Below are positions 1-64,000 of a stretch of 64,000 nt of DNA, piece after piece. The stretch's first letter is position 1. Every line of letters starts with the position of its first letter. A program made the position numbers and the translations under genes. The DNA lies in the NCBI RefSeq assembly GCF_003586445.1, contig NZ_CP030028.1, positions 2,680,501 to 2,744,500 of the forward strand, written 5' to 3'. This DNA comes from Bacillus sp. Y1. GTDB lineage: Bacteria > Bacillota > Bacilli > Bacillales > Cytobacillaceae. The notes beneath the pieces are model-generated. The model was given only the letters and a program-made list of their open reading frames with translations, was not told the origin of the DNA and made no database searches.

Positions 1-972
1 ATGTCAACAAAACAACATATTGCACCAATGCATCGTTACAATTCCATTCGGAGGGAAAAGTTAAACCTCGATGAACTACGAGCTTATGACTTAAGCGTTC
101 CGATTGTAAGTGGTGTGAAAATGGACATTTCGTACGAAGAGGCATATGAAACGATGCTAAAAGCACTAGCTCCACTTGGAAGTGATTATATTGAAACATT
201 AAAAACATTTAAGGATTCTCGCTACATTGACGTTCGTGAGACAAAAGGGAAGCGGTCTGGTGCATATAATCTAGGAATTTATGGAGTTCACCCATATATA
301 TTATTAAACCATCAAGATGATTTGGATAGCATGTTCACGCTCGTCCATGAATGCGGGCATGGTGTTCATAGTAAATTGAGTGCGGAGCATCAACCGCAAA
401 TTTCAGCAAGATACAGTATTTTCGTAGCCGAAGTAGCTTCCACCGTAAACGAAGTACTTTTAATCAATTATTTACTGCAACACGAAACGAATCCTGATAT
501 TCGAAAGCATCTTTTAAATCATTTTATTGATCAATTTAAAGGAACCTTTTTTACTCAGGTCATGTTTGCGGAATTTGAGAAAAAGACACATGAAATGGCG
601 GAACAGGGGATTCCTTTAACCGTTGATGTTTTTAACTCAACTTATGAACAGCTATTCCGGGAATATAATGGAGAAGAGCTTATTTTTGACGAGGAAGTAA
701 AGTACGGTTGGTCCCGAATTCCTCATTTTTATCGACCGTTTTACGTGTATAAATATGCGACTGGCTACGCATCTGCCATCCATATTGCCTCGAATCTATT
801 GTCTGGTGATGAAAAGATCCTTGAGTCGTATTTGAAGTTTTTACAAAGCGGTAGTTCTGATTATCCACTAGAGCTTTTAAAGAAAACCGGTGTAGATCTT
901 ACGAATAGTGAACCAATCGAATCAGCAATGAAAAAGTTTTCAGAGCTTGTGGACGAATTTGCTAGCTTATAG
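1..972 (+). CDS. pepF: Oligoendopeptidase F, C-terminal part (cut by window edge)
   Basis: M3-family zinc oligopeptidase acting on short peptides in the cytoplasm. The zinc site HECGH lies in the stretch LVHECGHGVHS (about bases 343-375), and the downstream segment with EVASTVNEV carries the third zinc ligand Glu typical of the family. Only about 323 residues are present; PepF is normally about 600 residues, so the reading frame continues left of the window and the ATG at base 1 is an internal Met rather than the start. It ends ahead of a bidirectional hairpin shared with the convergent membrane protein gene. Function is clear from the motif and length; substrate range cannot be read. Confidence 0.9.
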   Translation: MSTKQHIAPMHRYNSIRREKLNLDELRAYDLSVPIVSGVKMDISYEEAYETMLKALAPLGSDYIETLKTFKDSRYIDVRETKGKRSGAYNLGIYGVHPYILLNHQDDLDSMFTLVHECGHGVHSKLSAEHQPQISARYSIFVAEVASTVNEVLLINYLLQHETNPDIRKHLLNHFIDQFKGTFFTQVMFAEFEKKTHEMAEQGIPLTVDVFNSTYEQLFREYNGEELIFDEEVKYGWSRIPHFYRPFYVYKYATGYASAIHIASNLLSGDEKILESYLKFLQSGSSDYPLELLKKTGVDLTNSEPIESAMKKFSELVDEFASL

Positions 973-1011
973 ATCTCGTTTTAAACTTCCTTTTTAATAT
1001 TGGACATCAAA

Positions 1012-1041
1012 AGGACGAACCAAGTCGGTTCGTCCTCGATT
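1012..1041. terminator. Bidirectional terminator between pepF and the convergent gene
   Basis: Perfect inverted repeat GGACGAACC/GGTTCGTCC (1013-1021 and 1027-1035) with a 5-nt loop. It is followed by TCGATTTTT on the plus strand and a T-rich run on the minus strand, and serves both convergent genes. Confidence 0.8.
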
Positions 1042-1042
1042 T

Positions 1043-2707
1043 TTATTCAATATTATCAATTGATAGCTTTTTCACTGGTAGAAAGTCCTCACCAGAATCC
1101 AAATACGTGATAGATACTTTGTCTCCACGCTCTAAGTAGATCGCTAGAGGGTTATTTTCTGACGATACAGTATAATTCTGTTGATTGTTAAGCAGGAAGG
1201 ATACAACCGTATAATCTCCAATTCGCTCCTTATAAACTCGAAGTACTTCACCACTCGTTTTCATTTCTTCTGCCTTTGAGGTTCCATTTAATGTGCTACC
1301 TTCTCGTTGTAGAGCTACCTTGTATTTTTTTAGCGCATCATTAGGAGTTTCTGCATACGATGATATTTCAGGATTTGCTGCTGAAACGATAAAATAATTT
1401 TGAAGAAAACCATTGGAATCAAGAACAGGAGTGAGCCAGCTTGCTTCTCCATAGAAATTGTAGAGAACAGGCATTTCTCCATCCCATTTTTTCTCGATAA
1501 ATTTCTTATCGATAATTTCAAGAGCACCTCGAGAGTCCATATACGATTCCTCTAGATTTCCAGTGTAAAAGGTGGCTTTTCCGGTCCGAGCATTTGTTAA
1601 CGAGTACCCAAGCATGGAATCTACTCCTTCTTTCGGACTCGTAAAATCAGTAAAGTAGTACATCACACCATTCTCATCAAAAATTGGGCTTACATTGGCC
1701 TCCGTACCTTCATCGGAAGGCAACTTCACATCTGATTTTCCAAATAAGCTATTCCAAAAACCATGTACAAAATTGCCATAATAACTATTTTGTAAACTCA
1801 CAGCTTCAGGTGAGACAGACCCATCAAGAAACGCTGGTGCTGACTCTAGATCAAACGCTTCTGTTTTTCCAGTGGAGGGATCGACAAGAACGATTCCTTC
1901 CGCTTTAAAACCGTTTCGCGCCGTGACAAAACTTCCATACGTTCGAATAAAATAAGGTTTTCCATCATCATCTATTTCAAGCTGCACATCACCGTAGAAT
2001 ATGTTCTTTGGATAGTTAAGACGAATATGACGTTCTAGGTTCTTTTGAAAATACGAAGATGGAGTGTACTTCATACTTGATTGAACAAATTTAGGATTCG
2101 CTGAGGAATCTGTTGCACTTAAGGTAAAATAACCCGGTGTTTCCTCGCCCTTAAACCACTTGAAAAAGCCTGAGAACTCAACAGGAGCAATATAGACAAA
2201 TTGTCCATTTATTTTCTGAATTTGTAAATTTCCGAGTTCATAGTAACTCGTATTGGGAACCTGTCCAAAAGCCTTTCTCATTTTATTTCTAGCAAATTGG
2301 GGAGGAACACTCGCTGGAGTCACACTTTCATCAAAGGCCGGGATCTCCACCTTTTCGTCCATTTTGGAAAGCTCATACTTCTCATCGGCATTGAACACAA
2401 AGGCAGATAAAAAATAAATTCCAATGCCAAGTGCTATGAGGGAGATGATTCCTTTCAACTTTCGCTCCATTCCTTTTGAAACGATTGTTCCTCCAACTGA
2501 CACCAATAGTATTAAAGCCCAAAGAGTGCTGATGTTTTGATCAATTTTTGTGAGATAAAAGAAGCCGAACACAATCAAAACAAGAATCGTTGTAAACGCC
2601 ACCGCAATACCCGTTACCTTCGTTTCTTTTGTCATTTTAGAAAAAGGGATAAGTAGAATGCTCGAAATAATCCCTGCAAGAAGTGAAAATATAAAGATGT
2701 TTCCCAT
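1043..2707 (-). CDS. Uncharacterised protein with four N-terminal membrane helices and a large extracytoplasmic domain
   Basis: 554 residues starting at the ATG on the minus strand at 2707, chosen because AAGGAG lies 6-7 nt upstream; the frame stays open 20 codons further but without a ribosome site. Four hydrophobic segments fill roughly residues 1-125 (MGNIFIFSLLAGIIS, VTGIAVAFTTILVLI, TLWALILLVSVGG, IISLIALGIGIYFL). The remaining 430 residues are soluble, rich in beta-type and aromatic sequence, and probably lie outside the membrane. I do not recognise a named domain or catalytic motif. It is divergent from the secreted protein gene at 2873, with about 165 bp between starts, so the two may share a control region. 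Confidence 0.75.
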   Translation of the reverse strand: MGNIFIFSLLAGIISSILLIPFSKMTKETKVTGIAVAFTTILVLIVFGFFYLTKIDQNISTLWALILLVSVGGTIVSKGMERKLKGIISLIALGIGIYFLSAFVFNADEKYELSKMDEKVEIPAFDESVTPASVPPQFARNKMRKAFGQVPNTSYYELGNLQIQKINGQFVYIAPVEFSGFFKWFKGEETPGYFTLSATDSSANPKFVQSSMKYTPSSYFQKNLERHIRLNYPKNIFYGDVQLEIDDDGKPYFIRTYGSFVTARNGFKAEGIVLVDPSTGKTEAFDLESAPAFLDGSVSPEAVSLQNSYYGNFVHGFWNSLFGKSDVKLPSDEGTEANVSPIFDENGVMYYFTDFTSPKEGVDSMLGYSLTNARTGKATFYTGNLEESYMDSRGALEIIDKKFIEKKWDGEMPVLYNFYGEASWLTPVLDSNGFLQNYFIVSAANPEISSYAETPNDALKKYKVALQREGSTLNGTSKAEEMKTSGEVLRVYKERIGDYTVVSFLLNNQQNYTVSSENNPLAIYLERGDKVSITYLDSGEDFLPVKKLSIDNIE

Positions 2708-2872
2708 TAGTAAGCTCCTTTCGGCGATTTTGTATGTTTTACGGGTGTGATAGGGCATTTGTTTCATGTTTTTAAAAATTGTAATAGGCTTGTAATATTT
2801 TTACCAAAATCTGAAACTTTTTATCTTCGAAATCGTCTAATAGGTATGGAGTTATTTTTAGGGGGGAGTCAT

Positions 2873-3532
2873 TTGAAAAAGAGAGTTTTTACCGTTTTAT
2901 CACTGCTCTTCGTTATTATTGTTGTTAGTTTTTCACGTTTTTTAGATGTTGGTGCAAATGTTACAGCCAATCAGGGATCATCACCAAGTGTAAGCCATGA
3001 TGTTCCAAAAAGAGCAGATGTCTCCCTAGGAAAAACAATTGATAATGAGTCGGCTTTTTTAGTTGCTTCCGAAGAGGTAGAGGTAATGGAAGTGGTAGCG
3101 GTTGTTTCAGAACCAGCTGAAGAAACCACGGAGGTCGTGAGCAAAGGGGAAGAAGCTCTTGTTCCGGATTCCATCGAGTTGTTTGGATCAACATATGAGA
3201 AAGTTACAGATGAAAAATTTTCTGTTTATATAAATGTAGCGAGTGAATTAGGTGCAGGTTTTTATGCCATTCCAAATAGCGATGTTTTTGCGATGGTAAA
3301 GAATGGGGAAGTTCTATTTCAGATGTCTACCGGAATTAAAGCTGTTCCAATGACAAATGTAGAATTATTGGTTCGCATTTTTGAAAAAACCGGAGAGTTT
3401 AACTTAGTAGGTCCTATCGTGGACGATATACGAAAAGTCGCATCGACAGGGGAAACGATTAGTGTAGAAGGTGAGAACTACACCGGATATAGCGTATTTA
3501 TTCAGGACGAATGGATTCTCGTATCGTTCTAA
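2873..3532 (+). CDS. Uncharacterised secreted or membrane-anchored protein
   Basis: 219 residues from a TTG codon at 2873 preceded by a GGGGGGAG ribosome site at 2861-2868; an ATG at 2846 in the same frame lacks such a site. The N-terminus is basic (MKKR) followed by a hydrophobic helix, so it is a signal peptide or anchor; no lipobox is seen. Residues about 30-100 are a low-complexity Val/Glu/Ser linker, and the C-terminal 120 residues look globular with no family I recognise. It is monocistronic and ends at a terminator. Function unknown. Confidence 0.7.
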   Translation: MKKRVFTVLSLLFVIIVVSFSRFLDVGANVTANQGSSPSVSHDVPKRADVSLGKTIDNESAFLVASEEVEVMEVVAVVSEPAEETTEVVSKGEEALVPDSIELFGSTYEKVTDEKFSVYINVASELGAGFYAIPNSDVFAMVKNGEVLFQMSTGIKAVPMTNVELLVRIFEKTGEFNLVGPIVDDIRKVASTGETISVEGENYTGYSVFIQDEWILVSF

Positions 3533-3542
3533 TCAAATAAAA

Positions 3543-3568
3543 GGGCCGCCTAAATGGGTGGCTTTTTT
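3543..3568 (+). terminator. Rho-independent terminator
   Basis: GCCGCC/GGTGGC-type stem with a short loop followed by TTTTTT, 10 nt after the stop of the secreted protein gene. Confidence 0.75.
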
Positions 3569-3721
3569 CATTGAAAAAGGATTTTTGCCTCCGCATGTCA
3601 AGCAGCCTATCCATATCTCATCCAGGGGGGAGTGGATGGGAATAAAATCTTGTTATTCCATTCCTCTTATACCCTCACAACATAAAAATAAAACCCAAAA
3701 CGGAAAACTCCATCACTCAAC

Positions 3722-3777
3722 TGTCCACCCCATACGGACAAAAGTAGCATTTCTGTCCACGAGCGGTGTCAGACACC
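3722..3777 (-). repeat. Copy A of a 56-bp dispersed intergenic repeat (reverse orientation)
   Basis: Reads on the minus strand as the same 56-bp unit found at 12201 and 26747: a GGTGWCWGACACC palindromic core, then TTCGTGGAC-like and GTCCG blocks, ending in TGGACA. The middle about 12 bp differ between copies while both ends are conserved. Confidence 0.8.
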
Positions 3778-3799
3778 CTAAAAAAACACTTCCCTCACA

Positions 3800-3825
3800 T
3801 TTGTCCACGAAGGGTGTCTGTCACC
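3800..3825 (-). repeat. Partial copy of the 56-bp repeat that supplies the stop codon of the holin gene
   Basis: The 26-bp core half of the repeat (minus strand GGTGACAGACACCCTTCGTG, then GACAAA). The minus-strand holin gene ends inside it: its last codon GGG and stop TGA are the first bases of the GGGTGACAGACACC core. Confidence 0.75.
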
Positions 3826-4072
3826 CTTTTTTGATCGTTTGTTTGACCATTTGGTGGCCCAGTACGGCTATTCCCGCTGCGATGATCGCGTTAATTACCC
3901 CTGTGTAGGAAAAACCCCAAGCAATTACTCCAAATACAAGGGAGAATCCTAATAAGACCCAAATGATCGACCAGTTCGGTACGCTAGGTGTACGTTTAAG
4001 TGCAAATCCAAGTACCCAGAGAGCTGGGACAAGCATATAGTAATTTTCATTTAAAAAGGATGCTAAATCCAT
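3821..4072 (-). CDS. Small phage-type holin, Hol44-like
   Basis: 83 residues with two or three hydrophobic segments (YMLVPALWVLGFAL, WSIIWVLLGFSLVFGVIAW, GVINAIIAAGIAVLG) and a short basic tail ending in KQTIKKG. This pattern matches the Hol44/superfamily V holins that many Bacillaceae carry outside prophages. The start is the ATG at 4072 with AGGAGGTGA upstream. No endolysin or other phage gene is adjacent, so this is a chromosomal holin-like protein of unclear role rather than a prophage remnant. The stop codon sits inside the dispersed repeat. It is divergent from the YvrJ gene, about 200 bp away. Confidence 0.7.
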   Translation of the reverse strand: MDLASFLNENYYMLVPALWVLGFALKRTPSVPNWSIIWVLLGFSLVFGVIAWGFSYTGVINAIIAAGIAVLGHQMVKQTIKKG

Positions 4073-4269
4073 TTTCTCACCTCCTAATTATGCTACTAAC
4101 ATGATATGAAGGCTTGTCGGTGTTGGTTTGCATTCATGTCCTCTAAATGAAAAATTATTATTTCTATGCCTGTCCAAATCAGTAGATCAATAATATATAG
4201 AAGGTAGAAGGTTACAAGGGATAAAGAACACCTACACCTTCATATTCAAAAAGAAAGGAGCTGAGGCTA

Positions 4270-4413
4270 GTGGAACAGCTTATCGCGTTCATTAGTGATG
4301 TTGGATTTCCGATTGTAGTGACTTTATATTTGCTTCATCGAGTAGAAGCAAAGTTAGATGCAGTGGTTCAATCCATCCAAAGTCTACCTGACCGAATTCG
4401 TGAATTCACTTAG
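4270..4413 (+). CDS. YvrJ-family small membrane peptide
   Basis: A 47-residue peptide that starts at GTG 4270, with AAAGGAG about 9 nt upstream, and ends at TAG 4411-4413. The sequence has the shape MEQLIAFISDVGFPIVVT, then YLLHRVEAKLDAV and a short amphipathic tail, which is the YvrJ family pattern: one N-terminal membrane helix followed by a helix with heptad-like spacing. Family function is unknown. It is divergent from the holin-like gene, which suggests a shared context. Confidence 0.75.
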   Translation: MEQLIAFISDVGFPIVVTLYLLHRVEAKLDAVVQSIQSLPDRIREFT

Positions 4414-4465
4414 CATTAATTTTCTTAACTTTCTAAATTTTATAGACAATACAGGTCGGATTTTA

Positions 4466-4494
4466 TTGACAGAAATAGGCGATGATGCTAAATT
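4466..4494 (+). promoter_or_regulatory. Sigma-A promoter of the cold-shock gene
   Basis: TTGACA at 4466-4471, 17-bp spacer, TAAATT at 4489-4494. The predicted start near 4501 gives a leader of about 130 nt before the ATG, the long 5' leader expected of a cold-shock mRNA. Confidence 0.7.
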
Positions 4495-4632
4495 TAGGGT
4501 AACCGTTCTGCACCGTGTTAGAGTTTTTGTACGACTTTGTTCCACGTTTGGATGCGTAATGTTTGCAAATGCTATACGTTGTAAATGGTAAATTTAAGGC
4601 ATGGCTTTAACAGCCATTAGGGGGATTTTGAG

Positions 4633-4833
4633 ATGAAAAACGGAAAAGTAAAATGGTTCAATGCTGAAAAAGGTTTCGGTTTTATCGAAGCTGAAGACGG
4701 TAACGACGTATTCGTTCATTACTCTGCCATCCAAGCTGAAGGCTTCAAAACATTAGAAGAAGGTCAAGAAGTAACTTTTGAAGTAGTAGAAGGTGCACGT
4801 GGACCTCAAGCTGCTAACGTAACAAAAAAATAA
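4633..4833 (+). CDS. Cold-shock protein (CspB/CspD type)
   Basis: 66-residue single-domain OB-fold RNA/ssDNA chaperone. RNP1 (KGFGFIE) and RNP2 (VFVHY) are both intact, and the length is the usual one. The ribosome site is AGGGGG about 8 nt before the ATG. A leader of about 130 nt follows a clean sigma-A promoter, so control is probably at mRNA structure level as in other csp genes. Which of the Bacillus paralogs it equals cannot be decided here. Confidence 0.95.
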
Positions 4834-4848
4834 ATCTTATAACCTTTC

Positions 4849-4884
4849 AAGCAGTTAACCACTTGCGGTTAAGCTGCTTTTTTA
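4849..4884 (+). terminator. Terminator after the cold-shock gene
   Basis: AAGCAGTTAACC pairs with GGTTAAGCTGCTT with one bulged base, followed by TTTTTTATTTTA. Confidence 0.85.
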
Positions 4885-4926
4885 TTTTACTTAAAAGATG
4901 AACTTACAAAAATATGTAAAGAAAAA

Positions 4927-4948
4927 CGAATGCACGTTCTGTTATAAT
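4927..4948 (+). promoter_or_regulatory. LexA-like SOS box overlapping the sbcDC promoter
   Basis: CGAATGCACGTTCT (4927-4940) matches the Bacillus LexA consensus CGAACRNRYGTTYC at 12 of 14 positions. It lies directly upstream of the -10 hexamer TATAAT (4943-4948). No good -35 is visible. The position would allow repressor occlusion of the promoter. Confidence 0.5.
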
Positions 4949-4981
4949 AGAGAAATACACTAAACAAACGAGGTGGAAGGT

Positions 4982-6121
4982 TTGAAATTTATTCATACAG
5001 CGGACTGGCATTTAGGAAAGCTTGTCCACGGTATATATATGACGGACGACCAGAAAGAAGTATTAAATCAATTTATTCAAGTGGTTGCTGAGGAACAGCC
5101 GGATGCGGTTGTGATTGCAGGAGACCTTTACGATCGCTCTGTTCCACCAACAGAAGCGGTTGAGCTGCTCGACCAAGTATTGTTCGAAATCAATGTAGGA
5201 CTAAACATACCTGTCGTAGCCATAGCTGGGAATCATGATAGTGCCGAACGTTTATCCTTTGGAACCTCCTGGTATCGAAATAGCCAATTATACTTAACAG
5301 GTAAGCCAGAAGCGAACTTTCAACCTGTTCAAATTAATGGGGTGAACTTTTACTGTGTCCCCTATGCAGAGCCTGGCATTATTCGACAATTATTAAATGA
5401 GGACAGCATTCATAGCCATCAGGAAGCAATGAAGAGAATCATTGGAAAAATAGAGGAGCAGTTAGACCCGAACAAACCAAATGTATTCGTCGGCCATGCC
5501 TTCGTATTAGGGGGAGAGTCGACGGATTCAGAACGGTCCTTATCTGTTGGAGGATCCGGGTGTGTCACTCAGGATTTATTTTCTCCATTTCATTATACAG
5601 CCTTAGGTCATTTGCACAGTCCTGATTCAATTAAGCATGATAGAATCTTCTATTCTGGTTCTCTATTAAAATATTCCTTCTCAGAAGCAAAGCAAAAGAA
5701 ATCCATTCAGATCGTAGAAATGGATGAAAAAGGTGATTTTACAATTCGTTACCGTTCGTTAACACCAAAACAGGACATGCGTGAACTCGTTGGATACTTA
5801 GATGAACTATTGGATACGAGCTTTTACGAAAAACAAAAGGTCGATGATTATTTAAGTATTACGTTACTAGACGAAGGGGCATTACTTGATCCAATCGGAA
5901 AGCTTCGTCATGTCTATCCAAATGTCCTTCACTTAGAAAGACAGACCGTGCTAAAGGATATGAAAGAAAAGAAATTAATCACTTCAATCGGACAGGAAAA
6001 AAAATCGGAACTCGATCTGTTTGAACAGTTTTATAAAGAAATGACTTCAGAAGAATTCTCGCCTGAAAAGAAAAGGATTATGGCAGAGGTCATCGAGAGT
6101 GTCTTAAAGGAGGAACAATAA
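4982..6121 (+). CDS. sbcD: Exonuclease subunit SbcD
   Basis: Mre11-type metallo-phosphoesterase that with SbcC opens and degrades hairpin and blocked DNA ends. The N-terminus FIHTADWHLGK, then GDLYDR and AGNHDS, are phosphoesterase motifs I-III, and GHLH near residue 215 supplies further metal ligands. The start is taken as TTG 4982 (MKFIHTADW), 5 nt after GAGGTGG; the GTG at 4973 lies inside that ribosome site. 379 residues, normal for the family. The sbcC start lies 1 nt after the stop, so the two form one operon. In B. subtilis these genes follow addAB; here they stand alone with their own SOS-like box. Confidence 0.95.
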   Translation: MKFIHTADWHLGKLVHGIYMTDDQKEVLNQFIQVVAEEQPDAVVIAGDLYDRSVPPTEAVELLDQVLFEINVGLNIPVVAIAGNHDSAERLSFGTSWYRNSQLYLTGKPEANFQPVQINGVNFYCVPYAEPGIIRQLLNEDSIHSHQEAMKRIIGKIEEQLDPNKPNVFVGHAFVLGGESTDSERSLSVGGSGCVTQDLFSPFHYTALGHLHSPDSIKHDRIFYSGSLLKYSFSEAKQKKSIQIVEMDEKGDFTIRYRSLTPKQDMRELVGYLDELLDTSFYEKQKVDDYLSITLLDEGALLDPIGKLRHVYPNVLHLERQTVLKDMKEKKLITSIGQEKKSELDLFEQFYKEMTSEEFSPEKKRIMAEVIESVLKEEQ

Positions 6122-6122
6122 C

Positions 6123-9100
6123 ATGAGACCTTTGAAGCTTACGATGCAGGCATTTGGACCTTACTCTCGCACAGAGGTAATTGACTTTTCCGAGCTTGGA
6201 AACCGAACAATGTTTGTTATCTCCGGAAAAACCGGATCAGGGAAAACAACCATTTTTGACGGAATTAGCTATGCGATCTATGGAAAAGCGAGTGGTGAAG
6301 ATCGGAATGGACCAGAGCTTCGTAGCCAATTTGCCGATAACGATACACTAACAGAGGTATCATTAGAATTTCGTCTTCGTGGCAAAACGTATGAGATTAG
6401 TCGTTCTCCTCAACAGGAAAAGAAAAAGTCGCGTGGTGATGGGGTTACCTCTATCGGCGCAAAAGCAGAGTTGTACGTATACGATGAGGATGGAACGAAG
6501 CAAATCATTGCATCGAATGTTCGTGATGTGGATGAAAAAATCAAACAAATCATGCTGATTGACAGCAATCAGTTCCGCCAAATCATTATGATTCCTCAAG
6601 GCGAATTTAGAAAGCTATTAACCTCGGACAGCAAGGAAAAAGAAGCTATCCTACAACGCTTATTCCATACGCAGCTGTATAAGAGAATTGAGGAAAAGTT
6701 AAAAGAAGAAGCAGCTTCTTTAAAAGCAGCAGTAGAACAACAGCTTGCTGACCGTAACCTTGCGATTCGAAAAATTCACGCCTTGTTTACAGAGAATTTG
6801 AAAGAATATATGGAAGCGGGCAGCACAAATGATCTTGTCATTGTTCCGGCATTAATAGAAGAAATTCAAGCAATGACAGAGCAAATCTCTTTATTTGAAA
6901 AGGAAATTACGGAAAGAGATCAGCTGCGTCAAGTAGAACAAAAAAAGCTTTATGATGCAGAAGCACTTATTAAACAATTCGAAGCAAAGGAGACAGCACT
7001 TCAGAAAAAGCTCCACCTTGAAAACCAAAAGGAATTGTTTGAGAAAAAAAGGGATGACGTAGAATTAGGAAAAAAAGCGATATTGTTGCTACAGCAAGAG
7101 CAATTATGTGCTAGGTTAAAAAAAGAATTGACTACTTACGAAACCCAAGCAAATGACTTGCTAGTAAAGCAAAAGACATTGTTGGATCAAGTGCAAAATC
7201 TTGAAGAAGTATGGCGAGTCGAAAAAGGAAAAGAACCGGAAAGAAAAGCATTAGAGGAAGGTATTCACAAACTAAGGTCATTAAAGGAAGATGTACACTC
7301 TTATGCAAGGCTGGAAGCTGAAATTCGCGACCTTCAACTACAATGGAAAAAGCTTGAAGAGGACAAGGTAGCAGCCGAAAAAAAGGGAACAGAAATTGAC
7401 CATCGTCTTCGATTATTCACAGAGAAAAAAGAAGAAATAGATGCAAGCAAACTTGTATTTCTAGAAAACAAAAACCTACTTGACGAGTTAAAGCGTGAAG
7501 CAGATTTAATTTCTACTCTAGAAAAACAGAGGGAAAGCTTGTTGATACTAGAAGAGAAATTCAATCGAAAAAAAGCGGAGTTTGAGCGGACAACTGCTCG
7601 CTACTTGGATTCCAAATCTCTCGTTGAAGAACTAGAAAACAGCTGGATGCATGGACAAGCTTCCATACTAGCCAGCAAGCTTCAAGACGGTGCTCCTTGT
7701 CCTGTCTGTGGGTCAGAACATCATCCAAAACCGACCCATCAGGAGGATAAAGCAATTCCAAATGAAGCCGATTTGAAGGCTGCTAAACAACAGCTCGAAG
7801 TACTAGAGAAAGAGAGAAACGAAGGACAGTCTCAAAGTTACAAGTTACAATCGAGTGTGGAAGCCTCCACACTCTTAGTCTCTCAAACACTAGAGTCTTT
7901 ACAAGCAAGTAAGCCTGACTTTTTGATTGAGGAACTTTCTACTTTTAAAGAGACCATCTTAAGTAAGAACAGAGATATCGAGGCAGAGCAACTTAAATTA
8001 CAATCAGGTCTTGAACAGCTAGAAGCTATCGTGGAGGGCCTAAAGAAACTAGAAACGTCAAAGGCTGAATGGACTCTAAAGGCCAAACAGATAGACGAAT
8101 CCTACCAGGAAGCTAGACTCTCGTTCGTTGAAAAAAACAGTCATTTTACTAGACTTCAAGAAACGATTCCTGAAGCACTTCGTTCAGTTGATCGGTTCGA
8201 GAAAGAAGTTAATCTTCAGCAAAGCAAGTTACTCGAACTCAACACCAAGCTCGAACAGGCTCAGTTAGCACTACAAAATTCTAAAGTTTCCCTTTCCACA
8301 ATCGAAGGACAGCTACAGTCGGTCCATCAGTCAAAAGAGACGAAGCAAGCCGAGCTTCAAGTGGAGCGAGAAGTGTTTAAGGAAAAACTGGAACAACAGG
8401 GCTTTCAAAACTATAAGCAATATGAAACAGCGAAGCGGTCCGAAGTGGAACTTCAACAAATGGAAGCAGAGATTTCAAACTATCGTGAGTCACTTCGCTC
8501 GGTAACCGATCGCTACACAGAGTTAGAAGCACTGTTAAAGGATGTACCGATCCCTAATATTCAGGAATTAACTGACCTCATTGAAGTAATGACACAGGAA
8601 ATTAAGGATATTGATGGTCAAAAGAGTGACTTAAGCTTTAAAAAGCGAGAAAACGAACAAATATTAGAAAGAATTCATTCCTTGAACAAAGAAATGAAGC
8701 AAATTGAAGAACAATACAAAATGATTGGTAATCTTGCGGATATTTCAAAAGGGAACAATAATCTACGAATTACATTTGAGAGATACGTCCTCGGTTCTTT
8801 TTTAGATGACATTTTAAGAGAAGCGAATGGACGATTGCTGAAAATGACGAGCGGAAGATTCCAACTTCTTCGAAAAATGGATAAATCAAAAGGGAACACG
8901 CAGAGCGGACTTGAGCTCCTCGTCGTTGATTCGTATACAGGGCAAGAACGTCACGTAAAAACATTATCTGGTGGAGAGAGCTTTAAAGCTTCCCTCTCTT
9001 TAGCACTTGGACTAGCTGATGTTGTCCAGAATTATGCGGGTGGGGTTTCCCTAGAAACGATGTTTATTGATGAAGGATTCGGTACGTTAGACCCTGAATC

Positions 9101-9260
9101 TCTTGACCAAGCGATTGAGGCACTGATTGACATTCAAAGTAGCGGACGTCTAGTTGGGATCATTTCGCACGTACCTGAGCTAAAGGAACGAATTGATGCT
9201 CGATTAGAGGTAGTTGCTAGCCAAAGCGGAAGTACCACTTATTTTCAATTTATTAATTAA
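6123..9260 (+). CDS. sbcC: Exonuclease subunit SbcC (Rad50-type ATPase)
   Basis: 1045-residue SMC-like ATPase partner of SbcD. Walker A is GKTGSGKT at residues 35-42; the ABC signature LSGGESFKASLSLALG and Walker B METMFIDEGFGTLD-like segment lie near residues 950-990. Long Glu/Lys-rich coiled coils flank a CPVCG zinc hook at residues 526-530, where two SbcC molecules dimerise. The full length and all ATPase motifs are intact. It ends at an extended hairpin. Confidence 0.97.
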   Translation: MRPLKLTMQAFGPYSRTEVIDFSELGNRTMFVISGKTGSGKTTIFDGISYAIYGKASGEDRNGPELRSQFADNDTLTEVSLEFRLRGKTYEISRSPQQEKKKSRGDGVTSIGAKAELYVYDEDGTKQIIASNVRDVDEKIKQIMLIDSNQFRQIIMIPQGEFRKLLTSDSKEKEAILQRLFHTQLYKRIEEKLKEEAASLKAAVEQQLADRNLAIRKIHALFTENLKEYMEAGSTNDLVIVPALIEEIQAMTEQISLFEKEITERDQLRQVEQKKLYDAEALIKQFEAKETALQKKLHLENQKELFEKKRDDVELGKKAILLLQQEQLCARLKKELTTYETQANDLLVKQKTLLDQVQNLEEVWRVEKGKEPERKALEEGIHKLRSLKEDVHSYARLEAEIRDLQLQWKKLEEDKVAAEKKGTEIDHRLRLFTEKKEEIDASKLVFLENKNLLDELKREADLISTLEKQRESLLILEEKFNRKKAEFERTTARYLDSKSLVEELENSWMHGQASILASKLQDGAPCPVCGSEHHPKPTHQEDKAIPNEADLKAAKQQLEVLEKERNEGQSQSYKLQSSVEASTLLVSQTLESLQASKPDFLIEELSTFKETILSKNRDIEAEQLKLQSGLEQLEAIVEGLKKLETSKAEWTLKAKQIDESYQEARLSFVEKNSHFTRLQETIPEALRSVDRFEKEVNLQQSKLLELNTKLEQAQLALQNSKVSLSTIEGQLQSVHQSKETKQAELQVEREVFKEKLEQQGFQNYKQYETAKRSEVELQQMEAEISNYRESLRSVTDRYTELEALLKDVPIPNIQELTDLIEVMTQEIKDIDGQKSDLSFKKRENEQILERIHSLNKEMKQIEEQYKMIGNLADISKGNNNLRITFERYVLGSFLDDILREANGRLLKMTSGRFQLLRKMDKSKGNTQSGLELLVVDSYTGQERHVKTLSGGESFKASLSLALGLADVVQNYAGGVSLETMFIDEGFGTLDPESLDQAIEALIDIQSSGRLVGIISHVPELKERIDARLEVVASQSGSTTYFQFIN

Positions 9261-9262
9261 CC

Positions 9263-9300
9263 ATAACCAGGAGTAAAGTTACCTTTACTCCTGGTTATTT
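9263..9300 (+). terminator. Terminator-like hairpin after sbcC
   Basis: Perfect 16-bp stem: ATAACCAGGAGTAAAG (9263-9278) and its complement (9283-9298) around a 4-nt loop. The T tract that follows is poor, so termination efficiency is uncertain. Confidence 0.65.
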
Positions 9301-9430
9301 GGTTTATAGGAGGAATATGGTTGCTTTGTAATTTTATTCGTCAAGGGCTATCGAGTACACCAAAAAGGTTGAGCAATTAACATTTTAAAGATAAAGTAAA
9401 AGAGTTGAGAACATTAAAGTAGGTGCAAAC

Positions 9431-11311
9431 ATGGAAAAACGATATTTTACAATAGGCATGGCTGGTCATATTGACCACGGAAAAACAACACTCACGAAGG
9501 CACTGACCAATGTTGATACCGATCGTTTAAAAGAAGAAAAGGAACGGCAAATTTCCATAGAACTAGGGTTTGCCCCCTTATATGAAGATGAAAATATACA
9601 AATATCAGTGATAGATGTTCCAGGACATGAGCGATTTATTAGGCAAATGATTGCTGGAGTGGCAGGTATCGATTTGGTCGTCCTTGTTGTCGCAGCAGAT
9701 GAAGGGGTTATGCCACAAACAAAGGAGCATTTAGAAATACTTGGATTTTTGGGAATTAAGTCAGGGATTGTTGCAATTACCAAAATGGACAAGGTGGACG
9801 AGGAATTTTCAGAACTAGTGAAAGATGATATTTATGAAGAATTAAGTGGAACGGTCTTTGAAAACTCACCTTACGTCCTTGTTGATAGCCTTTCACATAA
9901 AGGAATTGATGAGCTTAAATCACGAATTATACAAACATTAGAACAACAAGACGTTCGTGATATGAAAGGACCCTTTCGCTTGCCAATCGACCAAGTATTT
10001 ACCGTAAAAGGGCAGGGAACCGTTGTTAGAGGAACCGTGTATGAAGGAGCTGTGGAGGAAGGTCAACTTCTTACAATTATGCCTCAAGGAATTGAGGTAA
10101 GAGCAAGGCAGCTTCAAGTACACCACCAACCAGCTAAACAAGCGTTCGCCGGTCAAAGAGCGGCGATAAATATATCAAACGTTACCAAGGAAGAAATTGA
10201 ACGGGGCAATGTACTTGTATCATCCGAGCATTTTAATATCACTCGTACAATTGACGTTTCCATTCAAATGGTAGAAGATCTTGAGCATCTGGTAAAACAG
10301 AGAATGCCGATTAAATGTCATATAGGAACGGCCGAAGTGATGGGTAGAATCGTGTTTTTTGATCGTAATGAACTGAAAGAAGACAGTGGAGAAATTCTTT
10401 GTCAATTAAGACTTGAGGAGGAAATCGTCACAAAGCGAGGAGATCGTTTTATTTTACGCAGACCTAGCCCCCAGGAAACGATCGGCGGGGGATGGGTCAT
10501 CGATCCTAAAGGTGAGAAGTACCGTTTCGGGCATCAAACGATTGAAGAGCTCGCGAAAAAGAAAGAAGGATCACCAACCGAACGCTTAACTGCCGCGTTA
10601 ATGGAGGCAAAAAGTTTGTCAATCGATGAACTCATTAAGCGGACCTCTCTCGATAATGAGGAAGTTTCTCTTGCCCTTGTTGGGGAAGAATTTATCCCAT
10701 ACAGTAGCAAGGAATACACCTTACAAGAAATCATAAAAGATGTTGAGGAAGAATTATTCGACCGATTAAATGATTACCATAACCATTTTCCGCTACGCAA
10801 TGGGATAAATAAAGCTGAGCTGTTACAAGGTTTAATAAAATGGTATCCGAAGTCGTTAGTAGAGTATGTAATAGAACAGGGGTCTGCTACGAAACTGTTT
10901 CAACGAAAGGGACAATTTGTTTCCTTAACCACCTTTACACCACATGTTCCGTCAAATTGGAAAAAACGTATAGACAACCTATTAAATGATTTAAAAAGAG
11001 ATGGTCTTCAAGTAAAATATTTACATGACTACATAAAAGAGGCAGGAATTCCAGAAGCCTTAGTCGAGGACGTTAAGAGATATTGGATCGATCGAGAAAT
11101 GATTTTTCCTCTTGACGAATTCTATTACTATCATGGAGAGGTTTTTACAGAAGCTGTGAAAAGGCTTCAAACTGAAACAGAAAATGAGTTTGATGTAGGG
11201 AAAGCAAAGGAAGTACTCGGATTGTCTAGAAAATACATGATTCCTTTTCTAGAGCGATTAGATGAGAACGGAATCACAAGACGAGTTGAAAACAAGCGAG
11301 TGTGGTTATAA
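9431..11311 (+). CDS. selB: Selenocysteine-specific elongation factor SelB
   Basis: GTPase that delivers selenocysteyl-tRNA to the ribosome at UGA codons with a SECIS element. An EF-Tu-like G domain is intact: GHIDHGKTT at residues 12-20, DVPGH at 62-66, TKMD at 117-120. EF-Tu domain 2- and 3-like segments follow, and the last about 250 residues hold the winged-helix repeats that bind the SECIS hairpin (ending VGKAKEVLGLSRKYMIPFLERL-like, the terminal winged helix). 626 residues is the normal length. No selA or selC is next to it, although selA-selB pairing is common; a selD gene lies at the right end of this window. The ribosome site is AGGTG. Confidence 0.95.
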   Translation: MEKRYFTIGMAGHIDHGKTTLTKALTNVDTDRLKEEKERQISIELGFAPLYEDENIQISVIDVPGHERFIRQMIAGVAGIDLVVLVVAADEGVMPQTKEHLEILGFLGIKSGIVAITKMDKVDEEFSELVKDDIYEELSGTVFENSPYVLVDSLSHKGIDELKSRIIQTLEQQDVRDMKGPFRLPIDQVFTVKGQGTVVRGTVYEGAVEEGQLLTIMPQGIEVRARQLQVHHQPAKQAFAGQRAAINISNVTKEEIERGNVLVSSEHFNITRTIDVSIQMVEDLEHLVKQRMPIKCHIGTAEVMGRIVFFDRNELKEDSGEILCQLRLEEEIVTKRGDRFILRRPSPQETIGGGWVIDPKGEKYRFGHQTIEELAKKKEGSPTERLTAALMEAKSLSIDELIKRTSLDNEEVSLALVGEEFIPYSSKEYTLQEIIKDVEEELFDRLNDYHNHFPLRNGINKAELLQGLIKWYPKSLVEYVIEQGSATKLFQRKGQFVSLTTFTPHVPSNWKKRIDNLLNDLKRDGLQVKYLHDYIKEAGIPEALVEDVKRYWIDREMIFPLDEFYYYHGEVFTEAVKRLQTETENEFDVGKAKEVLGLSRKYMIPFLERLDENGITRRVENKRVWL

Positions 11312-11312
11312 G

Positions 11313-11343
11313 AAGTAGCATCTTTTCGTATGGTGCTACTTTC
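11313..11343 (+). terminator. Weak terminator hairpin after selB
   Basis: AAGTAGCATC (11313-11322) pairs with GGTGCTACTT (11332-11341), followed by only a short TTT. Confidence 0.45.
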
Positions 11344-11366
11344 ACGATTACATAGGGGGAAAATGA

Positions 11367-12197
11367 ATGCATAGGAATAAAGAGCTCCATCAGTTTTTAC
11401 TTGATAAATCTTGGCAGCTAACAGAGGACTGGTATGCTTCGTTGGATAAGAGCGATCCTGCCGGCGTGTATTCTTCCAATGATCCAGTAGTCATTGAAAA
11501 CTTAAAACAGCAAAACTATCGTTTTCACTTGCAGCTTTGCGAAATATTTATTAAAGATGAAGAGCAATTCACACAGGATATTCAAACATGGATACTAGAA
11601 ATTGTTAAGGATGAACCACATTTCCAAACACCCAACCATTTTACATTGCGAGAATTTTTTAGAGTACAAGATCAGTATCTTGATTTTCTTCAAGAGTTTT
11701 CCACCATCCATGAGGGGACATATGACAGACATTCTATAGATGTATGGAATCGTATGATCATTAAAGCCTTTAAGCTGGTAATGTTACGATTTGTTGAGGA
11801 ATTAAATGAATATACTGAGACCCGCCTGCGTGCACAGCAGGAATTAATTAATGAATTAGCCTCTCCCGTTATTGCTATCGATAATAACGCAGCACTGTTA
11901 CCATTAATAGGAGAAATAGATACAAATCGATCGAGGTTTATTATCGAGAATACTTTGTTGCAATGTTCCTCAAAGGGAATAACCGTGTTGTTTATTGACC
12001 TTTCTGGGGTCGTAATGATTGACACCATGGTTGCCCACAAGTTATTTCAGCTAATCGAAGCACTCGATTTAATCGGTGTGAAAACCGTTCTTTCTGGCTT
12101 GCGCCCAGAAATCGCCCAAACTTCAGTCCAACTCGGTCTCAATTTCAATAAAGTCAAAATCGTATCCACCCTCGCCAAAGCACTCGCCAACCGCTAA
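11367..12197 (+). CDS. RsbR-family stressosome protein (N-terminal sensor plus STAS)
   Basis: 276 residues. The N-terminal about 150 residues resemble the globin-like sensor half of RsbR paralogs; the C-terminal STAS domain (about 160-276) includes ASPVIAIDNNAALLPLIGEID and LSGVVMIDTMVAHKL, with Thr220 at the position that RsbT-type kinases phosphorylate. The likely role is in the stressosome that controls the general stress factor sigma-B. The start is ATG 11367 behind AGGGGGA; an out-of-frame ATG at 11363 stops after three codons. No rsbS/rsbT partner is adjacent. The gene ends 3 nt before a copy of the dispersed repeat. Confidence 0.85.
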   Translation: MHRNKELHQFLLDKSWQLTEDWYASLDKSDPAGVYSSNDPVVIENLKQQNYRFHLQLCEIFIKDEEQFTQDIQTWILEIVKDEPHFQTPNHFTLREFFRVQDQYLDFLQEFSTIHEGTYDRHSIDVWNRMIIKAFKLVMLRFVEELNEYTETRLRAQQELINELASPVIAIDNNAALLPLIGEIDTNRSRFIIENTLLQCSSKGITVLFIDLSGVVMIDTMVAHKLFQLIEALDLIGVKTVLSGLRPEIAQTSVQLGLNFNKVKIVSTLAKALANR

Positions 12198-12200
12198 GCT

Positions 12201-12256
12201 GGTGACAGACACCCTTCGTGGACAAAACATAGGGATTTGTCCGCCTGAGATGGACA
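12201..12256 (+). repeat. Copy B of the 56-bp dispersed repeat
   Basis: Begins with GGTGACAGACACC 3 nt after the TAA of the RsbR-like gene, continues CTTCGTGGACAAA, a variable middle, TTTGTCCGCCTGAGATGGACA. It lies between the gene and its terminator, as copy C does. Confidence 0.85.
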
Positions 12257-12262
12257 GTTACA

Positions 12263-12295
12263 AAACCGCTTCTCATAAGGAAGTGGTTTTTTTAT
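12263..12295 (+). terminator. Terminator downstream of repeat B
   Basis: AAACCGCTTC (12263-12272) pairs with GAAGTGGTTT (12280-12289), followed by a T run. Confidence 0.8.
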
Positions 12296-12785
12296 TTGAT
12301 AACAAAAAGCACGTTATGATATCTAACAAAACAGTTCTCAATCAATAGGTTGTAAGTATTATAATGGGCTTAATTCCATTTTTGTTACATAATTTTACAC
12401 ACTCTGCAGAACGATATGTAAGATTTTTTTCTTTCTATACTCCACAATGCCAAATGATCTTCTTGCAAAAAACTTACTCTAGTAACTCCCTAGAACTTCT
12501 CGTCAGAATATCTCACAACCTACCAGTCATAATTAACAAAATGACTAGCCATTGGCTAGAAGGATTTTACATAATGTATCATGCGATGGAAAACAAGCAA
12601 ATGTAAAATTAATTAAAAGTTTAGATTTTTCTGCATTTAATATAAAAACAGGAGGGATACTGTCCATTTACAAGAAATATAATGTACAAGATGTGCATGA
12701 AAATAAAAGGCTGCTATGATTCATTGGTTTTTTTATTTTCAAAAAAATAGAATAGAATTATTTCGGATTAGGGGGAAATAAGAGA
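12296..12785. other. AT-rich intergenic region ahead of the pyrimidine catabolic cluster
   Basis: About 490 bp with no gene I can support. An 80-codon open frame at 12364-12606 has no ribosome site and looks non-coding. TATAAT at 12678-12683 is a possible -10 for the downstream operon but without a good -35; no sigma-54 type GG-N10-GC element was found. The first gene has the ribosome site AGGGGGA at about 12770. Confidence 0.5.
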
Positions 12786-13670
12786 ATGGCAGATCAAGTA
12801 ACCATCGGATTAATTCAAGCTAGCAACGATGTGGATGGAAAAGAACCCGTTGAAGTTCATAAACAAAAAGCAATTGAAAAACATATCAATCTCGTTCGTG
12901 AAGCAAAGGTAAAAGGCGCACAAATTGTTTGCTTGCAAGAAATCTTTTACGGTCCCTACTTTTGTTCTGAGCAAAATACAAAATGGTATGATGCGGCAGA
13001 AGAAATCCCTAATGGCCCCACAACAAAGCTATTTCAGGAGCTTGCTAAGGAACTTGGAGTCGTAATTATTCTGCCAATCTATGAGCGTGAGGGGATTGCC
13101 ACCTATTATAATACAGCAGCGGTTATTGATGCGGACGGCTCTTATTTAGGAAAATATCGCAAACACCATATCCCGCATGTAGCTGTAGGTGATCAGGGGT
13201 ATGGCTTTTGGGAGAAATACTATTTCAAGCCTGGAAATCTAGGATACCCCGTATTTGATACCGCATTTGCAAAAGTCGGAGTGTACATTTGTTATGACCG
13301 ACATTTTCCAGAAGGTGCTCGAGTACTAGGTCTTAATGGAGCCGAAATAGTGTTTAACCCTTCCGCCACAGTTTCTGGTACCTCCGAATACTTGTGGAAG
13401 CTTGAACAGCCTGCCCATGCAGTTGCAAACGGTTATTACGTGGCCGCAATCAATCGTGTTGGTTACGAAGGTCCGTGGAATATGGGCGAATTTTATGGCC
13501 AATCTTACCTCGTTGATCCAAGAGGAAGCTTTGTGGCCATGGGTAGCCGAGACAAAGATGAAGTAATCATTGGAGTAATGGATAAAAAAATGATTCGTGA
13601 AGTAAGAGATGTTTGGCAGTTTTACCGTGATAGACGTCCGGAAACGTATGAGAAAATGACCTCAATTTAG
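12786..13670 (+). CDS. Beta-ureidopropionase (N-carbamoyl-beta-alanine amidohydrolase), nitrilase family
   Basis: Last hydrolytic step of reductive pyrimidine breakdown: N-carbamoyl-beta-alanine to beta-alanine, CO2 and ammonia. The nitrilase triad is visible: Glu52 in LQEIFYGPYF, Lys126 in KYRKHHIPH, Cys169 in YICYDRHFPEG. 294 residues, usual for the family. N-carbamoylputrescine amidase has a similar sequence, but the neighbours (preT, preA, dihydropyrimidinase) make the pyrimidine role much more likely. It is the first gene of the operon, 44 nt before preT. Confidence 0.9.
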   Translation: MADQVTIGLIQASNDVDGKEPVEVHKQKAIEKHINLVREAKVKGAQIVCLQEIFYGPYFCSEQNTKWYDAAEEIPNGPTTKLFQELAKELGVVIILPIYEREGIATYYNTAAVIDADGSYLGKYRKHHIPHVAVGDQGYGFWEKYYFKPGNLGYPVFDTAFAKVGVYICYDRHFPEGARVLGLNGAEIVFNPSATVSGTSEYLWKLEQPAHAVANGYYVAAINRVGYEGPWNMGEFYGQSYLVDPRGSFVAMGSRDKDEVIIGVMDKKMIREVRDVWQFYRDRRPETYEKMTSI

Positions 13671-13714
13671 AAAGCATAGTGTAAAAATGAAAAGCTTAGA
13701 GGGGGTATTTACAT

Positions 13715-15088
13715 TTGAGTACGGTAAAACAATCGAGAATTTCCTACGATCATATAGCTGCTAACTTTCAGGAGGTTCATCCTGGCCTTTCCAATCGAGA
13801 GGCGGTAGAGGAAGCAAATCGCTGCCTTTATTGCTATGATGCACCTTGTATTACAGCCTGTCCAACAGGGATTGATATCCCAACCTTCATTAAGAAAATA
13901 GCCTCAGGAAATATAAAAGGTTCCGCAACCACCATCATGTCAGCCAATCCAATTGGTGCAAGCTGCTCCCGTGTCTGCCCAACAGAAGAATTATGTGAAG
14001 GGGCATGTGTACTCAACCATTCTACTAAACCAATTATGATTGGAAACCTACAACGATATGCAACAGATTGGGCAATGAAAAATAACCAAATCCTTTTTAA
14101 AGCTGGTAAGAAAAACGGTACTTCGGTTGCTATAATCGGTGGTGGACCTGCCGGATTATCAGCGGCTAGAGAGCTCGGTATCCTCGGCTATGACGTAACG
14201 ATTTTTGAAGCAGCTGAACATGCTGGCGGTCTGAATACGTACGGAATCGTTTCGTTCCGACTGCCAAAGGAAGTATCGTTTTGGGAAGTCAAACAAGTGG
14301 AAAGTGTCGATGTAAAAATTCAGACAAACACAAAGGTTGGCGTCGACATCTCTGTCCAAGAAATTCTCGAAAACTATGATGTTGTTATATTAGCCATTGG
14401 CATGTCCAGTGTCCCTAATATAGGGATTGAGGGAGAAGATTTACAAGGGGTATATGATGCGATTGAGTTTGTAAAACAAACGAAAACAAGTCCTATTACA
14501 GATGAGTTCCTCGGTAAAAAAGTTGTTGTTATCGGTGCCGGTAATACAGCAATTGACGGCGCTACTTGCTCTGTTCGCCTCGGAGCAGAAAATGTAAAGA
14601 TCTTATACAGAAGAACGCTAGAGGAAATGACGGCGTATGACTTTGAATATGAATTTGCCAAGCAGGATGGAGTCGAGTTCAGATGGTTAACCGCCCCTGT
14701 CAGAATTATTGGAGATGAACTTGGGAACGTAAAAGCAATTGAATGTATCAAAATGGAACTAACCGAAGCTGGTGAGGATGGTCGACGGAAGCCTGTTCCG
14801 ATAAAAGGCTCTGAATTCCAATTAGAGGTGGATGCTGTTATCAAAGCGATTGGCCAGTCTAGATACGTAAATCTCATCGAAGAGATGAACCTCGAGCATG
14901 ATGGTGGCGTCGTTACAATTAACCAAAACACATACCAAACTTCCAACAAAAAGGTATTTGCTTGTGGAGATGTAATTTTCGGAAAAGGACAAGGAGAAGC
15001 GATGGTAGTTTCCGCAGCACAACAAGGAAAGAAAACTGCCCACGCCATCCACCAAATGATTACCAAAACCGTATCTGAAACCGCCTAA
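13715..15088 (+). CDS. preT: NAD-dependent dihydropyrimidine dehydrogenase, subunit PreT
   Basis: Flavin- and iron-sulfur-containing electron-input subunit; with PreA it interconverts uracil or thymine and the dihydro form using NAD(H). Cys clusters CLYCYDAPCITACP and CSRVCPTEELCEGAC near the N-terminus bind two [4Fe-4S] clusters as in GltD-type proteins. FAD- and NAD-binding GxGxxG motifs occur at IIGGGPAGLSAA and VVIGAGNTAIDGA. 457 residues. The start is TTG 13715 after AGAGGGGG. The gene is immediately followed by preA. Confidence 0.95.
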   Translation: MSTVKQSRISYDHIAANFQEVHPGLSNREAVEEANRCLYCYDAPCITACPTGIDIPTFIKKIASGNIKGSATTIMSANPIGASCSRVCPTEELCEGACVLNHSTKPIMIGNLQRYATDWAMKNNQILFKAGKKNGTSVAIIGGGPAGLSAARELGILGYDVTIFEAAEHAGGLNTYGIVSFRLPKEVSFWEVKQVESVDVKIQTNTKVGVDISVQEILENYDVVILAIGMSSVPNIGIEGEDLQGVYDAIEFVKQTKTSPITDEFLGKKVVVIGAGNTAIDGATCSVRLGAENVKILYRRTLEEMTAYDFEYEFAKQDGVEFRWLTAPVRIIGDELGNVKAIECIKMELTEAGEDGRRKPVPIKGSEFQLEVDAVIKAIGQSRYVNLIEEMNLEHDGGVVTINQNTYQTSNKKVFACGDVIFGKGQGEAMVVSAAQQGKKTAHAIHQMITKTVSETA

Positions 15089-15120
15089 TCAAGGGCTAAT
15101 CAATTCAAGGAGGTATGATG

Positions 15121-16407
15121 ATGGCAGATTTACGTATCAACTTGGCAGGAATTCAATCACCGAATCCTTTCTGGCTCGCTTCAGCTCCCCCAACAAACTC
15201 TGGATATCAAGTTCAGAGAGCTTTTGAGGCGGGATGGGGTGGTGCTGTTTGGAAAACGCTAGGAGAACCGATTTTGAATGTTTCAGCTCGCTTTGCAGCG
15301 GTTAGCTTTAACGGACAAAGGGTGGCGGGATTTAACAATATTGAACTGATCACCGATCGACCTCTTGAAGTGAATCTGAAGGAAATTGCGGAAACGAAAA
15401 AGAAATTCCCTAATCATGCCATCATTGCTTCACTCATGGTGGAGCCAAAACAAGAAAAATGGCATGAAATTGTCAAGAAGGTAGAAGCCATAGGGGTGGA
15501 TGGATTAGAACTCAATTTTGGTTGCCCACACGGAATGGCTGAAAGAGGAATGGGTTCAGCCTCTGGCCAAGTACCTGAGCTAGTCGAAAAACAAACGTAT
15601 TGGGTGAAGGAAGTTGCACAAACACCCGTCATTGTTAAGCTCACTCCGAACATTACCGATATCACCGTTACAGCTGAGGCAGCAACAAGGGGCGGTGCAG
15701 ATGCCATCAGCATGATTAATACCATCAATAGCTTAGCTGGTGTCGATATTGATACTTGGAACACCATTCCTCATGTTGCAGGTAGAGGGGCGCACGGCGG
15801 ATATTGCGGACCCGCAGTAAAACCAATCGCCTTAAATATGGTCGGCGAATGTGCGAGAAATCCTCATATCAATGTTCCGATATCTGGAATAGGCGGGATC
15901 TCAAATTGGAGAGATACCGTGGAATTTTTGTTGATGGGAGCGACAGGCGTACAAGTGTGTACAGCTGCGATGCATCACGGCTTTCGTATCGTTGAGGATA
16001 TGATTGAAGGCCTAAACAATTATCTAGATGACAAAGGAATCGCTTCGGTCATGGATATCGTGGGGAAATCTGTACCTAAATATTCTGATTGGGGAAATCT
16101 TGACCTTAATTATAAAATCGTTGCGAGAATTAATAACGATGTGTGTATCAATTGCAATAAATGTCATATCGCCTGTGAGGACACATCTCACCAATGCATT
16201 GATAGGTTAAAAGGAGCCAACGGGGAGAGTATTTTGCGCGTACGAGAAGAAGATTGTGTAGGCTGTAATTTGTGCTCGATAGTTTGTCCTGTCGACGGTG
16301 CGATCGACATGGTTGAGCTACCAAATGAACTCCCGCCAATGACTTGGAACGAAAGGCAAGCCGCGCTAGGTGCCATCGCATGCAATGTTGACATTATAAA
16401 AAGATAA
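15121..16407 (+). CDS. preA: NAD-dependent dihydropyrimidine dehydrogenase, subunit PreA
   Basis: FMN-containing catalytic subunit with a dihydroorotate-dehydrogenase-like barrel followed by a two-[4Fe-4S] ferredoxin domain (CINCNKCHIAC and CVGCNLCSIVCP). The active-site loop reads NFGCPHGMAERGMGSASGQ; as I recall, the mammalian enzyme has Cys at the Ser of SASGQ, and bacterial proteins vary there. Three ATG codons lie in tandem (15115, 15118, 15121); the third is chosen because it lies 7 nt after AAGGAGG. 428 residues from that start. Confidence 0.95.
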   Translation: MADLRINLAGIQSPNPFWLASAPPTNSGYQVQRAFEAGWGGAVWKTLGEPILNVSARFAAVSFNGQRVAGFNNIELITDRPLEVNLKEIAETKKKFPNHAIIASLMVEPKQEKWHEIVKKVEAIGVDGLELNFGCPHGMAERGMGSASGQVPELVEKQTYWVKEVAQTPVIVKLTPNITDITVTAEAATRGGADAISMINTINSLAGVDIDTWNTIPHVAGRGAHGGYCGPAVKPIALNMVGECARNPHINVPISGIGGISNWRDTVEFLLMGATGVQVCTAAMHHGFRIVEDMIEGLNNYLDDKGIASVMDIVGKSVPKYSDWGNLDLNYKIVARINNDVCINCNKCHIACEDTSHQCIDRLKGANGESILRVREEDCVGCNLCSIVCPVDGAIDMVELPNELPPMTWNERQAALGAIACNVDIIKR

Positions 16408-16429
16408 TTCTTTAAAGGGGGAAACGGAC

Positions 16430-17845
16430 TTGAAGAAAGTAATAAAAAACGGAACGATCGTAACAGCGACAGATACGTTTCAAGCAGACATTCTAATTGA
16501 AAATGGAACAATTCGTCAAATAGGTGAGAACCTCCCATCGAACGATGCGGAGGTGATTGATGCAATTGGAAAATTCGTATTTCCTGGTGGAATCGACCCC
16601 CATACCCATTTAGATATGCCCTTTGGCGGCACGGTAACAAAGGACGATTTCGAAACAGGGACAATCGCTGCAGCATTTGGTGGAACAACTACCGTTATCG
16701 ATTTTTGTTTGACTAATAAGGGTGAACCATTAAAAAATGCGATAAAAGTGTGGCACGATAAATCGAAAGAAAAAGCGGTTATTGACTACAGCTTCCATCT
16801 AATGATCGGTGAAATTAATGACCAAGTACTAGAAGAGCTACCAACAATCATGACGGAGGAGGGGATCACGTCCTTTAAAGTGTTTATGGCATACAAAAAT
16901 GTATTCCAAGCGGATGATGAGACCTTATTCCGTACCTTGTTAGCGGCAAAGGAGCATGGAGCGCTCGTGATGGTGCATGCCGAAAATGGGGATGTAATTG
17001 ACTTCTTAACAAAGAAAGCACTTGAGTTGAATCAGACAGACCCTATTTACCATGCTTTAACCCGACCACCAGAGGTAGAGGGGGAAGCAACTGGAAGAGC
17101 CGCGACTTTAACAGGGCTAGCTGAGTCGCAACTGTACGTCGTGCATGTTTCTTGTGCAGAGGCAGCTAAGAAAATAGCAGAAGCTCGCTCAAAAGGAATT
17201 GATATTTGGGGAGAAACTTGTCCACAATACTTAGTTCTTGATCAGTCCTATCTCGAAAAACCAAATTTTGAGGGAGCCAAATACGTGTGGTCACCGCCAT
17301 TGCGTGAAAAATGGAACCAAGATGTATTATGGAATGCTCTCAAAACAGGTGAGCTGCAAACCCTAGGTTCCGATCAATGCTCCTTTGATTTTGATGGCCA
17401 AAAAAATCTTGGTAAGGGAGACTTTTCAAAAATCCCAAATGGAGGTCCTATCATCGAGGACCGATTATCTATCTTGTTTTCCGAAGGTGTGAAAAAAGGA
17501 AGAATCTCTTTAAACCAGTTTGTAGATATCACTTCAACGAAGGTTGCAAAGCTTTTTGGTCTTTATCCGAAAAAGGGAACCATAGCGATTGGTACAGATG
17601 CTGATATTGTCATATTTGATCCGAATGTTGAGCGGACGATCTCAGCAAAATCGCACCATATGGCGGTTGATTACAATGCCTTCGAAGGAATGGAGGTAGT
17701 TGGTGAACCCGTGTCAGTTCTCTCAAGAGGAGAATTTGTAATCCGTGACAAAACCTTTGTCGGAAAGATTGGTGGTGGACAATACATTAAACGAGCAAGG
17801 TACGGAAAAACGCTAGAAACTGAAAACAAATCCGTACCAATTTAA
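16430..17845 (+). CDS. hydA: Dihydropyrimidinase (D-hydantoinase)
   Basis: Binuclear zinc amidohydrolase that opens dihydrouracil or dihydrothymine to the N-carbamoyl-beta-amino acid. The metal ligands are all present: DPHTH at residues 56-60, the carbamylated Lys150 in TSFKVFMAYK, His183 in MVHAEN, His239 in VHVSC, and Asp315 in LGSDQCSFD. 471 residues, the normal size. The start is TTG 16430 after AAAGGGGG. It lies between preA and the NCS1 permease in the same operon. Confidence 0.95.
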   Translation: MKKVIKNGTIVTATDTFQADILIENGTIRQIGENLPSNDAEVIDAIGKFVFPGGIDPHTHLDMPFGGTVTKDDFETGTIAAAFGGTTTVIDFCLTNKGEPLKNAIKVWHDKSKEKAVIDYSFHLMIGEINDQVLEELPTIMTEEGITSFKVFMAYKNVFQADDETLFRTLLAAKEHGALVMVHAENGDVIDFLTKKALELNQTDPIYHALTRPPEVEGEATGRAATLTGLAESQLYVVHVSCAEAAKKIAEARSKGIDIWGETCPQYLVLDQSYLEKPNFEGAKYVWSPPLREKWNQDVLWNALKTGELQTLGSDQCSFDFDGQKNLGKGDFSKIPNGGPIIEDRLSILFSEGVKKGRISLNQFVDITSTKVAKLFGLYPKKGTIAIGTDADIVIFDPNVERTISAKSHHMAVDYNAFEGMEVVGEPVSVLSRGEFVIRDKTFVGKIGGGQYIKRARYGKTLETENKSVPI

Positions 17846-17868
17846 AACAAAGAATGCAAATGGGAAGG

Positions 17869-17910
17869 ATATAAATTTTCTGTGAGTTCCATTACCAGAA
17901 AATTTTATAT
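17869..17910 (+). other. AT-rich hairpin between hydA and the permease gene
   Basis: ATATAAATTTTCTG (17869-17882) can pair with CAGAAAATTTTATAT (17896-17910) with one bulge. No T run follows, so it is not a canonical terminator; it may be an mRNA processing or stability element in the operon. Confidence 0.45.
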
Positions 17911-17936
17911 ATTAAAACTAGAAAAGGAGTGGTTTC

Positions 17937-19409
17937 ATGAAAAAAAGTAGTGGTTATTTAAAGTCTCCAGATTTACTTCCCATTTCCCACAGCGATAAGA
18001 AAATTGGATCATTAGGCTTTTCAATTATTTGGGTAGGGATGGCAGTCGTTTTAGCAGCATTTGCGATTGGTGGCTCTGGTGTACAGAGTCTGCCTCTTGG
18101 CTGGGTAATTGTAGCAACGATCATAGGTTCAGTCGCAATTGGAATCTTTATGACAATTATTGGAGACATTGGAATCGAACATGGATTATCCTTCCCCGTC
18201 TATATGAGAGCACCGTTTGGAACCATCGGTACTCATATCCCTTCCATCGTTCGTGGAGTAACCGCTGCTTGTTGGTTTGGAATTAATACGTACTTTGGTG
18301 CAACCGCAATGAATGGAATACTAAATGCACTTTTTCAATTTGATAATTGGTTTATTTGCTTCGTATTGTTTGCTACTGTTCAACTTGTGAACACCGCCTT
18401 AGGGATTAAAGCGATTGAACGCTTCGCCGATCTGGCCGCTCCGATCATCATTATTATCTCTGCATGGATGTATTCATCCCTATCTGACAAAGCTATTGAG
18501 CAAGGTAGAGACGTTTGGACTTGGGTGGAAAGTCCGGTGACAGGTGGTGCTGCATTAACCGCATTTATGGTTGTTGTTATGGCAAATATGGGCTTTTGGG
18601 CTACTCTTGCCGCGGATATGCCTTCTTTATCCCGTTTTATCAAAGCTCCTAAAAACGAAAGAAATTGGTTTAAACGAAATAAAGCTCAAATTTTTGGAAA
18701 TATCATAGCCATGCCGATTACAAACACGTTTATGGTCATTATCGGCGCAGTGTCCTATATTGCCGTTTTAAATTATGACCCGGTCGTCGCTCTACAAGAA
18801 GCAGCTACTGGCTTTATTCTAGGTATTCTTCTCCTTATGATCGTTTTAGCACAATGGTCAACCAATACATCAGCAAATGTTATTCCAGCAGCTACGATTT
18901 TCTCGAATGTTGGCGGTCCAAAAGTTCCGTTCTGGGTTGGAGTAATTATCGCAGGTGTGATTGGGATTGTCGTTCAGCCATGGAGCTTATTTGGAGTGAT
19001 TGTTCCTGCTCTACTCGTGATTGGTGGGGTTTTATCAGCCATCGTTGGCATATTATTTACCGATTATTATGTGATTCGCAAAAGACGAGTTAACGTAGCA
19101 GACCTGTACGAAGCAGATGGTCAGTTCAAATACATGAATGGGGTCAATCTTGCTGGAATGATTTCATGGATTATTGGTGGCGCAGCCGCATACTATTTAT
19201 CAACCTATTCCTTTATTGTTGGATTCTTGGTAGGGGCCATTATTTACTATTTCTTAGCCAAGTATTGGTGGTTTAATAAATATGAGCAAGCTGAACTCGT
19301 GGATCCTAGCGACGAAAAATACCTTGGTATTACCGTTGGACGTGATTGGGATATAGAAACAGGAGAAGAATCTGTTCTTGTAACAGAGCCAATTAACACA
19401 CAAGTATAA
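17937..19409 (+). CDS. NCS1-family permease for uracil, hydantoin, allantoin or related bases
   Basis: 490 residues with about 12 hydrophobic segments. The N-terminus with SPDLLPIS and the first helices, SIIWVGMAVVLAAFAIGGSG, are typical of the NCS1 nucleobase:cation symporters, and WFGINTYFGA occurs in helix 3. Its place between dihydropyrimidinase and the rest of the catabolic genes points to uptake of uracil, thymine or a dihydropyrimidine. The substrate within the family cannot be read safely from sequence. Confidence 0.9.
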   Translation: MKKSSGYLKSPDLLPISHSDKKIGSLGFSIIWVGMAVVLAAFAIGGSGVQSLPLGWVIVATIIGSVAIGIFMTIIGDIGIEHGLSFPVYMRAPFGTIGTHIPSIVRGVTAACWFGINTYFGATAMNGILNALFQFDNWFICFVLFATVQLVNTALGIKAIERFADLAAPIIIIISAWMYSSLSDKAIEQGRDVWTWVESPVTGGAALTAFMVVVMANMGFWATLAADMPSLSRFIKAPKNERNWFKRNKAQIFGNIIAMPITNTFMVIIGAVSYIAVLNYDPVVALQEAATGFILGILLLMIVLAQWSTNTSANVIPAATIFSNVGGPKVPFWVGVIIAGVIGIVVQPWSLFGVIVPALLVIGGVLSAIVGILFTDYYVIRKRRVNVADLYEADGQFKYMNGVNLAGMISWIIGGAAAYYLSTYSFIVGFLVGAIIYYFLAKYWWFNKYEQAELVDPSDEKYLGITVGRDWDIETGEESVLVTEPINTQV

Positions 19410-19423
19410 AAGGGGGACACCTC

Positions 19424-19645
19424 ATGTCTGAATACCATCAATATCTTCAAGAAAGAGATAAGATTGATTTTTTCATTCAAAAAGGATTTACGATAAAAAG
19501 TGTCACCGAAACATTAAGCGGATCCTTTGTTGACTTTGTAAACGAACAATCTGAAGAAAAAGAAACCGTCACCTTACATGTCGCTACAGCCGAAGGGCGT
19601 AAGTATTTCTCAGTGATGATCATAAAACAGCAAAAAGGAGCTTAA
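19424..19645 (+). CDS. Small uncharacterised protein in the pyrimidine operon
   Basis: 73 residues, starting at ATG 19424 with AAAGGGGG upstream and only 14 nt after the permease stop. It is acidic to neutral and soluble, with predicted beta-strand segments (ETVTLHVATAEGRKYFSVMII) and no Cys or His pattern suggesting metal binding. I do not recognise the family. Co-transcription with the catabolic genes and the last position before the terminator suggest an accessory or regulatory role, but this is inference only. Confidence 0.75.
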   Translation: MSEYHQYLQERDKIDFFIQKGFTIKSVTETLSGSFVDFVNEQSEEKETVTLHVATAEGRKYFSVMIIKQQKGA

Positions 19646-19650
19646 CACAA

Positions 19651-19692
19651 ACGTGAGTCACACAGACACTGTCTGCGGGACTCACGTTTTTA
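19651..19692 (+). terminator. Strong terminator ending the first pyrimidine operon
   Basis: ACGTGAGTC (19651-19659) pairs with GACTCACGT (19679-19687); an inner CAGACA/TGTCTG pairing extends the stem. TTTTT follows. Confidence 0.9.
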
Positions 19693-19719
19693 CCAATTGA
19701 ATTGGAAGGGGGCTGTTCC

Positions 19720-21369
19720 TTGAAATCGTATATTACTGTAGGAGATTTGTTACAAAGAAATCATTTTGAAGATATTGAAATTCTTGCAGGGGAAGAGGGA
19801 CTTATTCGTCCAGTAAAGTGGGTACATATTGTAGAAGTAACCAATATTCGCAACCTTTTGCGTGGAGGGGAATTTATTTTATCCACTTGTGCCTTATTAC
19901 ATGACAATAACGAGTTATTCTTATCCGTAGTGGAGCAATTAATTGAAGTACACGCTTCTGGATTATGCATTGAGCTTGGTACATACACCACGCATATACC
20001 TAATGAAGTTATTGAGCTTTGCAACCTGCACCAATTTCCATTGCTCATTTTTCACAATGAAGTACCCTTCGTGGAAATCACTCAAGATATTCATGCCCTC
20101 TTAATCAATCGACAATATCAAATGATATCTGAGCTCGAAAGCTACACACAGGAACTAAACAAAAAACTACTTACTTTTGGCCATACAAAGGAAATCCTGC
20201 AGTTTACAAAGGAATACTTACAGATTCAAGTGATGATCGTCTTTAACAATCAAGAAATACAATTTCCACCGGATGTAAAAGCAAGTGAAAAAAAGAAATT
20301 TATACACATGATTCATAGTGAGCGAAATCAAGGTAGCGACCTCGCCCCTCAAACAATGACAAAAGTTCCGATTAATATATTAGGAGATACATATGCAGAA
20401 TTATATCTAATTGCGGAAAACCGCACTCTTACAGAATTTGATCACTTAATACTCGATCGAACAGCAACTGCACTGGCGCAACTCCTTTTAAGACAACTAT
20501 ACGTAGAAGAGAAAAAGAGGATTGAGGAATCTGAATGGCTCACAGGTTGGCTCGATGGGGAGCATAGTGAAGATGCTATTCATGACTATTTGGCCTATCA
20601 TTTCCCAAAGATTAAACCGAAAGGAGCATTTGTATGTCAATTTAAGTTAGAAGCAATCTCAGACTTTTCCATGCTTGATATTACCTATTTTAATTTATAC
20701 GTTCGTGCTTTTTTTGAACCTCAAGGATTTACACTCTTTTCAATTGAAAAAAAGCATACAATTACTTTTATCTTCGTTAACGAACGAAACACCTCAACGT
20801 GGAAGACCCGGATGAAGGAAGGGATTCAACGTTTAGAAAAATCGGATATAAAAATGGCCAACCAAACAAGTCCCTTTGTACTCGGAGTAGGAAAATTTGT
20901 TACACAATTATCCCATGTTCATGAAAGCTATTTAACCTCCTTAGAAACGATCCGCATCCAAGACCGCTTAACCGTACCTTCTCAAAGTCATTTTTACGAT
21001 GATCTGCATATTTTCCGCCTTATTTCCTTATTAAATAAACATATTAATCTACAAGAAATTGTCATGGAGTATCTCGAGCCGGTTCTAACCTATGACGATA
21101 TGTACAATGGCAAGTTATTAGAAACGTTAAAAACGTATCTAGCCTGTAACGGGTCCAAGCAGGAAACAGCTAAGCGATTATTTATCGTTCGCCAAACGCT
21201 CTACCATCGTATAGAAAAATTAGAAAAACTACTTGGTGAGGACTTTTTACATCATGAAAAAAGGCTTGCGATTGAGTTCATGATTCTGTCTCACGAATTC
21301 CTTCTTTCTTCCCAGTTGAAGAAGGAGAAAGGAGTGCCCCAGTTATTCCCCAATGAAGGCAAAATGTAA
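19720..21369 (+). CDS. pucR: PucR-family transcriptional regulator
   Basis: 549 residues. The N-terminal PucR domain (about 1-125, beginning SYITVGDLLQRNHFEDIEIL) is a ligand-sensing region; the C-terminal HTH_30 domain includes LKTYLACNGSKQETAKRLF and VRQTLYHRIEKLEKLLG. In Bacillus PucR controls purine (allantoin) breakdown; its place here makes it the probable regulator of reductive pyrimidine catabolism. The start is TTG 19720, 7 nt after GGAAGGGGG; an in-frame TTG at 19702 lacks a ribosome site. The symbol is given for the family, not for orthology to the purine regulator. Confidence 0.85.
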   Translation: MKSYITVGDLLQRNHFEDIEILAGEEGLIRPVKWVHIVEVTNIRNLLRGGEFILSTCALLHDNNELFLSVVEQLIEVHASGLCIELGTYTTHIPNEVIELCNLHQFPLLIFHNEVPFVEITQDIHALLINRQYQMISELESYTQELNKKLLTFGHTKEILQFTKEYLQIQVMIVFNNQEIQFPPDVKASEKKKFIHMIHSERNQGSDLAPQTMTKVPINILGDTYAELYLIAENRTLTEFDHLILDRTATALAQLLLRQLYVEEKKRIEESEWLTGWLDGEHSEDAIHDYLAYHFPKIKPKGAFVCQFKLEAISDFSMLDITYFNLYVRAFFEPQGFTLFSIEKKHTITFIFVNERNTSTWKTRMKEGIQRLEKSDIKMANQTSPFVLGVGKFVTQLSHVHESYLTSLETIRIQDRLTVPSQSHFYDDLHIFRLISLLNKHINLQEIVMEYLEPVLTYDDMYNGKLLETLKTYLACNGSKQETAKRLFIVRQTLYHRIEKLEKLLGEDFLHHEKRLAIEFMILSHEFLLSSQLKKEKGVPQLFPNEGKM

Positions 21370-21475
21370 AGTTTAACACAAGCATTTTTTCACAAAACGT
21401 CTAATGCCACAAAGGCAGCATATCCTTGATAATAATACTAGAAGATAACTAATCATTTAAAAGGGGGATGCACGA

Positions 21476-22942
21476 ATGACAGTAATCAAAAAGCATACGG
21501 TAAAACTCAAAAACTATATTAATGGGGAATGGGTAGAGGCTTGTAGTTCAGATTCATTGGAAGTGCTAAATCCTGCAACCTCAGAGGTGATCGCAAAAGT
21601 TCCCCTTTCTTCTAAAGAGGACGTTGACCAAGCAGTAAAAGCAGCAAACATTGCTTTTCAAACGTGGAAAAATACTCCCGTTCCAAAGAGAGCAAGGATT
21701 CTATATAAATACCATTATTTATTAACAGAAAATCATGAAAAACTAGCTCAGTTAGTCGTAAAAGAAAATGGCAAAGCGTATAAGGAAGCATATGGAGAGG
21801 TTCAACGAGGAATTGAATGTGTCGAGTTTGCCGCGGGAGCTCCTACATTAATGATGGGTGAAACGTTATCCAATATTGCTGAAGATATTGATTCCGAAAT
21901 GTATCGTTATCCGTTAGGGGTAGTCGGTGGAATTACACCATTTAATTTCCCAATGATGGTTCCACTTTGGATGTTTCCACTTGCGATTGCCTGCGGAAAT
22001 ACCTTTGTACTAAAACCGTCGGAACGAACGCCTCTTTTAGCAAGTGAACTAGTTGAATTATTTACTCAAGCCGGAGCTCCTAAAGGAGTGCTTAATATTG
22101 TTCATGGAGCACATGATGTAGTGAATGGGCTGATCGAACATGAAGATGTAAAGGCGATTTCCTTCGTTGGTTCACAGCCGGTTGCAAAGTATGTCTATGA
22201 GCGTTCAGCAGCACAAGGGAAAAGAGTGCAGGCATTATCCGGTGCTAAAAACCATCATGTCGTCATGCCTGATGCCAATCTTGAAAAAGCCGTTTCTCAT
22301 ATTATTAGCTCTGCTTATGGAAGTGCAGGCCAAAGATGTATGGCATGTAGTGCAGTCGTTGTTGTTGGTGATGGAGAAGAGTTTGTAGCTGCACTTAGGG
22401 AAAAGGCAGACGAATTACTTATCGGAAATGGTCTTGATGAAGAGGTATTACTAACACCAGTTATCCGTGATTCTCACCGCGAGAAGGTCTTACAGTACAT
22501 TGATATCGGCGTAAAAGAAGGGGCCACTCTCGTTCGCGACGGTCGACCAGAGATGGAACAGCATAAGGAAGGCAGTTTTCTTGGACCAACTATTTTCGAC
22601 CATGTTACTCCTGATATGAAAATAGCAAAGGATGAAATATTTGCCCCAGTTTTAAGCCTATTACGGGCAAAGGACCTGAATGAAGCTTTATCATTTATTC
22701 GCAAGTCCCGTTATGGAAATGGAGCAACCATTTACACAAAGGACGCAGCTGCTATTCGTCAATTCCGAGAAGAAGCTGATGCTGGCATGCTTGGGATCAA
22801 TGTTGGTGTACCTGCAACTATGGCCTTTTTCCCATTTTCCGGCTGGAAGGACTCCTTTTATGGAGATCTACATGTAAATGGAAAGGATGGCGTCAATTTC
22901 TTTACAAGAAAGAAAATGATTACATCCCGTTTCGACTATTAA
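21476..22942 (+). CDS. mmsA: Malonate-semialdehyde / methylmalonate-semialdehyde dehydrogenase (CoA-acylating)
   Basis: Oxidises malonate semialdehyde (from beta-alanine) or methylmalonate semialdehyde (from beta-aminoisobutyrate) to acetyl-CoA or propionyl-CoA, releasing CO2. The ALDH fold is complete: substrate-site sequence [19 protein letters not shown], catalytic Cys288 in GQRCMACSA, and the family-typical [13 protein letters not shown] near the C-terminus. 488 residues, matching IolA/MmsA. It follows pucR after 106 bp and runs into the aminotransferase gene with a 31-nt gap. Confidence 0.92.
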
Positions 22943-22973
22943 AACATAACAGGGTGAGAAAGGGGAATTTGCT

Positions 22974-24332
22974 ATGGCACAAATGAAGCAAGGAGAAGAT
23001 TTTCTAACAAAAGATAAAGACTTTGTATGGCACTCCATGAAACCGTACAATCCAAACGGTACGATGATTGCTGAAAAAGCAGAAGGCTCTTGGGTAACAG
23101 ATCATGATGGAAATCGCTTTTTGGATGGAATGGCTGGTCTTTGGTGTGTCAATGTAGGATATGGTCGGACAGAGCTCGCCGATGCTGCATATGATCAGCT
23201 AAAGAAAATGGCTTATTTCCCACTCACCCAAAGCCATACACCTGCGATTCAATTAGCTGAAAAGCTTAATGAACTTTTGGGCGACGAATACGTGATCTTT
23301 TTTTCGAATAGCGGTTCAGAAGCGAATGAAACAGCCTTTAAAATTGCTAGACAATATCATCAGCAAAAAGGGAACCACTCACGATATAAATTCATCTCTC
23401 GTTATCGAGCCTACCATGGTAACACGATGGGGGCTCTTGCTGCAACAGGGCAGGCACAGCGAAAGTTCAAATATGAACCACTAGCTCCTGGATTCGTTCA
23501 TGTAGCGCCACCTGACTCTTATCGCTCAAACGATCAATTGGGCAGTCCAGCATCAGAGCTCGACTCTGTCAAAGATATCGAGCGAGTGATGACATGGGAG
23601 CTCAGTGAAACGATTGCGGGAGTCATCATGGAACCGATCATTACCGGTGGAGGCATCCTCATTCCGCCTGATAACTATATGAAGGGTGTTAAGGAAGCTT
23701 GTGAAAAACACGGCGCTCTATTAATTGTTGATGAAGTGATTTGCGGATTTGGTCGTACAGGGAAAGCATTCGGCTTCATGAATTACGGAGTGAAGCCTGA
23801 TATTGTTACGATGGCAAAAGGGATCACAAGCGCCTATCTTCCATTATCGGCAACAGCTGTCAAAAAGGAAATCTATGAAGCTTTTAAAGGCAGTGATGAA
23901 TACGATTACTTCCGCCATGTCAATACATTCGGTGGCAATCCGGCTGCTTGTGCTCTGGCATTAAAAAACCTAGAGATCATGGAGACGGAGAAACTGTTTG
24001 ATCGTTCTAAGAATTTAGGTGATCAACTAAAGGAGAGATTGAATATAAGCTTACGTAACCATCCGTTCGTAGGGGATGTTCGTGGAAAAGGCTTACTAAT
24101 AGGAATTGAACTCGTAAAGGATAAAACCACAAAGGAACCATTAGATGTGGATTTAGTAAACCAAGTGATTGCTGGCTGTAAGAAAAAAGGACTCATAATT
24201 GGTAAGAACGGGGCAACCGTAGCTGGATTTAATAACGTTCTTACCATATCTCCCCCATTATCCATTAAAGAGGAAGATCTCGACTTCTTGTTTACAACTG
24301 TCACTACTGAACTAGAGGAGCTCGTCAAATAA
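22974..24332 (+). CDS. Class III omega-aminotransferase, probable beta-alanine:pyruvate transaminase
   Basis: PLP-dependent aminotransferase of about 452 residues. PLP-binding Lys282 lies in VTMAKGITSAYLPL; SNSGSEANETAFKIAR and VDEVICGFGRTGK are class III hallmarks. With the neighbouring dehydrogenase it would convert beta-alanine to malonate semialdehyde, passing the amino group to pyruvate to give alanine. The next gene, alanine dehydrogenase, would regenerate pyruvate. Other omega-amino acids (GABA, putrescine) are possible substrates; context favours beta-alanine. Confidence 0.9.
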   Translation: MAQMKQGEDFLTKDKDFVWHSMKPYNPNGTMIAEKAEGSWVTDHDGNRFLDGMAGLWCVNVGYGRTELADAAYDQLKKMAYFPLTQSHTPAIQLAEKLNELLGDEYVIFFSNSGSEANETAFKIARQYHQQKGNHSRYKFISRYRAYHGNTMGALAATGQAQRKFKYEPLAPGFVHVAPPDSYRSNDQLGSPASELDSVKDIERVMTWELSETIAGVIMEPIITGGGILIPPDNYMKGVKEACEKHGALLIVDEVICGFGRTGKAFGFMNYGVKPDIVTMAKGITSAYLPLSATAVKKEIYEAFKGSDEYDYFRHVNTFGGNPAACALALKNLEIMETEKLFDRSKNLGDQLKERLNISLRNHPFVGDVRGKGLLIGIELVKDKTTKEPLDVDLVNQVIAGCKKKGLIIGKNGATVAGFNNVLTISPPLSIKEEDLDFLFTTVTTELEELVK

Positions 24333-24380
24333 ACTTAGAGCATCGTGCGTTTTCCAAAGTAACCAGAAAGGAAGAATGCT

Positions 24381-25484
24381 ATGAAAATCGGAGTACCAAA
24401 AGAGATCAAAAGCCAAGAGAACCGCGTTGCTCTTACACCTGCTGGCGTCCTACAATTAAGTACAAAAGGTCATCATGTTTTCGTAGAAAAGGGAGCCGGA
24501 TTGGCTTCAGGGTTCATTGATGAAGAGTATATAGAAGCGGGAGCATGTATCGTTGAAACAGCCGCTGAAGCTTGGGCATGCGAAATGGTCATCAAAGTAA
24601 AAGAACCCATTCCAAGTGAATATGCTTATTTTTATGAAGGATTAATTCTTTTCACCTATTTGCACTTAGCTGCCAATTTCATTTTAACAGAAGCTCTCAT
24701 TCAGAAAAAGGTAGTAGCCATCTCCTACGAAACCGTTCAATTGCCCGATCGCAGCTTGCCATTATTAACACCAATGAGCGAGGTAGCAGGAAGAATGGCT
24801 GCTCAAATTGGGGCCTCCTACTTAGAAAAAAGCAAAGGTGGAAAAGGGATCCTGCTCGGTGGTGTACCTGGTGTAAATCGTGGGAAAGTTACGATCATCG
24901 GTGGAGGGGTTGTTGGAACAAATGCAGCTAAAATTGCTATTGGTCTAGGTGCGAAGGTATCGATCCTAGATGTTAGTGCAGCAAGATTAAGAGAATTAGA
25001 CGATATCTTTGGATCGTCTATTACGACACTTATGTCGAATCCATATACGATTAGCCAAGCGGTCGCGGATTCGGACTTAGTCATTGGTGCCGTTCTTCTT
25101 CCTGGTATGAAAGCTCCTAAGCTAGTAACAGAAGAAATGGTTCGACTTATGGAAGAAGGTTCTGTCATTGTTGATGTCGCCATTGACCAAGGAGGAATCT
25201 TTGAAACGGCTACACATGTGACCACGCATGCCGATCCAACCTACACAAAGCATGGTGTCGTCCATTATGCAGTTGGCAATATGCCTGGGGCTGTACCTAG
25301 AACGTCAACCATTGCGCTAACAAATGTCACTGTACCATATATTATCGAAATAGCAGACAAAGGCTATAAAATTGCATTTGCTGAAAACAAGGCCTTATTT
25401 AAAGGATTAAATGTCATTGATGGAAAGGTCGTTTACGAGGGTGTTGCTATGGCACATAATCTTCCGTACGTTTCAACCATCTAA
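24381..25484 (+). CDS. ald: Alanine dehydrogenase
   Basis: NAD-dependent oxidative deamination of L-alanine to pyruvate and ammonia. The N-terminus [20 protein letters not shown], the Rossmann motif [17 protein letters not shown], and the end [13 protein letters not shown] are characteristic. 367 residues. It sits between the aminotransferase and an M20 hydrolase, so it probably recycles the pyruvate acceptor used by the transaminase and releases nitrogen as ammonium; a second ald copy elsewhere in the genome would be expected for sporulation and germination roles. Confidence 0.93.
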
Positions 25485-25503
25485 TAGGCAAGGAGGGATA
25501 TAG

Positions 25504-26751
25504 ATGACGTTACAAACACTCTCCATCAATAAGGAGCGACTAGGAAAAAGAATACATGAGCTTGCGGAGATAGGAAAGATTTCCGATACAGGTGTTTGTC
25601 GCTTAGCTCTTTCGAAGGAAGATAAGCAAGCTGTTGACACCGTTAAAAGGTGGATGGAGGATGCTGGATTAGCTGCACGAATTGACCATTTTGGAAACTT
25701 AATTGGCAGACTAGAAGGAAAGAATCCTGATGCACCTATTTTAATGGTTGGCTCACATATCGACTCGCAGCCATATGGAGGAAGATTTGATGGAGTAATT
25801 GGTGTATTAGGTGCGCTAGAAGTTGTCCAAACGATGATAGAAAAAAATATAGTCCCTGATACTCCCATCGAAGTAGTTGCGTTTTGTGATGAGGAAGGTT
25901 GTCGATTTAACAAAGGTCTATTTGGGGTCAGAGGAATTCTTGGCAAGCTAGAAGAAGGAGAGCTTGAGAGGAAGGACAAAAATGGAGTAACAAGAAGAGA
26001 GGCACTAATCGAGTTTGGCTGTGATCCAACTAGATTTAAGGAATCAGAGTATAAAGAAGGAAGAATTGGAGCCTTCTTAGAGCTTCATATTGAACAGGGT
26101 CCTATTTTAGAAGCAAAGGGGGTTCCTGTTGGAATTGTGACGGGTATATCTGGCCCACTTTGGCTTTCTGTTGAGTTAGAAGGATTTGCCGGTCATGCTG
26201 GGTCCGTTCCGATGTCGATGCGACAAGACGCATTAGTTGGTGCTGCTAAAGTAATTGTCGCACTATACGAGCTGGCCAGTCAGGACCCAAGTGCGCCAAC
26301 TGTTGGAACTGTCGGGAGTCTACAGGTTTTCCCTGACTCTCGCAATATTATCCCTGAGAAAGTAACCTTTACCGTCGATTTACGAGATATTGATATTAAT
26401 AGAAGACAAGTGCTTGAAGCAAAACTAAGAAATCAATTCAAGGAAATAACGGAAACACATGGTTTACGTTGTACCATTTCCGAAGATACCAATAGCGAAC
26501 CAAGGTATTGCTCTGAAAGATTAATGAATATCATGAGGCAACAAAGTGAAGTGATCGGTCTTAATCCGATTGAACTGATGAGTGGTCCTTTTCACGATTC
26601 TCTTTCCATGTCTTATGCATGCGAATACGGCATGATTTTTGTGAGATGCAAGGACGGTATCAGTCACAATCCAAAGGAATTTTCAACGATCGAAGATATT
26701 TCACTCGGAACCGAGTTACTCTACCGCACCGTCACCAACTACAAAGGGTGA
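25504..26751 (+). CDS. M20-family N-carbamoyl amino acid hydrolase / allantoate-amidohydrolase-like
   Basis: Metal-dependent amidase of about 415 residues (HyuC/AmaB/AllC group). VGSHIDSQPYGGRFDGVIG supplies metal ligands, FCDEEGCRFN the catalytic Glu, and LELHIEQGPILE is the group's signature. Members hydrolyse N-carbamoyl-L-amino acids, N-carbamoyl-beta-alanine or allantoate. With the nitrilase-type enzyme at 12786 the cluster has two unrelated candidates for the same step. The ribosome site is AAGGAGGG. The gene's last codons AAA GGG TGA fall in the first bases of a dispersed repeat, so the C-terminus YKG is partly repeat-encoded. Confidence 0.9.
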   Translation: MTLQTLSINKERLGKRIHELAEIGKISDTGVCRLALSKEDKQAVDTVKRWMEDAGLAARIDHFGNLIGRLEGKNPDAPILMVGSHIDSQPYGGRFDGVIGVLGALEVVQTMIEKNIVPDTPIEVVAFCDEEGCRFNKGLFGVRGILGKLEEGELERKDKNGVTRREALIEFGCDPTRFKESEYKEGRIGAFLELHIEQGPILEAKGVPVGIVTGISGPLWLSVELEGFAGHAGSVPMSMRQDALVGAAKVIVALYELASQDPSAPTVGTVGSLQVFPDSRNIIPEKVTFTVDLRDIDINRRQVLEAKLRNQFKEITETHGLRCTISEDTNSEPRYCSERLMNIMRQQSEVIGLNPIELMSGPFHDSLSMSYACEYGMIFVRCKDGISHNPKEFSTIEDISLGTELLYRTVTNYKG

Positions 26752-26802
26752 CTGACACCGTTCGTGGACCAAATTTCTTCGTTTGTCCGTCTGAGATGAA
26801 CA
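26747..26802 (+). repeat. Copy C of the 56-bp dispersed repeat, supplying the stop codon of the M20 hydrolase gene
   Basis: GGTGACTGACACC core followed by GTTCGTGGACCAAA, a variable middle, GTTTGTCCGTCTGAGATGAACA. The upstream gene stops at the TGA (26749-26751) of GGGTGA. A terminator follows within 10 bp. Confidence 0.85.
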
Positions 26803-26807
26803 TATAA

Positions 26808-26838
26808 ACATCTAGTTCTATTGAGCTAGGTGTTTTTG
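26808..26838 (+). terminator. Terminator ending the second pyrimidine operon
   Basis: ACATCTAGTTC (26808-26818) pairs with GAGCTAGGTGT (26823-26833) using G-T wobbles, followed by TTTTTG. Confidence 0.75.
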
Positions 26839-26990
26839 TTCATTTTACGACATAAAAGGAGATTTCTCTCCGAAATATGTAGAATCATATTATAATTAAC
26901 AGAATCCATAAAGAGTTACATAGCAACATAGCATATTTTACTCTATCGGTTATTAAAATGAATGGGGAGAAAAAATATGGAGGAATTATT

Positions 26991-29699
26991 ATGACATCAG
27001 AGAATCTATTCGTTCAGAAAAAATATTATCAAACCCTAATTGAACAAGAAACGGATTTCCCCGTACGTTCGCTTGGGGAAGCTTATTATAAGGAGCAACA
27101 AAAGGACGTACCTGACTTAACACCCATTCGATTCGCCCAAGGGGAACTGTATTTCCTATACAAAGACTTTGAATCAGCGATCTTTAAATGGGAAAGCATT
27201 CAAAATGAATTAGCACCATGGGCCAAAAAGAATATCGCTGATGCTTACTTGGAGTTAGAGCAATACTCAACTGCAGAGGAAATCTATAAAAGAGTAAGTA
27301 CCGAGTCCATCGTACTTCATACAGAAGTCTCGTTACAGCTATTTAGACTATACGTAAAAGACGGTCGTACCCATGAATCAACGTCTATTATTAGCGAAAT
27401 CATTAACAACCATCCCGACTATCCAGGAGTAACTGAACTTGCCCGTCTCTTCTTTGAAGAAATAGAAGATTGGGCTAACGCAATGAATCTTGCCATGAAA
27501 GAATTTATGCGTACCAACTCTCCTGAATGGATCGATGTCATTAAAAGATATTGCGATGAAAAACGGACCACAATTTTCAAACCTGAAGAGTACACGCCAT
27601 TTTTATCGTACTTGTTAAGCCTTGATCGCATTCGATTCGAAAAAATTGTTTTTAAGCTGTGGGAAAATTACGAAGAACAATCAGAGCTACTCGATTGGGT
27701 AAGCGAGCTTAATTCATTACTGCTACAATCTGAGCTCCCTGAACAGTTATCATGGAAGCTGTTATCTCAGCAATACTTAAAAACATTTCAGCTATTTTTA
27801 AATGGAAAGTATTCCTTGAACGAGATTCAAGAAATCATTCCATTACTGCTGAAAAATTGGATGCGTTTCGCAGATTCAAATCATTTTATCTTTACTGCAT
27901 GTGCAGCACTTGCATGGAATGAAGTTTTCCCTGGAACGATCAATGAAGACACCGTTACGGAAGCAAACCATGCATTATCCACTTCAGCTTCAAATGGACT
28001 AATTGATGTGCACCAGACAAAACAATTGTTCTCTAGTATCGTTACTTGGGCTGAAGAAGAAGATCTTCCGGTAAGTAATAAGCTGAAATGGATCATGGGG
28101 AATTTACAAAATAAGCAAAGCACCATTACATTGTTTACAGGAACAAGCAAGCTACAAACAACGATCTTAAGTGATGTGCTTGGACATGAACAAGTAAACC
28201 AATTGTCTTCCAAATTAGCGTTGTATAGCTACTTGCCTGAGTCTGAATTAGTTGAAGTGAACTCTGTGGAATCCAAACAAGTAAGCAGTCCTACGGAAAT
28301 TGGGTCAACCGATCATTACATCCACTCTAAAGGACCTTATGAACTGTTAAAAGCAGCAAACACCTCATTAATGTCCATACCACCGTATCGTGGAACGGTT
28401 CAAGAAAGAAGTTCTCTTTCCGTTAACTTACACATGGCTGATAGCATTATTTATGTTTTAAATGAGGAAAATCCCTTAAACGATATGGAATTGAATGTGA
28501 TAAAGCAAATGAACCAGCAAGCTAACGATCATACGTTCATTTTTATCCTTCCGATCCCAAATGCGGTAGAAGAAGAGACTGGCGTTTCTTATTATTTGGA
28601 AACCATAAGGAAAAACCTGAATCCTATCTTCCCGAATACTAACATTTACCCATACACGTCTTCTCAGGCTGTGGACTGGAGTGACATTTTAACCGATATT
28701 AACAGCGAACAAGCCAACGAAAAAAGAACAAGAAAAGAGCTTTACTTTATTAAAGAAACACTTCACTATCTGTTAGCTAAACGGGCTGATAAAGAAGAAA
28801 AATTAATCGATGTAATTCAATGGAACAAAGAAATGTTAGCTAAGGTTAGTGGAGCTTCCATGCAGCTTGGTGATTTAGAACAGGAAGTCGGAGAAAGACT
28901 GAAGAGCAATTATGTTACGATCCTGCAGGAACTTTCTACAGAAGTAGAAGCAGACATACCTAATGTACTAAAGACAACAGCTGAATCTATTACGGATCAA
29001 AGCAACCTTGCCACTATCCATCTTCAATTAAACGAGGAAATGAACAGGCGCATGGAGGAATATTTACAAAACACCACCCTTCCAAAACTCTACTCCTCGC
29101 TTCAAAAATGGATTGGTCTTACGAAAGAGGAACTTCAGCAGATTCGCGCTTATTTAGACGAAATGGCTACAAGTTTTAATGGCTTATACGGAATTGAAAA
29201 ATTTCAATTTCCAGTAGATGATCAATTACTTCATGATTGGAGAAGAGACACTGGGCGGTTGACAAGTGGTGTTCAATTAGAACACATCAACATTATGTTA
29301 AAACATAATCCAACACAATTACTACTAAAGGGCGCAGGTAAGCTATTCGCTGGTATCGGTCAAAATAAAGCCATGCTGCAGCAAAAATACAAGCGCTATG
29401 TGGAAACGGAAGATTATTCAGAAGTAGCAAAACAAGTAAGTAAACAGTTTTTTGCTCCTTATCATTTTTTTGCTATGGCAATACAAAGGGATTTAGAATC
29501 GTTTTTTCAAAAGCCAAAGGATGAGTTAACACATACGGCAGAAGACTTAGTAGAAAAGATCAGTCAGTATGAGCAATCTTTAACAAAGCTTCAGCAAAAT
29601 CCAACAGCTTTTGAGGATCCAATTAAGCTATTCACGGTCCGTTATAAGCAATATGAATTCCTGTTTACTGGACTTCCTAAAGTCAAACAAGAAGTATAA
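26991..29699 (+). CDS. TPR protein with a degenerate dynamin-like GTPase region
   Basis: 902 residues from ATG 26991, 7 nt after GGAGG; an in-frame ATG at 26958 lacks a ribosome site. Residues about 1-190 are helical repeats of TPR type. Residues about 375-560 keep the order of a dynamin G domain, but with lost nucleotide motifs: GTSKLQTT at about 384 where a GxxxxGKS/T P-loop would sit, LMSIPPYRG at about 461 in place of DTPG, then ADSIIYVLNEENPLNDMEL and FIFILPIPNAV where TKxD is expected. The C-terminal about 300 residues are long helices like a dynamin stalk. I see no membrane anchor. Monocistronic, with a terminator behind it. Domain reading is inference from pattern only. Confidence 0.6.
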   Translation: MTSENLFVQKKYYQTLIEQETDFPVRSLGEAYYKEQQKDVPDLTPIRFAQGELYFLYKDFESAIFKWESIQNELAPWAKKNIADAYLELEQYSTAEEIYKRVSTESIVLHTEVSLQLFRLYVKDGRTHESTSIISEIINNHPDYPGVTELARLFFEEIEDWANAMNLAMKEFMRTNSPEWIDVIKRYCDEKRTTIFKPEEYTPFLSYLLSLDRIRFEKIVFKLWENYEEQSELLDWVSELNSLLLQSELPEQLSWKLLSQQYLKTFQLFLNGKYSLNEIQEIIPLLLKNWMRFADSNHFIFTACAALAWNEVFPGTINEDTVTEANHALSTSASNGLIDVHQTKQLFSSIVTWAEEEDLPVSNKLKWIMGNLQNKQSTITLFTGTSKLQTTILSDVLGHEQVNQLSSKLALYSYLPESELVEVNSVESKQVSSPTEIGSTDHYIHSKGPYELLKAANTSLMSIPPYRGTVQERSSLSVNLHMADSIIYVLNEENPLNDMELNVIKQMNQQANDHTFIFILPIPNAVEEETGVSYYLETIRKNLNPIFPNTNIYPYTSSQAVDWSDILTDINSEQANEKRTRKELYFIKETLHYLLAKRADKEEKLIDVIQWNKEMLAKVSGASMQLGDLEQEVGERLKSNYVTILQELSTEVEADIPNVLKTTAESITDQSNLATIHLQLNEEMNRRMEEYLQNTTLPKLYSSLQKWIGLTKEELQQIRAYLDEMATSFNGLYGIEKFQFPVDDQLLHDWRRDTGRLTSGVQLEHINIMLKHNPTQLLLKGAGKLFAGIGQNKAMLQQKYKRYVETEDYSEVAKQVSKQFFAPYHFFAMAIQRDLESFFQKPKDELTHTAEDLVEKISQYEQSLTKLQQNPTAFEDPIKLFTVRYKQYEFLFTGLPKVKQEV

Positions 29700-29707
29700 A
29701 TATTTTC

Positions 29708-29741
29708 AAGCTGGTGCAAACATATGCATCAGCTTTTTTCA
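29708..29741 (+). terminator. Terminator after the TPR protein gene
   Basis: AAGCTGGTGCA (29708-29718) pairs with TGCATCAGCTT (29725-29735), followed by TTTT. Confidence 0.85.
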
Positions 29742-29769
29742 TTCATTCCCCCTAAATTTTTGAACAAAA

Positions 29770-29841
29770 TGTGAATACCTTCACATAGTTAACGAAAGTG
29801 TGACAAACTTCACAAGTTTTCAACATAAAAGAAGTTAAAAT
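29770..29841 (+). promoter_or_regulatory. Nitrite reductase promoter with two Fnr boxes
   Basis: Two perfect TGTGA-N6-TCACA palindromes: TGTGAATACCTTCACA (29770-29785) and TGTGACAAACTTCACA (29799-29814). A -10 element TAAAAT lies at 29836-29841. With a start near 29848 the second box is centred at about -41.5, the classic class II Fnr/CRP position, and the first at about -70.5. No -35 is needed in this layout. It implies induction under oxygen limitation. Confidence 0.8.
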
Positions 29842-29904
29842 AGAGCTATCAAGTTGATTGTGAATTAACGAGCATAAGGCTCAGGCTGGGGAGGACATAA
29901 CAAA

Positions 29905-32340
29905 ATGGAAAAACGACATTTAGTTCTTATTGGTAACGGGATGGCAGGAGTAAGAGTAATAGAGGAAATTCTAAAACTAACACCCGATGCTTTTCATATA
30001 ACAATCTTTGGAAACGAACCATATCCAAACTACAATCGAATTCAGTTATCAAATGTATTGCAAGGGAAAACAACGGTAGATGACATTTTTCTAAATGAAT
30101 GGGAATGGTACCGTGAAAATAATATCACTTTATATACAAATGAAGCAGTTGCAAAAATCAATCCACAATTAAAGACAGTCGTTTCTTCAACGGGAAGAAT
30201 CGTTGCTTACGATGAACTTATTATTGCAACAGGATCAAGCTCATTCATCCTACCGGTACCAGGTGCTGATAAACAAGGCGTAACAGGCTTCCGTGATATC
30301 CAAGATTGTGAAAATATGATGGAAGTAGCTCGTACTCATAAAAAAGCAGTAGTCATCGGTGGTGGCCTTCTTGGTCTAGAAGCTGCAAGAGGTTTAATTG
30401 ACCTTGGTATGGACGTACATGTGGTTCATTTGATGCCACACCTAATGGAAAGACAGCTAGATGAGACAGCTGCAACGATGCTGAAAGAAGAACTTGAAGC
30501 TCAAGGAATGAAGTTCTTATTCGAAAAACAAACGAGTGAAATTCTTGGAGATGACCGCGTAACAGGTCTTCGATTTAGCGATGGAACAGAAATCGAAACA
30601 GATCTAGTCGTTATGGCGGTTGGAATTAAACCAAATACACAGCTTGCAAAAGATGCTGGTATTAACGTAAACCGTGGGATTGTCGTAAATGACTTTATGG
30701 AAACAAATACACCTAATGTATATGCGGTTGGGGAATGTGCAGAACATAGAGAGATCACGTATGGAATGGTCGCCCCACTGTATGAACAAGGGAAGGTTTT
30801 AGCACAGAGAATACTCTGTTTAGAGGTTGCACCGTATGAGGGATCGGTTACAGGGACCCAACTAAAGGTATCTGATGTTGATCTGTATTCTGCGGGTGAA
30901 ATTATTGATGATAAATCAACAAAAGCAATCAAAGTTCACAATGAATTTGAAGGCATCTATAAAAAGATACTAGTAAGAGACAATCGAGTGGTAGGGATTG
31001 TTCTATACGGTGACACAAAGGATAGCACAAAATTGTTCCGCATGCTTGTTGATAAAGAAGATGTAAGTGGTAAAACAAGCGCAAGCATCTTAGACTCTGG
31101 ATGCTGTGGCGGGGGTCAAGCAGACATGAGCGTTGACTCTATGCCAGATACGGAGATTGTGTGTGGATGTAACGGTGTATCAAAAGGAACCATCGTGGAA
31201 GCCATTCAAACAAAAGGACTTACAACAGTTGATCAAGTATCTAGCTGTACAAACGCCGGACGTTCTTGCGGTCGTTGTAAAGGCCTTGTTGGTGAAATTC
31301 TTGCTTACACATTGGGTGATTCTTTTGATGCAACAAAAGCTAATAAAAAGACTCTCTGTGGCTGTACAACATTAAGTCGTGACGAGGTTGTTGCTGAAAT
31401 TAAAGAAAAAGGCATGATGAGTACAAAAGAAGTCATGAATGTTCTCGGCTGGAACAACGAGGAAGGCTGCAGCAAATGTCGTCCTGCTCTTAACTACTAT
31501 TTAGGTATGCTGCATCCTGAAGAATACCTTGATGATCGCGACTCTCGACTGGTTAACGAAAAAATGCACGCAAACATTCAAAAGGACGGCACATACTCTG
31601 TTGTTCCAAGAATGTACGGTGGTGTAACGAATGCTGAGGACTTAAAGAAAATTGCTGAGGTAACTGAGAAGTACAATATACCGCTTGTAAAGCTAACGGG
31701 TGGACAGCGTATCGCATTACTTGGTGTAAAAAAGGAAGATCTGACAAATGTTTGGGAAGACCTTGGAATGCCGTCTGGTTATGCCTACGGAAAAACATTA
31801 CGTACGGTAAAAACATGTGTGGGATCTCAATTCTGCCGTTATGGTACACAAGATACAATGCAACTAGGAATCGACCTTGAGAAGAAATTTGAACGTCTAG
31901 ACACTCCTCATAAATTTAAGATGGGAGTATCTGGCTGTCCACGAAACTGTGCAGAAGCAGGAATTAAAGATATGGGGATAGTCGGAATCGATGGCGGATT
32001 TGAATTGTATGTAGGCGGCAACGGAGGAACCGATCTTCGTGCCGGTGACCTTCTCTTCACGTTAAAGACTGAAGAAGAAGTAATGGAAATGATTAGTGCT
32101 TATATTCAATACTACCGTGAAACTGCGAATTACCTAGAGCGTACATCTACTTGGATTGAACGTGTGGGGCTAGATCATGTAAAAGAAGTATTGCAGGATG
32201 CTGAAGTAAGAAAAGAATTAACGGCAAAACTTGATCGTTCCCTAACTAGATACACAGAGCCTTGGAATGAAGCATTGAAAAATCAACAAATTCGTGAAAA
32301 ATACTACAAAACAGAGGAAATTCCAGAAGTTTTAGTCTAA
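29905..32340 (+). CDS. nirB: Assimilatory/ammonifying nitrite reductase [NAD(P)H] large subunit
   Basis: 811 residues. It reduces nitrite to ammonium with NAD(P)H. Order: FAD/NAD(P)H module (VLIGNGMAGVRV, VVIGGGLLGLEAARG), BFD-like [2Fe-2S] domains (CGCNGVSKGTIVEAI, CTNAGRSCGRCKG, CGCTTLSRDEV), then the siroheme/[4Fe-4S] half with TCVGSQFCRYG and GVSGCPRNCAEAGIKD. This is NasD of B. subtilis. The first gene after the Fnr-box promoter, followed by nirD and siroheme synthesis genes, so the enzyme and its cofactor are made together. Confidence 0.97.
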   Translation: MEKRHLVLIGNGMAGVRVIEEILKLTPDAFHITIFGNEPYPNYNRIQLSNVLQGKTTVDDIFLNEWEWYRENNITLYTNEAVAKINPQLKTVVSSTGRIVAYDELIIATGSSSFILPVPGADKQGVTGFRDIQDCENMMEVARTHKKAVVIGGGLLGLEAARGLIDLGMDVHVVHLMPHLMERQLDETAATMLKEELEAQGMKFLFEKQTSEILGDDRVTGLRFSDGTEIETDLVVMAVGIKPNTQLAKDAGINVNRGIVVNDFMETNTPNVYAVGECAEHREITYGMVAPLYEQGKVLAQRILCLEVAPYEGSVTGTQLKVSDVDLYSAGEIIDDKSTKAIKVHNEFEGIYKKILVRDNRVVGIVLYGDTKDSTKLFRMLVDKEDVSGKTSASILDSGCCGGGQADMSVDSMPDTEIVCGCNGVSKGTIVEAIQTKGLTTVDQVSSCTNAGRSCGRCKGLVGEILAYTLGDSFDATKANKKTLCGCTTLSRDEVVAEIKEKGMMSTKEVMNVLGWNNEEGCSKCRPALNYYLGMLHPEEYLDDRDSRLVNEKMHANIQKDGTYSVVPRMYGGVTNAEDLKKIAEVTEKYNIPLVKLTGGQRIALLGVKKEDLTNVWEDLGMPSGYAYGKTLRTVKTCVGSQFCRYGTQDTMQLGIDLEKKFERLDTPHKFKMGVSGCPRNCAEAGIKDMGIVGIDGGFELYVGGNGGTDLRAGDLLFTLKTEEEVMEMISAYIQYYRETANYLERTSTWIERVGLDHVKEVLQDAEVRKELTAKLDRSLTRYTEPWNEALKNQQIREKYYKTEEIPEVLV

Positions 32341-32404
32341 TATCGTAAGTGAAAAATTATTATTTACGAAGACGAAAATGATGGGTAAAATTAAATGAAA
32401 GGTT

Positions 32405-32737
32405 TTGGTGATTGATATGCCACAAACATTAACAAAGGTTGATGTCGGAAATTATCAAACATTAGCACATCAAGCAGGAAAAGTGATCCGACTTGGCGAA
32501 AAAGAAATAGTCCTATTTAAATTATCAACTGGAGAGGTAAAAGCGGTTGAGAACAAAAGTCCACATCCAAAGGGAGGCACATTAGCAGCTGGCTTAGTTA
32601 GTGGAAGCTATGTATACTGTCCACTTTATGATTGGAAAATCTCTTTGAATGATGGTAAGGTGCAAGCACCAGACGAAGGACAAGTAAAAACGTATGAAGT
32701 AGAAGTAGAGGATAATCGCATTTTATTACTAATATAA
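32405..32737 (+). CDS. nirD: Nitrite reductase small subunit NirD (NasE)
   Basis: 110 residues with the Rieske-like fold of NirD. The two metal-binding loops read NKSPHPKGG and YCPLYDWKI: the Cys of the first CxH and the His of the second CxxH are replaced by Ser and Tyr, so a [2Fe-2S] cluster is unlikely, in line with NirD proteins generally lacking it. It follows nirB by 64 nt. The start may be the ATG at 32417 (MPQTLTKVD), or the GTG at 32405-region frame; 32417 has GGTTTTGGTGATT upstream, so neither ribosome site is strong. Confidence 0.9.
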   Translation: MVIDMPQTLTKVDVGNYQTLAHQAGKVIRLGEKEIVLFKLSTGEVKAVENKSPHPKGGTLAAGLVSGSYVYCPLYDWKISLNDGKVQAPDEGQVKTYEVEVEDNRILLLI

Positions 32738-32786
32738 AGGATGGGGGCGACTTCGCCCCCATTTGCCTTAGGGGGAGGAAGTTTGT

Positions 32787-34256
32787 ATGACAACAGGAAA
32801 AGCATTTTTAGTTGGAGCAGGACCAGGGGATATTGGTCTCATTACAGTAAAAGGTCTAGAAGCCATTCAAAGAGCGGAGGTTATTCTATATGACCGGCTT
32901 GCAAACCCAAAGCTTCTGGATTTTGCATCTCCAAATTGTGAGTTTATCTACTGTGGAAAGCTCCCTGATCGTCATACCCTCAGGCAGGAAAAAATAAATG
33001 ATCTTCTTGTAGAGAAAACAGCTGCAGGAAAAATCGTCGTTCGTTTAAAGGGAGGAGACCCTGGAGTATTCGGACGAGTAGGAGAAGAAGCAGAGGCATT
33101 AGCTCAAAATGGGCTTTCGTTTGAAATGATTCCAGGAATTACTTCCGGAATTGCTGCGCCTCTTTATGCCGGTATTCCAGTAACCCACCGAGAATATGGT
33201 GAATCGTTTGCCATTGTTACTGCTCATGATAAATCAAAAGATGGAAAATCCGCACTCAATTGGGAAGGCCTTGCAAAAGGAATCGATACGATTGCTTTTT
33301 ACATGGGAGTAGGCAATCTTTCGCATATATGTACGAATTTACTCTCACATGGCAAACCAGCTTCAACACCAGTCACGCTCATACAGTGGGGAACATTTGG
33401 CCGTCAAAAAACACTGGAAGGTACACTTGAAACGATCGTTCAGCGTGTAGAGGAAGCAAAGTTTACGAATCCAGCCATCACACTTGTAGGAAATATCGCT
33501 TCTCTTAGAGAAAAAATCAGCTGGTTTGATAAAAAACCATTATTTGGTCGCCAGATATTGCTTCCACGTACAGGGATAAGCACAAGCAATCTAGCAAAGG
33601 CATTAGAAGAACAAGGGGCTGACGTGATTGAATTCCCTAAATGGAAACGCGTAAAAATCACTCCAGATCACCTCATTTTATCAAAGCTTTCTATGTATTC
33701 TTCCATCATATTTACGTCTCCTGAGAGTGTTGACGAATTCTTTCAAATATTGATGGAAGAGAAAATAGATATTCGCTCAATTCAAGCTGATTTGTACGGC
33801 TTGTCGAGGAAATCAGTAAATCAACTGTTGAATAAAGGACTTCTCGCTAATCCAATTGAGAAATTAAGAAAAGGAGGGACTATCCTCCTTATTGGAAATA
33901 GTAATAATATAGAAGAAACTAGTCAAAACGTCTTGAATTTTGGGAATTTTGATACCTTTACAACCTCAATATCAGAAGTAGATGAAAGCTATCTTCCTAT
34001 TTTTAAGCGTATGCTTGACGACTCTAAGCTTAATACAGTAATCTTTCCGAGTTCCGCTTCTGTACCAATATTGATAAAAGCACTTGAAAAAACTGATTTT
34101 CTAACAATAGATATGGTAAAAGAACTAGAAATATACTGCTTAGGAAATCAAACGATGGATGCGCTTCTAGCACATAATATACAAGGGGCAGAGCAAACAA
34201 AAGAAGCAACCATCCCATCCCTTGTATGTACTTTAGTTAATAAGTCTGATTCCTAA
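32787..34256 (+). CDS. cobA: Uroporphyrinogen-III C-methyltransferase fused to a HemD-like domain
   Basis: 489 residues. Residues 1-about 245 are a complete SUMT: VGAGPGDIGLITVKGLEAI, RLKGGDPGVFGR, and PGITSGIAAPLYAGIPVTHR bind S-adenosylmethionine and substrate. Residues about 255-489 resemble uroporphyrinogen-III synthase (LPRTGISTSNLAKALEEQG, IIFTSPESVDEF) although this half is divergent. It makes precorrin-2 for siroheme of the nitrite reductase. The start is ATG 32787 after GGGGGAGG. It corresponds to nasF with an added HemD-like half. Confidence 0.92.
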   Translation: MTTGKAFLVGAGPGDIGLITVKGLEAIQRAEVILYDRLANPKLLDFASPNCEFIYCGKLPDRHTLRQEKINDLLVEKTAAGKIVVRLKGGDPGVFGRVGEEAEALAQNGLSFEMIPGITSGIAAPLYAGIPVTHREYGESFAIVTAHDKSKDGKSALNWEGLAKGIDTIAFYMGVGNLSHICTNLLSHGKPASTPVTLIQWGTFGRQKTLEGTLETIVQRVEEAKFTNPAITLVGNIASLREKISWFDKKPLFGRQILLPRTGISTSNLAKALEEQGADVIEFPKWKRVKITPDHLILSKLSMYSSIIFTSPESVDEFFQILMEEKIDIRSIQADLYGLSRKSVNQLLNKGLLANPIEKLRKGGTILLIGNSNNIEETSQNVLNFGNFDTFTTSISEVDESYLPIFKRMLDDSKLNTVIFPSSASVPILIKALEKTDFLTIDMVKELEIYCLGNQTMDALLAHNIQGAEQTKEATIPSLVCTLVNKSDS

Positions 34257-34273
34257 TAGCAAACGGTGATGAA

Positions 34274-34903
34274 ATGGAGAACTTATATCCTGTTTTTTTA
34301 AATCTAAAACACAAAAAGGTATACGTAATTGGCGGGGGACAAATTGCTGCTCGTAAACTAGAAGGATTATTGCAATCAGAAGCGGTCATTACCATCATAA
34401 GTCCCACTATAATTGAGTCAATTCTTACCTATGTAAACAATGGTTCGGTTCATTGGATTCAGAAGGATTTTGAACTAAGTGATATTGAGGATGCGTTCTA
34501 CATTATCTCTGCTACCAATGATCCATATGTGAGTAGAGAACTACAGAAAGGGATCAGTCCCAATCAACTCGTAAACTTTGCTGATGATCACTCCTCTTCT
34601 AATGTAATCGTACCTTCTGTCGTTAGAAGAGGGAGGCTTGCCATTGCTGTTACGACCTCAGGTGCTAGTCCAAGCTTATCAAAAAAAATTAAAAATGAGC
34701 TAGAGGACAGATATGGTGAAGAATATGAAGATTATATAGAGTTCCTGATGGAAAAGCGTACCTATATTCAAGAGCGTTTAAAGGACGTAGGTAAAAGAAA
34801 AAAATTGCTCTCATTGCTAGTAGAAGATCCGATATTTCGTACGGAAGAGAGAGAAAAGCGCTTCCAAAAAATTTACAAAAATATGATTAATAATTGTGAG
34901 TAA
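34274..34903 (+). CDS. Precorrin-2 dehydrogenase / sirohydrochlorin ferrochelatase-like (siroheme synthase, YlnF type)
   Basis: 209 residues. The N-terminal Rossmann motif VYVIGGGQIAARKLEGLL binds NAD, and VRRGRLAIAVTTSGASPSLSKKIK is the CysG N-terminal/Met8p hallmark with the catalytic region. It oxidises precorrin-2 to sirohydrochlorin; iron insertion may need a separate chelatase. It is the last gene of the nitrite operon, 17 nt after the methyltransferase gene. Its stop codon TAA lies within the left arm of the terminator hairpin. Confidence 0.92.
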   Translation: MENLYPVFLNLKHKKVYVIGGGQIAARKLEGLLQSEAVITIISPTIIESILTYVNNGSVHWIQKDFELSDIEDAFYIISATNDPYVSRELQKGISPNQLVNFADDHSSSNVIVPSVVRRGRLAIAVTTSGASPSLSKKIKNELEDRYGEEYEDYIEFLMEKRTYIQERLKDVGKRKKLLSLLVEDPIFRTEEREKRFQKIYKNMINNCE

Positions 34904-34926
34904 GGGGTGCCTTACTCCTTTTTTTT
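34898..34926 (+). terminator. Terminator of the nitrite reductase operon, overlapping the last stop codon
   Basis: GAGTAAGG (34898-34905) pairs with CCTTACTC (34910-34917) around GGTG, followed by an 8-nt T run. Confidence 0.9.
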
Positions 34927-35079
34927 ATGGTATAATCTGTTTTTGTAAACATGATGCTAAATATTAATGGCATTTTTAAAGAGAATATTAAATATTTTTT
35001 AAGAAAAGACAAGAGTCGTCACAATTTGTTAATAACTATGTTGTACACTATTGTTTGTTACTCGCTACTATTTAAGATA

Positions 35080-35107
35080 TTGACAACTACTAAAAATGAG
35101 CTATTAT
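35080..35107 (+). promoter_or_regulatory. Sigma-A promoter of ltaS
   Basis: TTGACA at 35080-35085, 16-bp spacer, TATTAT at 35102-35107, about 34 bp before the ATG. No sigma-M type element was recognised. Confidence 0.65.
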
Positions 35108-35141
35108 AGTAAAGGTTTTAATGATGAAGAGGTGACTAAAT

Positions 35142-37127
35142 ATGCTTAACAAAAAATTAACACATGTACAATTTTATATTGTGGCAATTATTCTTTTGTG
35201 GATTAAAACATACGGAGCATATCGATTTGAATTTAACTTGGATCTTGATAATGGAATACAGAAGTTTTTGTTATTTATAAACCCAATTAGTTCTGCAATT
35301 CTCTTTCTAGGACTTGCATTATTTTTCAAGGGGAAAAGATCACTAAAGATGCTAGTGACTTTTAATTTCCTTCTTACTTTCTTATTGTTTGCTAACATTG
35401 TGTATTACCGCTTTTTCTCTGATTTTATAACGTTGCCAACATTAACTCAAACAGGTAACGCATCGGATCTTGGAGGAAGTATTTTAGCGTTACTTCGACC
35501 AACTGATTCATTGTATTTCATAGACACATTGATTTTGCTTACACTGTTACTAACTAAGCGAGTAACACCGATGGTTGGAAAATTAAAAAGACGACAACTT
35601 GCTCTAGTTTTTCTTACTGGTCTTGGTTTCTTCGCAGTCAATCTTGGACTTGCTGAGACAGATCGTCCACAGTTATTAACAAGAACATTTGACCGTAACT
35701 ATATCGTTAAATATTTAGGTATGTACAACTTTACCATCTATGACGCGATTCAAAGCACAGGTGTATCTGCTCAACGTGCAATGGCAGACACAGACGATAT
35801 TACTGAAGTACAAAACTTCACAAGAGCGTTATACGCTGAGCCAAACCCAGAATTATTTGGTGTAGCAAAAGGGAAGAACGTGATCTACATTCACTTAGAG
35901 TCTGTTCAAAATTTCTTAATTGACTACCAATTAAACGGACAAGAAGTAACTCCGTTTATGAATTCTTTAACGAGAGATTCCAATACGTTTTATTTTGATA
36001 ATTTCTTCCATCAGACTGGGCAAGGGAAAACTGCTGATGCTGAATTCATGTTAGAAAACTCATTATATGGATTACCACAAGGGTCTGCTTTCTCAACTAG
36101 AGGACGTAACACGTACCAAGCAGCACCTGCCATTCTTGGACAACAAGGTTACACATCAGCGGTGTTCCATGGTAACAATCGTACGTTCTGGAACCGCGAT
36201 GAAATTTATAAGCGACTTGGCTTCGATAAGTTTTATGATTTAAGCTATTACAATGCAAAAGAAGAAGATGTCCTTAACTACGGCCTTAAAGATAAACCGT
36301 TCTTCCAGGAATCTGTTTCATTACTAGAGTCAGTACCACAGCCTTTCTATGCTAAATTTATTACTTTATCGAACCACTTCCCATATCCAATGGACCAAGA
36401 GGAAGCAACAATCGAAAAGCATACAACTGGAGACACTTCGGTTGATAACTATTTCCAAACAGCACGTTATTTAGATGAAGCTTTAAGTGAATTCTTTACG
36501 TACCTGAAGGAAAGTGGTTTATATGAAAATTCAATGATCGTTATGTACGGTGACCATTATGGTATTTCAGAAAACCATAATAAAGCCATGTCGATTGTGC
36601 TTGATAAAGAGGTAAATGAATTTGAAAGTGCACAACTTCAAAGAGTACCACTTTTCATACACATTCCAGGTGTTGAAGGTGGAACGATGCATCAATACGG
36701 TGGTCAAATCGACTTAATGCCAACTGTTCTACATCTACTTGGTGTAAGCACGAAGGAATATGTACAGATTGGTACTGATTTATTTTCACCACAGCATGAT
36801 GCCGTTGTACCATTCCGTAACGGAAACTTCATTAGTGAATCTGTTACTTATATCGATGGTAGACTCTACAATACAGCAACTGGAGAGCGCATAGAGGAAA
36901 CAGAAGAGATCACTCGCATGAAGGAGCAAACAGAAGAAAAGCTCCGTACATCTGACGTGATTGTAAATAAAGACTTGCTTCGTTTCTATACACCAGATGG
37001 TTTTACACCGGTAAATCCCGATGATTATGACTATACAAACAAGGCTGAGACAAAAACAGAAACTGAAGTAGAAACCGATGAAAATGAACAAACTGAAGTA
37101 CCAGCCAATGAAGAGATAAGCGAATAA
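35142..37127 (+). CDS. ltaS: Lipoteichoic acid synthase, LtaS type
   Basis: 661 residues. Five N-terminal membrane helices (about 1-170) are followed by an extracellular sulfatase-fold domain that polymerises glycerol-phosphate from phosphatidylglycerol. Glu253 (HLESVQNFLI) and the nucleophile Thr297 (QTGQGKTADAEF) match the metal site and catalytic Thr of LtaS; MYGDHYGIS and TLSNHFPYP are further sulfatase motifs. An AMA-D segment near residue 215 is a possible signal peptidase cleavage site as in staphylococcal LtaS. The C-terminus has a Thr/Glu-rich low-complexity tail. Bacillus species usually have several paralogs; which one this is cannot be decided. Confidence 0.93.
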   Translation: MLNKKLTHVQFYIVAIILLWIKTYGAYRFEFNLDLDNGIQKFLLFINPISSAILFLGLALFFKGKRSLKMLVTFNFLLTFLLFANIVYYRFFSDFITLPTLTQTGNASDLGGSILALLRPTDSLYFIDTLILLTLLLTKRVTPMVGKLKRRQLALVFLTGLGFFAVNLGLAETDRPQLLTRTFDRNYIVKYLGMYNFTIYDAIQSTGVSAQRAMADTDDITEVQNFTRALYAEPNPELFGVAKGKNVIYIHLESVQNFLIDYQLNGQEVTPFMNSLTRDSNTFYFDNFFHQTGQGKTADAEFMLENSLYGLPQGSAFSTRGRNTYQAAPAILGQQGYTSAVFHGNNRTFWNRDEIYKRLGFDKFYDLSYYNAKEEDVLNYGLKDKPFFQESVSLLESVPQPFYAKFITLSNHFPYPMDQEEATIEKHTTGDTSVDNYFQTARYLDEALSEFFTYLKESGLYENSMIVMYGDHYGISENHNKAMSIVLDKEVNEFESAQLQRVPLFIHIPGVEGGTMHQYGGQIDLMPTVLHLLGVSTKEYVQIGTDLFSPQHDAVVPFRNGNFISESVTYIDGRLYNTATGERIEETEEITRMKEQTEEKLRTSDVIVNKDLLRFYTPDGFTPVNPDDYDYTNKAETKTETEVETDENEQTEVPANEEISE

Positions 37128-37128
37128 T

Positions 37129-37160
37129 AAAAACTGCAAGGAGAATCCTCCTTGCAGTTT
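37129..37160. terminator. Bidirectional terminator between ltaS and the convergent gene
   Basis: AAAAACTGCAAGGAG and CTCCTTGCAGTTTTT pair around a short AATC loop, with A and T tracts on the two sides. Confidence 0.9.
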
Positions 37161-37622
37161 TTATTTGCTATATTTTCTAACTAAACCTATAAATAGTCGA
37201 GTGCCCATAAACGTTAACATTTCAGAGATGAGCGTATGAATCCAAGACCATTGATTCCTAAATTTAATTAATTTCGTATTTTTTTCAAAGACCACTTCAA
37301 TAACCGTCATAGGGACGCTAAATAATAGAGCTTTTATCATGATTCCTAACACGTTCGAATTATAGGTAGATTGATTAAAAAGTACACAAGTGATCGGAAA
37401 GAGTAAATAGTCAAATAAAACATTAATCTGAAAATATTCAGGCAAAAATCGCTTAGGATAAGACACTTTATTCTGTCTAGTTAAGAAGGTATCCATAATA
37501 CTCGAAAAAAATCCTTTTAATAAGAAAATAATAATCCAATCTTTTGTATATTTACCTTTGATAGTAAAAGGTACAAGAAATAATCCCATTATTAATAAAC
37601 CCTTTAATATTCTCTTCTCCAT
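37161..37622 (-). CDS. CBO0543-family membrane protein
   Basis: 153 residues with about four hydrophobic segments (ILKGLLIMGLFLVPF, WIIIFLLKGFFSSIM, DYLLFPITCVLFNQ, GIMIKALLFSVPMTVIEVV). The PKRFLPEYFQINVLFDYLLFP and HTLISEMLTFMGTRLF segments are recognisable from the CBO0543 family of sporulating Firmicutes, whose role is unknown. The start is ATG 37622. It is convergent with ltaS and shares its terminator. Confidence 0.65.
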   Translation of the reverse strand: MEKRILKGLLIMGLFLVPFTIKGKYTKDWIIIFLLKGFFSSIMDTFLTRQNKVSYPKRFLPEYFQINVLFDYLLFPITCVLFNQSTYNSNVLGIMIKALLFSVPMTVIEVVFEKNTKLIKFRNQWSWIHTLISEMLTFMGTRLFIGLVRKYSK

Positions 37623-37715
37623 ACCATCCCCCCATCTCTATAGCATGATGAATTCTTTTCGTTTTCTATTACTTTTCTATTATTACCAAACTTTAATGAG
37701 AATTTCATGCGAACC

Positions 37716-37757
37716 AAAAAGAAGGTCAATCCAGTTAGTAGGATTGACCTTCTTTTT
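37716..37757 (-). terminator. Terminator of glnS (minus strand)
   Basis: AAAAAGAAGGTCAATCC (37716-37732) is complementary to 37741-37757. On the minus strand the stem ends in CTTCTTTTTGG directly after the glnS stop; the plus-strand T run could also serve read-through from the other side. Confidence 0.85.
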
Positions 37758-39413
37758 TTATAATTTGAACGAACTCTTTAATGAAACGATTTGATTAAAT
37801 ACGATATGTGATGGCTTTGAGTCCTTTGGATCTACATTAAAGTAACCATGACGGAAAAATTGGAATTTATCATGTGCCTTGATGTCAGACATATTTGGTT
37901 CAATAAATCCGTTAATTTTTTGCAATGAATTTTCATTTACGTTATCAAGAAAGGTTTTGCTTTCTGACTCCTCTTCATCCTCAGCGCTGTTGTCTAAGAT
38001 AAGCGGCTCATACAGACGAAACTCAGCTGGAATCGCTTGTGATGCTTCCACCCAATGTAGAGTACCCTTAACCTTTCTTCCCGTAAAGCCCGTTCCGCTC
38101 TTTGTCTCCGGATCAAACGTACAGTGGATTTCAACGACATTACCATTCTCATCCTTGATGACTTCTTCACATTTAATAAAGTAAGCGTGCTTAAGTCTCA
38201 CTTCATTACCAGGGAAGAGGCGGAAGTATTTACTTGGGGGATTCTCCATAAAGTCATCTTGCTCAATATATATTTCTCTAGAGAACGGAATTTGTCTGAT
38301 CCCCATGTCAGGATTCTCCGGATTTATCTCTGCATCAAGCATCTCTACTTGCCCCTCCGGATAATTCGTAATTACTACTTTTAACGGTCGAAGCACGCCC
38401 ATCGTTCTTGGTGCTTTCAACTTTAGATCTTCACGAACAAAATGCTCAAGCATAGCAGAATCGACCACACCTGACCCTTTTGAAATTCCTGTTTCTTTTA
38501 CAAACTCACGAATGGCTTCTGGAGTATAGCCCTTTCTTCGTAATCCAGAAATCGTTGGCATACGAGGGTCGTCCCATCCATCTACAAAGCCTTCGTCAAC
38601 AAGCTGTTTTAGTTTTCTCTTACTCATTACCGTATTGGTAAGCCCTAAACGACCAAACTCAATTTGTTGTGGCTGGCTATCCATTTCACATTGCTCTACA
38701 ACCCAATTATAAAGAGGGCGTTGATCTTCAAATTCCGTTGTACATAATGAGTGGGTAACACCTTCAATTGCATCTTCTAGTGGGTGTGCAAAAGCGTACA
38801 TAGGATAGATGCACCATTTGTCACCTGTATTATGATGACTTGCATGTGAAACACGATAAATAACTGGATCACGAAGGTTAATATTAGGTGAACTCATGTC
38901 AATTTTTGCACGAAGTACCTTTTGACCGTTCTCGAATTCTCCCTTGCGCATACGAGCAAATAAATCAAGATTTTCTTCAATTGAGCGAGTTCTATAGGGG
39001 CTTTCTTTCCCAGGCTCCGTAAGTGTTCCACGATATTCACGAATTTCATCAGCTGTTAAATCATCCACATAGGCAAGACCTTTATTAATTAATAATACGG
39101 CTCTGTCATACATTTCCTCGAAGTAGTCTGAAGCAAATCGAAGCTCTTCCCACTCAAAGCCAAGCCATTTTACATCTTCCTTAATAGAATCAACGTATTC
39201 TTGATCTTCTTTCAATGGGTTAGTATCATCAAAGCGTAGATTTGTACGTCCATTAAACTCGTCAGCTAAACCAAAGTTAATCACAATCGATTTTGCATGA
39301 CCAATATGTAAGTATCCGTTTGGTTCAGGAGGGAAGCGGGTAATAATCTCTTTATGTTTTCCCGATTCTATATCCTCCTTAATAATTGTCTTAATAAAAT
39401 TTGAAGTTTCCAA
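37758..39413 (-). CDS. glnS: Glutaminyl-tRNA synthetase
   Basis: Class I aminoacyl-tRNA synthetase charging tRNA-Gln directly. [15 protein letters not shown] (HIGH at residues 36-39) and VMSKRKL (KMSKS) are intact; the N-terminus ([19 protein letters not shown]) and the C-terminal anticodon-binding barrels match bacterial GlnRS rather than GluRS. 551 residues. The start is TTG 39413, supported by the family N-terminus; the ribosome site GAAAGG is weak and 10 nt away. A TATAAT-like -10 lies near 39465. Most Bacilli make Gln-tRNA through GatCAB, so this gene is unusual and probably acquired. Confidence 0.95.
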
Positions 39414-39646
39414 CCAGAATCAGCCTTTCTATGTAACTGTTTTAAATATCTTTTGTCTTTCATTATAATATATCAGCAACATAATTAAAAACCCTTAATA
39501 TTTGCGATTTGTTAATAATGTCAAGACTTGTTTTCAGAAAATTATTTTAATATTCATTTACAGGAAACTCGATACCTATACATTCAAACGTTTTTATTAG
39601 TAAGATTGACCAAATCCAAAAAAGTTTTCCAGAAAAATTCCACTCC
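39414..39646. other. Intergenic region between glnS and the wall hydrolase gene, left part
   Basis: AT-rich spacer between divergent genes. It holds the likely glnS -10 (TATAAT on the minus strand near 39460-39465). No T-box leader (no specifier loop or TGGNACCGCG-like T-box sequence) was seen ahead of glnS. Nothing else recognisable until the WalR-like box. Confidence 0.5.
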
Positions 39647-39747
39647 TGTAATATTCCTGTAACATTACTATCACAAACAATTACAGCCGTACATTCCATG
39701 CTGTAATATACACGTAATATAAAAGGCTCCTTTTTCTAAGATATACT
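39647..39747 (+). promoter_or_regulatory. Wall-hydrolase promoter with two WalR-like boxes
   Basis: Box 1 TGTAATATTCCTGTAAC (39647-39663) is a perfect TGTWAH-N5-TGTWAH WalR site. Box 2 (39702-39718), TGTAAT-N5-CGTAAT, has one mismatch. The -10 TATACT is at 39742-39747 and there is no good -35, so box 2 sits just upstream of the -35 position, as expected for WalR activation. An inverted repeat ATTACAGC/GCTGTAAT (39680-39687, 39700-39707) overlaps box 2. Confidence 0.65.
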
Positions 39748-39859
39748 AAAAATTCCATATATGGTTGTATATAACATACCCTCCAATTATTAGTTATACC
39801 TTTCTAGTAAAATACCAACTATCATTAAGGTATCAACAAGAGCTAACAGGAGGGAATAC

Positions 39860-40636
39860 ATGAAAAAACAACTATTTGCAGCCGCAGTGACAGCAGGTTT
39901 ACTTTTCACATCCTTCAATGGTACAGCGAGCGCACATGAAAAAACATATAAAGTTTCTTCTGGAGATACTCTCTATCGAATTGCTTTAAACAATAATCTA
40001 TCAGTCTCACAAATTATGGAGTGGAACAAACTTTCTACTTCTAGCATATACGTTGGACAAACATTAACATTACTTGCACCACACACACACGAAACAACAA
40101 CAACCACTTCTTCTACGTACACAGTAAAAGCTGGAGATACACTTTGGGGAATTGCGACAAGAAATGGTATGACTGTTGATCAATTAAAAGCGTTAAATAA
40201 TTTAACAACAAACACATTGTATGTTGGACAAGTACTGAAATTGTCTGGGACTGCACCAACAACAACTTCAAACTCAACAACGATAAATGCTTTGATTGCA
40301 GAATCGAAAAAGTATATTGGTGTCCCATATGTTTGGGGCGGAAGTACACCTTCTGGTTTCGATTGTAGCGGTTATTTAAATTATGTATTTGCAAAAGTAG
40401 GAGTTTCTATTCCTCGAACAGTGGAGACGATTTGGGGAGCTACAAAGTCTGTATCAGCACCTAGAGTAGGGGACTTAGTTTTCTTTACAACGTATAAAGC
40501 AGGTCCATCGCATGCAGGTATTTATCTTGGAAACAATCAATTTATCCATGCAAGTTCTTCTCAAGGCGTGACGATTTCTGATATGAACAACACTTACTGG
40601 AAATCACGTTACCTAGGAGCACGTACTACTTTTTAA
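39860..40636 (+). CDS. Secreted cell-wall endopeptidase, 2x LysM + NlpC/P60 (LytE-like)
   Basis: 258 residues. Signal peptide with cleavage after TASA (about residue 25). Two LysM peptidoglycan-binding repeats (about 29-73, KVSSGDTLYRIA; about 86-129, VKAGDTLWGIA) with Ser/Thr-rich linkers are followed by an NlpC/P60 domain (about 143-258). Catalytic residues are visible: Cys169 in GFDCSGY, His218 in SHAGIYLG, His230 in FIHASS. It would cut D-Glu-DAP bonds in the stem peptide. The start is ATG 39860 after AGGAGGG. WalR-like boxes upstream fit control of lytE/yocH-type genes by the essential WalKR system. Confidence 0.93.
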   Translation: MKKQLFAAAVTAGLLFTSFNGTASAHEKTYKVSSGDTLYRIALNNNLSVSQIMEWNKLSTSSIYVGQTLTLLAPHTHETTTTTSSTYTVKAGDTLWGIATRNGMTVDQLKALNNLTTNTLYVGQVLKLSGTAPTTTSNSTTINALIAESKKYIGVPYVWGGSTPSGFDCSGYLNYVFAKVGVSIPRTVETIWGATKSVSAPRVGDLVFFTTYKAGPSHAGIYLGNNQFIHASSSQGVTISDMNNTYWKSRYLGARTTF

Positions 40637-40653
40637 TAAGATATAAGTAGAAG

Positions 40654-40707
40654 AACCTGTCCACACAGTTTATGATTATCATAACTGGGTGGACGGGTTT
40701 TTATTTT
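40654..40707 (+). terminator. Terminator of the wall hydrolase gene
   Basis: AACCTGTCCACACAGTT (40654-40670) pairs imperfectly with AACTGGGTGGACGGGTT (40683-40699), followed by TTTATTTTT. Confidence 0.85.
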
Positions 40708-40731
40708 TCACAGGCCCATTTCGCTCTGGAA

Positions 40732-40905
40732 CTACATGTTTTCGCTATCGTTGATTTCTTGTTTTAAGTTGGCTCCAAATCGGTTGGAGACACGCAAATC
40801 ATGACCATCTTCATCTGATGCCACATGTATGATATCTTCAACTGCACCACGTTTGCTTGCTCGTCTAATTTCCGATTCACTACTCGTCATATCTTCATTT
40901 TTCAA
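40732..40905 (-). CDS. Small hypothetical hydrophilic protein
   Basis: 57 residues from a TTG at 40905, chosen because GAGGTGA lies 5 nt upstream; a GTG three codons earlier falls in that ribosome site. The protein is charged and soluble (SESEIRRASKRGAVEDII, ASDEDGHDLRVSNRFG) with no Cys. I do not recognise a family. Small size and coding-like composition with a good ribosome site argue that it is real, but only moderately. Confidence 0.5.
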   Translation of the reverse strand: MKNEDMTSSESEIRRASKRGAVEDIIHVASDEDGHDLRVSNRFGANLKQEINDSENM

Positions 40906-40981
40906 ATGACTCACCTCAATGGATAGTATGTTCTATCAATAAACATCTATTCTGAGTAGAAGATGAGAGATTCCCACATAC

Positions 40982-42034
40982 TTATGATTGCACCATTTGA
41001 GACTGAATGTAATGATACAAAAGCTTTCCTGTATTCTCAATAGACGACTCATGAGTACGCTCAAACGCATGAGAAGAATCGATACCAGGTCCGATTAACC
41101 CATGAACGATATCATGCCCAGACCGAATCGCAGCAGAAGCGTCAGAACCGTAATATGGATAAATATCGAGCTTATACCCAATATTATTTTCTTCAGCTAA
41201 CTCCACCAAATGTTTTCGAAGTTCATAATGGTACGGACCACTCGCATCCTTGACACAGATCGAAACTGTATATTCATCTGTTGATTGACCATCACCCATG
41301 GCACCCATATCTACAGCCAAATACTCAATGGTTTCAGGTGTGATATTGGAATTGCCGCCATAACCGATTTCTTCGTTGTTAGATATAAGAAAATGCGTTG
41401 TGTATGGAAGTTCAATCGATTGTTGCTTAATCGTTTTTATCAATTGTAATATAATAGCTACACTTGCTTTATCATCGAGATGGCGTGATTTGATAAAACC
41501 ACTTTCTGTTCGCTCCACTCGTGGGTCAAAGGAAACAAAATCTCCTACTTCAATTCCAAGCTTTCTAACATCATCTTTATTTTTCACAACTTCATCAATT
41601 CGAACTTCCATATTTTCTTGGTTTCTTTCTGCTTTGCCCGCATCCTTGTATACATGAACAGACGTTTGGCGCATTAAAATGGTACCCGTAATTTTACTAC
41701 CATTACGTGTTTCAATTTGGCAATACTCACCCTCAATGGAGTTGTATTGAAAGCCGCCGATTAAATCGATCTTTAGACGACCGTTTGACTTAATTTCCTT
41801 CACCATCGCCCCTAATGTATCAACATGTGCAGTTAGCATTCTGTGATGACTGTCAACACGCCCCTTAATTGTAGCAAGTAAGCCACCTTTGCGATTTCTT
41901 CTAGTTTCAACTCCTATTTCCTCTAAAAACTGCTCAACAAATGTAATTACTTCATTTGTGTTGCCTGAAGGACTTGGAATGGAGACTAACTCGGTTAATA
42001 AATCTAATGTTTCAGTCATATCTATGTACGCCAT
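40982..42034 (-). CDS. M42-family metallo-aminopeptidase
   Basis: 350 residues from ATG 42034 (MAYIDMTETL), with AAAGGAGG upstream; the frame is open 19 codons further without a ribosome site. Metal ligands of the M42 family are seen in order: TAHVDTLGAMV, SRHLDDKAS, ISNNEEIGYGGNS, AVDMGAMGD, and the C-terminal SHAFERTH. A cytosolic dinuclear-metal aminopeptidase related to YsdC/FrvX; peptide specificity not readable. Confidence 0.9.
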   Translation of the reverse strand: MAYIDMTETLDLLTELVSIPSPSGNTNEVITFVEQFLEEIGVETRRNRKGGLLATIKGRVDSHHRMLTAHVDTLGAMVKEIKSNGRLKIDLIGGFQYNSIEGEYCQIETRNGSKITGTILMRQTSVHVYKDAGKAERNQENMEVRIDEVVKNKDDVRKLGIEVGDFVSFDPRVERTESGFIKSRHLDDKASVAIILQLIKTIKQQSIELPYTTHFLISNNEEIGYGGNSNITPETIEYLAVDMGAMGDGQSTDEYTVSICVKDASGPYHYELRKHLVELAEENNIGYKLDIYPYYGSDASAAIRSGHDIVHGLIGPGIDSSHAFERTHESSIENTGKLLYHYIQSQMVQS

Positions 42035-42155
42035 GCATGATTCCTCCTTTTCAACTAAATAGTAGCATTCGTAATGCAAAAAATACAGCAACGAGTTTTA
42101 TAAAAGGATAAATTTGGATATAGATGGAAAACGAGAATTAAAAAGGAGAGAACCG

Positions 42156-43547
42156 ATGTTTAGGGATATATTTCATCAGTCCAGTTTACCACAGGTCATC
42201 ATTGAACCTGATTTAACATATCTAGAAATCAATCATGCCTTTTGCCATTTTCTTGGTTATACAAGAGAAGAGTATGATTCTCTTACTATTGAAAGTGTGT
42301 CTCATCCTGATGATTACCTAATGGATTATCGACAATTTCAGAGATTAAAGAATGGGATTATATCTGAATATGAGTTGGTGAAGCGTTACATACATAAAAA
42401 TGGCTCCATTAAAACAGGTCGATTAAAAGTATCTAAAATACGTGACCGTGACACGAAGCGTGTATTTTATTTAGGACAGGTGTACGATCTGACTGAATTC
42501 ACGAAGATTTATGAGGGATTACGGCAAAGTGAGCAAAAATACCGACTGCTCGCAGAAAACAGCTCTGATATTATTTGTCTACATGATTCTCATGGTCACA
42601 TTCTTTATATTAGTCCCTCCATCAAAGGAGAGTTAGGTTACGAGCCAGAAGAACTGATTGGTTGTTACTCGCCGAAACTCGTTCATCCTGATGATCAGGA
42701 CGTTGTTACGTTAGAAGAACAAACGATCGCCTTTCGTGCAAAAAAGAAAAACGGTTCGTATATTTGGATGGAAACGGCCATTAAAAAAGTGCTCGATGAT
42801 GAATGCAATTCCATATCGCAATTTATTACAGTCACACGCAATATTCAAAATAGGAAGGAAACAGACGAACTCCTAAGAAAGTCGGAAAAATTAGCAGTTG
42901 TGGGGCAAATGGCTGCTGCCGTTGCCCACGAAATTCGCAACCCTTTAACTCCGATAAAAGGGTTTATTCAGTTACTGAACTCAGGAGGCGAGGTTTCTAC
43001 TCAATACACAGCCATCTTACTTAATGAAATCAGTCGGATTGAATCCATCCTATCTGAGTTTCTTTCTCTTGCAAAGCCAACGGAAAGAAAGAAGGAAGCG
43101 ATCTGTGTAAATGAACTGTTAGAACAGGTGATTCAAATTTTCACACCTCAGGCATTTTTAGCGAAAAAGGAAATTATTTTTCAAAAAAATGGTCAGTCAA
43201 ATAAAAAGATTAATGGCGATAGCAACTCCCTAAAACAAGTGTTTTATAACGTGTTACAAAACGCCTTAGACGCCATAGAGGAAAAGGGACGAATCATGGT
43301 TAACCTTGAAGAAGGGGGCGAGGTTCTTTGTATACGTATAATTGACAATGGTTGTGGAATGCCAGAGGAACGGATCAAACTGATTGGAGAGCCCTTCTAC
43401 TCTACAAAGGAAAAAGGAACAGGATTAGGTTTGATGACAAGCTACAATATCATAGAAAATCATGATGGGACGATTAACTTTGAAAGTAAAGAAGGAGAGG
43501 GTACGACGGTTACGATTTCGTTTCCATATATTGAAAAAGAAGCATAA
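42156..43547 (+). CDS. Orphan sensor histidine kinase, PAS-PAS-HisKA-HATPase (sporulation-kinase type)
   Basis: 463 residues from ATG 42156 after GGAGAG. Two PAS domains (about 5-115 and 125-245), the second with GYEPEELIGCYSPKLVHPDD. The phospho-acceptor His258 lies in VAHEIRNPLTPIKGFIQLL, the signature of Bacillus KinA-KinE kinases that feed Spo0F. HATPase motifs: NVLQNALDAIEE, DNGCGMPEE, GTGLGL. No membrane helix and no response regulator next to it, so it is cytosolic and probably joins the sporulation phosphorelay; the signal is unknown. Confidence 0.88.
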   Translation: MFRDIFHQSSLPQVIIEPDLTYLEINHAFCHFLGYTREEYDSLTIESVSHPDDYLMDYRQFQRLKNGIISEYELVKRYIHKNGSIKTGRLKVSKIRDRDTKRVFYLGQVYDLTEFTKIYEGLRQSEQKYRLLAENSSDIICLHDSHGHILYISPSIKGELGYEPEELIGCYSPKLVHPDDQDVVTLEEQTIAFRAKKKNGSYIWMETAIKKVLDDECNSISQFITVTRNIQNRKETDELLRKSEKLAVVGQMAAAVAHEIRNPLTPIKGFIQLLNSGGEVSTQYTAILLNEISRIESILSEFLSLAKPTERKKEAICVNELLEQVIQIFTPQAFLAKKEIIFQKNGQSNKKINGDSNSLKQVFYNVLQNALDAIEEKGRIMVNLEEGGEVLCIRIIDNGCGMPEERIKLIGEPFYSTKEKGTGLGLMTSYNIIENHDGTINFESKEGEGTTVTISFPYIEKEA

Positions 43548-43550
43548 ATA

Positions 43551-43588
43551 AAAAATGAGAGCTCATCAGCTGTGAGCTCTCATTTTTT
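43551..43588. terminator. Bidirectional terminator between the kinase and yczE-like genes
   Basis: AAAAATGAGAGCTCA (43551-43565) pairs with TGAGCTCTCATTTTT (from 43572), 15 bp; the stop codon of the minus-strand gene lies in the loop. Confidence 0.9.
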
Positions 43589-44177
43589 TCTGATAAAGTC
43601 GTTCAAAATATGGGTGCAAATGCTGAACCACATACCCGAGAGTTAACGTGACAATAATCGTACCTACTCCAATTTCTCCTTTGAAGAGAAGGGCAAGAAT
43701 AAACGCTGAACCTTCCGCGATCACCCTCGCGAACCCAAGTGAGAGACCAAAACGCTCATGAATCGCAACCATTAATACATCCATAGGACTTGATGGTAGC
43801 TTGGCCTGAAGATAAATGGATATACCTAGACCCAAAATGAGAATCCCACAAATAAGTGAGATGACCTTCAACAGAAGGGATCCTGGGTGATAATGATTAA
43901 ATAAGACAAAAAACCAAAAGTCAATTAATAAACCAATCGATAAAATCGTAAGACCCGCTAAATATTCCGGCTTCTTTTTTTGAAGAATGGAATTAATAAT
44001 AATTAGGATAATACCATTAATTAATACCCATGTACCCATGCTAAGGCCAAATACACGTGCTTCTCCAATCGCCAACGCATCCCAAGCGCCAGCACCCAAA
44101 CCCGCTTGAATGATCAGGCACACACCAAAAGTAAGAATCAAGATGCCACAAAGAAAAAATAAAATTCTGTTTTTCAT
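43566..44177 (-). CDS. YczE/YitT-type integral membrane protein
   Basis: 203 residues from ATG 44177, preceded by AAAGGAG. Five or six hydrophobic segments; IQAGLGAGAWDALAIG and YLQAKLPSSPMDVLMVA are internal repeats of the YczE family, whose transport role is unproven. Alone on the minus strand between two plus-strand genes. Confidence 0.8.
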   Translation of the reverse strand: MKNRILFFLCGILILTFGVCLIIQAGLGAGAWDALAIGEARVFGLSMGTWVLINGIILIIINSILQKKKPEYLAGLTILSIGLLIDFWFFVLFNHYHPGSLLLKVISLICGILILGLGISIYLQAKLPSSPMDVLMVAIHERFGLSLGFARVIAEGSAFILALLFKGEIGVGTIIVTLTLGYVVQHLHPYFERLYQKKMRAHS

Positions 44178-44309
44178 AAGCTGCTCCTTTTTGTACTTGT
44201 ACAAACTATTATCTCCACACAAAGTGTGAACATACAACTTGCCAATTGTACTAAAGATGGTCTAAAGCGTATAGTAGAAAATATAACTCACATACTGGAG
44301 GTACCTAAT

Positions 44310-44546
44310 TTGGAAAACAAATGCAAACTTAATCATCCCATTGAAGACGTTCGAAACAAATACGAATCTCAAAAAGAGTATTTACCGTCAGACATGATCT
44401 CCTCTTTTGAAGCATTTTTTACCCATGAACATACTCAAGACATCTTAAATGATGTGTTTCATTTGTTAAAAAAATACGATCTTTCTTCAAAAGAAGAGAG
44501 AGAACAAAGAAATAAGCGTTTGTTTATGGTTTTACATGATTTATAA
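44310..44546 (+). CDS. Small uncharacterised helical protein
   Basis: 78 residues from TTG 44310, 7-8 nt after GGAGG; the frame is open further upstream but without a ribosome site. Charged, helical and soluble, with a KKYDLSSKEEREQRNKR segment near the end. I do not recognise a family. It has its own terminator. Confidence 0.6.
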   Translation: MENKCKLNHPIEDVRNKYESQKEYLPSDMISSFEAFFTHEHTQDILNDVFHLLKKYDLSSKEEREQRNKRLFMVLHDL

Positions 44547-44555
44547 AAAACAGTG

Positions 44556-44584
44556 AAGCGAACAACAAGTTCGCTTTTGTTTTT
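44556..44584 (+). terminator. Terminator
   Basis: AAGCGAAC (44556-44563) pairs with GTTCGCTT (44569-44576), followed by TTGTTTTTG. Confidence 0.85.
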
Positions 44585-44634
44585 GTAACAGGACAAACCC
44601 TTGTATCGTCTACTTGTATAGAAATAATTCAAAA

Positions 44635-44663
44635 TTTCAAAAATCATTAAGAGAAGCTATAAT
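44635..44663 (+). promoter_or_regulatory. Sigma-A promoter of the Gfo/Idh gene
   Basis: TTTCAA (44635-44640), 17-bp spacer, TATAAT (44658-44663), about 33 bp before the ATG. Confidence 0.55.
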
Positions 44664-44696
44664 GAATATAATGTTTAAAAAATTTGGGGTGTCGAC

Positions 44697-45650
44697 ATGA
44701 AAAAGGAAGTAAAGGTAGCAATGATTGGAATTGGTGCGATTGGAGAACGTGTTCTACGTAAATTCCAGTACCATTCAGGCGTGGAGCTCGTTGCTGTTTG
44801 TGATCAGAATGCTGAAAAATTACAGACGCTCAAAGAAGACCTCGAAGACGTTTCACTCCATACTGACTATGTAGACATGTTACAGAAAAATGAGATTGAT
44901 TTGGTATATATTGCAGTTCCTCCCAAATATCATCATGAAATTGCTTTATACGTAATAAAACAAAAGAAGCATGTATTATGTGAAAAACCGTTAGCCAATT
45001 CATTAAATGAAGCCCTCGAAATGCTCCTAGCAGCAAGGGAAGCTCAAGTTACACATGCGATGAATTTTCCAATGGTGTATACAAATGTGTATCAATTATT
45101 TAAAGATAAAGTGGTATCTGGAGAAATCGGGGAGGTAAAAAGAGTAGAGGTTCATTTACATTTTACCGAATGGCCTCGTGCTTGGCAGAAAAATAATTGG
45201 ATTTCTAGCCGTGAGCAAGGCGGCTATATAAGGGAAGTCGCACCACACTATATTCACATGATTCACGATATGCTTGGAGAACTGCACGAAGTAACATCAC
45301 TTGTCGAATATCCTGAAGACGAGTCTTTGTGTGAAACCTCATTTGTCACACATATGAAGCTTCAAAACGGCGTAACCGTATTATTTAACGGTGTAAGCGG
45401 AATTGGACAGAAGGAACATCTCTCGTTTAAAGTGTTTGGAGAAAAGGGGACGCTTGACTTAACAAACTGGAGCCAGCTTTCTATGAGTTCACCAGATAAG
45501 CCCACTACGGTTCTACCGATTGAAAGGACCGAGCAGCATGATATTGTTATGGAGATTCTTAATGCCATTGAAGGAAAAGAAGCAAAAATAGTAACGTTTG
45601 AACATGGCTATCAAGTACAACAAGTGTTAGAAAAAATGTTGAAAAAATAG
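44697..45650 (+). CDS. Gfo/Idh/MocA-family NAD(P)-dependent oxidoreductase
   Basis: 317 residues. The N-terminal Rossmann fold begins VAMIGIGAIGERVLRKF; VYIAVPPKYHHEI and HVLCEKPLAN (the EKP motif with catalytic Lys) are diagnostic. The C-terminal half is the typical beta-sheet domain. Substrate (a sugar, inositol or related polyol) cannot be read, and the adjacent MFS transporter gives only a weak hint. It ends at its own terminator. Confidence 0.9.
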   Translation: MKKEVKVAMIGIGAIGERVLRKFQYHSGVELVAVCDQNAEKLQTLKEDLEDVSLHTDYVDMLQKNEIDLVYIAVPPKYHHEIALYVIKQKKHVLCEKPLANSLNEALEMLLAAREAQVTHAMNFPMVYTNVYQLFKDKVVSGEIGEVKRVEVHLHFTEWPRAWQKNNWISSREQGGYIREVAPHYIHMIHDMLGELHEVTSLVEYPEDESLCETSFVTHMKLQNGVTVLFNGVSGIGQKEHLSFKVFGEKGTLDLTNWSQLSMSSPDKPTTVLPIERTEQHDIVMEILNAIEGKEAKIVTFEHGYQVQQVLEKMLKK

Positions 45651-45653
45651 CAC

Positions 45654-45682
45654 AAAAGACACCTCGCAGGGTGTCTTTTTTC
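45654..45682 (+). terminator. Terminator after the Gfo/Idh gene
   Basis: AAAAGACACC and GGTGTCTTTT pair around TCGCAG, followed by a T run. Confidence 0.85.
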
Positions 45683-45774
45683 GGCATTCGAAAGATTCCT
45701 CTTGCAGGTAGAAACCGATTGGGAGTATGATAATTTTTGAATAGTGAAAATGGAAAAAGAAAGAAGCTGAGTGT

Positions 45775-47016
45775 ATGAAACATTCTTCGTATGAGTACAA
45801 TGAAAAGCTTAGCATTCAAAATGGAATCGCTTCAACGATCGTCACAAATATTACGAATAATTACTTCACTTTATTTGCCATCAGCGCCTTAGGAGCAAGT
45901 AATTATCAGATCGGATTAATGAATTCGCTTCCTCAATTTATCGGAATGTTTGCGATGATTGCGGGTTCGATCCTATTAGGGAGATTAAATGAGAAAAAGA
46001 AGTTTACTGCCTTATCCATACTGTATACTCGTTTGTTTCTTTTATTAATGACATTCGTAATATATATTCCTGGTGATTACAGAAGCTGGATATTTGTCAT
46101 ACTAGTTGGATTGATGAATTTTCCAGGTTCATTTGCTCTTGTAAGCTGGCAATCTTTGATTGGAGATTTGATACCAGAGTCACGGAGAAGTAATTTCTTT
46201 AGTAACCGCAATCGTATATTAACAATGGTAGGAATGATTTCAACCTTTATTATCGGGCTATCTTTACAGTATTTTCATCCTTCAAATCCATTGCCATACC
46301 AAGTATTATTTTTTCTTGCCTTTTTATTTGGTTTAGTGGAAGTGTATTATTTATTTAAACATAAGGAACCAAAGCTAGAAAAGAAAGCTGTGGCCAAAAG
46401 TAAAGGACTCGGATTTCATGTATATAAGCACAAGCCATTTTTATATTTCTTAGTTTGTGGATTAATCTTTAACTTTGCTTGGCAAATGGCTTGGTCACTT
46501 TTTAGCATTTACCAGATTAAATATGCCATGGCTACGGGTCTATGGATTAGCTTATTTGCTGTTGCCAATCAGGTCGCACAAATAGTCAGCTTTAAGTGGT
46601 GGGGAAGAATGGCAGACAAGCATAGCAATGCGAAAATGATGATTCTTGTGTCGGTCGGGATGGCAACCGCCCCTATTTTAAACGTTTTGTCTACCAATCT
46701 AATATACTTATTAATTGTGAACGGGTTGTCAGGTTTCTTCGTCTCAGGCACGGTCTTGATTTTATTTAATCAACTGCTAGAAGTAACAAAAGAAGACAAT
46801 CGAAGCTTATGTATCTCACATTACAATGTGTTATTAGCATTTGTGGCTTTTATTGCCCCTCAGTTTGGGGTATATTTACTTGAAACCACATCTATGGACA
46901 TGGCCATGACGACAGCAACTGTATTGCGTGGACTTAATGCTTTTCTTTTCTTAGCCCTTTACGTTTTCATGAAAAAAGAAAAATCTAAACAAAAGACGCT
47001 TATTCCGTCTAACTAA
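45775..47016 (+). CDS. Major facilitator superfamily transporter
   Basis: 413 residues with about 12 hydrophobic segments. Helix 1-2 has ITNNYFTLFAISALGASNYQIGLMNSLPQFIGMFAM, typical of an MFS subgroup common in Bacillus; a loop motif GRLNEKKKF follows helix 2. Substrate unknown. Monocistronic between a terminator and helD; the ribosome site is weak (AAGCTGAGTGT). Confidence 0.85.
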   Translation: MKHSSYEYNEKLSIQNGIASTIVTNITNNYFTLFAISALGASNYQIGLMNSLPQFIGMFAMIAGSILLGRLNEKKKFTALSILYTRLFLLLMTFVIYIPGDYRSWIFVILVGLMNFPGSFALVSWQSLIGDLIPESRRSNFFSNRNRILTMVGMISTFIIGLSLQYFHPSNPLPYQVLFFLAFLFGLVEVYYLFKHKEPKLEKKAVAKSKGLGFHVYKHKPFLYFLVCGLIFNFAWQMAWSLFSIYQIKYAMATGLWISLFAVANQVAQIVSFKWWGRMADKHSNAKMMILVSVGMATAPILNVLSTNLIYLLIVNGLSGFFVSGTVLILFNQLLEVTKEDNRSLCISHYNVLLAFVAFIAPQFGVYLLETTSMDMAMTTATVLRGLNAFLFLALYVFMKKEKSKQKTLIPSN

Positions 47017-47156
47017 CCATTGTTCTAGAATGACCCTTTTCGGTCTATACTAACAAAAAGAGATCGGCATATAAGTAACAAGTCATCTTCATCCGAGGGT
47101 GACTATTTTCTTTCATAAGAAATAAGGTATGCAGATAGATGAAGGGGGAATCGCTT

Positions 47157-49445
47157 GTGGAAATGGAACGAGAACATGAGCAAAAAAGAGTTAATGAGAT
47201 CATAAAAATAATTGATTATAAATCAAACAAAATCTTTAAGCATCTCGAGAAAGTCGGTGGAGATGCACTTGAAATTAGGCAAAACTTTTGGAATGACGTA
47301 ACGGTGAATACGGACGAAGCGGATGATTTAGCAGAAACATTCTCAAGCATCAAACAACAAGCCCAGCTTCTATTAGAAAGAGAACGAAGCCAAAGTCAAC
47401 TCGATAAACAAATCAATACCTTGTTTCGGTTGAAAAATTCACCATACTTTGGTCGCGTAGACTTTTTAGAAAACAATGAACCAGCTACCGAATCTATTTA
47501 CATAGGAATTAGTTCATTAATGGATGAAAAAGATGAAGACTTTCTTATATTTGATTGGAGAGCACCGATATCCAGCCTTTATTACGATTACTCCCCTGGA
47601 GAGGCAAAATATATCACACCAGAAGGGACGATTGAAGGCGTCATTGAGTTAAAACGTCAATTTCTAATTCGCAACAGTGTTATACAAGGCATGTTCGATA
47701 CCGGAATCACGATTGGCGACGAAATGTTACAGGAAGTACTAGGAAATAACTCGAATTCACAAATGAAAAGTATCGTTGCCACAATTCAAAAAGAACAAAA
47801 TCGAATTATTCGAGATGAAAAAAGCAAACTTTTAATTGTTCAAGGAGTTGCTGGAAGTGGAAAAACATCCGCAGCCTTACAGCGTGTAGCTTATTTACTT
47901 TACCGATATCGCGGGAAAATTACCTCTCAAAACATTATGCTGTTTTCACCTAATCCATTGTTCAATAGTTATGTGTCCACGGTTTTGCCAGAGCTTGGTG
48001 AAGAGAACATGCAGCAAAGTACGTTTTTAGAATTTCTCTCATCAAGAGTAGGTCGAAAATTAGAACTTGAAGATTCTTTCATGCAGCTAGAAAGCCTCCT
48101 TTCCTCCGAACAGATCAGTTCGTACGAGCTACGAATGAAGAGTATTAAGTTAAAGTCGAGTCTTGATTATAAAAATATTCTTGATGACTATATTCAAGAA
48201 CTAAACCATTCCGGCCTTCAGTTTCACCCGATCGTTTTCAAAGGGAAAGTTCTTTTATCAGCTGAAGACATAACAGAAAAGTTTTATCGTTTAGATAAAC
48301 AAGCAAGTATCCCAAGTCGAATGGAAGACCTAAAGGAATGGTTATTAAAAGAAATTCGTAAACACAAACGCGCAGAAGCAAAGAAAGACTGGGTAAAGGA
48401 AGAAATTCAGTTTCTAGATAAAGAAGATTATTTGGAAAGCTTCAAAAAACTTCAGAAAAAAGAGAATGACGGATTTCAAGATTTTGATGTAGAAGAGAAA
48501 TTTTTATCCAGTGTAGTCGTTGCTAGATACTTCAAACCTCTCATCAAAAAAATTAAAAGATATCAGTTCATTCATTACGAACAACTATATCGAAACCTAT
48601 TCTTCATTCTGTCTGGAGAATGGGAGGAGGTCGTTGGACTAAGCTTAAGGCAATTAGAAGAGGGAATTTTAACCTATGAGGATGCGACCCCATTTGTCTA
48701 TTTAAAAGAGAAGATCGAGGGAAGCAAATCAAGGCTTTCTATTAAGCATGTCTTTATTGATGAGGCTCAGGACTATTCACCATTTCAATTTGCTTATATT
48801 CGTGAATTGTTTCCGGTAAGTAAAATCACCTTACTTGGTGATATCAATCAAGGGATTTATGCACATACGGATGACACAAGCTCCATTTTGCTTGGAGAAG
48901 ACGTGAAAGACAAAGAAACCATTATTTTAACGAAGAGCTATCGGTCAACCAGACCGATTGTTGAATTTACAAAAGACTTATTGCCAAACGGGGAAATGAT
49001 CGAACCATTTAACAGGGATGGAGAGAAACCAACTCTAACGATTTACAAGAAGAAGGAAAGTCATAAACAGGGGTTACAAAGCCTTCTTGACCAACTGGTT
49101 GAGGCAGGGCATGAAACAATTGCAGTTATTTGTAAAACGGCGAGAGAAAGTGCAACGGTCTATGCTTCCTTAAAAACCAGTCGCGATGTTCACCTGGTAG
49201 AAAAGGGAACCGTCTCCTTTGAAAAAGGGATTACCGTCATCCCAGCATATTTGGCAAAGGGCATCGAGTTTGACGCAGTTATTATTCACGATGCGTCTCA
49301 ACATACGTACTTTAGAGAAAACGAACGAAGACTCTTTTATACCGCTTGCACAAGAGCGATGCACGAGCTTCACATACTATCCCTAGGAGAACCGTCTATG
49401 CTTTTAAAAGATAGCATGGAAAAACTACAGGCAGCCTCAAAATAG
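47157..49445 (+). CDS. helD: RNA polymerase recycling helicase HelD
   Basis: 762 residues from GTG 47157, 8 nt after AGGGGGA; an ATG 18 nt upstream lies before that site. UvrD/PcrA-like superfamily 1 ATPase that releases stalled RNA polymerase from DNA. The N-terminal coiled coil (EREHEQKRVNEIIKII) enters the polymerase secondary channel; Walker A is GVAGSGKT at residues 230-237, motif II HVFIDEAQDYS, and motif III-like LLGDINQGIYAH. All helicase motifs look intact. The stop codon lies in the terminator stem. Confidence 0.93.
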   Translation: MEMEREHEQKRVNEIIKIIDYKSNKIFKHLEKVGGDALEIRQNFWNDVTVNTDEADDLAETFSSIKQQAQLLLERERSQSQLDKQINTLFRLKNSPYFGRVDFLENNEPATESIYIGISSLMDEKDEDFLIFDWRAPISSLYYDYSPGEAKYITPEGTIEGVIELKRQFLIRNSVIQGMFDTGITIGDEMLQEVLGNNSNSQMKSIVATIQKEQNRIIRDEKSKLLIVQGVAGSGKTSAALQRVAYLLYRYRGKITSQNIMLFSPNPLFNSYVSTVLPELGEENMQQSTFLEFLSSRVGRKLELEDSFMQLESLLSSEQISSYELRMKSIKLKSSLDYKNILDDYIQELNHSGLQFHPIVFKGKVLLSAEDITEKFYRLDKQASIPSRMEDLKEWLLKEIRKHKRAEAKKDWVKEEIQFLDKEDYLESFKKLQKKENDGFQDFDVEEKFLSSVVVARYFKPLIKKIKRYQFIHYEQLYRNLFFILSGEWEEVVGLSLRQLEEGILTYEDATPFVYLKEKIEGSKSRLSIKHVFIDEAQDYSPFQFAYIRELFPVSKITLLGDINQGIYAHTDDTSSILLGEDVKDKETIILTKSYRSTRPIVEFTKDLLPNGEMIEPFNRDGEKPTLTIYKKKESHKQGLQSLLDQLVEAGHETIAVICKTARESATVYASLKTSRDVHLVEKGTVSFEKGITVIPAYLAKGIEFDAVIIHDASQHTYFRENERRLFYTACTRAMHELHILSLGEPSMLLKDSMEKLQAASK

Positions 49446-49459
49446 GCTGCCTGTTTTTT
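49428..49459. terminator. Bidirectional terminator between helD and the M20 peptidase gene
   Basis: CAGGCAGCC (49428-49436) pairs with GGCTGCCTG (49445-49453), followed by TTTTTT; on the minus strand the flank is TAGTTTTT. The helD stop is in the loop. Confidence 0.85.
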
Positions 49460-49465
49460 CTTTGT

Positions 49466-50839
49466 TTATAACGAGTCTGCAAGCTCGAACCAGTACGTGC
49501 AGAGTGTCTCAAGCCCTTTGTCAAAGTTCTCAAGATGGAAATGCTCGTTTGGAGCGTGGAAATTTTCCGTTGATAAGCCAAAGCCCATCAATACGACTGG
49601 TAACCCTAATAATTGATCAAAAGCGGCAACGATTGGAATGGATCCACCTCCACGAGTGTAAGAAGTAGGAACCTCGTAAATCGCTTCATATGCTCTGCCA
49701 GCTGCTTGGATGGCCGGATGCTCAAGAGGAGTTACGTACGGATGACCTTGATCAAACAGGGAAACATTTACCGTAACACCAGCAGGTACATTTGCGTAAA
49801 TATGCTTGGTTAAAAGATCTGCAATTTCAGCTGGATCTTGATTAGGTACCAAACGACAGGTAATTTTTGCAGAGGCCTTAGCAGGAATGACCGTTTTAAT
49901 ACCATCTCCTTGAAAGCCCCCGTAAATGCCGTTCACTTCTAAAGTAGGTCGTACGTATGTACGTTCTCGAGCGGTAAACCCAGGTTCTCCATGCAGTTCA
50001 GAAACTCCTAACTGTTCCTTTAATTCCGCATCTATATCACCCAGTGCAGCAAATGCTTCTCGTTCTTCTTGTGTAATCTCTTGAACACTGTCATAAAAGC
50101 CATCGACTAACACTTTTCCGTCAGGACTGTGGAAAGAATTCACAATCTCCACTAGTGCATGAATCGAATTTTGTACCGCACCTCCGTAAAGTCCAGAATG
50201 AAGATCGCTATTTGCACCAGTTACATCGATCTGAAGTCCACATAAACCACGTAGTCCATAACAAATCGCAGGCTTTCCAGGCCCTTGCATACCGGTGTCT
50301 GAAATCACTATCACATCAGCCGCCAACAGCTCCTTATTCTCTTCAACAAACTGTGGAAGAGTAGGACTACCAATTTCTTCTTCCCCTTCGATACAAAACT
50401 TGAAATTCACAGGAAGGCTACCAGTTGTTCGTAGGATCGCCTCCACTGCTTTTATATGCATAAACACTTGGCCTTTATCATCGCTAGCTCCTCGGGCGTA
50501 AATTTTGTTATCACGGATATTGGCTTCAAATGGGGGAGTATCCCAAAGTTCAAGCGGGTCAACCGGCTGAACATCATAATGTCCGTATACAAGTACGGTT
50601 GGCTTTCCTTCTTGCTTTAGCCAATCACCATACACAACCGGATGGCCCTTTGTTTCATACACTCTGACATTTTCCATACCGGCATCCTCAAGTGCTTTTG
50701 CCGTCCATTTTGCAGCTTCTTTCACATCATCTTTATGCTCAGGAAGGGAGCTAATACTTGGTATGGCCAAATACTCGGTAAGCTCTTCTAAATGTTTGTC
50801 TCGATTCGAAGTTAAATATTGAAAAATCTCTTTGTTCAT
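49466..50839 (-). CDS. M20-family dipeptidase (CNDP/PepV-like)
   Basis: 457 residues from ATG 50839, 8 nt after AAGGAG; a GTG directly before it is an alternative. Metal ligands: VYGHYDVQPVD, GASDDKGQV, and EGEEEIGSP with the catalytic Glu; the lid domain lies in the middle (about 190-350). It should cleave dipeptides or short peptides in the cytosol. Confidence 0.9.
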   Translation of the reverse strand: MNKEIFQYLTSNRDKHLEELTEYLAIPSISSLPEHKDDVKEAAKWTAKALEDAGMENVRVYETKGHPVVYGDWLKQEGKPTVLVYGHYDVQPVDPLELWDTPPFEANIRDNKIYARGASDDKGQVFMHIKAVEAILRTTGSLPVNFKFCIEGEEEIGSPTLPQFVEENKELLAADVIVISDTGMQGPGKPAICYGLRGLCGLQIDVTGANSDLHSGLYGGAVQNSIHALVEIVNSFHSPDGKVLVDGFYDSVQEITQEEREAFAALGDIDAELKEQLGVSELHGEPGFTARERTYVRPTLEVNGIYGGFQGDGIKTVIPAKASAKITCRLVPNQDPAEIADLLTKHIYANVPAGVTVNVSLFDQGHPYVTPLEHPAIQAAGRAYEAIYEVPTSYTRGGGSIPIVAAFDQLLGLPVVLMGFGLSTENFHAPNEHFHLENFDKGLETLCTYWFELADSL

Positions 50840-51000
50840 CACTCATTCTCCTTTGATAAAAACAGTTCTTATTAGTATTTCGATAGACGAAACGAAAAAT
50901 CCTTCAAAAAAAATCATGGGATTTTTTCATAATATTGGTAGAAAAAATATGGTGACAGTAGTATAATGGTGTAAAATTACACAAAAAGGAGGATATGACA

Positions 51001-54000
51001 ATGAACTCCATTACAAAGGAGCAAAGGAAACAGATCTTTCGAGAAGAGCTTTATTTGTTAAAACAAGAGCAACTTATTTCTCATGCTATCTATAACAAGG
51101 TAATCGAAGAATACGAACACTACTACTATATAAGTATCCATAATGAAACGTTAAAAGAAAAAGTGACGACACCTGTTAAAACAGTAGTTGTCAAACCAGA
51201 GAAAAAGAAAAAGGTAAGAGAAAAGAAGAAGAAAACGCCCGAGCAATTACGTGAAAGAAATATCACTTGGTTGCTTAACTTAGGGGTCATTCTGTTATTG
51301 ATTGGTGGTTTATATGTGGCGACTAGCAACTGGGAGACAATGTCTAGTTGGATGAAGGCTAGTGCCATCGGTCTGGTTGCTTGCTTATTCTACGGAATGG
51401 CTTATATTTCTAAAAGAATTCTTCATATCAACCAAACAGCTTTTGCTTTTACCGTACTGGGAAGCTTATTTCTCCCCATTTTCCTGCTATCTCTTGGCTG
51501 GTTTCAACTATTAGGCTCATATTTCTCTTTTAGCGGGGAGGGAAGATACTTTCTAGGAATGCTAAGTGGCTACATACTTGTACCAGTTTATCTATTTTTA
51601 GCTAAAAAGATTTCTTCTCGTTTATTTGTTTGGTTTGCAGGAATTGCTACAACAATTGGTACTGCGTTTTTTCTCACAGCACTTCCTATCCAAAGAGACG
51701 GTTTTTATTTCGGAATGATTTTGTACCATGCGGGCTTGTTAGTCTTCCATTTTTATATGAAAAAGAAACCTTCTCTTACTTTGTTTATGAAAGAGGTTCT
51801 TCCATTTTTCCAAGCCAGCTTAGTACTGACGACGGCTTTTATGCTACTTCTATTTGATAACCCTGCTTTCTATGGAATGAACATCATACTCACTGCCGTT
51901 TTATATTTATCGATGGTGTTTGTGACTGGCCATAAAAACTATCATTTTGTTTTTACCTTATTTTTGGTTTATGGAGTGTATCAGCTTGTCGAGAGCTCGT
52001 TTCTTCTAAACGTTGGACCGATCATGTATGCATTGGTAGGGTCGTTTCTACTAGGTTTGCCTGTATTTTTAAAGGGAGGAGTCGATTGGAAGAAAATCTT
52101 CTCGATGACAAGTGCGGTGGTTTCACTTATTGCTTTTGTGTATATATCCGCCAAATCCTTCATCGTTAACTTTGGAGACCCCACTCTGGTGATGATGATT
52201 TCTTATTTGATTCTTGCCGGTAATTTTTATTACTTAGCTTATTCTGAAAAAAAGAAGTGGTTTACGTATGTAACTTCTAGTTTTTTAGTTGCGGCTTTAT
52301 TTGAATGGATGATGCTTGTTCATAAGGTTGCTATGTTTGATTCTTTTCTTCCATTGTTTTTTATCGGGTTCATTCTATTTGTTATTTTTGGTTTTATGGT
52401 ACCTTCGGTAATCCGGCAAAGCTCGAGAGATGTTGGAGTGGGGGTCATGCTTTTACCGCTTTTTCCGTCTTGGCTGATGTATGATTGGTGGGAAACAGGG
52501 GTGATGTTTGGGCTATTAGCATTATGCTTTATCCTTGGCAGAAGAGTGGAGGAACGTTTGATTTATCAGGAAGCGATTTCTTGGATTATTCCTATTTGTT
52601 ATGGGTTATGTACGGCTGCCTTGTTCGAGGAAGGTAAGGAATGGTTCCACTTGAGTAAGGTAGAAGTGGGTCCTGCCCTTAATTTTATCGCAGGAAGCGT
52701 ACTTCTTCTCTTGATCGGGAAGACAAAGAAACCAGCCTTTCTTGTATCACAAGCATTCTATTTGATAGGAATTCTTTATTCATTTAGTTTGCCAGTTAAT
52801 GATTTTATCAGAGTCTTTATTCTCTTTGGTGGAATAGCTGTCTCGTATGTGCTTTATCAACAGACAAAGCAGAAGGCCGTCACATATTACGTGACTCTTT
52901 GCTCTCTCATTACCTATATTACTCTTATATATGCGATTCATGAAAGCTATCAATTTCCTTTATGGCTAGAAGAGGAGCAATGGGTGATTGGTGGAGCGAT
53001 TTTGATCGTAGTAAGTTATGTAATACGAAGACACGACTTGGAACTGTCTACTAGTTTCTTATACACAACTCATGTTTATTTACCAGCAGCCTTGCTACTA
53101 ACATTCTTTGCCTTTAATAGTGATGGCATATGGAGCTTTCTGATTGCCACTTTGCTGTATGGTGTGAGTGTTAAGCTCGTTAGCAAAGAATGGTTACTAA
53201 AAACTCTCCTTTACGGCTGTTATGTAAGTTTATTTATTGCTATCACTCTATTTCTTACTGAATTGGACTATAGTGAGTATTCCTTTTTCGTGACAAGTAT
53301 TCTTTTAGCGATTTGGTGGGGATATAGCACCAAAGAATGGAAGGTGAGAACAACCCTTTTTCTTGTTCCATTTTCAATTATTGGAATGCTCTCCATGCTA
53401 ACATCGTATCCTTTTGGGGAATATACGTATATTTGTCTGATGCTTTATGGGATAGGGCTATTGTTCCTTATACACCATCAAAAATGGGATTTCCTCGTTT
53501 TACTCCCATTGATTGTCATGCTAGCAAGCAGCATTCAACTTTCTTATGTTTCAACCTTACTCGTTCCAGAGAGTACTATGGTACTTTTCGCCGGTCTAGG
53601 CTTGAGTTCCTTTTTTGCAGGTAGAAAGCTTTATAAAGGACTATTCGTATCAAATGCAAAACTTCCATTTCTTTATTTCGATGCGTATACGGTCACAGCT
53701 TTTCTGTACGTTTTATTTCTGTATACCTTAAAAGCAGAAGGGATTTTTTTTGGAATTTTGCCTGGCATTCTAATATGTATGTTTTTGTGGATGCAGCAAA
53801 CGCGGGTAAGTACAAAGCTAGCTTGGATTCCAAAATTTTTAGCAGGCGGCTATTTACTAGAGCCTTATTATCAAATGCTTGACCAACTCACGATCCCTGT
53901 TTTGTTCGAGAGGGAGTTATATGTGTTACCATTCATCGCACTTGGAATTTATCTGAGCCGATGTTTGAAGGGGGTATACGTCACACTTCTTCAAAGAATT

Positions 54001-54363
54001 CAATGGGGAATCTTGATCGGAGTCGCTTTATTACTCGTTCAAGATGGTTTACAGAGCAATACCGTATATGATGCAATTATCGTTGGAACCCTTTCACTTC
54101 TGTCGATATTGGCTGGGACGATGCTTCGAATCAAATCATATTTCTTCGTAGGCACAGGTGTCCTGTTACTAAATGTCGTCTTACAAACAAGACCATATTG
54201 GGGTAATCTCCCATGGTGGGCATACTTGTTACTAGCTGGATCCTTGTTAATCTCTGTGGCTAGCTATAACGAATGGAATAAACAAAAGCGATCAAAAGGG
54301 GAGACACCAAAGCTAGAAGAAGTCAGAAGGAAGGTTCTGTTGCGACTAAAAACGTGGAAATAA
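51001..54363 (+). CDS. Very large polytopic membrane protein (DUF2157-like start)
   Basis: 1120 residues from ATG 51001, 8 nt after AAGGAGG; the ATG at 50995 is too close to the site. A basic cytosolic N-terminus (about 1-90) contains a Lys-rich run (EKKKKVREKKKK) followed by about 30 hydrophobic helices that fill the rest. The first, LNLGVILLLIGGLYVATSNW, resembles the DUF2157 opening. There is no enzyme motif I recognise and only a short charged C-terminus (ETPKLEEVRRKVLLRLKTWK). Function unknown. TATAAT at 50962-50967 is a possible -10. Confidence 0.75.
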   Translation: MNSITKEQRKQIFREELYLLKQEQLISHAIYNKVIEEYEHYYYISIHNETLKEKVTTPVKTVVVKPEKKKKVREKKKKTPEQLRERNITWLLNLGVILLLIGGLYVATSNWETMSSWMKASAIGLVACLFYGMAYISKRILHINQTAFAFTVLGSLFLPIFLLSLGWFQLLGSYFSFSGEGRYFLGMLSGYILVPVYLFLAKKISSRLFVWFAGIATTIGTAFFLTALPIQRDGFYFGMILYHAGLLVFHFYMKKKPSLTLFMKEVLPFFQASLVLTTAFMLLLFDNPAFYGMNIILTAVLYLSMVFVTGHKNYHFVFTLFLVYGVYQLVESSFLLNVGPIMYALVGSFLLGLPVFLKGGVDWKKIFSMTSAVVSLIAFVYISAKSFIVNFGDPTLVMMISYLILAGNFYYLAYSEKKKWFTYVTSSFLVAALFEWMMLVHKVAMFDSFLPLFFIGFILFVIFGFMVPSVIRQSSRDVGVGVMLLPLFPSWLMYDWWETGVMFGLLALCFILGRRVEERLIYQEAISWIIPICYGLCTAALFEEGKEWFHLSKVEVGPALNFIAGSVLLLLIGKTKKPAFLVSQAFYLIGILYSFSLPVNDFIRVFILFGGIAVSYVLYQQTKQKAVTYYVTLCSLITYITLIYAIHESYQFPLWLEEEQWVIGGAILIVVSYVIRRHDLELSTSFLYTTHVYLPAALLLTFFAFNSDGIWSFLIATLLYGVSVKLVSKEWLLKTLLYGCYVSLFIAITLFLTELDYSEYSFFVTSILLAIWWGYSTKEWKVRTTLFLVPFSIIGMLSMLTSYPFGEYTYICLMLYGIGLLFLIHHQKWDFLVLLPLIVMLASSIQLSYVSTLLVPESTMVLFAGLGLSSFFAGRKLYKGLFVSNAKLPFLYFDAYTVTAFLYVLFLYTLKAEGIFFGILPGILICMFLWMQQTRVSTKLAWIPKFLAGGYLLEPYYQMLDQLTIPVLFERELYVLPFIALGIYLSRCLKGVYVTLLQRIQWGILIGVALLLVQDGLQSNTVYDAIIVGTLSLLSILAGTMLRIKSYFFVGTGVLLLNVVLQTRPYWGNLPWWAYLLLAGSLLISVASYNEWNKQKRSKGETPKLEEVRRKVLLRLKTWK

Positions 54364-54374
54364 AATTGTAATGT

Positions 54375-54404
54375 TTGTTTTTTCTACTAGAGTAGTGATA
54401 TGAT
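54375..54404 (+). promoter_or_regulatory. Sigma-A promoter of ppiB
   Basis: TTGTTT (54375-54380), 18-bp spacer, TATGAT (54399-54404), about 38 bp before the ATG. Confidence 0.55.
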
Positions 54405-54441
54405 ATAGACTGATTTTACATAAGAAGGAGATGTTCTCACA

Positions 54442-54882
54442 ATGGCTAAAAAAGGATATATAGCAATGGAGAATGGGGAAAAAGTAGAATTTGACTTATT
54501 CCCGAACGAAGCACCTGGTACAGTTGAAAACTTTGAAAAATTAGCAAACGAAGGCTTCTACGATGGAGTTACTTTCCACCGTGTTATCCCTGGTTTCGTA
54601 AGCCAAGGTGGAGACCCAACTGGAACAGGAGCAGGCGGCCCTGGTTATTCTATCAAATGTGAAACAGTAGGAAACCCTCACAAGCATGAGGAAGGAAGCC
54701 TTTCTATGGCACACGCTGGAAAAGATACAGGCGGAAGCCAATTCTTTATCGTTCACGAGCCACAACCACACTTAAACGGAGTTCACACTGTTTTCGGTAA
54801 AGTAACTTCAGGTATGAGCACAGTGAAAGCAATGAGAAACGGCGACACAATGAAAGAAGTTCGCGTATTTGACGCTGAATAA
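54442..54882 (+). CDS. ppiB: Cytosolic peptidyl-prolyl cis-trans isomerase (cyclophilin)
   Basis: 146-residue cyclophilin that catalyses proline isomerisation in folding proteins. Active-site sequences [19 protein letters not shown] and GGSQFFI are intact, and [11 protein letters not shown] is the usual C-terminal segment. No signal peptide, so it is cytosolic. The ribosome site is AAGGAG. Confidence 0.97.
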
Positions 54883-54890
54883 TACAGAGG

Positions 54891-54918
54891 AAGAGTCCAT
54901 GTTGGGCTCTTTTTTTGT
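54891..54918 (+). terminator. Terminator after ppiB
   Basis: AGAGTCC (54892-54898) pairs with GGGCTCT (54904-54910), then a 7-nt T run. Confidence 0.8.
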
Positions 54919-54997
54919 TACTAAAACCACATAACACCTATACACTCAAACGAATGAACCCCACCCCTAATTCATATATTGGTACAAGCGAGCAAAT

Positions 54998-55006
54998 AGG
55001 GAGGGG
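54998..55006 (+). promoter_or_regulatory. Ribosome binding site that places the mscL start at ATT
   Basis: AGGGAGGGG lies 6 nt before ATT 55013. It is the only Shine-Dalgarno sequence near the start of the reading frame and fits no ATG, GTG or TTG in the frame. Confidence 0.7.
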
Positions 55007-55012
55007 ACGACC

Positions 55013-55531
55013 ATTCGGTTTTTAAAGAATTTTAAAGAGTTCGCAACAAGGGGGACGGTCGTTGAGATGGCGATTGGGGTCATCGTTGGAACAGCGTTTG
55101 TTAAAATGGTGGACTCGTTCGTGAAGGATATTATTACGCCGCCGCTTGGCCTTATTTTAGGGAGAGTCAACTTCACAAACATGTACTTTTCCCTGACAGG
55201 ACAAACCTACACGACTTTAGCTGAAGCGAAAGAAGCAGGGGCGATTACGATTAACTATGGAGTATTTATCGGAACCATTATTGATTTTGCAATTATTTCA
55301 TTCGCTACTTATTTTGTCCTTTTGCAGATAGGCCGTTTAAAAAATGCACCTGTTGTTAGTATCCCGGTTAAGGAATGTCCATTCTGTTTATCTAATATTT
55401 CAGCAAAGGCAGTACGGTGTCCACAGTGTACCTCTCAACTAACCATAGGTGGGGAAGATGAGTTCGGGGAACAGGATCATGATACCCGAGTAAAGATTCA
55501 TTTTCGACAAAATAAAAAGCGCTTGAGCTAA
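55013..55531 (+). CDS. mscL: Large-conductance mechanosensitive channel MscL, ATT start, C-terminal zinc ribbon
   Basis: 172 residues. It opens under membrane tension and relieves osmotic shock. The N-terminal amphipathic helix and first membrane helix (FKEFATRGTVVEMAIGVIVG, then FVKDIITPPLGLI) and the second helix (IDFAIISFATYFVLLQ) are conserved. The first ATG (55067) would remove the N-terminal helix; upstream of it the frame runs back to a TAA at 54968 with no ATG, GTG or TTG, whereas ATT 55013 is 6 nt after AGGGAGGGG. The tail carries ECPFC and RCPQC, a four-Cys zinc ribbon after the channel proper, in place of the usual short helical bundle end. Confidence 0.88.
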   Translation: MRFLKNFKEFATRGTVVEMAIGVIVGTAFVKMVDSFVKDIITPPLGLILGRVNFTNMYFSLTGQTYTTLAEAKEAGAITINYGVFIGTIIDFAIISFATYFVLLQIGRLKNAPVVSIPVKECPFCLSNISAKAVRCPQCTSQLTIGGEDEFGEQDHDTRVKIHFRQNKKRLS

Positions 55532-55551
55532 ACATTCTCAAGAGCTTTTCC
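55515..55551 (+). terminator. Terminator overlapping the end of mscL
   Basis: AAAAGCGCTTGAG pairs with CTCAAGAGCTTTT (one mismatch); the left arm is inside the coding region. Confidence 0.7.
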
Positions 55552-55555
55552 AACG

Positions 55556-56203
55556 TTACCAAAGCAATTCATAAAGGCGGCTATTAAATAAATTCGTATC
55601 AATTGGACATTGTGGTGCATCACGGCCATATTGCCAGCCCCATACATTGGCCTTACACGGCGGCTTTTTCGGACGGAAGTTAGGAGCGCTTCTTGCTCTC
55701 GTCGGACCAGGCTCGGGCTCTGCACTCCATAAAATGAGCTGATTGGCCACTTTATTATCCTTAGCAACGGCGGCACAATACGCTTTGTTGAATTCCCCAT
55801 GAACCGGATCATGGTATAGGCCAGCTTTGTAGCCGCTCGGGTACATCGCATCAACAAAGCCTCTAATCCATTCTTCATCTACTTTAAAAAACTTCTCTAT
55901 ATTGCCAAATACCACTTTGCCTTTTGGGATACTTAATCGTCTTGCATGATAAATCGCATTTTGTGCCACAACTTTTCCTTCCCGGTATCCAACCGCTTCA
56001 TTAAAATTACTTAATATCGGTAACAGCTTAATGCCTCTATTACGAATAAAACGTACTTCTTCTCTCGTGAGCCCAGCTACTTTTCCAGGAATGGGTGCTA
56101 AATATCTTCCCCAATAGGATGGCTTTCCAAATCCCTTTTCCACACAATTATACAGGTCCTCCGTTACTTCTGCAGCAGAGTCTACACCCCAATAATAAGC
56201 CAA
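55556..56203 (-). CDS. DUF1906 glycoside-hydrolase-like protein
   Basis: 215 residues from TTG 56203, 7 nt after AAGGGAGA; an upstream in-frame TTG lies before that site. The sequence YYWGVDSAAEV near the start, LLPILSNF, and GLYHDPVHGEF, with a terminal WGWQYGRDAP, is the TIM-barrel pattern of the DUF1906 / Rv2525c-like domain related to GH25 lysozymes. There is no signal peptide, odd for a wall-active enzyme; it may be spore-associated or exported otherwise. Two Cys pairs are possible. Convergent with mscL. Confidence 0.75.
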   Translation of the reverse strand: MAYYWGVDSAAEVTEDLYNCVEKGFGKPSYWGRYLAPIPGKVAGLTREEVRFIRNRGIKLLPILSNFNEAVGYREGKVVAQNAIYHARRLSIPKGKVVFGNIEKFFKVDEEWIRGFVDAMYPSGYKAGLYHDPVHGEFNKAYCAAVAKDNKVANQLILWSAEPEPGPTRARSAPNFRPKKPPCKANVWGWQYGRDAPQCPIDTNLFNSRLYELLW

Positions 56204-56268
56204 TGGCCATTCTCCCTTCAACTTATGTTAACTTTAGATTATATCGGGAGAATCTTGTCCTCATTCCA

Positions 56269-56310
56269 AAAAAAGCGTGATTACCTTGGATGATTCCAAG
56301 TAATCACGCG
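56269..56310 (-). terminator. Strong terminator of the sortase operon, overlapping its 3' end
   Basis: GCGTGATTACCTTGGA (56276-56291) pairs with TCCAAGTAATCACGC (56296-56310), with a 7-nt T run on the minus strand. The last sortase codons lie in the stem. Confidence 0.9.
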
Positions 56311-56895
56311 ATGTTTATTTATGAGCTTGGCACTAATAATATAGCGTTCAGGTGCATTGCCTAAAAAATAGAAGGGGTAACAGGTTGTCACTGTCAAAGT
56401 TGCCCTTGGCTTTGGCGTCATAACCGTATGATCGTCCGCTTTTACAATACGTATGCGATAGATTTTATAGGTAAAAGTTCCTTCTGTTGTTGTAACGACC
56501 AGTTCATCGTTTTCCTTCAGATGACGCAAGCCTCTAAATACGGTGTCTCGATGACCTGAAAGAATCGTATTATTTTTTTCACCCGGCAAAGCACTTCGAA
56601 TATAATGACCGACTCCGGAACGCAATACTTCTTTTCCGGTACCCTCATAAATAGGAAACACTTGCTCTAATCGAGGAATGTACAGTTCACCTAATTTCTC
56701 ACCGATAGATGGTTTCACTTCGTACAGTGGCCACTGTTTATCAGAAGGAGCTTCTGTCACTTTAGCCGAAGAGGGGGCCTCCACCATTTTCACCTGTTGG
56801 ATGGAAAGGATTCCTTCTAAATAATAATACGTGTTAACAGCAGCAAGACTAACCCCTACGAGGAGCAAGCCTGCTGCTAGCATCTTTATCTTCAT
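56281..56895 (-). CDS. srtD: Class D sortase
   Basis: 204 residues with a single N-terminal membrane helix (LLLVGVSLAAVNTYYYL). The sortase triad is present: His115 in LSGHRDTVF, Cys172 in TVTTCYPFYF, Arg184 in APERYII. TLTVTTCYPF and the short LYIPRLEQVFPIYEG entry match class D (YhcS type). It attaches proteins with a LPDTx motif to the peptidoglycan cross-bridge; the next gene upstream encodes exactly such a substrate, 3 nt away, so the pair is a dedicated unit. Confidence 0.92.
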   Translation of the reverse strand: MKIKMLAAGLLLVGVSLAAVNTYYYLEGILSIQQVKMVEAPSSAKVTEAPSDKQWPLYEVKPSIGEKLGELYIPRLEQVFPIYEGTGKEVLRSGVGHYIRSALPGEKNNTILSGHRDTVFRGLRHLKENDELVVTTTEGTFTYKIYRIRIVKADDHTVMTPKPRATLTVTTCYPFYFLGNAPERYIISAKLINKHRVITWNHPR

Positions 56896-56898
56896 TAA

Positions 56899-57699
56899 TT
56901 ATTTTATTGTGGAGATCGTTTTCTTTCGTATCAAGAAAAGACTGAGGCCAGAGAAGGCGAGAATGAGACCAAGAAGGATTCCCGTTCCATAAAAACTTGC
57001 CGTATCAGGGAGCTCCGCGACTAGTTCCCCGACATCTGCTACTTTTTCAAAAGCACTCAAAACAAAATCCCCTGAAAGCATGGCCTTTGTTAGCTCAACA
57101 TCCGCGAGCAACTCTCCACTTGAACTATGCAATTGTACAAGGAGAGCGTCACTTGTAAATTCATTCGCCTGTAATAGTTCTTCATAGGATATAGCCGTTT
57201 GCGCTCCAGTAGAATCGACTAGATAAAACGTAGGAACTAACTGCATGGCGTCCATCATCTTGGCAAACAGGGAAGAGAGCTCCTCTTTTTCAGCATCTGT
57301 AAACTCTGAATCAGAAGCCATCATTATTTCCTCAATTCTTGTATCGATAGCTACCATTTGTTGCTGCATTTCATCCGAATCGATTTTCTCGAGGTGTGCA
57401 AACAATTGATCAGCTTCTTCCTCAGTGATGCCAATCGACGCTAGAAATTCCTCTAGATCCTTTAATACAGAGAGGTGATTTAAATAAAAATCCACCGCAT
57501 CTGATAATTCTTGCTTGGACTCATGTTCCTCAACCGTTGTACCGTATTCGGCCAAAATCACATCAAGTTCTTCTCTGGATAAATCGTAGTCTGATAATAT
57601 TTCATTAACCTCCGTATCCGTCACAGCAGCATGGGCAATCGGAATGCCCAATTGCGAAAATATAAGACCGAAGAAGATAAGCGCACTTACTTTTCTCAC
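56899..57699 (-). CDS. Sortase-anchored acidic surface protein with LPDTA signal
   Basis: 266 residues from a GTG at 57699 with GGAGG 9 nt upstream. Order: signal peptide (cleavage after HAA/AHA near residue 25), acidic helical region rich in Glu/Asp (about 26-150), a C-terminal part with ELLADVELT, then LPDTA at residues 230-234, a hydrophobic helix and RKK tail. This is the processed acidic surface protein type of Bacillus, probably displayed in the wall. Function unknown. Confidence 0.88.
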   Translation of the reverse strand: MRKVSALIFFGLIFSQLGIPIAHAAVTDTEVNEILSDYDLSREELDVILAEYGTTVEEHESKQELSDAVDFYLNHLSVLKDLEEFLASIGITEEEADQLFAHLEKIDSDEMQQQMVAIDTRIEEIMMASDSEFTDAEKEELSSLFAKMMDAMQLVPTFYLVDSTGAQTAISYEELLQANEFTSDALLVQLHSSSGELLADVELTKAMLSGDFVLSAFEKVADVGELVAELPDTASFYGTGILLGLILAFSGLSLFLIRKKTISTIK

Positions 57700-57807
57700 T
57701 ATACTAATCCTCCATTTCGAAAGTATCGATAATGGTATTGTTTGTAAATTTATGAAAAAACATACTCGCTTTTCCTAATGAATGTTATTGTTTGCTATTA
57801 TTTGAAT

Positions 57808-57840
57808 AAAAAAAGAGTACCTCCTGGAAAGAGGTACTCA
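57808..57840 (-). terminator. Terminator of the PhnCDE-type operon
   Basis: GAGTACCTC (57815-57823) and GAGGTACTC (57831-57839) form a perfect stem with a 7-nt T run on the minus strand, 8 nt after the permease stop. Confidence 0.9.
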
Positions 57841-57848
57841 AGTTTGTA

Positions 57849-59468
57849 TCATTTGGCTGCCTTACGCGAAAGCTCAGATAAAAAGTCTGCCAACCAAACA
57901 AGCAATAAATAACAAAGTATAATCAACGTAATGTCTGAATAATGGAAATAACTCATGCTAAGCTTAAACTGTTGACCAAGGCCTCCTGCACCAACAAAAC
58001 CTACAACAATCGTTGTTCTCATAATCACTTCCCAACGATAGAGGATAAAGCTTAAAAACTTCGGAAGGACGGAGGGAAGTACACCATATAACAAGATTTG
58101 TGCGTGACTGGCTCCTGAAGAGGAAAGATGCCGAATAGGTCTTTCATCAAGATCTTCAATAACCTCAGCACAAAGCTTTCCAAGTATACCAAAATTATGA
58201 AGGGCTAGTGCAACAGCCCCCGGAAGGATACCTGGTTGAAAAATAAAAATAATCATCATGGCCCAAATCAGTTCTGGTACCGCTCTACTTAAAATATAGG
58301 AAGCTCGAATGAGAGAGAAAGATACCCAATGAAAGGGAGAACGACTCATCGTTAGCTTTCCATTTGCTACATTTCGTGCAGCAGGGACAACCGTGATTAG
58401 CATAACAATCGTCGCTATTCCTATAGCAATAATACTCATCATCAGCGTATCATAAGTCAACTGCAGGGTCAGAAGCCAGCTCTGAACCGAAAAAAAGGCA
58501 GGAGACTCTTCATCCATTCCAAGTAAGCTTAAGAAAAACTTTTTAGCAAACTGACCATTTTCGTCTGTAAACATAGTGAAAAAAGAGGCATGCTCGACTG
58601 CATACAAATATATCCAAGACCCCACCACTAATGCAATGGATAGGAAAAATGATAGCAGGGAAAAGCGTGAGGAGCGTTTCGCTAGACGAGAACGCCATTG
58701 GCTGCTCCATCCGTCAATGACGATCACAATAGCCATTAAAAATAATACAAAGGTCCACACTTCTTCGTAATTTAAATCATCCAATGAAAGCTGGATCTGA
58801 TACCCTAGTCCTCCTAAACCAACAAAGCTCATGACCGCAGAGGAACGAACCGCACATTCGAAACGGTACAGTGTATAAGAAATCATATTTGCTTTTACAA
58901 GCGGAAAATATCCATAAAATAACAGTTGCCACTTAGACGCACCTGTTGACTGTAAAGATTGAATCGGTTCATTTTTCACATCTGACAGCATATCCGCGAA
59001 GATCCTCCCCAGAATTCCTCCATATGGAATCGCGATAGCCAAAATAGCTGAGTAAGGTGTTAAACCGAAAGCAGCTACAAACAACAACGCCCAAACTAGC
59101 TCATGAATCGCACGAAGGAAGCCAAGAAACGCTCGAAAAAAGCTTTTACTCAATGAAGAGAAAGGCTTCTGAGAACTTTGTAATACACCTGAAGCCAGAA
59201 CCCCAAAAACAACAGCAATGACGATGGCAATTGTCATTCCAGCCACCGCATAGGTAATCGTCACCCAAGCAGACTCAAGGGCGAGAAGAAGAATGTCAGG
59301 AGAAAGATCAGGTTGTATCATCGCCTCAATAATCTGGAGGAAGGTTGTACCTCCACCTGGGTGAAGAAGCGGCTCCTTCCAATCAATCACACGTAAGCTC
59401 CATAAAAATACGAGAACTAATAAAAGTGTGAGAAGGTTTTTTTGTTGAAATCGAAGACTTTGTTTCAT
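57849..59468 (-). CDS. phnE: ABC importer permease, two PhnE-type domains in one chain
   Basis: 539 residues, about twice a normal PhnE. Each half has about six membrane helices and the ABC EAA-type loop (GILGRIFADMLSDVKNEPIQSLQSTGASKWQ and GILGKLCAEVIEDLDERPIRHLSSSGASHAQ segments, split here). Each half ends with VMSFVGLGGLGYQ / VVGFVGAGGLGQQ. One protein thus makes the whole membrane pore. It is translationally coupled to phnC (stop and start overlap by one base). Substrate follows from the binding protein: a selenate-like or phosphonate-like oxyanion. Confidence 0.92.
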   Translation of the reverse strand: MKQSLRFQQKNLLTLLLVLVFLWSLRVIDWKEPLLHPGGGTTFLQIIEAMIQPDLSPDILLLALESAWVTITYAVAGMTIAIVIAVVFGVLASGVLQSSQKPFSSLSKSFFRAFLGFLRAIHELVWALLFVAAFGLTPYSAILAIAIPYGGILGRIFADMLSDVKNEPIQSLQSTGASKWQLLFYGYFPLVKANMISYTLYRFECAVRSSAVMSFVGLGGLGYQIQLSLDDLNYEEVWTFVLFLMAIVIVIDGWSSQWRSRLAKRSSRFSLLSFFLSIALVVGSWIYLYAVEHASFFTMFTDENGQFAKKFFLSLLGMDEESPAFFSVQSWLLTLQLTYDTLMMSIIAIGIATIVMLITVVPAARNVANGKLTMSRSPFHWVSFSLIRASYILSRAVPELIWAMMIIFIFQPGILPGAVALALHNFGILGKLCAEVIEDLDERPIRHLSSSGASHAQILLYGVLPSVLPKFLSFILYRWEVIMRTTIVVGFVGAGGLGQQFKLSMSYFHYSDITLIILCYLLLVWLADFLSELSRKAAK

Positions 59469-60223
59469 TACATCGTCTCCCTCAGTTTGTATAACTCTTT
59501 TAGGTGACGATCCGTTAATTGGTCAACAGGAAGATCGAAAACCATTCCACCTTGTCTTAGACCAATGACTCTAGTAAAGTACTTTTTTGCATAATCAACG
59601 GAATGAAGGCTAGTTACCAGTGTTTGTTTTTCTTCTTGAACAAGCTTTGTTAATATGTCTAACACATCTTCCGATCGAGCAGGATCGAGAGACGCCACAG
59701 GTTCATCGGCTAAAATAATTTCAGGCTGTTGCACGAGCAATCTGGCTAACGCCACACGCTGCTGCTCACCACCAGACAATGAACCGGTTTGCTCAAAAAT
59801 TTTGTGACCCAATCCTACTCGTGTAAGTGCATGTTCGGCGATTTCCTTCTCTTGAGGAATCACTAGCGAAAGAACAGATCTGAATAAACTCCAGTCAGCT
59901 AGTTTCCCAGCTAAGACGTTATGTACGACAGGGAGAGCATTGACTAAATCGAACTGCTGACGAATAACACCAATTTTTTTGGCACGTATTTTACGATTAC
60001 GATAAAAGGAAGGAGATTGCCCATCAATCATTATTGTTCCCGTTCCACTGAGATTTGACAAAGATAGCACATTTAAAAGTGTGCTTTTTCCCGCACCACT
60101 CGGGCCAATTAAGGCAATTCGTTCACCCTTTTTAATGAATAAAGAAAGGGAAGATAAGGCTATCTTCCCGTCAAAAGAGACTGATACATCTTTTAATTCG
60201 ATGATGTTTTGACTGGTCTCCAC
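59468..60223 (-). CDS. phnC: ABC importer ATP-binding protein PhnC type
   Basis: 251 residues from GTG 60223 (METSQNIIELKD), 5 nt after GAGGTG and 10 nt after the phnD stop. Walker A is GPSGAGKST at residues 40-48; LSGGEQQRVALARLL is the ABC signature and ILADEPVASLDP the Walker B. It powers the importer formed with the double-PhnE permease and the lipoprotein. A longer reading of the frame, into phnD, is rejected because it overlaps that gene by 131 bp. Confidence 0.93.
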   Translation of the reverse strand: METSQNIIELKDVSVSFDGKIALSSLSLFIKKGERIALIGPSGAGKSTLLNVLSLSNLSGTGTIMIDGQSPSFYRNRKIRAKKIGVIRQQFDLVNALPVVHNVLAGKLADWSLFRSVLSLVIPQEKEIAEHALTRVGLGHKIFEQTGSLSGGEQQRVALARLLVQQPEIILADEPVASLDPARSEDVLDILTKLVQEEKQTLVTSLHSVDYAKKYFTRVIGLRQGGMVFDLPVDQLTDRHLKELYKLRETM

Positions 60224-60233
60224 ATCTACACCT

Positions 60234-61121
60234 CTATTTAATAATACCGATTTGTTTTGCCACTTTTTCAATGGCTTCGTAGTTTTCATTTTTTGTTTCA
60301 ATAAACTTATCCGTTTGGAAAAGGTCCAAAATCGTTTGCTGTTCACTACCCATAGAGAGAAGGGCATCTGTTATTTTTTGCTTTACGTCGATATCGTATC
60401 CTTCAAGCGTATTAATTGTCCAGTGATAATCGTAGTAGGCAGGGGTCGTATAAAATACATCCACCTTGTTCGTATCGACTTTTCCTTCTGCTACTGCTGC
60501 TTCCCAAACAGCTTCGTTTAGTGCACCCGTTTGATAAGCACCTGATTCTACTAGCTTATAAGTTTTGTCGTGAGAACCAGAGTAAGAGGGTTTGCCGTTG
60601 AAATCTTGATCGGCATCAATTCCTTCTTCCATTAAATAATATCGAGGCATTAAATGTCCAGAAGTTGAGCTTTCACTTCCAAAAGTAAAGCTTTTTCCTT
60701 TTAAATCACTCAACGATGTTAATCCAAGTTCTTTTTGAGCGATAAAAACTGAGTGGAATTCTTCATCACGAGGTCTTTGAGCGATAGCTTCCGCATCAGG
60801 AACTAGGCTTCTTGCTTGAACACCCGTTAAGCCACCAAACCAAGCTAGTTGGATTTCTCCCCGTTCAAAGGCAGTAACTAGCGCTGCATAGTCTACGGAT
60901 GGTACGTATTCAACCTCTAATCCAGTCTCAGCAGAAAGATAGTCTGCCACTTCGCCCATGCTTCGACTTAAAACCGAAACATCTTGGTCAGGAATTGCAC
61001 CAATTTTTAGAGTTTGCTTTGTTGTTTCTTCTTGTTCAGATGTCTCTTTATTCTCTTCCGCACAACCGCTTAGAAGACCAAGCAGTAAAACAAACGCAAA
61101 AAAAGTTACTAATCTTTTCAT
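60234..61121 (-). CDS. phnD: Oxyanion-binding lipoprotein of a PhnD/selenate-type ABC importer
   Basis: 295 residues. Lipoprotein signal with LLSGC, Cys20 being the lipidation site. The mature protein has the PhnD two-lobe fold: KIGAIPDQDVSVLSRSM, VPSVDYAALVTAFERGEI, LAWFGGLTGVQARSLVP, FGSESSTSGHLMPRYYL and YYDYHWTIN. The IPDQD, WFGGLTGVQAR and GSESSTSG.LMP segments are, from memory, those of the clade named putative selenate-binding proteins, found beside selD. A selD gene is about 2.6 kb away. Phosphonate or phosphite is the alternative substrate. The start is ATG 61121 after GGGGGA. Confidence 0.8.
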   Translation of the reverse strand: MKRLVTFFAFVLLLGLLSGCAEENKETSEQEETTKQTLKIGAIPDQDVSVLSRSMGEVADYLSAETGLEVEYVPSVDYAALVTAFERGEIQLAWFGGLTGVQARSLVPDAEAIAQRPRDEEFHSVFIAQKELGLTSLSDLKGKSFTFGSESSTSGHLMPRYYLMEEGIDADQDFNGKPSYSGSHDKTYKLVESGAYQTGALNEAVWEAAVAEGKVDTNKVDVFYTTPAYYDYHWTINTLEGYDIDVKQKITDALLSMGSEQQTILDLFQTDKFIETKNENYEAIEKVAKQIGIIK

Positions 61122-61313
61122 TTTAGTTCCCCCAAATCTTAGTAAATATTTTTTATGTAGAATAACAATCCTTACTAATACATTTTCCTCACCTTATTTA
61201 AGTAATCATAAAAAACCTCATTTTCTAATCATACTAAAATTATAAGTTTTACACTACTGATTTATTTTAATAGGAATACTTTATCCATTCCGCACATGGA
61301 ACTCATTCAAAAT

Positions 61314-61342
61314 TTGTCCACGCACTATGCACAACGTATAAA
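61314..61342 (+). promoter_or_regulatory. Sigma-A promoter of kbl-tdh
   Basis: TTGTCC (61314-61319), 17-bp spacer, TATAAA (61337-61342). It gives a leader of about 115 nt. Confidence 0.6.
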
Positions 61343-61397
61343 AATATGCTAAAGTGATAACTATAAAAACCTTTATTTTTCAACGTTTCAACTACAT

Positions 61398-61428
61398 AAC
61401 AACTGTCTTTTTCCAGTGGACAGTTGTT
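61398..61428 (+). promoter_or_regulatory. Leader hairpin upstream of kbl
   Basis: Perfect 10-bp stem AACAACTGTC (61398-61407) / GACAGTTGTT (61419-61428), followed by TATT. Possible attenuator or 5' stabiliser; no known riboswitch class recognised. Confidence 0.45.
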
Positions 61429-61463
61429 TATTCCGAAACAACATTGCAAAGGGGATGAATGGA

Positions 61464-62666
61464 ATGTCAAGTAAGAAATTAGCGAAGTTTTTAACTGAAA
61501 ATCTCGAAGATTTAAAGGGGAAGGGTCTTTATAACGTCATCGACCCATTAGAAAGCGCGAACGGTCCAATGATTACAATTAACGGAAAAGAGCTTGTGAA
61601 TCTTTCCTCCAATAACTATCTAGGACTTGCAACCGATTCTCGTCTAAAAGAAGCAGCAACAGAAGCCATCCAACAGTTTGGAGTAGGAGCGGGTGCTGTA
61701 CGAACAATCAATGGAACGTTAAAGCTTCACTTAGAACTTGAGGAGAAATTAGCTCAATTTAAGCAAACAGAAGCCGCCATTGCCTACCAATCAGGATTTA
61801 ATTGTAATATGGCTGCCATCTCAGGAATTATGGATAAAGACGACGCGATTCTATCTGATGAATTAAACCATGCTTCCATTATCGATGGCTGCCGCTTATC
61901 ACGAGCAAAAATCATTCGTTACAATCATTCAGACATGGATGATCTTCGTGTAAAGGCAAAGGAAGCAACAGAATCAGGACTTTACAATAAAGTAATGGTG
62001 ATTACGGACGGGGTATTTTCGATGGACGGTGATATTGCCAAGCTTCCTGAAATCGTTCAAATTGCAGAAGAGTTTGATTTAATTACGTACGTAGATGATG
62101 CGCACGGTTCTGGTGTACTCGGAAAGGGTGCAGGAACGGTTAAGCACTTCGGATTATCCGACAAAGTAGATCTACAAATAGGAACTTTATCAAAAGCCAT
62201 TGGAGTGGTCGGGGGATATGTGGCAGGGAAGCAAGATTTAATTGACTGGTTGAAGGTTCGCAGTAGACCGTTTTTATTCTCCACCTCTTTAACTCCGGCC
62301 GATGTGGCTGCAAGTATTCGTGCCATCGAGTTATTAACGGAAAGCTCGGAACTGAACGAAAAGCTTTGGGAAAATGCGAATTATTTAAAAGCAGGCCTTG
62401 TCAAATTAGGCTTTAATATCGGCGACAGTGAAACACCAATTACTCCATGCATTATTGGTGAGGAAGTAAAAACTCAAGAGTTTAGCAAGCGTCTTTATGA
62501 AGAGGGTGTGTACGCCAAATCGATTGTCTTCCCAACCGTACCAAGAGGGACTGGAAGGGTAAGGAATATGCCTTCCGCAGCTCATACAAAGGAGATGCTA
62601 GATCAAGCGCTTGTCATCTATGAAAGAGTTGGGAAAGAGCTAGGAATCATCTCAGAGGAAGCATAA
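61464..62666 (+). CDS. kbl: Glycine C-acetyltransferase (2-amino-3-ketobutyrate CoA ligase)
   Basis: PLP enzyme that splits 2-amino-3-ketobutyrate with CoA into glycine and acetyl-CoA, second step of threonine breakdown. [24 protein letters not shown] and the PLP Lys244 in [12 protein letters not shown] match Kbl. About 400 residues. The start is ATG 61464, 9 nt after AAAGGGG; the ATG at 61455 abuts the site. It is followed by tdh with a 14-nt gap. Confidence 0.95.
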
Positions 62667-62680
62667 TTGGGAGGAAAAAC

Positions 62681-63628
62681 ATGAAACGCATTTTGATAAC
62701 GGGGGCATTAGGGCAAATCGGGTCAGAGCTAACCGTTAAATTAAGAGAATTATACGGTGCTGACAATGTAGTGGCGACAGATATTCGTAAAAATGAAAGC
62801 GAAGCAGCTTTAAGTGGACCATTTGAAGTTGTCGATGTGACAGACGGAGCTAGAATGCTTGATGTCGCGAAGAAGTACAAAACAGATACCGTTATTCATA
62901 TGGCCGCACTTCTTTCAGCGACAGCAGAAGCAAATCCTGTGTTTGCTTGGAATTTAAATATGGGTGGGTTAATGAATGCTTTAGAAACAGCTCGCGAGAC
63001 CAAAAGTCAGTTTTTCACTCCGAGCTCAATTGGAGCTTTTGGTCCAACGACTCCGAAAGTAAATACCCCTCAAGACACTATACACCGTCCAACCACGATG
63101 TACGGGGTAAATAAGGTCGCAGGTGAGCTGCTTTCTGATTATTATTATCATCGCTACGGAGTTGATACGAGAGGTCTCCGTTTCCCTGGATTAATTTCCT
63201 ACGTAACAGCACCAGGTGGAGGGACGACTGATTACGCAGTAGAAATCTATTACAAGGCTCTTAAATTTGGACAGTATACCTCCTATATCAAAGAAGGAAC
63301 GTACATGGATATGATGTACATGCCGGATGCTTTAACTGCTATTGTTGATTTAATGGAGGCGGATTCATCTCAACTTATCCATCGCAATTCCTTTAATGTG
63401 ACCGCTATGAGCTTTGCACCAGAAGAAATTGCGGCTGAAATTAAAAAGCATATTCCACATTTCACGATGAAATACGATGTTGACCCCATTCGACAAGGGA
63501 TTGCTGACAGTTGGCCGGATTCGATTGATTGTACCGCTGCCAAGGAAGAATGGGGATTTAAGGCGGATTTTAATTTAGAGACGATGACCATCGACATGCT
63601 GGATAAATTAAGAAAGAAAATCATATAA
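62681..63628 (+). CDS. tdh: L-threonine 3-dehydrogenase, epimerase-type SDR
   Basis: 315 residues. NAD-binding GALGQIG at residues 8-14 and the active-site YGVNK of extended short-chain dehydrogenases; [14 protein letters not shown] and GLRFPGLIS are typical of the NAD-dependent epimerase-like threonine dehydrogenase. It oxidises threonine to 2-amino-3-ketobutyrate for Kbl. This type is unrelated to the zinc-dependent Tdh of E. coli. A terminator follows. Confidence 0.93.
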
Positions 63629-63635
63629 AGCGGGG

Positions 63636-63667
63636 AAGGGGCTAACCATAAGGGTAGCCCCCTTATT
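63636..63667 (+). terminator. Terminator of kbl-tdh
   Basis: AAGGGGCTA and TAGCCCCCTT pair around ACCATAAGGG, followed by ATTATTC. Confidence 0.7.
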
Positions 63668-63680
63668 ATTCTTTGGACAC

Positions 63681-63716
63681 AAAAAAGCAGCGAAGGTAGA
63701 ATTCACTGCTTTTTCA
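63681..63716. terminator. Terminator at the end of selD (minus strand), possibly bidirectional
   Basis: AAAAAAGCAGCGAA (63681-63694) pairs with TTCACTGCTTTTTC (63702-63715) with one mismatch, giving a T run on each strand. Confidence 0.8.
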
Positions 63717-63719
63717 AGA

Positions 63720-64000
63720 CTATTTTACATAAATAAGTTTGTCTTTCTTTTCAACTACTTGACCAATGATCGTATATCGGGAATCAAGTGAGGTATACTT
63801 CTCCGCATCTTCCAATGGAAGGGCAATCAAAAGTCCACCCGATGTAATTGCATCACAAAGGACAAGCTGTTCCTGTATGCTTATGTCTGTTCCATACGCA
63901 ATATCTTTTTCAAGCCATTTGTGATTGGACTTAGAACCTCCAGGAACAATTCCTTGCTCGGCCAGCTCATATGTACCATTAAGAACTGGTACTCGCTCTA
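63720..64000 (-). CDS. selD: Selenide, water dikinase SelD, C-terminal part (cut by window edge)
   Basis: The minus strand from 64000 to the TAG at 63722-63720 translates without stop for about 92 residues: it begins ERVPVLNGTYELAEQGIVPG and continues GGSKSNHKWLEKDI, LCDAITSGGLLIALPLEDA and a tail IIGQVVEKKDKLIYVK. The ITSGGLLIA segment (DPQTSGGLL in most SelD) and PGGS/N context are those of the AIRS-type C-terminal domain of SelD, which makes selenophosphate from selenide and ATP. The catalytic N-terminal half is beyond the window. It complements selB at 9431 and the selenate-type importer at 57849-61121. Confidence 0.9.
   Translation of the reverse strand, partial: ERVPVLNGTYELAEQGIVPGGSKSNHKWLEKDIAYGTDISIQEQLVLCDAITSGGLLIALPLEDAEKYTSLDSRYTIIGQVVEKKDKLIYVK

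Follow-up and report, generated by a model that had tools for sequence, protein, structure and literature searches.

A PhnD-type ABC importer operon near selD in Bacillus sp. Y1, a candidate importer of selenium oxyanions

The importer operon and its neighbours

The window, a stretch of 64,000 nucleotides from the genome of Bacillus sp. Y1, carries near its end a complete three-gene operon on the reverse strand. A substrate-binding lipoprotein (SBP; 60234-61121), an ABC ATPase (59468 to about 60223, scanned as 59468-60235) and a permease (57849-59468) are co-directional, lie 10 bases apart or overlap, and make up an ABC importer. The SBP, encoded by the first gene, has a lipobox-like LLSGC and matches PF12974 with 216 bits. 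The motifs IPDQD, WFGGLTGVQAR and GSESSTSGHLMP, cited in the initial annotation as hallmarks of a putative selenate-binding branch of the PhnD family, are all present. The best NCBIfam match of the ATPase (PF00005, 111.7 bits) is the PhnC model TIGR02315, at 235.4 bits under the cut-off of 266.1, and its start is probably a GTG located 10 bases past the SBP stop, behind a GAGG. The permease gene overlaps the end of the ATPase gene by 1 base, and its product combines two PhnE-type domains in one fused chain, matching TIGR01097 in two stretches (368.4 bits, cut-off 216.7). The permease gave a single long match in 43 of the 80 related loci.

The operon lies 2.6 kb from selD and 51 kb from selB. 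Two genes on the opposite, forward strand sit between the importer and selD, for neither of which a selenium role is assumed: a kbl-type glycine C-acetyltransferase gene (61464-62666; TIGR01825, 645 bits, and NF005394, 568.6 bits, both over cut-off) and an NAD-dependent epimerase-family gene (62681-63628; PF01370, 83.6 bits). The product of the latter returned no equivalog over cut-off in the NCBIfam profile scan, and we take it from its context to be of the Tdh type. An Rfam scan of the window and of locus L002 gave no match reaching the gathering score.

Selenium genes of the genome

The 3' end of selD occupies 63720-64000 on the reverse strand, and the rest of the gene runs past the window edge as far as about 64760 in window-equivalent numbering (6221-7261 in L002). 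It matches TIGR00476 with 407.8 bits when an in-frame UGA, at KAG-U-GCK, is read as selenocysteine (Sec). The gene for the Sec-specific elongation factor, selB, is located at 9431-11311 on the forward strand (TIGR00475, 382.7 bits against a cut-off of 242.25); both genes had been placed correctly in the initial annotation. Elsewhere, the genome carries selA, outside the window (TIGR00474, 560.7 bits, cut-off 267.9), a tRNA-Sec (score 58.9, gathering score 47) and mnmH (318.5 bits). The best own-genome score for the selenium-linked LysR regulator (LysR_Sec), 234, is under the cut-off of 250 and comes from a gene far from the importer.

A SelW-like UGA gene is found upstream of selD, outside the window. 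Folding produced a hairpin for this gene that beats all 200 shuffles, and one for selD at chance level (14 of 200 shuffles as good). Given the selD result, folding was set aside as proof of SECIS elements, and we relied instead on the conservation of C-x-x-UGA, which recurs at the corresponding position in 20 of 25 SelW-like genes; the other five are unmatched by the pattern, and three genes show a second, chance match.

Family and binding pocket of the lipoprotein

The SBP matches TIGR04553 ('putative selenate') over the full model (1-266 of 266) with 334.7 bits against a cut-off of 250, so that its earlier assignment to this branch is borne out. With PhnD of C-P lyase operons (TIGR03431, PDB code 3P7I) it shares a common superfamily, but it reaches only 129.5 bits under the phosphonate PhnD model TIGR03431 (cut-off 261.1), and a PF06007 search of its own genome returned no match for the C-P lyase core gene phnJ (among 14 control genomes, E. 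coli alone matches). The name of TIGR04553 presumably rests on the SelD-dependent selenium use of carrier genomes, and selD, selA, selB, tRNA-Sec and mnmH place the present genome among these. The importer thus resembles the family in its full-length match over cut-off, in its operon with ATPase and permease and in its selenium-using genome; it departs from the family name, which says selenate, whereas the predicted pocket of the SBP argues for selenite.

The closest structures belong to picocyanobacterial PhnD1 (PDB codes 7S6G, 5LQ5 and 5LQ8), which shares family, pocket and clade with the SBP but is regarded in the literature as a transporter of phosphate or phosphite. The crystallised 7S6G and 5LQ5 proteins, at 338.3 and 302.9 bits, themselves exceed the TIGR04553 cut-off, show 45% and 39% identity to the SBP in the fold search, and have the same residue as the SBP at 13 of 13 and 11 of 13 pocket-region positions, with the numbering checked against 5LQ5. 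The SBP displays the PhnD1 type of pocket: a Tyr, a Ser-Thr-Ser motif, a His, an Asp acceptor, and a Tyr cap with its Asp/Asn lock. The phosphite-binding PtxB proteins (PDB codes 5O2J, 5JVB and 5LV1) share with the SBP the fold, the STS motif, the His and the Tyr cap. However, 5O2J scores 163.6 bits under TIGR04553, below 250, and has Tyr/Gln where the SBP has Phe122/Asp231; the pocket Tyr characteristic of PtxB (Y100 in Te_PtxB; Y and Q in Ps_PtxB) is absent from the SBP, which has F122 and D231. In the tree, the SBP and picocyanobacterial PhnD1 form one clade separate from PtxB (100/99). A genuine phosphite clade as the closest match had been named beforehand as an outcome that would speak against the selenium proposal, and this came out halfway: the nearest structures are phosphite-binding PhnD1, yet these lie over the TIGR04553 cut-off.

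Binding data for PhnD1 bear on the charge of the ligand. Pm_PhnD is reported to bind phosphite at 0.051 μM, phosphate at 182 μM and methylphosphonate at 109 μM, and its Asp205 suggests a mono-anionic ligand (PMC5700983). The preference for phosphite over phosphate is given as 6- to 52-fold in Synechococcus PhnD1 (PMC10284923, Table 1), including 11-fold in MITS9220 PhnD1, whose pocket is identical to that of the SBP, and about 3,600-fold in Prochlorococcus PhnD1, whose pocket differs from it at 2 of 13 positions.

Distribution and gene linkage

Among 193 genomes of the bacterium's taxonomic family, 109 carry a protein over the TIGR04553 cut-off (lowest score 305.9 bits, next best below the cut-off 179.4). 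All 109 carriers have selD, and TIGR04553 occurs in none of the 12 selD-less genomes; the genomes in these counts are not phylogenetically independent, and the Fisher values computed in the analysis take no account of phylogeny. The importer is not required, because 72 of 181 selD-positive family genomes are without it. Two carriers (G146 and G189), both incomplete assemblies, have no selB over cut-off. For a wider view we hand-picked 33 carriers from the 80 loci, covering Bacillota, Fusobacteriota and Chloroflexota: selD is over cut-off in 33 of 33, with a single in-frame UGA in 32, against a base rate of 103 of 348 genomes in an even class draw, and the co-occurrence holds without a nearby sel gene in 30 of the 33. 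Of 293 genomes in a draw of Clostridia, two exceed the TIGR04553 cut-off; this is no independent test, as both were already among the study loci.

Gene order says less. In the 66 relatives with full flanks, kbl adjoins the importer in 39 and at least one sel gene does so in 35, and since kbl is as frequent a neighbour as the sel genes we count the linkage as weak evidence. Same-contig pairs of importer and selD, with both coordinates listed for 88 of the 109 carriers, are within 20 kb in 72 of 76 cases and at least 100 kb apart in four. Within the family this linkage is mostly inherited synteny, and the 'island' of the initial annotation, correct in placing the importer near selD, overstated it. 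Some arrangements differ from that of the window and involve other sel genes: in L014, selB and selA are divergent from the importer and selD follows it directly, while in G003 and G007 the importer lies 7.2 kb from selB (by first coordinates) and selD is elsewhere. LysR_Sec (NF040786) lies no more than 4 kb from the importer in six of 80 loci, five of them over cut-off, including one Chloroflexota locus; the LysR near the importer in L103 scores 127.1 only. A sel gene is absent from the stored stretch in 45 of 80 loci, some of these stretches being short, and 15 of the 45 fell outside the 33-genome selD test. Of 18 fetched loci, 14 gave an SBP entry, and in the other four the SBP was hidden by an overlapping open frame. 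The distribution with selD is better evidence for a selenium role than gene linkage.

Proposed function and alternatives

We consider it probable that the operon encodes an importer of selenium oxyanions, taking selenite and selenate together; most of this expectation falls to selenite, which as the specific substrate is a tentative choice. We infer that the importer would bring an external selenium oxyanion into the cell and supply SelD, whose selenophosphate would feed both the SelA/SelB/tRNA-Sec route and MnmH. The lipoprotein would close over the anion, with Y78, S152-T153-S154 and H184 holding its oxygens, D231 accepting a proton of the ligand, and Y232, a cap that D45 and N202 lock in place, covering the fourth position; the anion would then pass to the fused permease, with the ATPase powering transport. 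Hydrogen selenite, HSeO3-, has three oxygens and is a mono-anion at neutral pH, whereas selenate is tetrahedral and unprotonated. Hydrogen selenite would fit better than selenate because the PhnD1 pocket favours phosphite and its ligand appears to be mono-anionic. With a preference of only 6- to 52-fold in Synechococcus, tetrahedral anions are excluded less strictly than the best case would suggest.

The selenium role proposed in the initial annotation thus gains from TIGR04553 membership, from the distribution with selD and from the other sel neighbours. Its choice of selenate is doubtful, because the SBP has the PhnD1 pocket, with its preference for phosphite and an Asp acceptor read as a sign of a mono-anion. 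As a general rule from phosphate- and sulfate-binding proteins, such an acceptor, facing a ligand oxygen, is left unsatisfied by a fully deprotonated ligand, as selenate would be. Selenate import, which forms part of the selenium expectation and is not added to it, is accordingly the unlikely share, even with the curated family and its name, the presence of a member in Mesobacillus selenatarsenatis SF-1 (L029), and the co-purification of phosphate with 7S6G (PMC10284923), by which a tetrahedral anion can occupy a PhnD1 pocket.

The main rival, which we hold somewhat improbable, is import of phosphite or, with medium affinity, of phosphate, as proposed for picocyanobacterial PhnD1, the coincidence with selenium genes being historical. 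PhnD1 from five picocyanobacteria is reported to bind phosphite at 0.05-4.3 μM and phosphate at 7-182 μM (PMC10284923, PMC5700983); two of the five exceed the TIGR04553 cut-off, a third bears that name at NCBI, and the 7S6G pocket matches that of the SBP. Yet PMC10284923 records no growth on phosphite for PhnD1-bearing strains that lack the ptx/phn catabolic genes, and studies that it cites saw no induction under P limitation. The distribution that tracks selD, the LysR_Sec neighbours and the lack of a PhnJ match in the own genome also speak against a phosphorus substrate. Another small oxyanion (sulfite, arsenite or arsenate, thiosulfate) carried in a conserved chromosomal block is a still fainter prospect: same-fold relatives are reported to bind arsenite (AioX) and arsenate (ArrX), and the kbl and epimerase-family genes keep the neighbourhood without a selenium role, but selD is still present in genomes whose importer has no sel gene nearby, and thermal-shift screens of PhnD1 responded to phosphorus compounds alone, the main text making no mention of selenium (PMC10284923).

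Implications for PhnD1 and a second branch

Reviews from 2022 and 2026 state that a specific transport system with high affinity for selenium has yet to be identified in prokaryotes (PMC9312934, PMC13188914). The TIGR04553 label has so far been a database prediction, and structural studies of its members were done with phosphorus ligands; their main texts, where searched, leave selenium unmentioned. In our literature search, no TIGR04553 member turned up with measured selenium binding or transport, and no published link between PhnD1 and selenium appeared among the matches listed. Joining the family label to the PhnD1 structures provides a sharp test, selenite in the existing PhnD1 assays. Selenite binding, if true, would put a name to the step by which selenium enters bacterial metabolism, reassign a gene found in all picocyanobacteria examined and correct 'selenate' in many annotations.

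More broadly, the whole TIGR04553/PhnD1 clade could be the missing high-affinity bacterial selenite importer, with a PhnDEC branch of PtxB-type pocket doing the same job in other Bacilli, a joint reading that we put forward tentatively. It would include picocyanobacterial PhnDCE, which the Cyanorak database records in all of its 97 picocyanobacterial strains, with phosphite affinity as mimicry of hydrogen selenite, and would explain why PhnD1 is kept without phosphorus control by strains unable to use phosphite. PMC1273633 reports a SelD-like fusion in Prochlorococcus marinus and Synechococcus and counts both among the ybbB carriers that do not decode Sec; a separate NCBIfam model, TIGR04369 ('fusion_not_SelD'), is taken to cover the cyanobacterial fusion.

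The second branch, which we call type 2, resembles the present operon as a PhnD-family importer adjoining selD, but is separate, has PtxB-type pocket residues and falls under the TIGR04553 cut-off. All 22 family genomes that carry it have selD, none is also over the TIGR04553 cut-off, and the 21 same-contig pairs are all 1.06-1.48 kb apart. These operons contain selD and a glycosyltransferase distantly like SenB. In the class draw, where the 150-bit floor for type-2-like SBPs was chosen after the scores were known, selD is present in eight of the 11 genomes scoring 120-150 bits.

The importer operon

In the 5.03-Mb, single-contig genome of Bacillus sp. Y1, three co-directional minus-strand genes, spaced 10 bases or overlapping, encode a substrate-binding lipoprotein (60234-61121), an ABC ATPase (59468 to about 60223) and a permease (57849-59468) with two PhnE-type domains in one chain. 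Among 80 related loci (L011-L090), 43 likewise have both PhnE domains fused in one permease chain (criterion, one long match), and many of the others show two genes. The nearest named relatives at the locus are two Robertmurraya korlensis strains (lipoprotein identity 93-94%), and a Bacillus MAG is also among the nearest (96% over residues 6-295). In searches with NCBIfam HMMs, the lipoprotein reaches 334.7 bits with TIGR04553, the 'putative selenate' binding family (cut-off 250), 173.1 bits with TIGR01098, a broad subfamily model (cut-off 112.05), and 129.5 bits with phosphonate PhnD, TIGR03431, below its cut-off of 261.1. The comparison therefore favours the 'putative selenate' family, and the initial annotation was right to see a selenate-type importer beside selD. 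A selenium prediction was already attached to the TIGR04553 family itself.

A class D sortase and a 'processed acidic surface protein' are encoded side by side at 56281-57699 (minus strand), with 199.4 bits to NF058671 (cut-off 140) and 170.7 bits to TIGR04383 (cut-off 50), respectively, and appear to be a small cell-wall anchoring pair.

Selenium genes of the genome

The importer is separated from selD by two unrelated plus-strand genes, one kbl-type and one epimerase-family. The 3' end of selD lies at the window edge, as annotated, and the remainder of the gene, seen in the continuation (L002), has an in-frame UGA within KAGUGCK (U = UGA). Between selD and selA, upstream of selD and on the opposite strand to it, lies a plus-strand gene for a 77-residue SelW-type selenoprotein (L002:7447-7680, window-equivalent 64946-65179; TIGR02174, 57.8 bits, cut-off 34.2) with the motif C-M-M-U(UGA). 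Of 25 relatives carrying the gene, 20 have its UGA in the same position and the remaining five were unmatched by the search pattern; a standard gene caller would probably overlook this gene. It is followed by a small minus-strand gene and then selA (TIGR00474, 560.7 bits; cut-off 267.9). The genome also carries tRNA-Sec (58.9 bits; gathering score 47) and mnmH (318.5 bits; cut-off 219.75), and the selB reported at 9431 was confirmed in the window. By its gene content, the organism would decode selenocysteine and make selenouridine, and hence would need selenium.

Distribution and linkage

TIGR04553 exceeds its cut-off in 109 of 193 family genomes, with a clean gap between the lowest carrier (305.9 bits) and the next best match (179.4). 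All 109 carriers are among the 181 genomes with selD over cut-off, and the 12 genomes without selD include no carrier. The converse association fails, since 72 selD-positive genomes lack it. SelB passes in 170 of the 193; two carriers are without it, both incomplete assemblies. In G070, G090 and G125, TIGR04553 appears as two adjacent half-matches (one with a stop), which could be split or degraded genes or artefacts of assembly. Among 33 carriers from Bacillota, Fusobacteriota and Chloroflexota, hand-picked from the 80 loci (30 whose stored stretch shows no sel gene, plus L014, L015 and L051, which have one), all have selD, with one in-frame UGA in 32 of the 33 best matches. When 348 genomes were drawn evenly from the class, each at least 90% complete, selD was present in 103 and TIGR04553 in five, all five with selD. 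The three samples overlap and are not phylogenetically independent: all five of these genomes coincide with members of the other two samples, and at least four of the hand-picked 33 are among the 193. Wherever both genes were searched (193 family, 33 hand-picked and 348 class-draw genomes), no genome had the importer over cut-off without selD.

Among the matches listed, coordinates for both genes were available in 88 of the 109 carriers; importer and selD share a contig in 76 and lie on different contigs in 12. Of the 76 same-contig pairs, 72 are at most 20 kb apart and 42 at most 10 kb (median 9.7 kb, measured between first listed coordinates). The term 'island' in the initial annotation overstates this linkage: of 66 related loci whose flanks are complete, 39 have kbl in the neighbourhood and 35 have at least one sel gene there. 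The block is inherited and kbl, which is not a selenium gene, stays in it just as well; the linkage, though real, is weak as evidence.

Arrangements unlike that of the window carry more weight. The importer operon of L014, a Bacillaceae MAG, has selB and selA diverging from it and is closely followed, on the opposite strand, by selD. The selD of G003 is on a separate contig and that of G007 is 100 kb from the importer, yet both genomes have selB at a distance of 7.2 kb from it (again between first listed coordinates). Six of 80 loci have a LysR gene no more than about 4 kb from the importer. Five pass NF040786, 'selenium metabolism-associated LysR' (287.2, 263.8, 295.8, 291.9 and 259.1 bits; cut-off 250), one of them in Chloroflexota, and the sixth scores 237.6; a further LysR near the importer of G003 (L103) reaches only 127.1 bits. 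Linkage to Sec genes was itself the ground on which the LysR_Se subfamily had been proposed (PMC5322559).

Likeness to PhnD1 and the binding pocket

By profile, the nearest solved structures are the phosphite-binding PhnD1 proteins of marine picocyanobacteria, 7S6G (Synechococcus MITS9220, 296 bits) and 5LQ5 (Prochlorococcus, 277 bits), followed by PtxB at 134. The same two structures, 7S6G and 5LQ5, came first when an AlphaFold2 model of the protein (mean pLDDT 84.5) was used for a fold search. Both pass the TIGR04553 cut-off (338.3 and 302.9 bits) and Pseudomonas stutzeri PtxB fails it (163.6); PhnD1 of Synechococcus CC9311 carries the NCBI name 'putative selenate'. In the tree, the window protein and PhnD1 form one clade (support 100/99), apart from PtxB.

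A selenium role is the best-supported interpretation of the importer, and import of phosphite or phosphate is the serious rival because binding of both has been measured in the same family: at 0.67-4.3 μM and 7-88 μM, respectively, in Synechococcus PhnD1 (PMC10284923), and at 0.051 μM and 182 μM in that of Prochlorococcus MIT9301, with methylphosphonate at 109 μM (PMC5700983). The PhnD1 gene is reported in 97 of 97 picocyanobacterial strains, studies cited by its authors found no induction on phosphorus starvation, strains without ptx/phn catabolic genes are described as not growing on phosphite, and the authors call the function paradoxical or unknown (PMC10284923, PMC5700983). The string 'selen' is absent from the main texts of both papers. 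A fusion of a SelD-like protein with an NADH-dehydrogenase-like domain is reported for Prochlorococcus marinus and Synechococcus, and cyanobacteria are counted among ybbB carriers (PMC1273633), which makes these organisms candidate selenium users without Sec, with the caveat that an NCBIfam model that probably covers such fusions is named 'fusion_not_SelD' (TIGR04369).

The PhnD1 pocket maps to window residues D45, Y78, T99, F122, S151-S154, H184, N202, D231 and Y232; with F126, the window protein matches 7S6G at all 13 positions compared, whereas 5LQ5 differs at two (T99 and S151). For the Prochlorococcus protein, the authors infer from an Asp that mono-anionic phosphite is bound, and consider that a Tyr cap disfavours bulkier fourth substituents (PMC5700983). 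PtxB has Tyr/Gln at the diagnostic pair where the window protein has F122/D231. Hydrogen selenite (pKa about 8.3) carries a single negative charge and three oxygens, with nothing in the fourth position, and selenate is a fully deprotonated tetrahedral dianion; by geometry and charge the pocket would fit selenite better than selenate. Selenate, as given in the initial annotation, is probably not the right oxidation state. How far this argument carries depends on the preference for phosphite over phosphate, about 3,600-fold in Prochlorococcus PhnD1 (PMC5700983) versus 6- to 52-fold in four Synechococcus proteins, 11-fold in that of MITS9220 (PMC10284923).

A second importer branch

Genera g2 and g11 include 22 family genomes, none with TIGR04553 over cut-off, in which a different PhnD-type protein (type-2; 167.6-179.4 bits to TIGR04553) goes with selD, the two starts lying 1.06-1.48 kb apart in all 21 same-contig pairs among the matches listed. 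Of four loci fetched, L100 and L102 have, in one direction, genes for a glycosyltransferase, SelD, the binding protein, PhnE, PhnC and a deacetylase; L099 and L101 have most of them. Among the 348 class-draw genomes, the best TIGR04553 match falls at 150-189 bits, below cut-off, in 29, and selD is present in 28 of these versus 75 of the 319 others. The protein and selD share a contig in 17, within 7.5 kb in 12 and at least 50 kb apart in five. Thirteen fetched class-draw members group with four from g2 and g11 in a single clade (99/98), which does not include the protein from the only genome of the 29 without selD, although the long branch of that protein makes its placement unsure. In two loci the type-2 operon is followed by a LysR gene that passes NF040786 (267.4 and 273.7 bits). 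Two different PhnD branches are thus associated with selenium genes, which strengthens the reading of a transporter type recruited for selenium.

The glycosyltransferase is of family 4 in the scored loci L100, L101, L114 and L115, with similar ORFs in L102, L107-L110 and L124. The four score best against NF038229, 'GPMC system' (240-278 bits; cut-off 400), and second against SenB, TIGR04348 (67-79 bits; cut-off 300). A polysaccharide deacetylase is often also present at type-2 loci, and the two enzymes could possibly form a selenosugar route. A LarE sulfur transferase (TIGR00268, cut-off 150) lies near one type-2 importer (L124:5839-6681, 360.3 bits) and near two TIGR04553 importers of Clostridia (L025:13825-14664, 347 bits; L037:8931-9788, 353 bits).
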